Shown here: piece by piece, positions 1 through 32,965 of the stretch
How positions within the stretch are numbered: position 1 is the first letter of the stretch
Layout: the number at the start of each line of letters is the position of its first letter
From: Bacteroidota bacterium
Lineage (GTDB): Bacteria > Bacteroidota > Bacteroidia > Chitinophagales > Saprospiraceae
Assembly: GCA_029567325.1 (NCBI GenBank)
Contig: JAKQLF010000167.1
Location: forward strand, 1-32,965
Direction of reading: 5' to 3'
Length of the DNA stretch: 32,965 nt
Translations under genes and position numbers: made by a program
The notes under the pieces: generated by a model
What the model saw: only the letters and a program-made list of their open reading frames with translations
What the model was told of the DNA's origin: nothing
Databases searched by the model: none

Positions 1-62
1 CGCTGCACCTAAGCCCGATTATCAAATAAATAAATATCTTTGTAGAACGATCACTTACCCTA

Positions 63-773
63 TCAAAAGTGGTACACTTTGAATGAGATAAGGTGGTACA
101 CTTTCATGAGATTTTGCAGTTTAGGAAGAACTTTAGCCTTAACTTCTTCAAAAAAAGCGTTCAGACTGCAGTTGTAACTTAAAAATTTCCCTCGCTTAAT
201 CTCCTTTTCTTTTGAAAGAGGCTTACTGATAACAAGAAAATTATCATAGTTCGAAGTGGAATTTATTCCCTTTTTACCCAATATCCGACCTAGCTTCTCT
301 TTTGGTTTTGCTGAAGTGCTGGAATCATTTTGATCATAAATAGTAAGTATCCAGGCATCAATTTCTTCGATTGCAACTGCATATAAAATTTGATCGGACA
401 TTTCCACTTTAAGCCATGCATTGATTTGCTTTACAACCAATTCTCGCAATTCTTCACAATACGCATCGGAACTCTTATCGGGGCGCTTAATTCCATACAT
501 TTCTGCTTCCGCCGTGTCAATATGGATAACCACAAAATCCTGGCCTTCAAATGCAAGAAATCCATCAATCAACTCACGTTTTTCGCATTCTTCTTTTACC
601 ACAGACCAAGTGCTAAATGCTTTTGTGTTTATAAGCGCCTTATCCGTTTCATCATAATTATAGATTGGCCTTATGGCCTCTATATTATTCCGATCAATTC
701 CAGTTAAACCTGTAATTATGTTTGTAATGACTGCTCTATCGGCATGTCCTTCCGAAATAACTCCAATTTTCAT
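63..773 (-). CDS. DUF4276/TOPRIM-like protein, putative effector of the ATPase-methyltransferase locus
   Basis: This 236-residue protein is the last gene of the operon. The ATG at 773 is chosen over an upstream in-frame start because it follows the ATPase stop (775) by 1 bp. The first strand and loop, GVISEGHAD (E8), resemble the hhxEGxxD motif of TOPRIM/DUF4276 proteins. A second acidic cluster, VVIHIDTAEAE (D86, E89, E91), and AIEEIDAWIL (E136-E137) match the layout of DUF4276, where an E(L/I)(E/D)AW motif is conserved. Proteins of this type are commonly encoded next to OLD/SMC-like ATPases and are thought to be their nuclease or effector partners; that role is inferred here. The last 14 residues (MKVYHLISFKVYHF) are encoded by the terminal repeats of a presumed IS21-like element, so the native C-terminus is probably replaced. 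Most of the fold should remain because the length is near normal for the family. Activity is uncertain. Confidence 0.65.
   Translation of the reverse strand: MKIGVISEGHADRAVITNIITGLTGIDRNNIEAIRPIYNYDETDKALINTKAFSTWSVVKEECEKRELIDGFLAFEGQDFVVIHIDTAEAEMYGIKRPDKSSDAYCEELRELVVKQINAWLKVEMSDQILYAVAIEEIDAWILTIYDQNDSSTSAKPKEKLGRILGKKGINSTSNYDNFLVISKPLSKEKEIKRGKFLSYNCSLNAFFEEVKAKVLPKLQNLMKVYHLISFKVYHF
66..106. mobile_element. Putative end of an IS21-like element (terminal repeats only)
   Basis: Two near-identical 15-mers, AAAGTGGTACACTTT (66-80) and AAGGTGGTACACTTT (90-104), lie 24 bp apart. They are followed by CA at 105-106, which fits the TG...CA termini of IS21-family elements. Repeated short motifs inside the ends are typical of that family, and I recall similar GTGGTACACTTT repeats at IS21-like ends in Bacteroidota. 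No istA/istB is visible, so the body would lie left of position 1. The element identity is inference from the repeats and the CA end. Confidence 0.45.
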
Positions 774-774
774 A

Positions 775-2400
775 TTAGAAATTTTTGGGAACAGCACCAA
801 GCAATCCTTTTAACCACATTTCAGATAGTTTGAAATTTTTATCGCTTAAGTTCTCTTTGAATTTTATTCTTCTAGTTTTGGTTTTTCCTTCACTATCTCT
901 ATAGACTTCAAACAATCTTTGTTCTTCATCTAATAAATTCAAACCATCCAAGATAGCCGGATTGTGAGTGGTTATTAAAACCTGTTTTTCTGTCTGTTTA
1001 GTAATTTTCACCAACTCGGATACTAGAACTTGACACAACCGAGGATTCAGCGCTGTCTCTATATTGTCAATTGCAAACAACTTTGGTGTCTTAGTGCTTA
1101 TAAAGAGAGCCAAATAGAATAGGACATGCAACACTCCTTCATTTGAATTTTCTGCTGAAAAAGTATTATTATTCTTTTGCATGAATTTGTCCTTGAAGTA
1201 TAAGGTAGATATGCTTCGTCCGGGCTTCAACCCCATAATCTTAAACTTATCCTCTTTATCAGCGATGATCTCTCCTAGCCAATCAAAAAAGACAAGGCAC
1301 TTATTAAGTTGAGCTCGTTCTGCACTACTAAAGCTTGCAATTAATAAGTCAAGTCCTTCTCCATTAATCCCCAGCGGTGTTTTTTTACTATCTGAGGGTG
1401 TTATCCCTCTTAAGGATTTTGTATTTAAGTCAAAAATTGAATATTCTGATAAAAGGTCGTCAAAATTTCGATCACGTTTTAGGCCCTTAGCTGAGATCAA
1501 TTCATTTGCTTTTTTTAACAACTCATCTCCAGAAATTCCGGGAGTCTTTTTAGTTATAAAACTGAAATAATCTAAAAGAAAGTCAGGATAAAGTTCTTCT
1601 TCAGCAAGATTAATCCATTTGGTATAAATATCATTAAGATTTGCCGGTGATAATGAGCATTTGTAATCTTCTTGGCCAGCTTTACTTTCTATAGTAAGAC
1701 TGATATCAATACTGCTCTTCTGACTACTATCTACAAATGAACTTAAAATTAAATCAGGACGCGCTATGCGAACCCCACGACTATATAAACCGTCAAAAGA
1801 CAAATCATTTCCCCGTTCCGCTCCAACTGTTGCAAGTGCCTCAAGTATATTTGTTTTTCCGCATCCATTCACACCAATAAAAACATTGAATCTTCCTAAT
1901 TCGATTTTATCATTAACTATTGATTTATAACTACTGATATCAATAGTTTTTATTAAAACAGATGGTTTTGATTCTCTTGGAATTTGACTCTTGTACTTTA
2001 TGTAGTTTTCTAATGCCAATTCCCATTCCGAAGTATTATATTTTTTTATTGTATTTAGCGCCAAAAAGGAAATAGCGTAATGTGTATTCGGGCTCGTTGG
2101 CGGTAAATCAGGATTGTCGGGATTCTTTTCAATAAGACCAAACTCAACGAAGGGATTTATAGCCTCTTTTCGAAAAGATTCCCTAGTACCTGATTTATAT
2201 TCAATGTGGTAGTTGCTGCTAACAAATTCCATTATATCTGTCGAAAGAATCATGCTCTTTCTTTCCGCATCCTTCCATTCGTCATTTGGCTTTATATTGC
2301 AAAGCGCTAACAGTGTCAATGCTGATATCTGATTCTGCTGACCCTGCGGAAGTTCGAATCCCTTTAAGATTTCCTGTGCTTCGATTATTTTATTGTTCAT
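775..2400 (-). CDS. Fusion protein: BsuBI/PstI restriction enzyme N-terminal domain + OLD/SMC-like AAA ATPase
   Basis: The product has 541 residues from the ATG at 2400, which overlaps the methyltransferase stop by 11 bp; a longer start at 2460 would add 20 unlikely residues. Residues 1-135 carry the pattern I know from the N-terminal (helix-turn-helix) domain of BsuBI/PstI endonucleases: QQN and SALTLLAL (21-33), W42, IMEF (56-59), GTRESFR (71-77), FVEFGL, NPDNPD (93-98), SPNTHYAI and a late W126. The nuclease part is absent. Instead residues 148-541 form an ABC/OLD-type ATPase with Walker A GVNGCGKT (176-183), a signature-like NEG, Walker B LFAIDN (D445), the D-loop ALNP, and an H-loop TTHNP (H479). 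The N-terminal part probably binds DNA, and the ATPase probably acts with the TOPRIM-like protein encoded 1 bp downstream. Function is inferred from domains; the fusion appears to be genuine, with no stop or frameshift at the junction. Confidence 0.8.
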   Translation of the reverse strand: MNNKIIEAQEILKGFELPQGQQNQISALTLLALCNIKPNDEWKDAERKSMILSTDIMEFVSSNYHIEYKSGTRESFRKEAINPFVEFGLIEKNPDNPDLPPTSPNTHYAISFLALNTIKKYNTSEWELALENYIKYKSQIPRESKPSVLIKTIDISSYKSIVNDKIELGRFNVFIGVNGCGKTNILEALATVGAERGNDLSFDGLYSRGVRIARPDLILSSFVDSSQKSSIDISLTIESKAGQEDYKCSLSPANLNDIYTKWINLAEEELYPDFLLDYFSFITKKTPGISGDELLKKANELISAKGLKRDRNFDDLLSEYSIFDLNTKSLRGITPSDSKKTPLGINGEGLDLLIASFSSAERAQLNKCLVFFDWLGEIIADKEDKFKIMGLKPGRSISTLYFKDKFMQKNNNTFSAENSNEGVLHVLFYLALFISTKTPKLFAIDNIETALNPRLCQVLVSELVKITKQTEKQVLITTHNPAILDGLNLLDEEQRLFEVYRDSEGKTKTRRIKFKENLSDKNFKLSEMWLKGLLGAVPKNF

Positions 2401-4012
2401 ATGCTGTTGATAAATCAATTGATAAACTAAATACCTCTGACACCAAAGCGTCAATTTCATATGACTTTTTCGCTTTGATAATCTTGTTCATTCTTCGACC
2501 CAAAGTTTCAATTAAATGAAATTCTGGCAAAGGGAATTCCCTCAATTCAGTCGCACTTACATTAATATTTCCATTAAACGTTCTAAAATACAAATCGAAT
2601 AAACGACTATTCAGAATTGCCGCTAAGCCGATAGTTTGTTCAATGGTTAATTCATGTTTTTTATGATAGATATAATTTAAGTGATTTTCTATACCGATCA
2701 TTTTCATATCTGAGTGATGTCGGCTAAAAAAAGGCGCAGCTACTAATCGCCGATTATCATCCTTTGTGCTAAACCTTCTAACCAAGACATAATTCCTGCC
2801 CTTTACTAGCCTTGAAAGGGATTCTTTTTCATTAATAATATATTGTCCCTTAGGTTTTCCCTTGTAACCATTATTTCTAGGCCAAATAACGTTCATCGAT
2901 TCAACATTGTGCAGCCATATAAGAGGCACGGTGTTTTTAGATGGTTTAGGTTTGATCATAGAAGTACTCCTAAAATCAACGACTGGTCCTGTAGATATTT
3001 CCAAATCATACAATTTTAATGAGCCAGTCCAGGTCTTAAAAACTTCGATAATTTTCTCATCCGTGTCGGAAGTTGGTAAATGCAATATTTTCTGGTAGGA
3101 ATCTAAGTTTATCAAACTTCTATATTCATATCTTTTTATTCGTCTCTGACCAATGTCGCTTATTCCGGACGAGGCTGATATTATCAAATCCTTTTCAATG
3201 TATGAGTTATTAGATTCTGTTTTGCTGCTTTTGGCAGCTTTGATAATAATATTCTCTTGAAGTACTTTATCTTTTTTAAAGGCCGACTTCCTAGAATTAA
3301 AAAGATGTATTTCTTTTAAATCAACAATTGAGAAGAATATTTCCCGAAATAATCTAAAATAATTTCCCGAACAAAAACTTCTAGGAGTGATAAAAATCAA
3401 ATGTCCATCGTCCTTTAAAAGCTTAGCTGCAATTAGAAGAAAAATTGTGTAAATATTAGTCTGACCATTAATCACTGATTTCGCTGCTAAAGCTCTCTCA
3501 TCATCACCGGGTAGTTTAAAATAAGGTGGATTTGAAATTACGATATCATAGGTTTCGTTTGATTTTTCAACATTATTTAATACCACAGAATTGTGTAAGA
3601 TGAAATCGTTCTTGCATAAGAAAATTGTAAAATCAATATTCCTTTCATTCAGCCAAATTCTCAAATACTCAAAACAACTTTCTGCAAACGGAAGGATATT
3701 AACATCTGTTTCGAACACAACTAATTCAAGTCGTCTTATTTTCTTCGTTCTTGTTGCCAGTTGTTCGATAAGTGCAATTGACAATATTCCTATACCACAT
3801 CCTGGGTCCAAAATTCGAATATCTTCTTTTTCTACTTTGGCAAAAGAAGCCATAAACATGGCAATCTCAAGTGGAGTAAAAAACTGACCATTGTCTTTTT
3901 TATGCGCATTGGTAACGGTAGAAGCATAATAAATCCCTACCCGATCCGCATATGCAGACGGACTTTCATCAGCTAATGGTATAATAGGAAAATCATACAC
4001 GTCTTTCTTCAT
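2390..4012 (-). CDS. Gamma-class N6-adenine DNA methyltransferase, BsuBI/PstI/Eco57I type
   Basis: This 540-residue enzyme should transfer a methyl group from S-adenosylmethionine to adenine in a short DNA site. Visible motifs in gamma order are GQFFTP (42-47, motif X), DPGCGIG (69-75, SAM-binding motif I), an acidic strand VVFETD (98-103), and NPPY (161-164, catalytic motif IV). A region ending in ITPRSF follows (motif VI-VIII area), then LQENIII. The remaining C-terminal half is expected to be the target recognition domain. Sequence style matches methyltransferases paired with BsuBI/PstI restriction enzymes rather than HsdM. The start at 4012 lies 8 bp after the XRE stop, with a GGAG-like element inside the end of the XRE gene; the end overlaps the ATPase gene by 11 bp, implying coupled translation. 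It probably marks self DNA so that the ATPase/TOPRIM-like pair spares it. The recognition site cannot be read from the sequence. Confidence 0.88.
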   Translation of the reverse strand: MKKDVYDFPIIPLADESPSAYADRVGIYYASTVTNAHKKDNGQFFTPLEIAMFMASFAKVEKEDIRILDPGCGIGILSIALIEQLATRTKKIRRLELVVFETDVNILPFAESCFEYLRIWLNERNIDFTIFLCKNDFILHNSVVLNNVEKSNETYDIVISNPPYFKLPGDDERALAAKSVINGQTNIYTIFLLIAAKLLKDDGHLIFITPRSFCSGNYFRLFREIFFSIVDLKEIHLFNSRKSAFKKDKVLQENIIIKAAKSSKTESNNSYIEKDLIISASSGISDIGQRRIKRYEYRSLINLDSYQKILHLPTSDTDEKIIEVFKTWTGSLKLYDLEISTGPVVDFRSTSMIKPKPSKNTVPLIWLHNVESMNVIWPRNNGYKGKPKGQYIINEKESLSRLVKGRNYVLVRRFSTKDDNRRLVAAPFFSRHHSDMKMIGIENHLNYIYHKKHELTIEQTIGLAAILNSRLFDLYFRTFNGNINVSATELREFPLPEFHLIETLGRRMNKIIKAKKSYEIDALVSEVFSLSIDLSTAYEQ

Positions 4013-4020
4013 CTTGTAAA

Positions 4021-4233
4021 CTACTCCTTCGTAGATATTAGCAATTCCCTGATATCTACATTTAACGCAATCGCTATTTCTCGTAATAGCTTTAATGTTG
4101 GCTGACTATCATTATTACATATTCGTGTAATAGTGTTCGGTGTTCTTTTCACCTTTTTTGCCAAATCTTTCTGTGCAATATCCTTTTCAACTAAAACACT
4201 CTTAATTCGATTGATTTTGATTTTACCCGCCAT
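4021..4233 (-). CDS. XRE-family transcriptional regulator, controller-like
   Basis: This 70-residue protein is little more than one Cro/C1-type helix-turn-helix. The first HTH helix is KDIAQKDLAKKV and the recognition helix is NTITRICNND, followed by QPTLKLLREIAIALNVDIRELL, typical of XRE proteins. It is the first gene of a four-gene operon, 8 bp ahead of the methyltransferase. Small XRE proteins in this position in restriction-modification loci (C proteins) time expression so that methylation precedes the toxic activity; that role is inferred here from position and size. Candidate binding sites are the repeats at 4294-4311 and 4355-4388 in the upstream spacer. Confidence 0.85.
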   Translation of the reverse strand: MAGKIKINRIKSVLVEKDIAQKDLAKKVKRTPNTITRICNNDSQPTLKLLREIAIALNVDIRELLISTKE

Positions 4234-4293
4234 TGATTCAAATTTTATGTGAAAGTATCCAAAATTTAGCTGAAAATAACTATTTAAAGGTGG

Positions 4294-4311
4294 TTAATCA
4301 ACTCTTAATCA
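4294..4311. promoter_or_regulatory. Direct repeat TTAATCA-N4-TTAATCA, candidate operator
   Basis: Two exact TTAATCA heptamers (4294-4300 and 4305-4311) have an 11-bp period, about one helical turn, so they face the same side of the DNA. They lie about 60 bp upstream of the XRE start in the spacer between two divergent genes. A dimeric XRE regulator binding here is plausible but not shown. Confidence 0.35.
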
Positions 4312-4354
4312 TGGTTTTAGCATCAAATAGTAATTCATATTAAGTGTGTTATAA

Positions 4355-4388
4355 TACATAATATTATATTTAATAAACATATTATGTA
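4355..4388. promoter_or_regulatory. Perfect 10-bp inverted repeat TACATAATAT / ATATTATGTA, candidate operator
   Basis: The arms at 4355-4364 and 4379-4388 are exact reverse complements, separated by 14 bp. The right arm covers a possible ATG at 4384, an argument for the later start at 4414 for the divergent gene. It may be the operator or promoter of that gene or of the defence operon. AT-rich DNA makes chance repeats more likely, so confidence is moderate. Confidence 0.35.
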
Positions 4389-4413
4389 TGTTTGTAGCAT
4401 AAAACATTTTTTC

Positions 4414-4912
4414 ATGGACAAAGAAAAAATTAAGAGAAGACTTATCCTTTCACTAATAAAGGATGACCTGATCAACTCGAAGCTAGTAAATAGTCTTGGT
4501 GACATTGGGATCAATGCTGATGATTATTTGCTTCATCTTAGCGATACAAATTTCAAACTCTCAAAAATACCAGATACACAAACTTCAAAGCGATAAATAC
4601 TATTTCCTTTCTGTACTAAGGGAGATTTTTTCTGAGTTCAAAAAGTTAGGTGATAATGAATTGGAATACTACTGTGGTAGCTGCCAAAATTGTGAATTAA
4701 ACCAAAATAAAGTGGTACATGTATTTGAAGGAATGCACTCAAAGAGTCATTTCGGATTTATTCCGGTTGTTCAAAACAATCCTAACATGGGTTTTCATTT
4801 TTGCTTTGGATTTACAGATAAAAAGGGGCAAAAAGCTGATAACTGTTACGACTTCATGTACTTAGCTGCAAGTAAATTAGTTGAATTTAAAAAAAGAGGT
4901 ATCAAATCCTAA
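4414..4912 (+). pseudogene. Unknown protein, probably split by a frameshift near 4590
   Basis: Two overlapping open frames make one sensible protein. The first, from ATG 4414, reads MDKEKIKRRLILSLIKDDL and ends with TSKR at a stop at 4594-4596. The second continues in the +1-shifted frame from about 4570 with QSDKYYFLSVLREIFSEFKK to a stop at 4912. The second frame has no convincing start of its own: its nearest ATG (4496) yields an unnatural leader. The distal part has four cysteines, two of them in CGSCQNC, which could bind metal. I do not recognise the family. The gene is divergent from the XRE regulator, so it may be a passenger or an extra part of the defence locus. A sequencing error, a true pseudogene and a programmed shift cannot be told apart here. 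Confidence 0.5.
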
Positions 4913-5249
4913 CAGATTACAATTAAATACCTACAACTGTTTGGCCCCATAGTTTGTGTAAAATGCTAAGAGGTGATATTGGTTTGCTTTGATAGTAAGA
5001 AAGTTGGCTGGAGAATAGCTTCCTTTATAGGCATGTATCGTTTTAAAATTGGAATGATTTCTTGGATAGGTTTGAGTGCACTTTTTGGCTTGGTTTATTA
5101 TTTAGTTATACACTAAGAAACCAATCTTAATCATGAATATCATGGTTGCAAATAGTTTTATGCTTGACAAATTTGCTAGCAGGCCTTTATTTTTGCCATT
5201 CATTTCATTCAAAAATTAAAAAAATGCTGTTTAACTTAAATCTTGAAGT
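4913..5249. other. Intergenic stretch with one tiny ORF
   Basis: No recognisable gene occupies this stretch between the defence locus and the ArsR gene. The only coding candidate is a 47-codon frame on the plus strand (GTG 4973 to stop 5116; an ATG at 5033 gives 27 codons). Its second half is hydrophobic (ISWIGLSALFGLVYYLVI), like a single membrane helix. It could be a small membrane peptide or a relic; I cannot support a function. Confidence 0.3.
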
Positions 5250-5257
5250 TATATTTG
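5250..5257 (+). promoter_or_regulatory. Bacteroidota -7 box TATATTTG upstream of the ArsR gene
   Basis: TATATTTG matches the TAnnTTTG -7 consensus of Bacteroidota promoters and lies 38 bp before the GTG start. A clear -33 TTG at the usual spacing is not visible, so this is a partial match. Confidence 0.4.
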
Positions 5258-5267
5258 CAACCGATTG

Positions 5268-5283
5268 TTTTCGTAAACGAAAA
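5268..5283. promoter_or_regulatory. Palindrome TTTTCG-TAAA-CGAAAA, likely ArsR operator
   Basis: The 6-bp arms TTTTCG and CGAAAA are exact inverted repeats around a 4-bp centre, 10 bp downstream of the -7 box and 11 bp upstream of the ArsR start. A dimer bound here would cover the transcription start, which fits autorepression as is common for ArsR proteins. No binding data are available. Confidence 0.5.
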
Positions 5284-5294
5284 ACTAAGAGGAA

Positions 5295-5615
5295 GTGAGA
5301 AGAGATATTTTTCAAGCCATTGCTGACCCAACCAGAAGAGCCATTATAGTACTAATTGCGTTGCAACCCATGACTCCCAATGCCATTGCACAACACTTTG
5401 ACAGTACTCGTCAAGCAGTTTCCAAACATCTGCGCATCCTCACTGAGTGTGATTTGATCACCCAAGAACAAAAAGGCCGAGAAATATATTACTCACTAGA
5501 GGTGGAAAAGATGAAAGAAATAGATCATTGGATGGAGCAATTTAGAAAAATCTGGGAATCGAGATTTAGTCAACTTGACCACTTATTAGACACAATCAAA
5601 AAACAAAAGAAATAA
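5295..5615 (+). CDS. ArsR/SmtB-type winged-helix repressor
   Basis: This 106-residue protein starts at GTG 5295, just after an AGAGGAA stretch. The sequence is a typical ArsR wHTH: IADPTRRAIIVLIALQ, then TPNAIAQHF, the recognition helix STRQAVSKHLRILTECDLI, and the wing QKGREIYYSL. No CxC or other metal-binding cluster is present, so it is unlikely to be a metal sensor. The tail (MEQFRKIWESRFSQLDHLL) is typical of Bacteroidota ArsR proteins encoded beside an SRPBCC (AHSA1-like) protein. No such partner follows here, so the gene is an orphan and its target may be itself or the membrane protein gene downstream. Autoregulation is suggested by the palindrome ahead of the start. Confidence 0.85.
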   Translation: MRRDIFQAIADPTRRAIIVLIALQPMTPNAIAQHFDSTRQAVSKHLRILTECDLITQEQKGREIYYSLEVEKMKEIDHWMEQFRKIWESRFSQLDHLLDTIKKQKK

Positions 5616-5684
5616 AAACTTATGTAACTCATTGAGTCAATAACCATATTGTCAGCTATTTTTACAATTCTGAAATAACATGAA

Positions 5685-7478
5685 TTGAAAAAGCGCTTTT
5701 TCAAACTCCTTTATATTGTATTATTTGCAGCTTTGGTGTCAGCCATCTATACTGCGTTTTCTCTTTCTAAAATAAAGTCTACATTTGAAAATCCAAGTTA
5801 TATCCTCAGCGAAAGACCGATTTTTCCCATATATTTAAATGCAATTTTTATTCACCAAGACTTGAAATCTCTTGCCTGGGCAGATTCATTATTTACAGAA
5901 AGTAGTGAAACAGAAATGTCAAACCCGTTGTATACGGTAGGAAGAAATGGTGGTAAAATCTTGAAAAATACCATGGGCACGAGTATAATGACTTTGCCCG
6001 CATTTACACTGGCTCATCTTATTACTAAAAAGAGAGCAACCAATTCTGACGGCCTATCTTTGACATATCTGGTGGTTTATCATTGGTACGGTGGATTATT
6101 ATTGATCATAGGCTTGTACGTACTTTGGCTTGTATTATCCATTTATTTTACAGCCGCAGTAAAAATAGTGACTTTATCAGCCATCTGCGCTACAACTTAT
6201 TTGGCAGACTTGTTGCAAATTTTAAACCAGCTTGACCTGATCTATCTCTTTTTCTTACACAGTGTCTTATTGTATGGTTCAAGTTTATTTTTTGAAAAAC
6301 CAACCAGGAGGGTAGGCATATTTTGTGGAAGTATTTTGGGTTTAATTGTTTTGATGAGGCCTGTGGAAATCATCTTAATTTTATTACCACTGCTGTGGAA
6401 AGTTTCTCCAAAAATACACCATCTCAAAGTAAGGTTATATCATGTTATCAAAAATTACAAAGCATATCTTTCTATGCTTTTGACTGCTTCTGTTTTCATT
6501 GCGTTACAAATCGTTTATTGGGTTAAATATTCTGGTCAAGCTTTTGTTTTTAATGATCAGGTAATAGGTGTGACCAGAGACATATCTAGATTGGAAGCAT
6601 TGATGATTGGACCCAAAAGTGGGGTATTACTTTATTCTCCTATTTTAATTTTGATGGTCTTTGGTTTTTTCAGTATGAGATCTGTACTGTTTAGGCTTAT
6701 AGTACCCATATTTTTGGTGGTTTTATTGATTGGTTGGGCAGCCATAAATTACTATTTCTGGTGGAATGGGGGAGACAGTGGTTCTTTGTATATCAATCAG
6801 TTGTATGTTTTTTTGGCTTTACCATTTGCAGCCCTTGTGGACTTCAGTTTGAAAAGAGTAGTACCAGCAATTATATTATGGATCATTATCAGTGTTTTGA
6901 CCTTTTTTAATTTTTGGAGAATCCACGACCAAGCACGTGGGAAACTTTTATCACCGCCGGACATCACTTATGAGTACTTGAAAGCTGCGGTTTTAAAAGA
7001 TAGTATCACTGACCAAATGGTGAAATTATTAGATACTGATATCAGTTTTGGTTCAGATATAGTGGGTGATAGTTTACTAATAAGCAAAAACGGGCTATTT
7101 TGTTTGAATGCCAAAAATCAGTATAGTAAACGTTGGGAATTAAAGCAATATCCAAATAAAAAATATTTCCGTTTTAAAATTCAAGCCATCGCCCAGGATA
7201 GAGAACCAGAAACTTGGAAACATGCCCAGATGATCATAAGTTATTATAGAGGTTCGAGAAATATTGGCAATGATTTATTGCGAATTCAACGCCTTTTACA
7301 TGGAAAATCCTGGCATACCATATGGTTGGATTCAAAATCTATGGACAATGCAGAAAGTATTGTTATTTCTATTTGGAATGCAGACAGCACCAATGAAATT
7401 TGTTTTAGAAACCTCCAATTAATCGGATTTGATGGTATATTGCAATCTTCAAAACAATTCAAATCTTTAAAGAAATAG
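5685..7478 (+). CDS. Multi-pass membrane protein, GT-C glycosyltransferase-like
   Basis: This 597-residue protein has a first membrane helix at residues 8-27 and about nine more up to residue ~415, followed by a soluble C-terminal domain of about 180 residues. An extracytoplasmic loop after the first helix contains GRNGGKILKNTMGTSI. A late loop has WWNGGDSGSLY, resembling the WWxGxSxGxR loop of GT-C-type transferases that use lipid-linked sugars. The family is common in Bacteroidota but I cannot name a substrate. The start is uncertain: TTG at 5685 is the only suitable codon. An ATG at 5680 reads ATG-AAT-TGA in another frame, so a small start-site error is possible. The gene lies 6 bp ahead of the patatin gene, suggesting co-transcription. 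Confidence 0.6.
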   Translation: MKKRFFKLLYIVLFAALVSAIYTAFSLSKIKSTFENPSYILSERPIFPIYLNAIFIHQDLKSLAWADSLFTESSETEMSNPLYTVGRNGGKILKNTMGTSIMTLPAFTLAHLITKKRATNSDGLSLTYLVVYHWYGGLLLIIGLYVLWLVLSIYFTAAVKIVTLSAICATTYLADLLQILNQLDLIYLFFLHSVLLYGSSLFFEKPTRRVGIFCGSILGLIVLMRPVEIILILLPLLWKVSPKIHHLKVRLYHVIKNYKAYLSMLLTASVFIALQIVYWVKYSGQAFVFNDQVIGVTRDISRLEALMIGPKSGVLLYSPILILMVFGFFSMRSVLFRLIVPIFLVVLLIGWAAINYYFWWNGGDSGSLYINQLYVFLALPFAALVDFSLKRVVPAIILWIIISVLTFFNFWRIHDQARGKLLSPPDITYEYLKAAVLKDSITDQMVKLLDTDISFGSDIVGDSLLISKNGLFCLNAKNQYSKRWELKQYPNKKYFRFKIQAIAQDREPETWKHAQMIISYYRGSRNIGNDLLRIQRLLHGKSWHTIWLDSKSMDNAESIVISIWNADSTNEICFRNLQLIGFDGILQSSKQFKSLKK

Positions 7479-7484
7479 CTTTTT

Positions 7485-8378
7485 ATGCGAGCTTTAGTAA
7501 TATCTGGAGGTGGATCAAAAGGGGCATTTGCGGGCGGAGTTGCACAGTATCTCATCGAAGAAGAAAAAATAAAATATGACATTTTTGTAGGTTGTTCTAC
7601 AGGTAGTTTGTTGGTGCCTTTATTGGCCTTGGGTGAAATCAACAGGTTGCGAGACGCTTATACTTCAGTAACACAAAGTGATATTTACAGCATTTCCCCT
7701 TTCATTGTCAAAGAGTATGAAGACGGTACTTTTAAAAGCAGAATCAATCACGTCAATACGCTTTTGATGTTTGCTAAACGAAAGAAGACTTTTGGTGAAA
7801 CCAAAGCCTTACGCAAAACCATTACTAAAATACTTACGGAAGGATTATTTGAAAGAGCAAAAAGAGAAAACCTCAAAGTCGCTGTCACCGTCTCAAACCT
7901 CACATTAAATAAAGTTGAATTTAAATACCTGACCGATTTTGAATACGAGGATTTCATTGACTGGATGTGGGCTTCAACCTGTTTTGTTCCTTTCATGAGC
8001 ATCGTAGACAAAAATGGCTTTGAATATGCCGATGGAGGTTTTGGAAATTACATCCCAATAGAGGAAGCTATAGATGCTGGTGCAACAGAAGTAGACGTGA
8101 TCATTCTACGACCCAAACACCAGATGGTGAGAAAAACTGTTTCAAGAAATCCATTTGACATACTTCTCAATTCTATGGACTTCATGTTGCAACAAATCTC
8201 ACGAAACGATATACACATTGCACAATTGGAAAGTATTTACAATCCAAATATCAAAATAAGGCAGTTTTTTACACCAAGAGTGCTGACTGAACACTCTTTT
8301 TACTTTTATCCAAAGTTGATGAAAAAATGGTGGCAAGAAGGTTTTGATCATGCGAATACCATCGTGAATAACAAATAA
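7485..8378 (+). CDS. Patatin-like phospholipase
   Basis: This 297-residue enzyme is expected to hydrolyse acyl esters of (phospho)lipids with a Ser-Asp dyad. The oxyanion-hole motif GGGSKG is at 8-13. The nucleophile elbow is GCSTG (36-40, S38), and the catalytic Asp lies in DGG beginning at D183. All patatin motifs are thus present and correctly spaced. There is no signal peptide, so it is probably cytoplasmic or membrane-peripheral, as are the short RssA-like members. It follows the membrane protein gene by 6 bp and converges with the giant secreted protein gene, with 7 bp between their stops. Confidence 0.9.
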   Translation: MRALVISGGGSKGAFAGGVAQYLIEEEKIKYDIFVGCSTGSLLVPLLALGEINRLRDAYTSVTQSDIYSISPFIVKEYEDGTFKSRINHVNTLLMFAKRKKTFGETKALRKTITKILTEGLFERAKRENLKVAVTVSNLTLNKVEFKYLTDFEYEDFIDWMWASTCFVPFMSIVDKNGFEYADGGFGNYIPIEEAIDAGATEVDVIILRPKHQMVRKTVSRNPFDILLNSMDFMLQQISRNDIHIAQLESIYNPNIKIRQFFTPRVLTEHSFYFYPKLMKKWWQEGFDHANTIVNNK

Positions 8379-8390
8379 TTGATTGTTATT
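8367..8390. terminator. AT-rich hairpin at a convergent gene junction
   Basis: AATAACAA (8367-8374) and TTGTTATT (8383-8390) form an 8-bp stem with an 8-nt loop, spanning the stops of the patatin gene (plus) and the adhesin-like gene (minus). It could end transcription from both sides, but there is no long T tract and the stem is weak. Confidence 0.3.
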
Positions 8391-11300
8391 TGATCACGGT
8401 GATGTCTCGTTTTGTTTCAAATATATTCCCGTTTTTGAGCTTGGCTCTTATATAAACAGCATATACTCCAGGCAAAAGCGCATCCCCTTTCAAACTTGGG
8501 TTCCAGCCATCTCCTGGAAGTCCAGGAACTAGGTCTAGTCTATTCCAGACCATATTTCCCCAACGATCAAAAATGGATACTTGTTCTACCATTTCAACAC
8601 CTTGATTGTCTGGTAAGAAAAAAACCGAATTGACAGTCATGGCGGCACTAGTAGAAATGATATTTGGCAAAGGCCAATCTATAGACTCCGCAACAAAGAT
8701 CTGCATCGTATCATAAACAGGGCATCCTAGCGTATCAATCAATTCTGCAACCACGATTCCTGAAATCAGTCCGTCAAAATCAATAGATGCACAATTGGTA
8801 CATATTTCTTCTCCATTGAAAAACCAATTGACTGATCCTACTAAGTTACTCGCAAGGTTGGTGTTGTAATTTATAGGCAACACATCACCTAGCCTCAAAC
8901 TTGTATCTGCAGGAAGAAAAACTTCAAAAAATAAAGCCGATGGAACATTGATGCTTTTGATTAGCTCACAGCCATATAAATCTGCCAATGTTACTATGTA
9001 TTGTCGAGCTATAAGGCCAGCTATCAATGAATCGCTAATCACATCTCCAGGTCTGTTGATACTGATTTTATATGGGCCGATACCTCCAATTACATTTACG
9101 AGTTCGATTTGTCCATCGTTGTCTCCTACACATGTTGGAGCTTTGGGAAATGCATTGAATTCAACCAAAGTACTGCTTTCTTGAACTATAGTAATAGAAG
9201 AAGTATCAAAACAATTATTGATCAAATCCTTGATAATCAGAGAGTAAGTGCCAGGCTTGGTAACTTCAACGATGCTGTCAGAAGGTGAACCAGAGAAAGT
9301 GCCTCCCGAAAAAGTCCACGTATATTCTAATCTGGAGGGATCAAAATGATTGATTTCGCTGATGAGATTGACCTCCGTATTTTTACATAATAAAGGCGTT
9401 TCTTGACTGATGTTGACGATGGAAGGTTGATTTTGGTCGATGGTGATAGTGCGCATAAATGTATCAAAACAGTTGAGGCTTCTTTCTACGATCAGTGTAT
9501 AATCACCTGCTAACCGGCTACTAAACGTTGGAATAGTGTCAAGCCGTTGATTATCTGGCGTAAGCCAGTAATAGTTGATATTTGGCGTACTTATATTTGC
9601 GGTCAAAGTGGTAGAATCAGGATCACACAAGATGTTTAATCCGTCAATGGACGCATTTGTCACTCTCAAATCTGGTACAATGGTAAAGCTAGCTTGCGCT
9701 TGACAATTTTCTTGTGATAAGACATTGACCACTATTCTCCCAGGAACGGTGGTTGCCAAAGTATCCATTGTGGAAAGGACGGCCGTCGGGCTTATCCAAC
9801 GATACAGTTTTAGAGGTTGATCTGAAGTCACAGTTACAATAGCAGAATCCCCGTTACAAGGTATAAAAACTGTATCTGGCACACTGATGACAGGAATTCG
9901 TTTATCATCTACTATGGTAATGGAGTCAGAAGCAATACAACCGTTGCGTTCAATAGCAGTTAGAACATAATTTCCTGCCACAGTCACTCTTAAATCTTTT
10001 AAAACCGATGCATAAGTTCCTGGTCCCTTCCATTTATATTCTATGATATTGGTGATGCTATCGACATTGATTTGAGCAAACGATCTGAAGCAAGTCAAAG
10101 AATCGGACCTCAAAGAAAAGCTGGGTGGCATTGTATCAATAGCTACAGTAATTGAGTCAGTAACAAGACACTTGTTTGATGATCTAATGGTTGCAAAATA
10201 AGTACCCGGACGACTTACAGAATATAAACTGTCTATTCGGATGGTGCTGCTGTCTGGTCCCATCCATGAGATATCCAACAAAGGTTTGTCAATTGAAAAA
10301 CCAATTGAAACACCAGGGCTAAAACAAGTAATGGTATCTGAAATTTTTCTCAAAACCACTGGAGGAATAGAATCTCTCCCTACAATAATGCTATCATTGT
10401 AAACACATCCCAGAATACTCGTCATTTCAAAAGAATAAGTACCGGGTAAAGTTGGTTCATAGGTGAGCACACCATCTGCAATGGGTTCAGGTCCAGTCCA
10501 AACGATGGTTTGAAGGTTTTGCGTGTCGGTCAAAGCTATGAAGCCTTTTTCGCAACCTACCACTTCAGAAATTGCATTGTATTGTACAGTATCTCTCAAA
10601 TCCAGTACTGTGATGGAGTCTCTGATGATACAACCACGATTGTCAGTACTAGTGAAAGAATATATTCCTGGTGTGGTAACATTCAGTGTATCTGTATTGC
10701 TTGCCAAAATGCTAGTGTCTCTCCTCCAAACTACGTTGCGCACTAGCTCCGAGCTCGAAAAACTAATTGTTGGTATTGGATTGGTACATTCGATATCTTT
10801 GGGAAGTAGGTTGATAATAGGTGCAAGAGTGTCAAAAGCCAATCTGATGGTTTGGGGAGGCGACATACAGTTATTGGAGGGTCGCACAGCTCTGACTGTG
10901 AAAACACCATTGGTGTTATTGAAGTTGAACTCTGGTCTGCCAATTCTCACTTGAGCATTGTTGGAGAATACAGCAGATCCTCCCGACCAAACAAATCGAT
11001 CACCCGCATTGTCTGAGCGCGCAGTAATCAGAATTGAAAAATTGTTGTCGCAGTATATAGTATCAAAAGCTTTTACCGCCACGGTATCCAAAATCGGCAA
11101 AATGACGTCGTGGATAATGGTAAAGGTGTCTTTGAGATTACAACCTTTGAGCGTGGTCAATTTATAAACGTAAGTACCTTCTTGTAAGTCATCAATCGTG
11201 AGCATATTGGAGGTAAATCCATTTGGCCCTGTCCATTCTATGCCTTGCATTTTACTAAGAGTGTCTATACTCACAGCAATAGAGGCTGTAGAATTGGTTG

Positions 11301-13860
11301 TACATGTTTTTTTCGTAATGACAGAATCCAAAACCGGTAAATCTCTTTCGTCGCCAACTTGAATTTCTTTTTTAATGATGCAATTGGTCGTTCTATCTAT
11401 TGCGTGCACCCTATATATACCCGGTTCTTGAACCAAAGCGATGGCTTGATTTAAAGGTGATATGATGGGTGGGGATAATGAATCAATCCACACATATCTG
11501 TAATTCATGGTGTCTTGCGGAATGAGCTGTATCGTATCCATCGAACAGTCCACGATGATGTCTGGTGCAAAAGTAGGATCTGCTACAGAAATGAAAAGGG
11601 TGATGTTTGCTGTATCTCTACTTGCACATCCGTTTGCAAATCTTGCTTCCCCAAAGTATTGACCGACAGCAGAGACGGTAGGAACAGCTTCAGATGAATT
11701 AAAATTGAAAGGACCATTCCAAGAATATGTGGCGGTTGCAATTTGTTGTGTGAGCTTGAGTTGCACGGTATTCATGACACAACTGATGCTGTCATCAGCC
11801 ACATCAAACACTGGAAATTCGTTTCGTTGTGTGATTTGAATGTTGGTATTTGGAGCGTCACAACCACTGGCAGATGTAAAACTCAAACTATAAGCTCCAT
11901 CAATCAAAACTCTTTGCTGCAAACCATTGGGTGTAAAAACGGCACCACCTGGTCCATTCCAGATTAGCGTTCCTGCAGGTCTGTCAGCGACAGCTTGAAC
12001 CCATACTTCATTACCTCTACAAAATGTTTCTAAACTTACATTAGGGATATAACTCGTATCGCGGACATTCACTATTGCACTCACAGGACATCCATTCCTA
12101 GTCATAACTGCGTCTACCTTATAAATACCCGTGGAAACCACATTCTCTGGAAAACTTACAGTTTCAAAAACCCCGGATGTTTCGTTTCTATGAAAATAGT
12201 TGGATGTTGTGCTAAAAATAGATGCATTATTGATGCTCAATGAAGTACTCCTATTTCTACAGTCAAAATCCATTGGATTGGCGACAAGTTGTGGCAAGGT
12301 TGTGGCTGTGTCTATGGCTACGCTTACAGATACAGGAACAATACAGCCATCAGCGTGTGTAACAAGACCATTGTAATTACCTGGAATGCCTATGGAAAGT
12401 CCATCCGGTGGTAATGGGCTCCCAACTCCCATCCAATCAATGTTTGTGATCGCAAATGAAGATGAAGTTGTCACCCGAAGTGTGGCCAAAGGTTCAGTGC
12501 AAGTTATAGTATCTGTATTTACTGTCAAGGTAGGTGTTGTGGGATCGTATTCGATGGTTAAACTAGTCATGTCCGTGCATCCTTGATCATTGACAACCAA
12601 ATTGTAAGTTCCTATTCTATCAATATTGGCCGTATCCAAATTACTGGAAGTAATATTTCCATCTGTGCTAGACCAGGTATAGGTTGCTAAATTGGTATAC
12701 CCAGTTTTAACGGCAGTCAACTGTATGGAACTGAGATTACATGCCAAGTTTGGATTGTCTGCAACAATGGAAGGATTGAGATCAATGACTTTAAGATCGA
12801 TCACATAAATGGTGTCACACAAGTTTGGATCGACAGAAGAAACTGGTACATAAAAAGTGTCCTGTGTCGTGAAACTTAGGTTCCTAAATTGATAAGAACT
12901 ACCATTACAAATTGGTGTGGGAGTAATAAATACGGAGTCTTTCACGGGTTTTGCAATGAGATCGATGCAAGTATTGGATACTGCTCCACAAAGTCCGAGT
13001 CTGGCAAATTCTGATCCAAAATCACCTTGATTGATGATAGAACCAACTATCGGCAGTTTTGCTGTATCCAAGGCTAAAACACTAAATTGACAAACTTTAT
13101 AGGTCCCAGGTGACAATTGGTTGAGGTCCAATGTGTTTCCAGAATACGCTTCTATTCTGGTTCCACTGGTTATCACGTATCTATTGATGTATTGAGGAGA
13201 TGGAGATTGTCCTTGTGGAAATCTTGTGATGGCACCAAAATTATACGTTTCATTGGTGCAATAGCTATCACTGGCTATGGTAAAAGTACCTGCTCTTGTG
13301 TCGCAAAATTGTGTGTTAATATTTTTGGAATTACAAAATTCAATCGAAATACAAGCCAGGGTTCCCACATCAAACTGTGATACATCTTCTATCTCAAGCA
13401 CCCAAGTACCATTGATTTGGCCCGTATTTAAACTCTCAAAGCAGCCGTTGTATGGATAATAACTGCCACCAATTTGTGAGCCAAACCAAATTTGATCGTT
13501 GTCCCATCTGGCGCTATACCCCAATGCTGGAACAGCTGTAGCCATACATTGTACCAAAGATATGTTGTATTCTATTGGTGGGAAAGAAGGATTGGAAGGC
13601 GCAGTTGCAGGTCCCAAGAGATCAATTTTTTGACCGCTTGGTGATACCAGACTCATCCGCAATTGATTGATAGACTCGTGGTTGAACTGCAAGTCTATCT
13701 TACAAATTTTGTCATTGGTGAGATCTGTCGTAGCACCAGAAATGATGATAGGAATAGTTACAAAACGATCATCTGGAATACTGAAATTTTGCAGAATACA
13801 GGATTGTGCTGTGATCTGACAAGACAAAAGAATTAGCAATAAAAGTACAAAAGCTCTCAA
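8386..13860 (-). CDS. Giant T9SS-exported adhesin-like protein with P-domain, Ig-like repeats, SprB repeat and type-B sorting domain
   Basis: This 1824-residue protein begins with a signal peptide (to about residue 19). A proprotein-convertase P-domain-like region follows (about 20-178, ending in GTWVLEIED...C). From about 285 to 1550 come roughly 15 Ig/PKD-like repeats of 80-90 residues. Each has a central Trp, often WxGP (WNGPGG, WTGPNG, WMGPDS, WKGPGT), a conserved Cys and a GxY strand near the end. A SprB-type repeat is at about 1560-1640 (CVGDNDGQIEL...GGIGPY). The last ~90 residues (from about 1735) are the gliding-motility-associated C-terminal domain: VSIFDRWGNMVW, LLPGVYAVYI, ending ITVIK. 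It should be exported by T9SS and held at or released from the cell surface, perhaps for adhesion or gliding. No catalytic domain was recognised. Confidence 0.88.
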   Translation of the reverse strand: MRAFVLLLLILLSCQITAQSCILQNFSIPDDRFVTIPIIISGATTDLTNDKICKIDLQFNHESINQLRMSLVSPSGQKIDLLGPATAPSNPSFPPIEYNISLVQCMATAVPALGYSARWDNDQIWFGSQIGGSYYPYNGCFESLNTGQINGTWVLEIEDVSQFDVGTLACISIEFCNSKNINTQFCDTRAGTFTIASDSYCTNETYNFGAITRFPQGQSPSPQYINRYVITSGTRIEAYSGNTLDLNQLSPGTYKVCQFSVLALDTAKLPIVGSIINQGDFGSEFARLGLCGAVSNTCIDLIAKPVKDSVFITPTPICNGSSYQFRNLSFTTQDTFYVPVSSVDPNLCDTIYVIDLKVIDLNPSIVADNPNLACNLSSIQLTAVKTGYTNLATYTWSSTDGNITSSNLDTANIDRIGTYNLVVNDQGCTDMTSLTIEYDPTTPTLTVNTDTITCTEPLATLRVTTSSSFAITNIDWMGVGSPLPPDGLSIGIPGNYNGLVTHADGCIVPVSVSVAIDTATTLPQLVANPMDFDCRNRSTSLSINNASIFSTTSNYFHRNETSGVFETVSFPENVVSTGIYKVDAVMTRNGCPVSAIVNVRDTSYIPNVSLETFCRGNEVWVQAVADRPAGTLIWNGPGGAVFTPNGLQQRVLIDGAYSLSFTSASGCDAPNTNIQITQRNEFPVFDVADDSISCVMNTVQLKLTQQIATATYSWNGPFNFNSSEAVPTVSAVGQYFGEARFANGCASRDTANITLFISVADPTFAPDIIVDCSMDTIQLIPQDTMNYRYVWIDSLSPPIISPLNQAIALVQEPGIYRVHAIDRTTNCIIKKEIQVGDERDLPVLDSVITKKTCTTNSTASIAVSIDTLSKMQGIEWTGPNGFTSNMLTIDDLQEGTYVYKLTTLKGCNLKDTFTIIHDVILPILDTVAVKAFDTIYCDNNFSILITARSDNAGDRFVWSGGSAVFSNNAQVRIGRPEFNFNNTNGVFTVRAVRPSNNCMSPPQTIRLAFDTLAPIINLLPKDIECTNPIPTISFSSSELVRNVVWRRDTSILASNTDTLNVTTPGIYSFTSTDNRGCIIRDSITVLDLRDTVQYNAISEVVGCEKGFIALTDTQNLQTIVWTGPEPIADGVLTYEPTLPGTYSFEMTSILGCVYNDSIIVGRDSIPPVVLRKISDTITCFSPGVSIGFSIDKPLLDISWMGPDSSTIRIDSLYSVSRPGTYFATIRSSNKCLVTDSITVAIDTMPPSFSLRSDSLTCFRSFAQINVDSITNIIEYKWKGPGTYASVLKDLRVTVAGNYVLTAIERNGCIASDSITIVDDKRIPVISVPDTVFIPCNGDSAIVTVTSDQPLKLYRWISPTAVLSTMDTLATTVPGRIVVNVLSQENCQAQASFTIVPDLRVTNASIDGLNILCDPDSTTLTANISTPNINYYWLTPDNQRLDTIPTFSSRLAGDYTLIVERSLNCFDTFMRTITIDQNQPSIVNISQETPLLCKNTEVNLISEINHFDPSRLEYTWTFSGGTFSGSPSDSIVEVTKPGTYSLIIKDLINNCFDTSSITIVQESSTLVEFNAFPKAPTCVGDNDGQIELVNVIGGIGPYKISINRPGDVISDSLIAGLIARQYIVTLADLYGCELIKSINVPSALFFEVFLPADTSLRLGDVLPINYNTNLASNLVGSVNWFFNGEEICTNCASIDFDGLISGIVVAELIDTLGCPVYDTMQIFVAESIDWPLPNIISTSAAMTVNSVFFLPDNQGVEMVEQVSIFDRWGNMVWNRLDLVPGLPGDGWNPSLKGDALLPGVYAVYIRAKLKNGNIFETKRDITVIK

Positions 13861-14252
13861 ATCGACCTTTTAGGGAAATTGAATAAATAAATTTAAATCT
13901 GACCCTCCAAGCAGAAACGCATTTTACAACGTCAATAATATACGATTGCATAATAGAAAAAGGATTTAATGCGCTCATTTTGATTGCATTGCCTCTTGTT
14001 GTAATAATTGTTACGTTGTATCTCGCTACAAAATCACATACATTACCACTTGGATAATTTTCTATTATTCAATTTACTGTATTATTTTATGCTAAATTGA
14101 ATAGATATTTTGTTGCTATGGGACTCCAAAGAAACAAAATAAGGATTGATTTATGAAAGAAATTTGTAATAAATTAAATCCTCAAAATTCTATTAAAAAT
14201 TAATGGTTGGTATTCATGGATTTAGCTAGAAAAAATCTTTGAAACCAATAGT
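13861..14252. other. Intergenic, no gene seen
   Basis: This 392-bp AT-rich spacer lies between two minus-strand genes. It holds the promoter region of the giant protein gene on the right side of its start, and the 3' flank of the GH172 gene. I see no RNA gene, no strong terminator hairpin and no credible ORF; frames that enter here are extensions of shadows of the neighbouring genes. Confidence 0.5.
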
Positions 14253-15428
14253 TTATAATCGCTCAGAAACACTTTTTAAAGGCTCAAGATTGCTGCTGGT
14301 TTTATCCAAATAAAAATAAGATGTTGCAGAATAATCATCAATTCTATAAAAATTGACCCAACCGTTTGGGAAATCTTCGTGCATTACATCTAAAGGTTCG
14401 TCTAGTAAACGTCTAAATTTACTATCTAGATGAACAGAAATGGGCTTTGTTTGCACCTGTTTTTTGATCAGCTCACGATAAATATCTCTGTTGCAACCTC
14501 CAATTTGTTGCATGCTACATGAAATATCAGTTTTGAAATAGATTTGGTCTGGAATGTGATACCTGTAAAATGTATATTGACTCAAGCTATCTGATGCTAC
14601 GGTACAACCTTGGTATCTATTGGAATAAGTACCTAATCCCCAACCAGTGCCAATGTAATCTTCTGCGCCTGTGCCGTTGATTGTGGGATATTGAGCGTCG
14701 CCATCTTTATAGATTTTTACTTCCCCTTCTCCCCACCACGATTCTTTCATATTTTTATCGGCATTAACGCCCATATTTACACCGAGATACCGGCCCTTAC
14801 CAATTGTTTTGGGTAAAAACACGTAGTCTTCTCCAAGTTTCGAGGTTTTTTGTCTTGACCAAAATGCATGAAAATACATTGCATTGGTGGGCATACTTTC
14901 CAAAATGACAAAATCTATATCATAATAAAACATGTGCAAATCTTTATCACTTTCATTGACCACTTGAACTTTTGCACCTGATTTGTATGGCATTGGTATG
15001 TAACAATTGAATGAGCGACCCTCCGGACTGGTGAATAATTCGGATTCGAATTTGGCGGTCATTCCCAGACCTACACCAAAAAAATCACCCAAAGGAACGT
15101 CTACTGCAGGTTTTATATCACCATCCCAAAACATTTGCAATCGCAAAGACCGCAACATTTGCGGACTTCTGTCATTCAAAGTCATCCATATTCTTTGGAT
15201 TTCACCAGCACCTTTTACATCCAATAATATTTTTGTTGCCCCTTTTTTGATGCTTTCAAATGCATTTCCTTTTGCCCCCTTATTTGTTTGTCCGCCTTGT
15301 CCGATAGTTCCATTGAGATTTTCAAAACTGCTGACCCTTGAGTCCTTGTTCTCATACTCATATAATTTTTGACCATAAGACTCTTGAAGCAAAAAAAAGA
15401 TTGCAATGGTGACTATAAACCTATTCAT
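14253..15428 (-). CDS. Secreted GH172 (DUF2961) glycoside hydrolase-like protein
   Basis: The 391-residue product has a signal peptide (MNRFIVTIAIFFLLQESYGQ) and is a DUF2961 protein over nearly its whole length. Members of this family (GH172) include difructose-anhydride synthases/hydrolases and arabinofuranosidases. Recognisable blocks are GEIQRIWMTL, VPLGDFFGVG, FNCYIPMPY, WWGEGEVKIY (E234, E236) and NGTGAEDYIGTGWGLG (E256). Two glutamates about 20 residues apart fit the catalytic pair reported for GH172, although the exact assignment here is by pattern only. The enzyme should act outside the inner membrane on fructose- or arabinose-containing glycans; the substrate is not deducible. It stands alone, without a SusC/SusD pair or sugar regulator nearby. 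Confidence 0.85.
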   Translation of the reverse strand: MNRFIVTIAIFFLLQESYGQKLYEYENKDSRVSSFENLNGTIGQGGQTNKGAKGNAFESIKKGATKILLDVKGAGEIQRIWMTLNDRSPQMLRSLRLQMFWDGDIKPAVDVPLGDFFGVGLGMTAKFESELFTSPEGRSFNCYIPMPYKSGAKVQVVNESDKDLHMFYYDIDFVILESMPTNAMYFHAFWSRQKTSKLGEDYVFLPKTIGKGRYLGVNMGVNADKNMKESWWGEGEVKIYKDGDAQYPTINGTGAEDYIGTGWGLGTYSNRYQGCTVASDSLSQYTFYRYHIPDQIYFKTDISCSMQQIGGCNRDIYRELIKKQVQTKPISVHLDSKFRRLLDEPLDVMHEDFPNGWVNFYRIDDYSATSYFYLDKTSSNLEPLKSVSERL

Positions 15429-15625
15429 GATTTATAAAGTTGGTAGTGGTGAAATAAGATTTGAACCTTGAAATTTAAAAAATAATTTTGATTTCTGAAG
15501 CATTTCTACTCACATTTCTGAAATGGTCAAAGTTGAGTTTGTGCTTTTGGAAAAGGCAGTAAATAAGACTTAGTCTCCAATTTCATCAAGCGGAGTACTT
15601 TCTTGGATTTATGGAAAGTAGGATT

Positions 15626-17866
15626 TTATAGTTTTGAAAAACGCATTGTTGTGTGTTGATTGGAAGTCAACATCTGCAAAAAATAAACCCCTGGTCTTAG
15701 TTGTTGAATATCTAGTCTTTCCACTTCATTGTAAAACTGTCCTTTTTGTAATATTTGACCAGCGCTGTTTGAAATTAAATACTGACTATTTTCCTTGATT
15801 CCTGCTACCATAATTTCTGCAGCGGCCGGATTTGGGTAAATTTTATATTCACTTTGGTTAGTAGGGGAGGAAACACTTGTTATGGGGTCGCCAATAACAA
15901 TGTCTGAACCAAAGTAAGTAAGTCCGCCTCTTTCATTACCAATCATGAAATCCAATTTACCATCATTATTGAGGTCAGCTACAGCGGCATTGAGTCGCTT
16001 ACCGATACTTTTTGGTAAAATATTTCGCTTGAGTAAAACAAAAGGTATCGTAGGGTCAGCTGATTGTGCAACAAAAAGACTGAGACTATCAGAGTTGTTG
16101 CCCATCAAAAGGTACATTTGGCCAGAGGAAACAAAGACTTCTGGTGAACCATTTTGTGTTGCAAAATTATTATTGCTGAATAGTTTGCCAAGATTGTCAG
16201 TGTTGGGCAATTCATTACTTAAATCGTCAAAAAAGGGAGCATTTTTACTGCCTTTATTTTTATAAAAATTGAGACTATTATTGCTTTCTCCAATGATGAA
16301 ATCCAAGAGGCCATCACCATCAAAATCATAGATAACGGGTGAAGAATTGGGCCCTACAAAAATATTTTGAAAATCAGTGGTTATGAGCCTGAAATTGGTT
16401 TTACCTTGGTCCAATCCCTCATTTTGGAAATACAATATTCCACCTTGCGAATTTCCCACAAAGAGATCTGCATCGCCATCACCGTCTAAGTCACCTAAAC
16501 ATGGAGCAAGACGACTCAAGGTATTGGGAAAAGCAGACAATTGTAAAAAGTCTTCGTTTGTTAATTCAAATGCAGGGCTATTTTTTGTTCCAATGTTTGT
16601 AAACAAGAACATTCTATTTTGTCTCGTTTGACCTGCTTCTCCAACGCCATTTGTACCTACAATGATGTCCAACAATCCATCACCATTGTAGTCATAAAAT
16701 GCAGGATGACTGCCGACACTTGTAATCAGCATATCATCAACCAGAAAATTTTTTGTGGTTAATTTATATTCAGGTTTACATGCTTCACCTTCATTGAGAT
16801 ACAACCACACATTGTTCCTATTTTGTCCGTTTCCAGATTCATTGGAAGCAACAATGACATCTTTTTTTCCGTCATTATTTACATCAAAAACATAGGCTGC
16901 GGGGAAAATTCGGACTCTGACAGGCTCATTTGTCACAGGCCATCGTGCATCTTGCTCCGTCATCCAACTACTTTTTGCTGTACCCCCATTTTTAAGAAAT
17001 GTTAAATACTCAGCTCCTATGTCTCCCAAAAAAATATCTACATCTCCATCGCAATCAATATCTGATGCTGTCACGGTCGATCCCGAATGTCTGTCTCCAG
17101 GTCTACTGTTACCTTTGATGAAACTTGCACAATCTTGACCATTATTACTCAGCACAATGGTTTCGGAAAATTGATTTTCCACAAATTTGCCAAAGCAGTT
17201 TTCTTCAAAAGTCATGATAAAAGTGTCTCTGCCCATGCCTTGCTCTATGGCTTTGTTGAGATAAAGTTGCAGAAAACTCCCATCTGGTTCGAATGATAAA
17301 ATATCCATATCTCCGTCATTATCTACATCTTCAATTCCAGTAAGGTCAATGATGGATGCATAGATATTTGAAACTATATTGTTGAATTTATAAGTCAAAA
17401 CATCAACTGCGAATTCAGGGTTTTTAATTTTTTCAAATGTTAGTTGATTATTTTTCCTACTACCTCGCCACACTTCTATCCCTGCTATTCCCAATACATC
17501 TGGAGCTTTAAAAATATCCTCAACCCCGTCACTATTGAAATCTTTGAGTAGACACCAAGTATGAATATTTGGAAAAAAAGATTCGTATTGAGGTGCATAT
17601 TCGTAGTTTATTTCACCGATACCACCTTTATTCAAATACGTCATTTTGACGTTGCCATTTCTATCAAAAATAAACAAATCATTTTTCCCATCATTATCCA
17701 GATCTATTTGGGAAAATTGAGGTGCGGACAGACCACCTACAAATGCTGCATTCAATGTTTTTCCATTGACTATAATTGGTACATCAATTGGTGTCAAATT
17801 TTGAGCAGAAAGGAAATTCGATACAGAGATGAGGAGGTATATAAATATGCTTAAGTTTAATTTCAT
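15626..17866 (-). CDS. T9SS-exported FG-GAP/VCBS repeat protein with type-A sorting domain
   Basis: This 746-residue protein has a signal peptide ending near FLSAQ and at least nine calcium-binding DxDxDG-type motifs. Examples are DLDNDGKNDLF, DVDNDGDMDIL, DIDCDGDVDIF, DYNGDGLLDII, DLDGDGDADLF and DLNNDGKLDFM. They mark FG-GAP/VCBS blades, probably forming a seven- or eight-bladed propeller. The C-terminal ~75 residues begin with YKIYPNPA and end with LRPGVYFLQM...MRFSKL, the Por-secretion type-A sorting domain. Export across the outer membrane by T9SS and surface anchoring are expected. A binding or adhesive role is likely, but no enzyme domain is seen. No functional neighbour is evident. 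Confidence 0.88.
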   Translation of the reverse strand: MKLNLSIFIYLLISVSNFLSAQNLTPIDVPIIVNGKTLNAAFVGGLSAPQFSQIDLDNDGKNDLFIFDRNGNVKMTYLNKGGIGEINYEYAPQYESFFPNIHTWCLLKDFNSDGVEDIFKAPDVLGIAGIEVWRGSRKNNQLTFEKIKNPEFAVDVLTYKFNNIVSNIYASIIDLTGIEDVDNDGDMDILSFEPDGSFLQLYLNKAIEQGMGRDTFIMTFEENCFGKFVENQFSETIVLSNNGQDCASFIKGNSRPGDRHSGSTVTASDIDCDGDVDIFLGDIGAEYLTFLKNGGTAKSSWMTEQDARWPVTNEPVRVRIFPAAYVFDVNNDGKKDVIVASNESGNGQNRNNVWLYLNEGEACKPEYKLTTKNFLVDDMLITSVGSHPAFYDYNGDGLLDIIVGTNGVGEAGQTRQNRMFLFTNIGTKNSPAFELTNEDFLQLSAFPNTLSRLAPCLGDLDGDGDADLFVGNSQGGILYFQNEGLDQGKTNFRLITTDFQNIFVGPNSSPVIYDFDGDGLLDFIIGESNNSLNFYKNKGSKNAPFFDDLSNELPNTDNLGKLFSNNNFATQNGSPEVFVSSGQMYLLMGNNSDSLSLFVAQSADPTIPFVLLKRNILPKSIGKRLNAAVADLNNDGKLDFMIGNERGGLTYFGSDIVIGDPITSVSSPTNQSEYKIYPNPAAAEIMVAGIKENSQYLISNSAGQILQKGQFYNEVERLDIQQLRPGVYFLQMLTSNQHTTMRFSKL

Positions 17867-17965
17867 CGATTAGCCTGATTAGTATCGTTATTTAAGGAAC
17901 GCTCAAAAAGATATTTAGTTATAATCGGGCGTGAAATATGGTAAGAAAATGACATCTTAAACTGT

Positions 17966-19618
17966 TCAAATTGAAGGATCTTTTTTGCCAAACTTTTTAG
18001 TAATGAATGCGGTCACATAAGCCACTGCGTTTTGCAATGCCTCAAATTTAGAGTCTTTCTGGGCTTTGATGGTCACATAAATGGCAACTGGAACTAAGAT
18101 AATGGAGGAAATCCAAGCACCAGTAAACCCACTATAAGTCTGATTTTTGGTTAGTTTTTCTCCCATAATGGAGGTAATGATGAAAAGCATATAGAATAAA
18201 ATGGCAATGAGAAACGGATAACCATAACCCCCTTTTCTGATGATAGAACCCAATGGTGCACCAATAAACATGAAAACAATACATATAAAAGCGAAGCTAT
18301 ACTGCTGAAACAACCTCAATAAATACATCTGTTTCACACGCTCGATGTCGTTATTATTATTCATAGCGCTCAGTGCATTCTCCAACCTAGCACCTACAAT
18401 AGAAGATGCCCTAAAGACTATAGTTTTATAAGAAGCGGTATCAATGGTTTCTCTAAAAGTTTTGTACTGCGACAAATCAAATAATTGGCTTTGGCGAATG
18501 CCTTTGATACCGGGTTGCTCAGCTTGTTCCTCAAGCAACTGTCTGGCATTGGACAACAAATCTTTGGGAACAATGCTTTGATTGGTATCTAATTTTGACT
18601 CCGCCAAGAGTAATTTTTTATTCTTAATACGCTTGTCAACGATCTCTGTAGTCATTTGTAAAGCTGCAGTATCCTTTTGATAGGCCAAGACTGACTTAAA
18701 CCATTGTAAATCAGGAAAGAAATTTTTTAACTCGTGATACTCATACTTTAGGTTTTTTAGAAATTCAGACCTTTTGCTATCCAAAGAATCAATTGCGTCG
18801 AGTAATTGAAAGGTATTGAGCATGTCTTCCTTATTCCGATTGATATCCAAACCACCTTCATCAAATTTAAATTCGCTCATGTCGAGCACCTTGTGGTATG
18901 ATTTATAGGAGGTCCTTAGTAAAGGGTAGGATGTTGTTCCATCATCTCTTTTTTTGCGCTGGTCTTCCTGATAAATACTTCCATTGTACAAATCCATGAC
19001 AAAATATCTACCTGAACTATCCGTAAACATTCGAGCAGAATCAGACTTGATCATGTTGAGTAAAGTGCGGTCGGCTCTCGATTGATCATACATCAAGACG
19101 CCTTGCATGTCTATTTCATTTGCATCCTTTTTATCCACTCTTATTACAAAATCATTGAAGTCGTCGTTGAAAACCTTCTCTTCGATAAATAGACTGGATT
19201 TTTGCTTCCTGATTACCTCAAAGCGCTTTTTGAATTGAAAGGAAGCAATAGGTTTGAGATAATTTGAAGTGAAAACAGAAAACAAGAAAGTGAAGAAAGA
19301 AAGTGCAATGCCAGAAGCCATAATGCGCATCAACGGCATGCCAGCGGATTTGAGACTTGTCATCTCATATCTTTCAGCCAAATTACCAAATACCATTACC
19401 GAGGCAATCAAAATAGAAATTGGCAAAGCCATTGGCACAATCATCATCCCGTAATAGAGGATCAGTTCAAGAATATCTAGAACAGAAAAACCCTTACCAA
19501 GGATTTCATCGATGTACTTCCACATAAACTGCATGATCAATACAAATTCCGCCACAAAAAATGACAGGATGTATGGTCCCATGAAGCTTCGTAAGATGAG
19601 CCAATCTACTTTTTTCAA
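17966..19618 (-). CDS. LptF/LptG family permease (lipopolysaccharide export)
   Basis: This 550-residue inner-membrane protein of the YjgP/YjgQ family should be part of the LptB2FG transporter that extracts lipopolysaccharide from the inner membrane. Three N-terminal helices (about 13-35, 60-78, 98-120) contain the conserved GMMIVPMALPISILIA and ERYEMTSLKSAGMP blocks. A long periplasmic beta-jellyroll follows, with an extra charged, helical insert (about 270-400) usual in Bacteroidota homologues. Three C-terminal helices (about 440-520) include FMFIGAPLGSIIRKGG, the hallmark of the family. F versus G cannot be decided. The gene is 16 bp downstream of the HerA-like ATPase gene and probably shares its transcript. 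Confidence 0.9.
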   Translation of the reverse strand: MKKVDWLILRSFMGPYILSFFVAEFVLIMQFMWKYIDEILGKGFSVLDILELILYYGMMIVPMALPISILIASVMVFGNLAERYEMTSLKSAGMPLMRIMASGIALSFFTFLFSVFTSNYLKPIASFQFKKRFEVIRKQKSSLFIEEKVFNDDFNDFVIRVDKKDANEIDMQGVLMYDQSRADRTLLNMIKSDSARMFTDSSGRYFVMDLYNGSIYQEDQRKKRDDGTTSYPLLRTSYKSYHKVLDMSEFKFDEGGLDINRNKEDMLNTFQLLDAIDSLDSKRSEFLKNLKYEYHELKNFFPDLQWFKSVLAYQKDTAALQMTTEIVDKRIKNKKLLLAESKLDTNQSIVPKDLLSNARQLLEEQAEQPGIKGIRQSQLFDLSQYKTFRETIDTASYKTIVFRASSIVGARLENALSAMNNNNDIERVKQMYLLRLFQQYSFAFICIVFMFIGAPLGSIIRKGGYGYPFLIAILFYMLFIITSIMGEKLTKNQTYSGFTGAWISSIILVPVAIYVTIKAQKDSKFEALQNAVAYVTAFITKKFGKKDPSI

Positions 19619-19634
19619 AATGTTTTTGTTCTAG

Positions 19635-21224
19635 TTAAAACCAGGGGAAGACACTTTTTTTGCGTGTTGAAGTGGTCCTTCTGGTTGTTGTTTTTATGCC
19701 CAGCACGCCAAGTAGTCCTCTAGTGATTTCTTTGGCTACAGCAGTACCAATAGAACGTGTAGTTGAATTATTTATGACTTTTTCAAATGTAGATTTTTCT
19801 TGACGGCCACTGGAAGAAGGTCTTGCCATTTCATTTTGCCTTCTGAGTTCTTCTTGTATTTGTTCACTTTGGGCCTCTTCTATCTTTCCAGATAAGATAT
19901 CATATGCACTTTCTCTATCAATCTTATTTTGATACTTCGGCACGATCATAGAGCGGAAAATGATGTCATCCAATTCTCTTTGCGTTAATATATCCATGCG
20001 CGATTGTGGAGCTCTGAGAAAAGTGTGAACCAAAGGAGTTGGAATACCTTTTTCGTTGAGCGCCGTGATCATTGCTTCACCAATTCCCATGGAGGTAAGT
20101 AATTCGTCAACCGCATAATGGGTTGTGTAAGGAAAGTTCTCAGCAGCCATTTTGATGGCTTTTCTATCTTTTGCTGTAAAAGCTCTCAATGCATGTTGCA
20201 CTTTGAGTCCTAATTGACTGAGCACAGAGTCTGGAATATCAGTAGGATTTTGGGTACAGAAGAAAATACCCACCCCTTTTGACCTGATGAGTTTTATAAT
20301 AGTTTCAATTTGATCTTGTAACACTTTTGAAGCCTCATTAAATACTAGATGTGCTTCGTCTATAAAAATGCAAAGTTTTGGTTTATCCAAATCACCTTCT
20401 TCTGGAAAGGTTGAATAGATTTCTGCCAAAATTTGTAACATGAAAGTTGAAAATAATTTTGGTCTGTCTTGCAAATCAGTTACTCTCAGGATGGAAACCA
20501 TGCCTTTACCACTGCTATCTAGTCTGCATAAATCATCGGGGTCAAAGGAGACTTCGCCAAAGAAAACATTGGCTCCTTGTTGTTCCAATTCTATGATTTT
20601 CCGCATGATGGTGCCAACTGTAGTAGAGGAAATGCTTCCATATTCCGCTTTGATGGCATCTTTACCTTCATTGGTCAAATATTGCAATGCTTTTTTTACA
20701 TCATCCAAATCCAGCAAGGGTAACTGATTGTCATCACACCACTTAAATAATAGAGATATGACTCCTCCTTGTGTATCATTGAGGTCTAGAATTTTTGAAA
20801 ATAAGACTGGTCCAAATTCGCTGACGGTGGCTCTTAGCCTTACCCCAACTTCATCAGATAATGATAAGAACTCAACAGGACTAGAATCAGGGATGTATGG
20901 TAAACCAATTTTGTCATGCCTTTCAATAAACTTGGGATTCTCGTCTGCTATTTTAGCAATACCAGAAAGGTCACCTTTGATATCCATCAATAAACATGGT
21001 ATACCATTGGTCGACAATTGCTCTGCTATAATTTGTAGGGTTTTCGTCTTACCAGTACCTGTTGCTCCTGCAATTAAACCATGTCTGTTTAAGGTTTTAA
21101 GTGGTATTCTTACCAGGTGGTCTGTCAAAATTTCATCACCTATACGTCCTGCTCCCATTATAATTGACCCTCCATTAAAGCGATATCCTTCAATGATGTC
21201 TTTTTTCAACTGCTCAACTGACAT
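19635..21224 (-). CDS. HerA-like DUF853 ATPase (YjgR type)
   Basis: This 529-residue cytoplasmic P-loop ATPase has HGLIAGATGTGKTKT (Walker A 53-60) and LCIFIDEAH (Walker B, D289-E290). Its blocks LLMDIKGDLSGIA, GVRLRATVSEFGPVLFSKIL and FFCTQNPTDIPDSVLSQLG are characteristic of the DUF853/helicase HerA-like family. A Lys/Arg/Thr-rich tail ends in FPWF. The family is widespread but its role in bacteria is poorly defined; a motor acting on DNA or protein is plausible by fold. The LptF/G permease gene follows 16 bp downstream. Confidence 0.88.
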   Translation of the reverse strand: MSVEQLKKDIIEGYRFNGGSIIMGAGRIGDEILTDHLVRIPLKTLNRHGLIAGATGTGKTKTLQIIAEQLSTNGIPCLLMDIKGDLSGIAKIADENPKFIERHDKIGLPYIPDSSPVEFLSLSDEVGVRLRATVSEFGPVLFSKILDLNDTQGGVISLLFKWCDDNQLPLLDLDDVKKALQYLTNEGKDAIKAEYGSISSTTVGTIMRKIIELEQQGANVFFGEVSFDPDDLCRLDSSGKGMVSILRVTDLQDRPKLFSTFMLQILAEIYSTFPEEGDLDKPKLCIFIDEAHLVFNEASKVLQDQIETIIKLIRSKGVGIFFCTQNPTDIPDSVLSQLGLKVQHALRAFTAKDRKAIKMAAENFPYTTHYAVDELLTSMGIGEAMITALNEKGIPTPLVHTFLRAPQSRMDILTQRELDDIIFRSMIVPKYQNKIDRESAYDILSGKIEEAQSEQIQEELRRQNEMARPSSSGRQEKSTFEKVINNSTTRSIGTAVAKEITRGLLGVLGIKTTTRRTTSTRKKSVFPWF

Positions 21225-21645
21225 TATATCTATTTTTTTACAAATATAACAATCAACAATAGATTGAGAACCAACAACAACTATTTTCTTAATGATTGTT
21301 GTTATCTGCGGTTTGATAATTTGACAAGTGTGGATATTTTTTAAGCTGTAAAAATCCTAATCATCAAAAAATCAGAAAAAATGTTTTGAATATTAAGTTT
21401 TTGGATTTTTGAGCGCCTAATAATATTTGCCTTATGAAATGTGTCTTTCAAGAATTTAAACAAAAAGAGAAGAGATGAAATCGAAATAATATTAAGTATA
21501 TTTGATCAAGATATACCAAACTAAATATGGATTGACCAGAATTGTTGTGCCGAAAATTTGATCTAGTTCGAAGAGAGAAATTGAAGCATAGCCTTAGCTG
21601 ACGAAATTGAACGATGAAGATATCGATTAAATTTGCAACAAGAAA
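21225..21645. other. Intergenic with probable decayed coding relic
   Basis: The left part is the upstream region of the HerA-like gene and holds an 8-bp hairpin without a T tract (AACAACAA 21273-21280, TTGTTGTT 21296-21303). From about 21470 one plus-strand frame reads protein-like pieces such as RRDEIEIILSIFDQ and ALADEIER broken by in-frame stops. Another frame just before 21646 gives IKFATRK. These pieces run towards the frame of the next gene and look like its ruined 5' half. This is a by-eye judgement. Confidence 0.35.
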
Positions 21646-22170
21646 ATGGTCAAATTCATTTCCGATTGGTATAATATAGACTCAAGAAAACACATCATGA
21701 ATATTAATGAAGTTGAATTTCCAGATAGATATCGTCTAGTAGTAAGACGATTACAGAGGGCAGTTGAGGGCAAAGAATTGGAAGAGTATATCCGTATGGA
21801 GGAAGATATTCAAGCTGAGCTTGATGATTTATACATGTTTTTTATAAAGGCAAAACAAGAAAGCGAACAAGCGCGAAAAGAAAGCGAACAAGCGAGAAAA
21901 GAGAGCCAGCAAGCCCGAAAAGAAAGCCAGCAAGCCCGAAAAGAGAGCCAGCAAGTACGAAAGGTGACCGAGCAAGTACGGAAAGACATTGAGCAAACAC
22001 AAAAATATGTTGAAGTTGCCAAGAAAGAGTTGGCGAAAGCTAATAGTGTAAAGGAAGAAGCTGTGGTATTGCTTATAAACTCGGGTATGGATAAATCTAT
22101 CGTAGCATCAAAATTAAAAATTACATCAGCTGATATCGATAAGATATTGAGAATGAGAGAAGAACAATAA
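21646..22170 (+). CDS. Coiled-coil protein, probably the surviving C-terminal part of a decayed Rpn/PD-(D/E)XK-like gene
   Basis: The open frame has 174 codons; an internal ATG at 21697 (MNINEVEFPDRYRLV) is an equally good start. A helical segment (VVRRLQRAVEGKELEEYIRMEEDIQ) is followed by seven heptads of the KESEQAR type, which predict a long coiled coil. The tail AVVLLINSGMDKSIVASKLK...DIDKIL resembles the small helix-turn-helix-like C-terminus of Rpn/PD-(D/E)XK transposase-like proteins. The nuclease domain that should come first is missing, and the upstream DNA shows broken coding pieces, so this is likely a pseudogene fragment. Family assignment is tentative. It lies 127 bp ahead of ssrA, a common integration hotspot. 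Confidence 0.45.
   Translation: MVKFISDWYNIDSRKHIMNINEVEFPDRYRLVVRRLQRAVEGKELEEYIRMEEDIQAELDDLYMFFIKAKQESEQARKESEQARKESQQARKESQQARKESQQVRKVTEQVRKDIEQTQKYVEVAKKELAKANSVKEEAVVLLINSGMDKSIVASKLKITSADIDKILRMREEQ
21859..22005 (+). repeat. 21-bp tandem repeat, seven copies (coding heptads)
   Basis: Copies begin every 21 bp from 21859 with unit type GAAAGCGAACAAGCGCGAAAA. Copies 1-5 are nearly identical, copies 6 and 7 diverged. In frame each gives one heptad (KESEQAR, KESQQAR, KVTEQVR, KDIEQTQ). Unit length equals exactly seven codons, so gain or loss of copies keeps the frame. Confidence 0.9.
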
Positions 22171-22297
22171 TCAAAAAAGCTTTTGGCTCATCCAATCGTC
22201 AAAATTTTATTAATTTCGATTTAGACTTGGAACTATTTGACATGTCTATTCGTTACCTGATTGAATCTTTTGAAGGAAAGATCAAAAATTGAAATTT

Positions 22298-22661
22298 GGG
22301 GTTGACCGGTATCGACAGGGAAGTGATCTGGTTAGTAAGCATGTCGGAGCAAGGTTGCTCACTCCGTTAAAAATGGTAATCGAACAATAATTGGCGAGTC
22401 TAACTACGCCTTGGCTGCTTAATTTTAGAAATTAAGTGCCTTGAAGCACCTTGCTTGATTCCTGGTACACAGCAAGACGCTTTCAAAAACTTCAGGATAG
22501 ACCATCAGAGTTTCTTGGCTGGTGATCGAAACTTAAAAGGATAGGGGAGGCATACGTCGTCTTTATACTGACGCCCGACCGAAATCCCTGAATAAAGACT
22601 AAACATGTAGAAGGCTTTCAAGAGCTTTGTCTGGACAGGAGTTCGATTCTCCTCAGCTCCA
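22298..22661 (+). ncRNA. ssrA: tmRNA (transfer-messenger RNA)
   Basis: The 5' end GGGGTTGACCGGTATCGACAGGG and the 3' T-arm AGGAG-TTCGATT-CTCCT followed by CAGCTCC-A are diagnostic of tmRNA. GGGGTTG (22298-22304) pairs with CAGCTCC (22654-22660), leaving discriminator A22661. The mRNA-like part encodes the tag GESNYALAA (22393-22419, stop TAA 22420-22422), close to other Bacteroidota tags. With SmpB it rescues stalled ribosomes and marks the peptide for proteolysis. The bases after the discriminator are CTCCA, so CCA is not encoded directly and would need to be added. An intrinsic terminator follows. Confidence 0.97.
22393..22422 (+). other. tmRNA proteolysis tag reading frame (GESNYALAA-stop)
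   Basis: GGC is the presumed resume codon. The frame GGC-GAG-TCT-AAC-TAC-GCC-TTG-GCT-GCT-TAA ends in LAA, the hydrophobic C-terminus recognised by tail-specific proteases such as ClpXP. Confidence 0.9.
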
Positions 22662-22671
22662 CTCCAAAATC

Positions 22672-22715
22672 AAAGAGCATATTTTAGCATAAACACTAAA
22701 GTATGCTCTTTTTTT
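22672..22715 (+). terminator. Rho-independent terminator of ssrA
   Basis: AAAGAGCATA-TTTTAG pairs with CTAAAG-TATGCTCTTT around a short loop, followed by a run of T (to 22715). It lies 10 bp after the tmRNA 3' end. Confidence 0.88.
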
Positions 22716-22866
22716 ATGCCTGAAATCAATGTTATTGAAATTGATTTTAAATAGGCAATTGTAATTTTATGCGAAAGGATATTATTATTCTGATCACATC
22801 TTCGAAATATCCGTTGTATTTTCTATATTTCGCGAACAATTCGTAAAACTTCAAAATTTAACTGAA

Positions 22867-23373
22867 ATGCCAACTAACTATTATCTATTTTTTGTAACGG
22901 CCCTCATACCACTTCTTATGGGGTTCATTTATTATCATCCAAAAGTATTGGGCAATGTGTGGATGAAGACCAATAATTTTAATGAGGAAACTATGAAAGG
23001 TGCAAACATGGCACTCATTTTTGGTCTCACTTATGTATTTGGAATTATCATTAGTTTAATGATGACATCTATTATCATACATCAAAGTCATATAGCATCA
23101 ATATTGGTTCCAGAAGTTAGTGACAAAACAAGCGCTGCTTATCAGGATATGGTTGAATTCATGGGTAAATATGGAATGCGATACAGAACAGCCTCCCATG
23201 GTATGGTGCATGGTGGTGTCATCGCCCTTTTATTTGTGACACCAATTATCGCAATCAACTCCCTTTTTGAAAGAAGAGGTTGGAAATATGTTTTGATTCA
23301 TGCGGGATACTGGTTTTTGACCTTGGTTGCTATGGGCGCCATTCTTTGTCCAGCACTTAATTATGAAATGTAA
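22867..23373 (+). CDS. DUF1761 family membrane protein
   Basis: This 168-residue protein has four predicted membrane helices (about 6-23, 48-70, 117-135, 142-162). Conserved DUF1761-like blocks are MGFIYYHPKVLGNVWMKTN near the start, GMVHGGVIALLFVTPI in the third helix, and YWFLTLVAMGAIL at the end. The function of the family is unknown. It is a single-gene unit between the ssrA terminator and a bidirectional terminator. Confidence 0.8.
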   Translation: MPTNYYLFFVTALIPLLMGFIYYHPKVLGNVWMKTNNFNEETMKGANMALIFGLTYVFGIIISLMMTSIIIHQSHIASILVPEVSDKTSAAYQDMVEFMGKYGMRYRTASHGMVHGGVIALLFVTPIIAINSLFERRGWKYVLIHAGYWFLTLVAMGAILCPALNYEM

Positions 23374-23390
23374 TACAAGTAATATTTAAT

Positions 23391-23428
23391 AAAAAACCCG
23401 CCCTATCAAATGATGGAGCGGGTTTTTT
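23391..23428. terminator. Bidirectional terminator between convergent genes
   Basis: AAAAAACCCGC (23391-23401) pairs exactly with GCGGGTTTTTT (23418-23428) around a 16-nt loop. A and T tracts on either side serve both the DUF1761 gene and the response regulator gene. Confidence 0.92.
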
Positions 23429-23451
23429 ATTATCCCATAAGATGAACAAAC

Positions 23452-24177
23452 TTATAATTTCTTTTCATTAATCATATCTAAAAGCTCATCTCTATAATTT
23501 TTCCCGATTGGAATCACTTTTACTTGGCCTTTTTCCATGACCTCAAGTGTGTTACCATCAAGTGCTAATACCTTGCCCAAGTTTACAATGTATGATCTGT
23601 GCACCCTTCTAAAATTTGAAGAATGCAATTTGTCTTCCAAAGATTTCATTGTCTGCAAAGCAATAACTCTACTATTTTCTTGTCTGATGATGACATAATC
23701 TTTAAGTCCCTCAATGTATATGATGTCAGAGAAATTTACCTTGATTAATTTTTTATCAGCCTTCACAAAGAAGTAATCATCACCAATCTCTTCAATAGTA
23801 TCTGTACCCTGTTTTCTGATCATGATGCGTTCAGTCGCTTTGCTTACCGCTTTCATAAAACGGTCCATTGAAATGGGCTTGAGCAAGTAATCAACTGCAT
23901 CTAGTTCAAATCCTTCAAGTGCAAAGTCTGGAAAGGCTGTTGTAAAAACAACAGCAGGTGGATTACGCAAAGACCGCAAAAATTCTATTCCTGTAATTTG
24001 GGGCATTTGTATGTCTAGAAACATGAGATCAACCTCATGATTTTTGAGGGCTTCAATTCCTTCAAGTGCATTATTACAACGTGCGACCAATTCCAAATTT
24101 GGCATTTTTGCAATGAATGTTTCCAGAATATCCAATGCTAGCGGTTCGTCGTCGACTATTAAGGTTTTTATTGTCAT
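23452..24177 (-). CDS. LytTR-family response regulator
   Basis: This 241-residue protein has a receiver domain (1-120) with VDDEP (D9, D10), phosphoacceptor D55 in LMFLDIQMP, switch residues in FTTAF, and the conserved Lys in LLKPIS. A LytTR DNA-binding domain follows at about 140-236, with YIEGLKDYVII, MKSLEDKL, FRRVHRSYIVNL and IPIGKNYRDEL. It should be phosphorylated by the sensor kinase encoded 6 bp upstream and then control transcription. Targets are unknown. This LytTR/LytS-type pair is the commonest two-component layout in Bacteroidota. Confidence 0.94.
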   Translation of the reverse strand: MTIKTLIVDDEPLALDILETFIAKMPNLELVARCNNALEGIEALKNHEVDLMFLDIQMPQITGIEFLRSLRNPPAVVFTTAFPDFALEGFELDAVDYLLKPISMDRFMKAVSKATERIMIRKQGTDTIEEIGDDYFFVKADKKLIKVNFSDIIYIEGLKDYVIIRQENSRVIALQTMKSLEDKLHSSNFRRVHRSYIVNLGKVLALDGNTLEVMEKGQVKVIPIGKNYRDELLDMINEKKL

Positions 24178-24183
24178 GTTGAT

Positions 24184-25242
24184 TTAATTAAGATTTATTT
24201 TCAAATTTACAGTATAACTATTGGGATGATCCATAATATCAAGACTATATTGATTGGGATACAAAAGCTCCAATCGTCTTTTTACATTCACCAACCCTAT
24301 GCCTCCACTTTTCTTCTCACCTCTTGAAGGTAGAATAGGAGCCTTAGAATTCTCAATGATGATGTCTACATTTTCAGGGTGTCCTGTCAAATTTATTTTT
24401 ACAAAGCCTTCACTGATTTGATGATTGAGTCCGTGTTTAAAACAGTTTTCAATGAATGGTATAAACATCAAAGGTGCAATTTTTTGATTTTTTATCTCTC
24501 CACCAACATGAACTTCTACATGAAATTTGTTCCCGTGTCTTAGTTTTTCCAACTCCAAATAATTTATCATATAGTTGACCTCCTTTTCCAATGGAACTTG
24601 CTTTTCATTACATTCGTACAACATATAACGCATCATTTCTGATAACCGCAAGACAATTTCTGGCGCAAGGTCTGATTTCTTGAGCGTGAGTGCATATAAG
24701 CTATTCAATGTGTTGAAGAGGAAGTGTGGGTTGATTTGTGACTTCAAAAATTTTAGTTCAGATTGGAGATTTTCACTTTTCAATTCTTGTTTTACTTTTT
24801 GACTTCTTATCCAATCGTTCATGATGTAATAAATCGACGATCCTGCTCCAACTAAAAAGGTAGATAAAAAGACCATTTTTTGATTACCCAGTGAGTAGTC
24901 GCGCATTATGTTTAAAGAAGTAGCATAAAATAGACAAAAAGACTTTATTGGTGTAAATACAATCGCTGTTATCAACAAATACAATAAATGCAGACCAAAA
25001 TTATTGTCCTTTAGATATAATGGGAATAAATAATACTTATTAAAATAAACCACCAAAGCGAAAAAAGAGACATTCACAAGTTCATACCATAATTCTGGCA
25101 AAAAACCAACTGAACTTTGGTTGAGAATTGCTAAAATGATGGACATCACAATCCAAAATGTACTATGTTGCAAAATCACATTGTGAGTGAAATGCTGTAA
25201 TAAGGTTTTGAAGCTTGTATTGAGCTTTAATGCCAAAGTCAT
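24184..25242 (-). CDS. LytS/YehU-type sensor histidine kinase
   Basis: This 352-residue protein has about four membrane helices (about 28-46, 56-74, 83-105, 123-142) and no large extracytoplasmic domain. A His_kinase (PF06580-type) segment begins LKSQINPHFLFNTLNSL (H173 is the phosphorylated His). It ends in an ATPase domain with the N-box MFIPFIENCFKHGL and the G-box GGIGLVNVKRRLELLYP. All key residues are present. It is first in a two-gene operon with the LytTR regulator. The ligand sensed by the short membrane domain is unknown. Confidence 0.93.
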   Translation of the reverse strand: MTLALKLNTSFKTLLQHFTHNVILQHSTFWIVMSIILAILNQSSVGFLPELWYELVNVSFFALVVYFNKYYLFPLYLKDNNFGLHLLYLLITAIVFTPIKSFCLFYATSLNIMRDYSLGNQKMVFLSTFLVGAGSSIYYIMNDWIRSQKVKQELKSENLQSELKFLKSQINPHFLFNTLNSLYALTLKKSDLAPEIVLRLSEMMRYMLYECNEKQVPLEKEVNYMINYLELEKLRHGNKFHVEVHVGGEIKNQKIAPLMFIPFIENCFKHGLNHQISEGFVKINLTGHPENVDIIIENSKAPILPSRGEKKSGGIGLVNVKRRLELLYPNQYSLDIMDHPNSYTVNLKINLN

Positions 25243-25530
25243 TTCTGCTTTATAGGTTTGTATATGATTGATTCGTGCCTCTTTTAAAATGATCCTTCAA
25301 AAATAAGCAGATATTGATTAGAATGTTTGAAATGATAGACAAATTAGGGCTTTTGAAAGATGAATGGTTATAAATGTTGAGAAAATCGGACCTTGTGGTA
25401 ATACTTCGATTCATAAATTGGAGAAATGTAGACAGATTGTGAAAAAATGGTCATAGATCAATATTTTAGGTTTAATGGAAAAGTTTGTCATTCCATTTTA
25501 TGTTTATTAATTTAGCATAAAATCAAACAA

Positions 25531-27108
25531 ATGGACCTCAGAATAACATTAAAATTTATCAGCACGATTTGTTTTTTAATAAGTGCTTTTCACAATACCA
25601 ATGCGCAAATTTCTAGCGCCCAGATCGACAAATTGGTAGAAGAATCCATGGCAAAAATGAATGTGGCTGGTGTAGCTGTCGCGGTTGTAAAGGACGGCAG
25701 AGTCGTTCATAGTAAAGGTTATGGAGTGAAATCCGTTAAAACCAAAGAAAAAGTGGAGGCAAATACCTGTTTTGCAATTGCCTCAAATAGCAAAGCTTTT
25801 ACGACAACTGCACTCGCCATCTTGGTGGAAGAGGGTAAACTCAAATGGACAGATAAAGTCATTGACCACATTCCTGAGTTTCGCATGTACGATCCTTATG
25901 TTACCGAAAACTTTAATATACAGGATCTACTCACACATCGCAGTGGTTTAGGATTGGGCATAGGGGACTTAATGTTTTTTCCAGATGGAAGTGATTTTAC
26001 AATAGATCATTTATTAGGGGTATTCCAACATTTCAAACCAGTTTCAGCTTTTCGCACAAAATATGATTATGACAACCTGCTTTATTTAGTTGCAGGAGAA
26101 GTGATCAAAAGAGTAAGCGGTATGACTTGGGAGCAATTTATTCAAAAGAAAATTATGGAACCATTGCAAATGGATAAAAGTTTTCCTGCCTTACCCGATG
26201 TCAGTAATCAAGGCGGAATTTCTTATCCTCACAATACCATAAATGGCAAATTAATAGCCTTGCCTCATTTTAAAGAAATGGTGAATGGAGCAGCTGGCGG
26301 AATTTATGCTAATGTTGAAGACCTATCTAAGTGGATATTGTGTCATCTCAATAAAGGCAAATATGGGCCAAATTTGAGCAAACAACTTTTCAGTGAGCAA
26401 AGCCAAAGAGAAATGTGGAAAATACACACCGTCTTGGAGGCAAATCGCAATCCTAGGTACAAAACTCATTTTGCGGGATATGGTTTAGGTTGGGGTTTGA
26501 GTGACGTACTTGGAAACATGGTTGTGACCCATACTGGTGGATTACCAGGAATGCTTTCAAAAACTTTATTGGTTCCAGACTTAAATATGGGGTTTGTCAT
26601 CCTCACCAATACAGAGCCAGGCGGGGGAGCCCTTTTTTCTGCAGTCTCTCAAACCATTCTTGACAGTTACCTTGGTTTACCAGATAATGGTTGGGTGGAT
26701 ATTTATAGTAATGGTTTGCAGGAAGGACAAAGTGTAGGGGATAGTGTAGTTGCTGAAGTTTGGGCAAAAGTAAAAATGAACGCTGATCAAAAAATAAATT
26801 TTAAAAATTTCACTGGAACTTATCGAGACGCTTGGTTTGGTGATGTGGAAGTGTTTAATAAAAATGACAAATTATATATAAAATGTGTGCGATCACCAAA
26901 GTTAAATGGGCAATTGCAGTTCTATAATGCCAACACTTTTGCAGTGAAATGGGAATATCAAGATATGAATGCAGATGCTTTTGTCATGTTTGATTTGTAT
27001 GAAAATGGTGCTGGTAAGGGAATTAAAATGAAAGGCATTTCTCCCAATATTGATTTTAGTTTTGACTTTCATGACTTGGATTTGAAAAGGGTAGATGTGG
27101 GTAAATAG
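25531..27108 (+). CDS. Secreted serine hydrolase, class C beta-lactamase/DD-peptidase fold
   Basis: This 525-residue protein has a signal peptide (to about residue 26, ...NTNAQ). The serine beta-lactamase-like domain has the SxxK nucleophile S85-N-S-K88, a YxN motif Y180-D-N182, and HTGG (334-337) in place of KTG. A C-terminal beta domain (about 420-525, DUF3471-like) begins with the FTGTYRDAWFGDVEV block. It probably acts in the periplasm or outside on an ester or amide (peptide, peptidoglycan or antibiotic-like). The HTG variant is common in esterase and D-peptidase members, so true beta-lactamase activity is doubtful. It is a single-gene unit; its stop lies inside a heptanucleotide repeat array. 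Confidence 0.88.
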   Translation: MDLRITLKFISTICFLISAFHNTNAQISSAQIDKLVEESMAKMNVAGVAVAVVKDGRVVHSKGYGVKSVKTKEKVEANTCFAIASNSKAFTTTALAILVEEGKLKWTDKVIDHIPEFRMYDPYVTENFNIQDLLTHRSGLGLGIGDLMFFPDGSDFTIDHLLGVFQHFKPVSAFRTKYDYDNLLYLVAGEVIKRVSGMTWEQFIQKKIMEPLQMDKSFPALPDVSNQGGISYPHNTINGKLIALPHFKEMVNGAAGGIYANVEDLSKWILCHLNKGKYGPNLSKQLFSEQSQREMWKIHTVLEANRNPRYKTHFAGYGLGWGLSDVLGNMVVTHTGGLPGMLSKTLLVPDLNMGFVILTNTEPGGGALFSAVSQTILDSYLGLPDNGWVDIYSNGLQEGQSVGDSVVAEVWAKVKMNADQKINFKNFTGTYRDAWFGDVEVFNKNDKLYIKCVRSPKLNGQLQFYNANTFAVKWEYQDMNADAFVMFDLYENGAGKGIKMKGISPNIDFSFDFHDLDLKRVDVGK

Positions 27109-27144
27109 TAAATAGTGAATAGTGAATAGTAAATAGTGAATGGT
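27103..27144 (+). repeat. RAATAGT heptanucleotide array, six copies
   Basis: Units AAATAGT, AAATAGT, GAATAGT, GAATAGT, AAATAGT and GAATGGT follow each other without gaps. The stop codon TAG of the serine hydrolase (27106-27108) is inside unit 1. A further AAATAGT occurs near 27173. The rest of the 334-bp spacer to 27442 shows no gene, only a -7-like box near its end. Confidence 0.9.
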
Positions 27145-27341
27145 GTGACAGTTAAGATGTGAAATGTGAGTAAATAGTAATGTCGTAGTGATGTAAATTG
27201 TGAATGTTAAAAAATGATAGGATGTTGAGCCAAGGCATGCCTTGCCTTTCTAGCTCGAATAAAATATTTGTATCATGCTATTGAAAACTTTCAGCAAATA
27301 CTAAATGGCAATTGAAATAACCAATAAATTTGAAGGTTGAT

Positions 27342-27349
27342 TATATTTG
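27342..27349 (+). promoter_or_regulatory. Bacteroidota -7 box TATATTTG upstream of the 5'-nucleotidase gene
   Basis: This is an exact TAnnTTTG match 94 bp before the chosen start. No -33 TTG at the canonical distance is evident, so the assignment is tentative. If right, the upstream in-frame start at 27347 would be too close to the -7 box to be used. Confidence 0.35.
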
Positions 27350-27442
27350 TTAAACCGATCTGAATATGGATTTTCAATAATTTTGGATAATAAGCAGGAA
27401 AAAAGATTTCAGATCGGAGTAATAAATAACCAATTGATTGAT

Positions 27443-28993
27443 ATGTCATACTTATCCAGAAGTTTTATTTTTTCAATTTTAGTATTATTGATAGCAAGCT
27501 GTGCTAGTACTAAAACTGTAAACAGTTTGCAGCAATCTAAAGATGATGGCAAAATTCAAGTTGCTATTTTACAAATGAATGATGTTTATGAAATCAGTGG
27601 AGTGGATGGTGGAAAGGTGGGCGGATTGGCAAGAGTTGCTCATTTCTACAAAGAGCTCAAACAAAAATATCCTCAATCAATGATGGTTTTAGCGGGCGAT
27701 TTTTTAAACCCATCCCTCATTGGTACAATGCGATATGAAGGCGATAGGATCAGAGGGCGTCAAATGGTGGAAGTATTAAATAGTATAAATCTAGATGTTG
27801 TAGCTTTTGGTAATCACGAATTTGATGTTCCTGAAGTAGATTTACAAAAGCGGATCAACGAATCAAATTTTGATTGGTTAGCGACTAATCTTGCACAGAT
27901 TTGCGGCAATAAGGAGTATCCTTTTTATAAGGAATTTGAAGGCAAAAAACATTTTCTACCGGAAAGTAAAGTTTATAAGTTTACAGATAGTGATGGAACT
28001 ACGCTAAATTTGGGCATGTTCTCCGCAACCATCAATAGCAATCCGGTTGACTATGTACATTATTTAAATCCGGATAGCTGTGCTTCTGTGGAAATAATGG
28101 AGCTCAAACCCCAAAGCGATGTTTTAATTGGATTGACCCATTTGACTATAACAGAAGACTTAGACTTAGCAAAAAAACATCCAGAAGTAGCTTTGATAAT
28201 GGGTGGACATGAACATGATCACAACTATCAAAAAGTTGGTAAAACCATTGTCGCAAAAGCCGATGCGAATGCCAAATCTGTTTACGTGCATATTCTTTCC
28301 TTCGATCATTCCAATAAAACAACAACGCTTGAATCTGACCTGGTTTATATGGATGAAAAGATAGGTTTGGATGTTGAGGCAACAAAGGTAATTCAAAAGT
28401 GGAATAGCATTTTGGACTCTGAGATCAAAAAAGTATTTCCAGAGCCATATGAAATTGTTTTCCACGCAGCCCAAGCATTGGATGGTAAAGAGATAACTAC
28501 AAGACATAAGCCGAGCAACATGGGTATTCTGTTTGCTCAGAGTGTAAAGAATGCCTCTAAAAACAATGCTCAAATAGGACTGATAAATAGTGGATCTATT
28601 CGCATTGACGATGAATTGCAGGGAGATATCCTTGCTTTAGACATCTTTCGGGCATTACCGTTTGGTGGAGCAATTTATGATGTAAAAATGAAAGGTAGCT
28701 TGCTTTTGGGAATCATGAGATATAGTGAAAAATCCAAAGGGCTAGGTGCTTATTTGCAATATACTGGTCTTGAAAAGAAGGAGGATAACTGGATGATTGA
28801 TGGTCAACCAATTGATCCTGAAAAACATTACATGATTGCCATGACCGACTTTTTGTTAAGAGGTTTGGATATACCTTTTTTAAATGAGCAGAATGAAGGA
28901 ATACTTGCCATCTACAAACCAAATGCAGAGGACGTTGCTGACAATAGGCTGGATGTAAGGCGAGCAATCATAGAATATCTAAAGACATTATGA
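27443..28993 (+). CDS. Lipoprotein 5'-nucleotidase/UshA-like metallophosphatase
   Basis: The start at 27443 is preferred over an in-frame codon at 27347 because it exposes a lipoprotein signal: a short charged start, a hydrophobic core, and lipobox LIASC with Cys20. The metallophosphatase domain has LQMNDVYE (D47), GDFLNPS (D86), GNHEFD (123-128), LTHLTI and GGHEHDH. A C-terminal 5'-nucleotidase substrate-binding domain follows, with GLINSGSIRID and FRALPFGGAIY. It should be anchored in the membrane facing the periplasm or surface and hydrolyse nucleotides or similar phosphoesters. The first metal motif is NDVYE rather than the more frequent NDxHG, as in one subgroup of the family. It converges with the cytochrome-like gene. 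Confidence 0.9.
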   Translation: MSYLSRSFIFSILVLLIASCASTKTVNSLQQSKDDGKIQVAILQMNDVYEISGVDGGKVGGLARVAHFYKELKQKYPQSMMVLAGDFLNPSLIGTMRYEGDRIRGRQMVEVLNSINLDVVAFGNHEFDVPEVDLQKRINESNFDWLATNLAQICGNKEYPFYKEFEGKKHFLPESKVYKFTDSDGTTLNLGMFSATINSNPVDYVHYLNPDSCASVEIMELKPQSDVLIGLTHLTITEDLDLAKKHPEVALIMGGHEHDHNYQKVGKTIVAKADANAKSVYVHILSFDHSNKTTTLESDLVYMDEKIGLDVEATKVIQKWNSILDSEIKKVFPEPYEIVFHAAQALDGKEITTRHKPSNMGILFAQSVKNASKNNAQIGLINSGSIRIDDELQGDILALDIFRALPFGGAIYDVKMKGSLLLGIMRYSEKSKGLGAYLQYTGLEKKEDNWMIDGQPIDPEKHYMIAMTDFLLRGLDIPFLNEQNEGILAIYKPNAEDVADNRLDVRRAIIEYLKTL

Positions 28994-29023
28994 AGGGAAA
29001 CTTTTTCGCCTTTTCATGAATAA

Positions 29024-29479
29024 TTAAGGATTACATGTGAGATTGGTTGCCCCTTGGCTGATCCATTTAGAAATCAAATTTATTTTATCTTCACTCATCC
29101 TTCCAGAAGGAGGCATGATATTGTTCTTGGATGTAATAGATAAGAATAATCTTGATTTCTCTGGTTCAAACGGTTTTATTCCCACAGTTTGAACCAATCT
29201 ATTATAATTTTCTGTCACCACACCGTTTTGCCTACTAGCAGCAGTGTGACAACCACCCAATGAACAATTTGTAAGTAGAATAGGAAGAATATCTTTTTCA
29301 AAATATACTGTATCTGGATTGCAGTTTGACATCATGTTGCTGGTGTCAACGGACGAAGTATCCATTCCCATTCCATCATCATCAGGCACCACATCTTGAG
29401 CGATTTGATCAAAAGAACATGATTGTAATAATGCAAAAAAGCAAACCACAACACCTAAAATTATTATTTTATGCCACAT
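29024..29479 (-). CDS. Small lipoprotein with cytochrome c-like CX4CH motif
   Basis: The start at ATG 29479 gives 151 residues and a clean lipoprotein signal, with LLQSC and Cys21; a longer TTG start at 29509 would add ten polar residues. An acidic, Met/Ser-rich linker (31-50) leads to a domain with VYFEKDILPILLTNC, then C72-SLGG-C77-H78, a possible haem site with four residues between the cysteines. The domain also has NNIMPP (M122, possible axial ligand) and DKINLISKWISQGA. The order of motifs matches Bacteroidota and Planctomycetes c-type cytochrome-like domains that normally have CxxCH. The role may be electron transfer at the cell surface; haem binding is unproven. Confidence 0.7.
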   Translation of the reverse strand: MWHKIIILGVVVCFFALLQSCSFDQIAQDVVPDDDGMGMDTSSVDTSNMMSNCNPDTVYFEKDILPILLTNCSLGGCHTAASRQNGVVTENYNRLVQTVGIKPFEPEKSRLFLSITSKNNIMPPSGRMSEDKINLISKWISQGATNLTCNP

Positions 29480-29635
29480 ATCTGAATTCTCTTTGATAAT
29501 ATTAGACAAGTACGGGGCAAAAACGTTTATTGGATCTCAAAGATTTTGGACAAAAAGAATTTTTCTTTGTTTCAATAGCTTCTTTCGGGAGTTCTTCTGG
29601 CCATTATTTGGCAGGATGGAATTATGAAAGCCATA

Positions 29636-30403
29636 TTATCTGCCCATCCAGCCTCCATCAACAACTAAAATCTCACCTGTCACATAATCTGATGCAGAAG
29701 AGGCTAAGAAAACAACAGGCCCTTTAAAGTCTTCGGGTTCTCCCCATCTTCCTGCCGGAATTCTACCAAGTATGGAAGCACTTCTTTCTGGGTCACTTCG
29801 CAAAGCCTTTGTATTATCAGTAGCGATATATCCTGGTGCAATACCATTGACTTGCACCCCCTTTGAAGACCACTCGTTTGCAAAAGCCTTGATCAAACTT
29901 CCTATAGCTCCTTTACTTGCTGCGTATCCTGGGACATTGATTCCTCCTTGGAAAGTAAGCAAAGAAGCGGTAAAGATAATTTTGCCCTTACCTTGTTCAA
30001 TCATCTTTTTACCAATTTCTCTAGTCAGGATGAACTGCGCATTTAAATTTATGTTGATCACTTGATCCCAATATTCATCAGAGTGTTCGGTTGCGGGATT
30101 TCTCAAAATTGTGCCGGCATTATTGACTAAAATATCTATTTTTTGATTCTGAATCAAGCTAGTAAATTCGTAAAGCGAATCTCTGTCATTAAAGTCAGTT
30201 TGATAGGCATCAAATTTCCTTCCCAAAGCCTTTATCTGTTGCTCAACTTCGCTTTCTCCTTTGATTAAACTTGTTGAAACTCCTATGATATCTGCTCCAG
30301 CTTCTGCCAAACCAATTGCCATCGCCATGCCTATTCCTCTTTTACATCCAGTTACCAGAGCAGTTTTTCCAGTAAGATCAAAGGACTTTAATATATTGGA
30401 CAT
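29636..30403 (-). CDS. kduD: 2-dehydro-3-deoxy-D-gluconate 5-dehydrogenase (KduD)
   Basis: This 255-residue short-chain dehydrogenase interconverts 3-deoxy-D-glycero-2,5-hexodiulosonate and 2-keto-3-deoxygluconate (KDG) in pectin/alginate-type uronate breakdown. The cofactor motif is TGCKRGIG (18-25), with NNAG, catalytic S147, Y160 and K164 (YAASK). Strings such as ALGRKFDAYQTDF, SLLTFQGGINVPGY, RIPAGRWGEPEDF and the final VVDGGWMGR are the KduD pattern. The length is standard. Another uronate-type dehydrogenase gene lies 133 bp upstream on the same strand. The usual partner KduI is not in the window. Confidence 0.88.
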   Translation of the reverse strand: MSNILKSFDLTGKTALVTGCKRGIGMAMAIGLAEAGADIIGVSTSLIKGESEVEQQIKALGRKFDAYQTDFNDRDSLYEFTSLIQNQKIDILVNNAGTILRNPATEHSDEYWDQVININLNAQFILTREIGKKMIEQGKGKIIFTASLLTFQGGINVPGYAASKGAIGSLIKAFANEWSSKGVQVNGIAPGYIATDNTKALRSDPERSASILGRIPAGRWGEPEDFKGPVVFLASSASDYVTGEILVVDGGWMGR

Positions 30404-30536
30404 TCGCCTTTTTAATTATTGAGTAACAATGATATGATTTTTTGTCACTTTTGGCTGAGCTGAGCAAGAGTTTTTTACATAATAAGCTCGATTGGCTTAA
30501 AATCTCAAGTACTTGTTGTAGGAAATTCAAATAAGA

Positions 30537-31343
30537 TCAAACCCCGGAAAATGCAGAAAAACCGCCGTCAATAGGGACTACAATTCCTGTGATAAAGGAA
30601 GAATGATCATCGCACAACCAAAGTATCGTGCTTACGAGTTCTTCAGGTCTGCCAAATCGCTTCATTGGAGTATTGTTGATAATTGTTTGTCCGCGGGCAG
30701 TAAGGCTACCATCTTCATTGAGCAATAGGGTTCTATTTTGATCTGCAATAAAGAATCCAGGTGCAATAGCATTTACCCTTATGCCTTCCCCATATTTCAG
30801 AGCCATTTCTACGGCCATTGACTTGGTGAAATTATCAACAGATGCTTTGGCGGCCGAATAACCAATCACTCGCGTCAAGGGTATGGATGCAGACATGGAA
30901 GATATATTGATTATACAGCCTGTATTTTTTTCTACCATAGCTTTAGCAAATGAAATTGATGGTATCACTGTGCCCAATAAATTGAGATCCATTACTTTAC
31001 CGAAATCTCCAATATTGAGGTCAAATACACTTTGGTTTGGGCCAATGGTTGCACCGGGCATATTTCCACCAGCTCCATTTATCAAAACATCGATCCTTCC
31101 ATGAGTTTTATAAATATGATCAACAACATTATCTACAGAATTTGCATCCATGACGTCGCATTGCATTGCATTCACATCCAAATTCAATTCTTTGAAATAT
31201 TTTTCTTTCTCTAGAAGTTTATCTGCACTTCTTGCCAAAATATAGACTGTAGCGCCTTCCTTAGTAATTCCTTCAGCAATGGCAACACCCAAGGTTCCAC
31301 TGCCACCCGTGATGGCAACAATTTTACCTTCCATTCGACTCAT
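30537..31343 (-). CDS. SDR-family D-mannonate oxidoreductase-like (fructuronate reductase)
   Basis: The product has 268 residues from ATG 31343; an in-frame ATG at 31373 would add ten residues and one at 31334 would remove three. The Rossmann motif is TGGSGTLG (12-19). NGAGGNMPGATIGPNQSVFDL is typical of the SDR group annotated as D-mannonate oxidoreductase, which would reduce D-fructuronate to D-mannonate. The catalytic set is S149, Y162 and K166 (YSAAK), and the enzyme ends in PIDGGFSAFSGV. It precedes kduD by 133 bp; both enzymes lead towards KDG, so a joint role in hexuronate use is likely. The classical UxuB belongs to another fold, hence no gene symbol is given. Confidence 0.78.
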   Translation of the reverse strand: MSRMEGKIVAITGGSGTLGVAIAEGITKEGATVYILARSADKLLEKEKYFKELNLDVNAMQCDVMDANSVDNVVDHIYKTHGRIDVLINGAGGNMPGATIGPNQSVFDLNIGDFGKVMDLNLLGTVIPSISFAKAMVEKNTGCIINISSMSASIPLTRVIGYSAAKASVDNFTKSMAVEMALKYGEGIRVNAIAPGFFIADQNRTLLLNEDGSLTARGQTIINNTPMKRFGRPEELVSTILWLCDDHSSFITGIVVPIDGGFSAFSGV

Positions 31344-31548
31344 TGTTTGATCTTTTTTTGGCCATAAATACAATATTCAAAAAGTCAAACAGTGCGGACA
31401 AAATCACACCTTTAAACCTTGAGAAAACCCAATTTTAATTATTTCTACTTTATTGGATGATTGGTAAAGCAGTCTTAATAATGGACCAAAAGTAACATTT
31501 AATTTATTTTGACCTAGTAAAACCTTTTTCCGAAAAGATATACTTTTA

Positions 31549-32965
31549 TTATTTTATCGCCGTGATGGAGCCAGACATAGTATTTTTAGCCCCATCATTC
31601 ATGACAATAGTGGCTACATAAATATAAACTCCTGAGATAGTCGGTAATCCTTTATTACTTCCATCCCATTGTTTTCCTTTGTAAATTAGAGAGCCCCATC
31701 GATCAAAAATGGATAATTCGATTTCTGCCACATATTCTTCGCTTCCAGATATATAAAAGAGGTCATTGAAGCCATCACCATTTGGCGAAAAAATGTTGGG
31801 AGCATATAATTTGTAATAATCCAAATGAAGATATACCAAACTGTCACATCCAATTGCAGATTTGAGGTTGACTAAGTGATCACCTTCATTTTTATAACTC
31901 TTTTTCTGAATTTTATACTCATCTCCTTCAAATATACGGGCAGAGACGGTATCAAACAATTCTCCCAAGACCTTTAAATTCATTGTGACAATACTATCAC
32001 AATTGTCTACAGATTTAAAGGTTTCTATGTAAGTTCCATTTTTATTCAATCGTTGCTTACCAAAGGCCAAAACATCATCCTTACAGATGGTTTTATTGAC
32101 ATTGGTAGTCAGAACAGGTATTGTAAAATCGTAAAATGAAGTTACTTTACAGGAGGAACCATCATCAATTAAAGTCTGATATTTGCCTTCTCCATGCATT
32201 CTTTTGAGTTGAGCTTGATCCTCGCCGACCAAAGCGATTCCATCTTTATACCATTGGTAATTGTATTCCTTGTAAAATGGTACTTTCAAAAGAAAATCGT
32301 CTTTACAAGGATGTGATACTTTGTCCACTTTAAATTCAAAACTTCTGATATCTGCCAATACTAAATTATCGAAAAAATAATAAGTGCTAACATTGACTAA
32401 AACTGGATCGCAATCAGGCCCGATGGCCATTGCATAGATATCTTGTGTAGGTGTCACGTCAATAAATACTTTTTCCCAAGAACCTCCTGATTGGCCAGTT
32501 ACGAATGTAGATCCCAACAGTACCCAATTTGGACCGTTTGTTGGGCAACCAAATTCAGCATTTCCTTTTCCGAATGGTAGGTTTTTGCAATCAGTAGTAC
32601 CAAAAAAAGTGACATTGATAGCCGGTGATCTTTGAGAGTTCACAAAACCTATAAAAAATTCAAATCTATAGGTTGTTCCAGCACGAAGAGGACTCAAGAG
32701 GCAGGCTCCTGCATATTCTTTCCAATTATAATCTGCTCCATTCTGGATCACCCTTCCATCTCTAAATCCAACCACTCCTTTACCGTCAGGAAATGGCAGC
32801 GGTGGTGGTAAATCTTCCCAGCCCATCCAGCCGCATTCATGAAGATAGTCTGTTGTTGGGTCAGATGCTTGAATCCAAACATCTGAACAATTGAGTTGCG
32901 CTCTTTCAGATGGACAGCAGCTTCGGTCTTCAAAAGAGGGATTGGGAATCAAGGAAATAGGCTCT
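31549..32965 (-). CDS. T9SS-exported protein with type-B sorting domain, N-terminus beyond the window
   Basis: The frame stays open to the window edge (preceding codons read EPIS before LIPNPSFED), so the signal peptide is missing. At least 470 residues remain. The first ~200 start with the LIPNPSFE block found at the mature start of many Bacteroidota surface proteins. They include AGTTYRFEFFIGF and end in YYFFDNLVLADI, resembling a carbohydrate-binding-like beta-sandwich. Next come Ig-like parts with YQWYKDGIAL, then two short repeats containing DNCDSIVTMNL and IGCDSLVYLHL. The C-terminus is the gliding-motility-associated domain: APNIFSPNGDGFNDLF, LSIFDRWGSLIY, ISGVYIYVATI. Surface display by T9SS is expected; the ligand is unknown. 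Confidence 0.87.
   Translation of the reverse strand, partial: EPISLIPNPSFEDRSCCPSERAQLNCSDVWIQASDPTTDYLHECGWMGWEDLPPPLPFPDGKGVVGFRDGRVIQNGADYNWKEYAGACLLSPLRAGTTYRFEFFIGFVNSQRSPAINVTFFGTTDCKNLPFGKGNAEFGCPTNGPNWVLLGSTFVTGQSGGSWEKVFIDVTPTQDIYAMAIGPDCDPVLVNVSTYYFFDNLVLADIRSFEFKVDKVSHPCKDDFLLKVPFYKEYNYQWYKDGIALVGEDQAQLKRMHGEGKYQTLIDDGSSCKVTSFYDFTIPVLTTNVNKTICKDDVLAFGKQRLNKNGTYIETFKSVDNCDSIVTMNLKVLGELFDTVSARIFEGDEYKIQKKSYKNEGDHLVNLKSAIGCDSLVYLHLDYYKLYAPNIFSPNGDGFNDLFYISGSEEYVAEIELSIFDRWGSLIYKGKQWDGSNKGLPTISGVYIYVATIVMNDGAKNTMSGSITAIK

Follow-up and report, generated by a model that had tools for sequence, protein, structure and literature searches.

BsuBI/PstI endonucleases cut DNA with a C-terminal PD-(D/E)XK domain. 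This raises the question of what is encoded by a locus in which the N-terminal domain of such an endonuclease is joined instead to an ATPase, between a gene for an adenine methyltransferase (MTase) and one for a putative nuclease. The locus lies on the minus strand at positions 63 to 4233 of the window, by which we mean the whole 32,965-nucleotide stretch of DNA that was analysed, and all four genes proposed in a preliminary description of this DNA were found where it had placed them. The features are as follows.

4021 to 4233, minus strand: XRE/HTH_3 regulator (70 aa; HTH_3 E 3e-11), an optional part
2390 to 4012, minus strand: N6-adenine DNA MTase of the BsuBI/PstI-system type (540 aa; motifs DPGCG and NPPY)
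775 to 2400, minus strand: fusion ATPase gene (541 aa; an alternative upstream start at 2460 would enlarge the overlap with the MTase gene)
1981 to 2400, minus strand: winged helix of the fusion (aa 1-140), a homologue of the BsuBI/PstI/SdaI endonucleases' N-terminal domain
775 to 1956, minus strand: SMC/PtuA-like ABC ATPase domain of the fusion (aa 149-541), of the PDC-M31A type, in the position of the endonucleases' cutting domain
63 to 773, minus strand: putative TOPRIM-like nuclease (236 aa), resembling PDC-M31B, RloB and DUF4276 proteins

The MTase and ATPase genes share 11 bases; the nuclease gene, the last of the locus, starts one base past the ATPase stop. Since the contig ends 62 bases beyond the nuclease gene, the end of the operon was judged from the open reading frames (ORFs) of relatives. 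These ORFs, some of them on contigs that stop soon after the nuclease gene, reveal no fifth gene in common beyond it, and a conserved fifth gene past the contig end was therefore rejected. A downstream GmrSD_N gene is common to two relatives, L056 and L057, and a GmrSD_N gene is found on the other strand in a third, L059. When the window was compared with its nearest relative, L055, we observed purifying selection on all four genes (dN/dS 0.01-0.09), with values of 0.011 for the XRE gene, 0.089 for the MTase gene, 0.048 for the fusion gene and 0.068 for the nuclease gene.

The proposal that the ATPase carries a BsuBI/PstI N-terminal domain is borne out by profile searches. The N-terminus of the fusion matches PF17728 (BsuBI_PstI_RE_N) with an E value of 1.3e-39 and a score of 135.6 against a cut-off of 27 bits, and comparison by sequence with solved structures matches it to the SdaI endonuclease (2ixs, E 1e-16). 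Likewise, the rest of the protein is an ATPase as proposed, matching AAA_21 of Pfam and PDC-M31A of PADLOC (E 3.9e-86). In a combined alignment of 50 rows, PF17728 matches 25, equal to the sum of its 14 fusion rows and 11 rows of endonuclease N-termini, and PDC-M31A matches all 39 ATPase rows. The Walker A motif, IDNIE in the Walker B region and TTHNP at the H-loop are conserved in the 14 aligned fusions; indeed, motifs for catalysis are conserved in all three enzymes, that is, the MTase, the ATPase and the putative nuclease. The AlphaFold model of the ATPase has a mean pLDDT of 88.8, and its top Foldseek matches are retron Eco8, PtuA and SMC heads (E 1e-11 to 1e-9), with TM scores of 0.3-0.4 across the whole fusion protein.

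We found no trace of the endonuclease cutting domain. A profile built from 28 C-terminal parts of endonucleases, from which the long-branched L028 and L047 were omitted, gave no match at E 10 in the window or in 14 fusion loci, and it recovered both of its controls at E 4e-88 or better, these controls being themselves among the 28. A hidden cutting domain was rejected on this basis. We also rejected the possibility that another part of the genome encodes a standard BsuBI/PstI endonuclease, because PF17728 is matched only once in the window's own genome.

Other genomes have this gene order too. The fusion is encoded by at least 14 further loci in Bacteroidota, which represent 6 or more named families. 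The nuclease gene follows it in all of those found (14 of 14), and the MTase gene immediately precedes it in 11 of 12 assessable loci (L036-L041, repeats of L049-L054, were dropped from counts). This bears on the possibility that the arrangement is a chance adjacency, a frameshift or an assembly artefact, for which one could cite the proximity of the locus to a contig end (62 bases) in a genome of 402 contigs with 4.93% contamination. However, 13 loci of other assemblies, named isolates included, encode this fusion in a single open frame (11 are complete, L056 and L066 are cut by a contig start, and a further locus, L064, is broken). Contradicted by these intact fusions, an artefact is exceedingly improbable and was rejected.

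In phylogenetic trees, the fusions occupy one side of a branch for the winged helix (90/100), the ATPase (99) and the nuclease (95), and judging from the sequences the fusion probably arose once. For the winged-helix and MTase trees, L013, L043 and L044 were omitted as repeats, and L026, L027 and L029 are absent because the query did not match them; the broken ATPase of L064 was left out of the ATPase and winged-helix sets, and the L058 nuclease, cut by a contig end, out of the nuclease tree and motif count. A tblastn search of phages with the fusion returned three records, none reaching 80% query cover, and a single-protein scan of viral contigs returned no relative. The fusion locus would appear to encode an uncommon yet conserved hybrid system of immunity.

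The protein encoded by the last gene had been described as DUF4276/TOPRIM-like, a label with weaker support than those of the other genes. The window nuclease has no Pfam family match but does match PDC-M31B of PADLOC (E 3.8e-10), a profile that also matches 48 of 50 aligned members of its family; 17 of these 50 match DUF4276 (best E 8.7e-7), 7 match RloB and 2 weakly match OLD-like_TOPRIM. Residues E8, G9, D86 and W141 are invariant across the 50 sequences. In the predicted structure (pLDDT 92), E8 falls right after strand 1 and D86 ends the strand formed by residues 78-86. Foldseek produced no match to this model at E 0.001 in the PDB (best E 0.086), which counts against the composite system that we favor below, nor among viral models, where the best match was an RloB-like protein at E 0.1. 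No match to the nuclease was found in plasmids by tblastn.

The MTase matches the Pfam profiles Eco57I (E 2e-17) and N6_Mtase (E 4e-11) and the PADLOC profile MTase_II (E 7e-108), and it is homologous to the MTases that stand beside PF17728 endonucleases (30 fetched loci; best E 6e-156). Both DPGCG and NPPY are intact in 10 of 10 fusion-linked MTases uncut by a contig end; L062 (cut) and L057 (a remnant) were omitted from the MTase column counts. The XRE protein is 98.6% identical in L055, and a helix-turn-helix (HTH) gene occupies its position in 4 of 9 assessable fusion loci, the window included; L061 carries such a gene. Pfam searches of five upstream ORFs from L058, L060 and L063 added no further HTH gene, and neither did inspection by eye of the frames of these three loci, L059 and L111. 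Thus, three genes of the proposed four-gene system stand, and the XRE gene is optional.

Given that the ATPase and nuclease match a PADLOC candidate pair, PDC-M31A/B, the claim that the system is uncatalogued holds only in part: neither the fusion nor its MTase link is named in the three profile libraries scanned, and no literature match names a fusion-MTase system among the titles and abstract openings listed. The term PDC-M31 was not found in the literature searched. The pair also occurs on its own, on plasmids, viral contigs and chromosomes. Of 94 stand-alone ATPases, 80 have a same-strand ORF of more than 100 aa within 60 nt, and 64 of these ORFs are recognisably related to the window nuclease. 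Around the 94 we found nine ORFs of at least 200 aa with an NPPY-like motif, four of them MTase-like by eye and none of those four adjoining the cassette, in a search in which 14 of the 94 loci hold less than 900 bases of upstream DNA and the motif can miss MTases. That MTase-like ORFs are so few and none adjoins the cassette suggests that an adjoining MTase is a feature of the fusion loci.

The domain make-up, the absence of the old cutting domain, the conserved gene order and the purifying selection are established by the sequences and, taken with the probable single origin and the PDC-M31 pair, they point to a BsuBI/PstI-type modification system with a PDC-M31 effector where its cutting domain had been. 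We therefore consider it somewhat probable that this is a three-gene composite immune system, in which a PDC-M31 cassette replaced the BsuBI/PstI cutting domain in place while the MTase was kept. In such a system, the MTase would mark host adenines, and the winged helix would let the ATPase, by analogy with PtuA probably dimeric or of higher order, engage unmarked DNA or DNA with some other foreign feature. Once ATP is bound or hydrolysed, the TOPRIM-like partner would be licensed to cleave nucleic acid. Restriction-like and dependent on ATP, such a system would read DNA through a borrowed domain.

Several observations count against this explanation or temper it. The fusion-linked MTases do not form one group in the MTase tree (two changes; a single group in 7% of bootstrap trees), which counts against a composite system. 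We also observed no specific co-variation of the MTase with the winged helix: partial Mantel coefficients given the ATPase are -0.33 (10 loci) and -0.23 (9 loci), and these negative values give no sign of a common, co-evolving target. In Pedobacter steynii, the fusion and nuclease genes are intact and the sole genomic match to a window-type MTase is a 93-aa frame; by sequence, this organism retains the effector beside a mere MTase remnant. This argues against a strictly toxic nuclease guarded by the MTase, unless the effector is inactive or another MTase covers for the loss. The decayed MTase of P. steynii, the incompletely congruent MTase phylogeny and the lack of specific co-variation would be expected if the locus were two independent neighbours, namely the leftover MTase of a decayed restriction-modification system and a PDC-M31 pair that acquired a winged helix yet has no functional connection to that MTase. 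Yet the gene order has been kept across the named families, all genes are under purifying selection, and, with the winged helix controlled for, MTase distance tracks ATPase distance (partial r 0.74), and we regard two independent neighbours as quite improbable.

The winged helix itself was compared with that of the endonucleases, including 13 'near' endonuclease systems picked from the MTase tree. Outside the putative recognition helix and the wing, two fusion groups keep 170 of 210 and 83 of 90 endonuclease-conserved cells, which points to retained DNA binding. Within the putative recognition helix (aa 69-86), a segment picked post hoc after the cutting-domain profile result had been viewed, the two fusion groups keep 38 of 91 and 17 of 39 such cells, and three endonuclease groups outside the reference set keep 26 of 26, 12 of 13 and 110 of 130 (L028, L047, L056, L057, L062 and L066 were omitted from these counts). 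The putative recognition helix has thus, in this post hoc comparison of sequences, specifically diverged from that of the endonucleases. Together with the P. steynii remnant, this tempers the simple composite model. It is unlikely, though worth stating, that the winged helix has been re-tuned, its helix changed and the MTase the same, such that the ATPase watches the MTase sites or the MTase and unleashes the TOPRIM-like nuclease.

An altered recognition helix beside a conserved MTase would also suit abortive infection, in which the ATPase and nuclease form a sensor and effector of the AbiL, PARIS or PDC-M31 kind and the winged helix and MTase serve as bait or regulator; the effector might, for example, fire in response to phage takeover or blockage of the MTase or its mark, instead of restricting non-self DNA. 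Such a role is consistent with the many pairs that occur elsewhere without a window-type MTase (80 of 94, 64 related), with the related profiles, which include AriA, AbiLi and NsnB, and with the effector retained in P. steynii. However, purifying selection acts on the MTase (dN/dS 0.089), which 11 of 12 assessable loci keep next to the fusion, and the winged helix is conserved beyond its helix and wing, and we hold abortive infection to be a tentative possibility. Methylation-guarded, ATP-dependent immunity, the function first proposed for the locus, is what we infer, and the methylation guard stays at that strength because of the diverged helix, the absent co-variation and the P. steynii remnant.

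The locus looks like effector swapping within restriction-modification: a type II enzyme retained its DNA-reading half, and its blade gave way to an ATPase-nuclease pair, a defence candidate that also spreads by itself. If the composite system works as proposed, it would offer a compact model for how SMC/PtuA-like ATPases learn their target DNA, through a separable and familiar winged helix, as well as a specificity-based way into the PDC-M31 family, and a single fusion would link modification-based and Abi-like immunity. Re-tuned reading, if true, would constitute an undescribed ATP-dependent restriction without a helicase or translocase or a type II cutting domain.

How does the locus compare with known systems? 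In PARIS the partner is AriB (DUF4435), in Septu it is PtuB (HNH), and Gabija consists of GajA, with ATPase and TOPRIM on one chain, and the GajB helicase. The preliminary description had set the locus apart from all three, and rightly so: PARIS was rejected because the window nuclease has no AriB or DUF4435 profile match (PADLOC, Pfam), Gabija because the ATPase chain has no TOPRIM profile and there is no helicase among the four genes, and Septu because the partner has no HNH profile. The predicted ATPase fold does resemble those of Septu PtuAB, the retron Eco8/Ec78 effectors and Gabija GajA (Foldseek E 1e-11 to 1e-9), but the window partner is a separate RloB/DUF4276-like protein. BREX, likewise discounted beforehand, was rejected with 36.6 of the 500 bits of the PglX equivalog cut-off. 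As regards the PglZ or helicase gene expected of BREX or DISARM, Pfam found none among the four genes, and the relatives' neighbours were for the most part assessed by reading their ORFs.

AbiL is a pair of AbiLi and AbiLii, and MADS also couples an ATPase and a DUF4276/RloB-like partner to an MTase. The window ATPase matches AbiLi (1e-18), HEC-01A (1e-28) and mad3 (2e-15), and its nuclease family weakly resembles, by profile, the DUF4276/RloB-like partners of AbiL, HEC-01 and MADS (Mad3/Mad4), but the winged helix matches none of these systems' profiles. MADS was rejected because the equivalog cut-offs were missed (MAD2, 28 of 720 bits; MAD3, 41 of 420 bits), and AbiL because the AbiLi match is far below that of M31A and AbiLii matches 1 of 50 partners, not the window's. 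With PDC-M31, the PADLOC candidate made up of M31A and M31B, the locus shares the ATPase (E 4e-86), the partner (E 4e-10) and the gene order, whereas stand-alone members have neither the winged helix nor a neighbouring MTase. With the BsuBI/PstI/SdaI type II restriction-modification systems it shares an MTase of the same family directly upstream and a winged-helix N-terminus in the next gene, and it differs from them in having an ABC ATPase in place of the C-terminal cutting domain and an additional gene for a putative nuclease.

The locus consists of four consecutive genes within positions 63-4233 of the window.

4233-4021, minus strand: XRE, an HTH regulator
4012-2390, minus strand: N6-adenine DNA methyltransferase (MTase) of BsuBI/PstI type
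2400-775, minus strand: ATPase (the fusion), 541 aa
773-63, minus strand: partner, a putative TOPRIM-like nuclease, 236 aa

The MTase and ATPase genes overlap by 11 bases, the partner gene starts one base past the ATPase stop, and the contig begins 62 bases past the partner stop. A small gene divergent from XRE (4384-4912) is common to the nearest relative, L055 (L055:3646-3930); in the window it comprises two overlapping frames and may be frameshifted. The window also holds a tmRNA gene (22298-22662; tag peptide GESNYALAA) and a very long (1824-aa) open frame (8386-13860) whose product, judged by eye, resembles a secreted, repeat-rich surface protein.

A profile search matched residues 3-136 of the fusion to PF17728 (BsuBI_PstI_RE_N; E 1e-39), and the N-terminal part also matches the solved endonuclease SdaI (2ixs; E 1e-16), bearing out the preliminary description, which had assigned the ATPase N-terminus to the BsuBI/PstI endonuclease N-terminal domain. 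Residues 150-539 match PADLOC PDC-M31A (E 4e-86), and matches to AAA_21, AAA_15 and SMC_N all fall inside this region. PF17728 is present in 27 of 395 genomes of the same phylum, the window's own among them; the frames in the other 26 are 211-351 aa long, endonuclease-sized or shorter, versus 570 aa in the window. When the window fusion was compared with 395 genomes of the class, 13 matched at E 1e-20, own included, either through stand-alone ATPases (query 137-541 or part) or through endonuclease N-termini (query 3-154 or part), and both halves occur in one frame in its own genome only. Since the halves match separate proteins, separate sources are indicated, and on these comparisons we regard the fusion as a real chimera. 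The first half derives from a BsuBI/PstI-type restriction enzyme adjoining its MTase, and the second from a stand-alone ATPase with a small partner. Kin of the window MTase stand beside PF17728 endonucleases in 30 loci. A profile built from the C-terminal parts of 28 endonucleases, which found both controls (E 4e-88 or better; both members of the 28), gave no match in the window or the 14 fusion loci at E 10; judged by this profile, the old cutting domain is gone from the fusion loci.

An ATPase profile was run on one genome per species (84,980 species), and the fusion is present in 14 of the best 80 loci, indicating that the gene order is not unique to the window genome. The carriers are Pedobacter steynii, P. 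alluvionis, Mucilaginibacter, two Chryseobacterium, Fulvivirga, Owenweeksia, Mariniphaga, a Cryomorphaceae assembly, a Flammeovirgaceae assembly and four Bacteroidota assemblies without further placement. In 13 of the 14 the fusion is a single open frame, complete in 11 and cut by the contig start in L056 and L066; the ATPase gene of L064 is broken. The partner gene lies immediately downstream of the fusion gene in all 14 loci (truncated at the contig end in L058). An MTase, complete or cut by the contig end (L062, L064), lies immediately upstream in 11 of 12 loci, the twelfth, P. steynii (L057), having a remnant only; L056 and L066, whose contigs begin within the ATPase gene, are outside this count. 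Counting loci in which the MTase is complete and at least 300 bases remain upstream of it, 4 of 9 have an upstream HTH regulator (the window, L055, L065 and, more distant, L061), and none was found upstream in L058, L059, L060, L063 or L111. Thus, of the four-gene unit initially proposed, MTase, fusion and partner recur, and XRE is not a constant member. The fusion system is rare: in the family of P. steynii, 2 of 399 genomes carry it, both already counted, and 2 more match by the ATPase part only (E 1e-40), the one region read being a stand-alone cassette.

Several neighbors were observed at these loci. A GmrSD_N (DUF262) gene and a second gene directly follow the partner at L056:2123-4143 and L057:8287-10324; the pairs look alike, and the second gene matches RelA/SpoT in L057. 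L059 has a GmrSD_N and HEPN pair on the opposite strand. Some way upstream, L057:720-1956 and L058:2632-3913 encode an HNH protein preceded by one that by eye resembles a response regulator, possibly another defence cassette. Scanning 11 fusion loci revealed a tRNA gene in four: upstream of the MTase in L060 (3983-4225, within ~110 bases), L063 (2918-2993, within ~320 bases) and L061 (3337-3409, within ~1000 bases), and ~2300 bases off in L065. Given their proximity to the MTase in some loci, tRNA genes may be landing sites.

The four window genes are under selection: pairwise NG86 dN/dS against L055 is 0.011 for XRE, 0.089 for the MTase, 0.048 for the fusion gene and 0.068 for the partner, with dS of 0.56-0.81. 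Walker A, IDNIE and TTHNP are kept in all 14 aligned fusions, window included, as are EG..D and EE..AW in 14/14 aligned partners and DPGCG and NPPY in 10/10 uncut fusion-linked MTases. The second acidic motif of the partner is DTAE or DSAE in 12/14; L061 and L062 have DADC instead, and several distant relatives carry DTD at this position. The fusions lie on one side of a branch in the winged-helix tree (14 of 42 rows, support 90/100) and the ATPase tree (14 of 108 rows, support 99, quick method), as do their partners in the partner tree (14 of 92 rows, support 95, quick method); the fusion probably arose once. The fusion-locus MTases (11 of 38 rows) form two groups around endonuclease-linked MTases (2 changes), a pattern that one exchange of the MTase may explain; they form a single group in 7% of bootstrap trees, and the starred branches do not force two.

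The window partner matches PADLOC PDC-M31B (E 4e-10) and no family in a Pfam profile scan. The 50 family members aligned match PDC-M31B in 48 cases, DUF4276 in 17, RloB in 7 and, weakly, OLD-like_TOPRIM in 2. Structural similarity to retron Eco8, PtuA and SMC heads was seen for the fusion model (mean pLDDT 88.8), at E 1e-11 to 1e-9 and with TM 0.3-0.4 across its full length. The partner model (pLDDT 92) shows the order of strands and the placement of acidic residues expected of TOPRIM; since it matches no PDB or viral model at E 0.001, we only infer a TOPRIM-like nuclease.

The ATPase-partner cassette also occurs without a BsuBI/PstI-type MTase on plasmids of Acinetobacter (two), Enterobacter, Paracoccus, Azospirillum and Pseudanabaena. 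The stand-alone ATPase is found in many genomes and on 16 viral-collection contigs (L135-L150), 13 with a partner-like ORF in position; prophages or similar elements may thus be vehicles for the cassette. A same-strand ORF of >100 aa lies within 60 nt of 80 of 94 stand-alone ATPases, 64 of the 80 being recognisably kin to the window partner. An NPPY search around the 94 found nine ORFs with a similar motif, four MTase-like by eye (L085, L127, L149, L150), none of which adjoins the cassette, and so the MTase link goes with the winged helix.

The simplest model would be ATP-dependent, methylation-guarded restriction in which DNA is read by a domain of type II enzyme origin, and we consider modification-linked DNA restriction a reasonably probable function. 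A reading of the fusion locus as an Abi-type sensor seems to us rather unlikely. Three sequence features complicate simple restriction. Over the columns that 13 near endonuclease systems conserve, with regions chosen post hoc, 38/91 and 17/39 cells of the putative recognition helix (aa 69-86) are retained in the two fusion groups, versus 26/26, 12/13 and 110/130 in three further endonuclease groups, none part of the 13. The corresponding counts are 54/76 and 25/33 versus 18/22, 7/11 and 74/110 for the wing (87-110), 170/210 and 83/90 versus 45/60, 23/30 and 199/300 for the rest of the domain, and 775/854 and 296/366 versus 208/244, 89/122 and 721/1220 for the MTase. The helix and MTase counts suggest that the putative reading helix has diverged, unlike the marking enzyme; loss of contacts with the missing cutting domain could account for some of this divergence. 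Second, MTase and winged helix show no co-variation beyond the ATPase (partial r -0.33 over 10 loci, -0.23 over 9), and MTase-ATPase co-variation is present (0.74 and 0.73, respectively). Finally, P. steynii (L057:5400-6010) has intact fusion ATPase and partner genes and an MTase reduced to a degenerate C-terminal remnant, and its genome gives a single match to the fusion-locus MTase (E 1e-10, 93-aa frame). This is a natural effector-without-MTase state, hinting that loss of the MTase does not make the effector lethal, that the effector is inactive there, or that an unrelated MTase covers.

The preliminary description had proposed an undescribed system. For the composite, this holds to the extent that no profile of PADLOC, NCBIfam or Pfam names it and that it was not found in the published literature searched, a scope of few subscription papers and no preprints; it does not hold for the effector pair, already PADLOC candidate PDC-M31. 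The parts are thus known, namely the BsuBI/PstI-type MTase and winged helix and PDC-M31. The window locus, without a cutting domain, falls outside BsuBI/PstI restriction-modification, and it contains a PDC-M31 pair.
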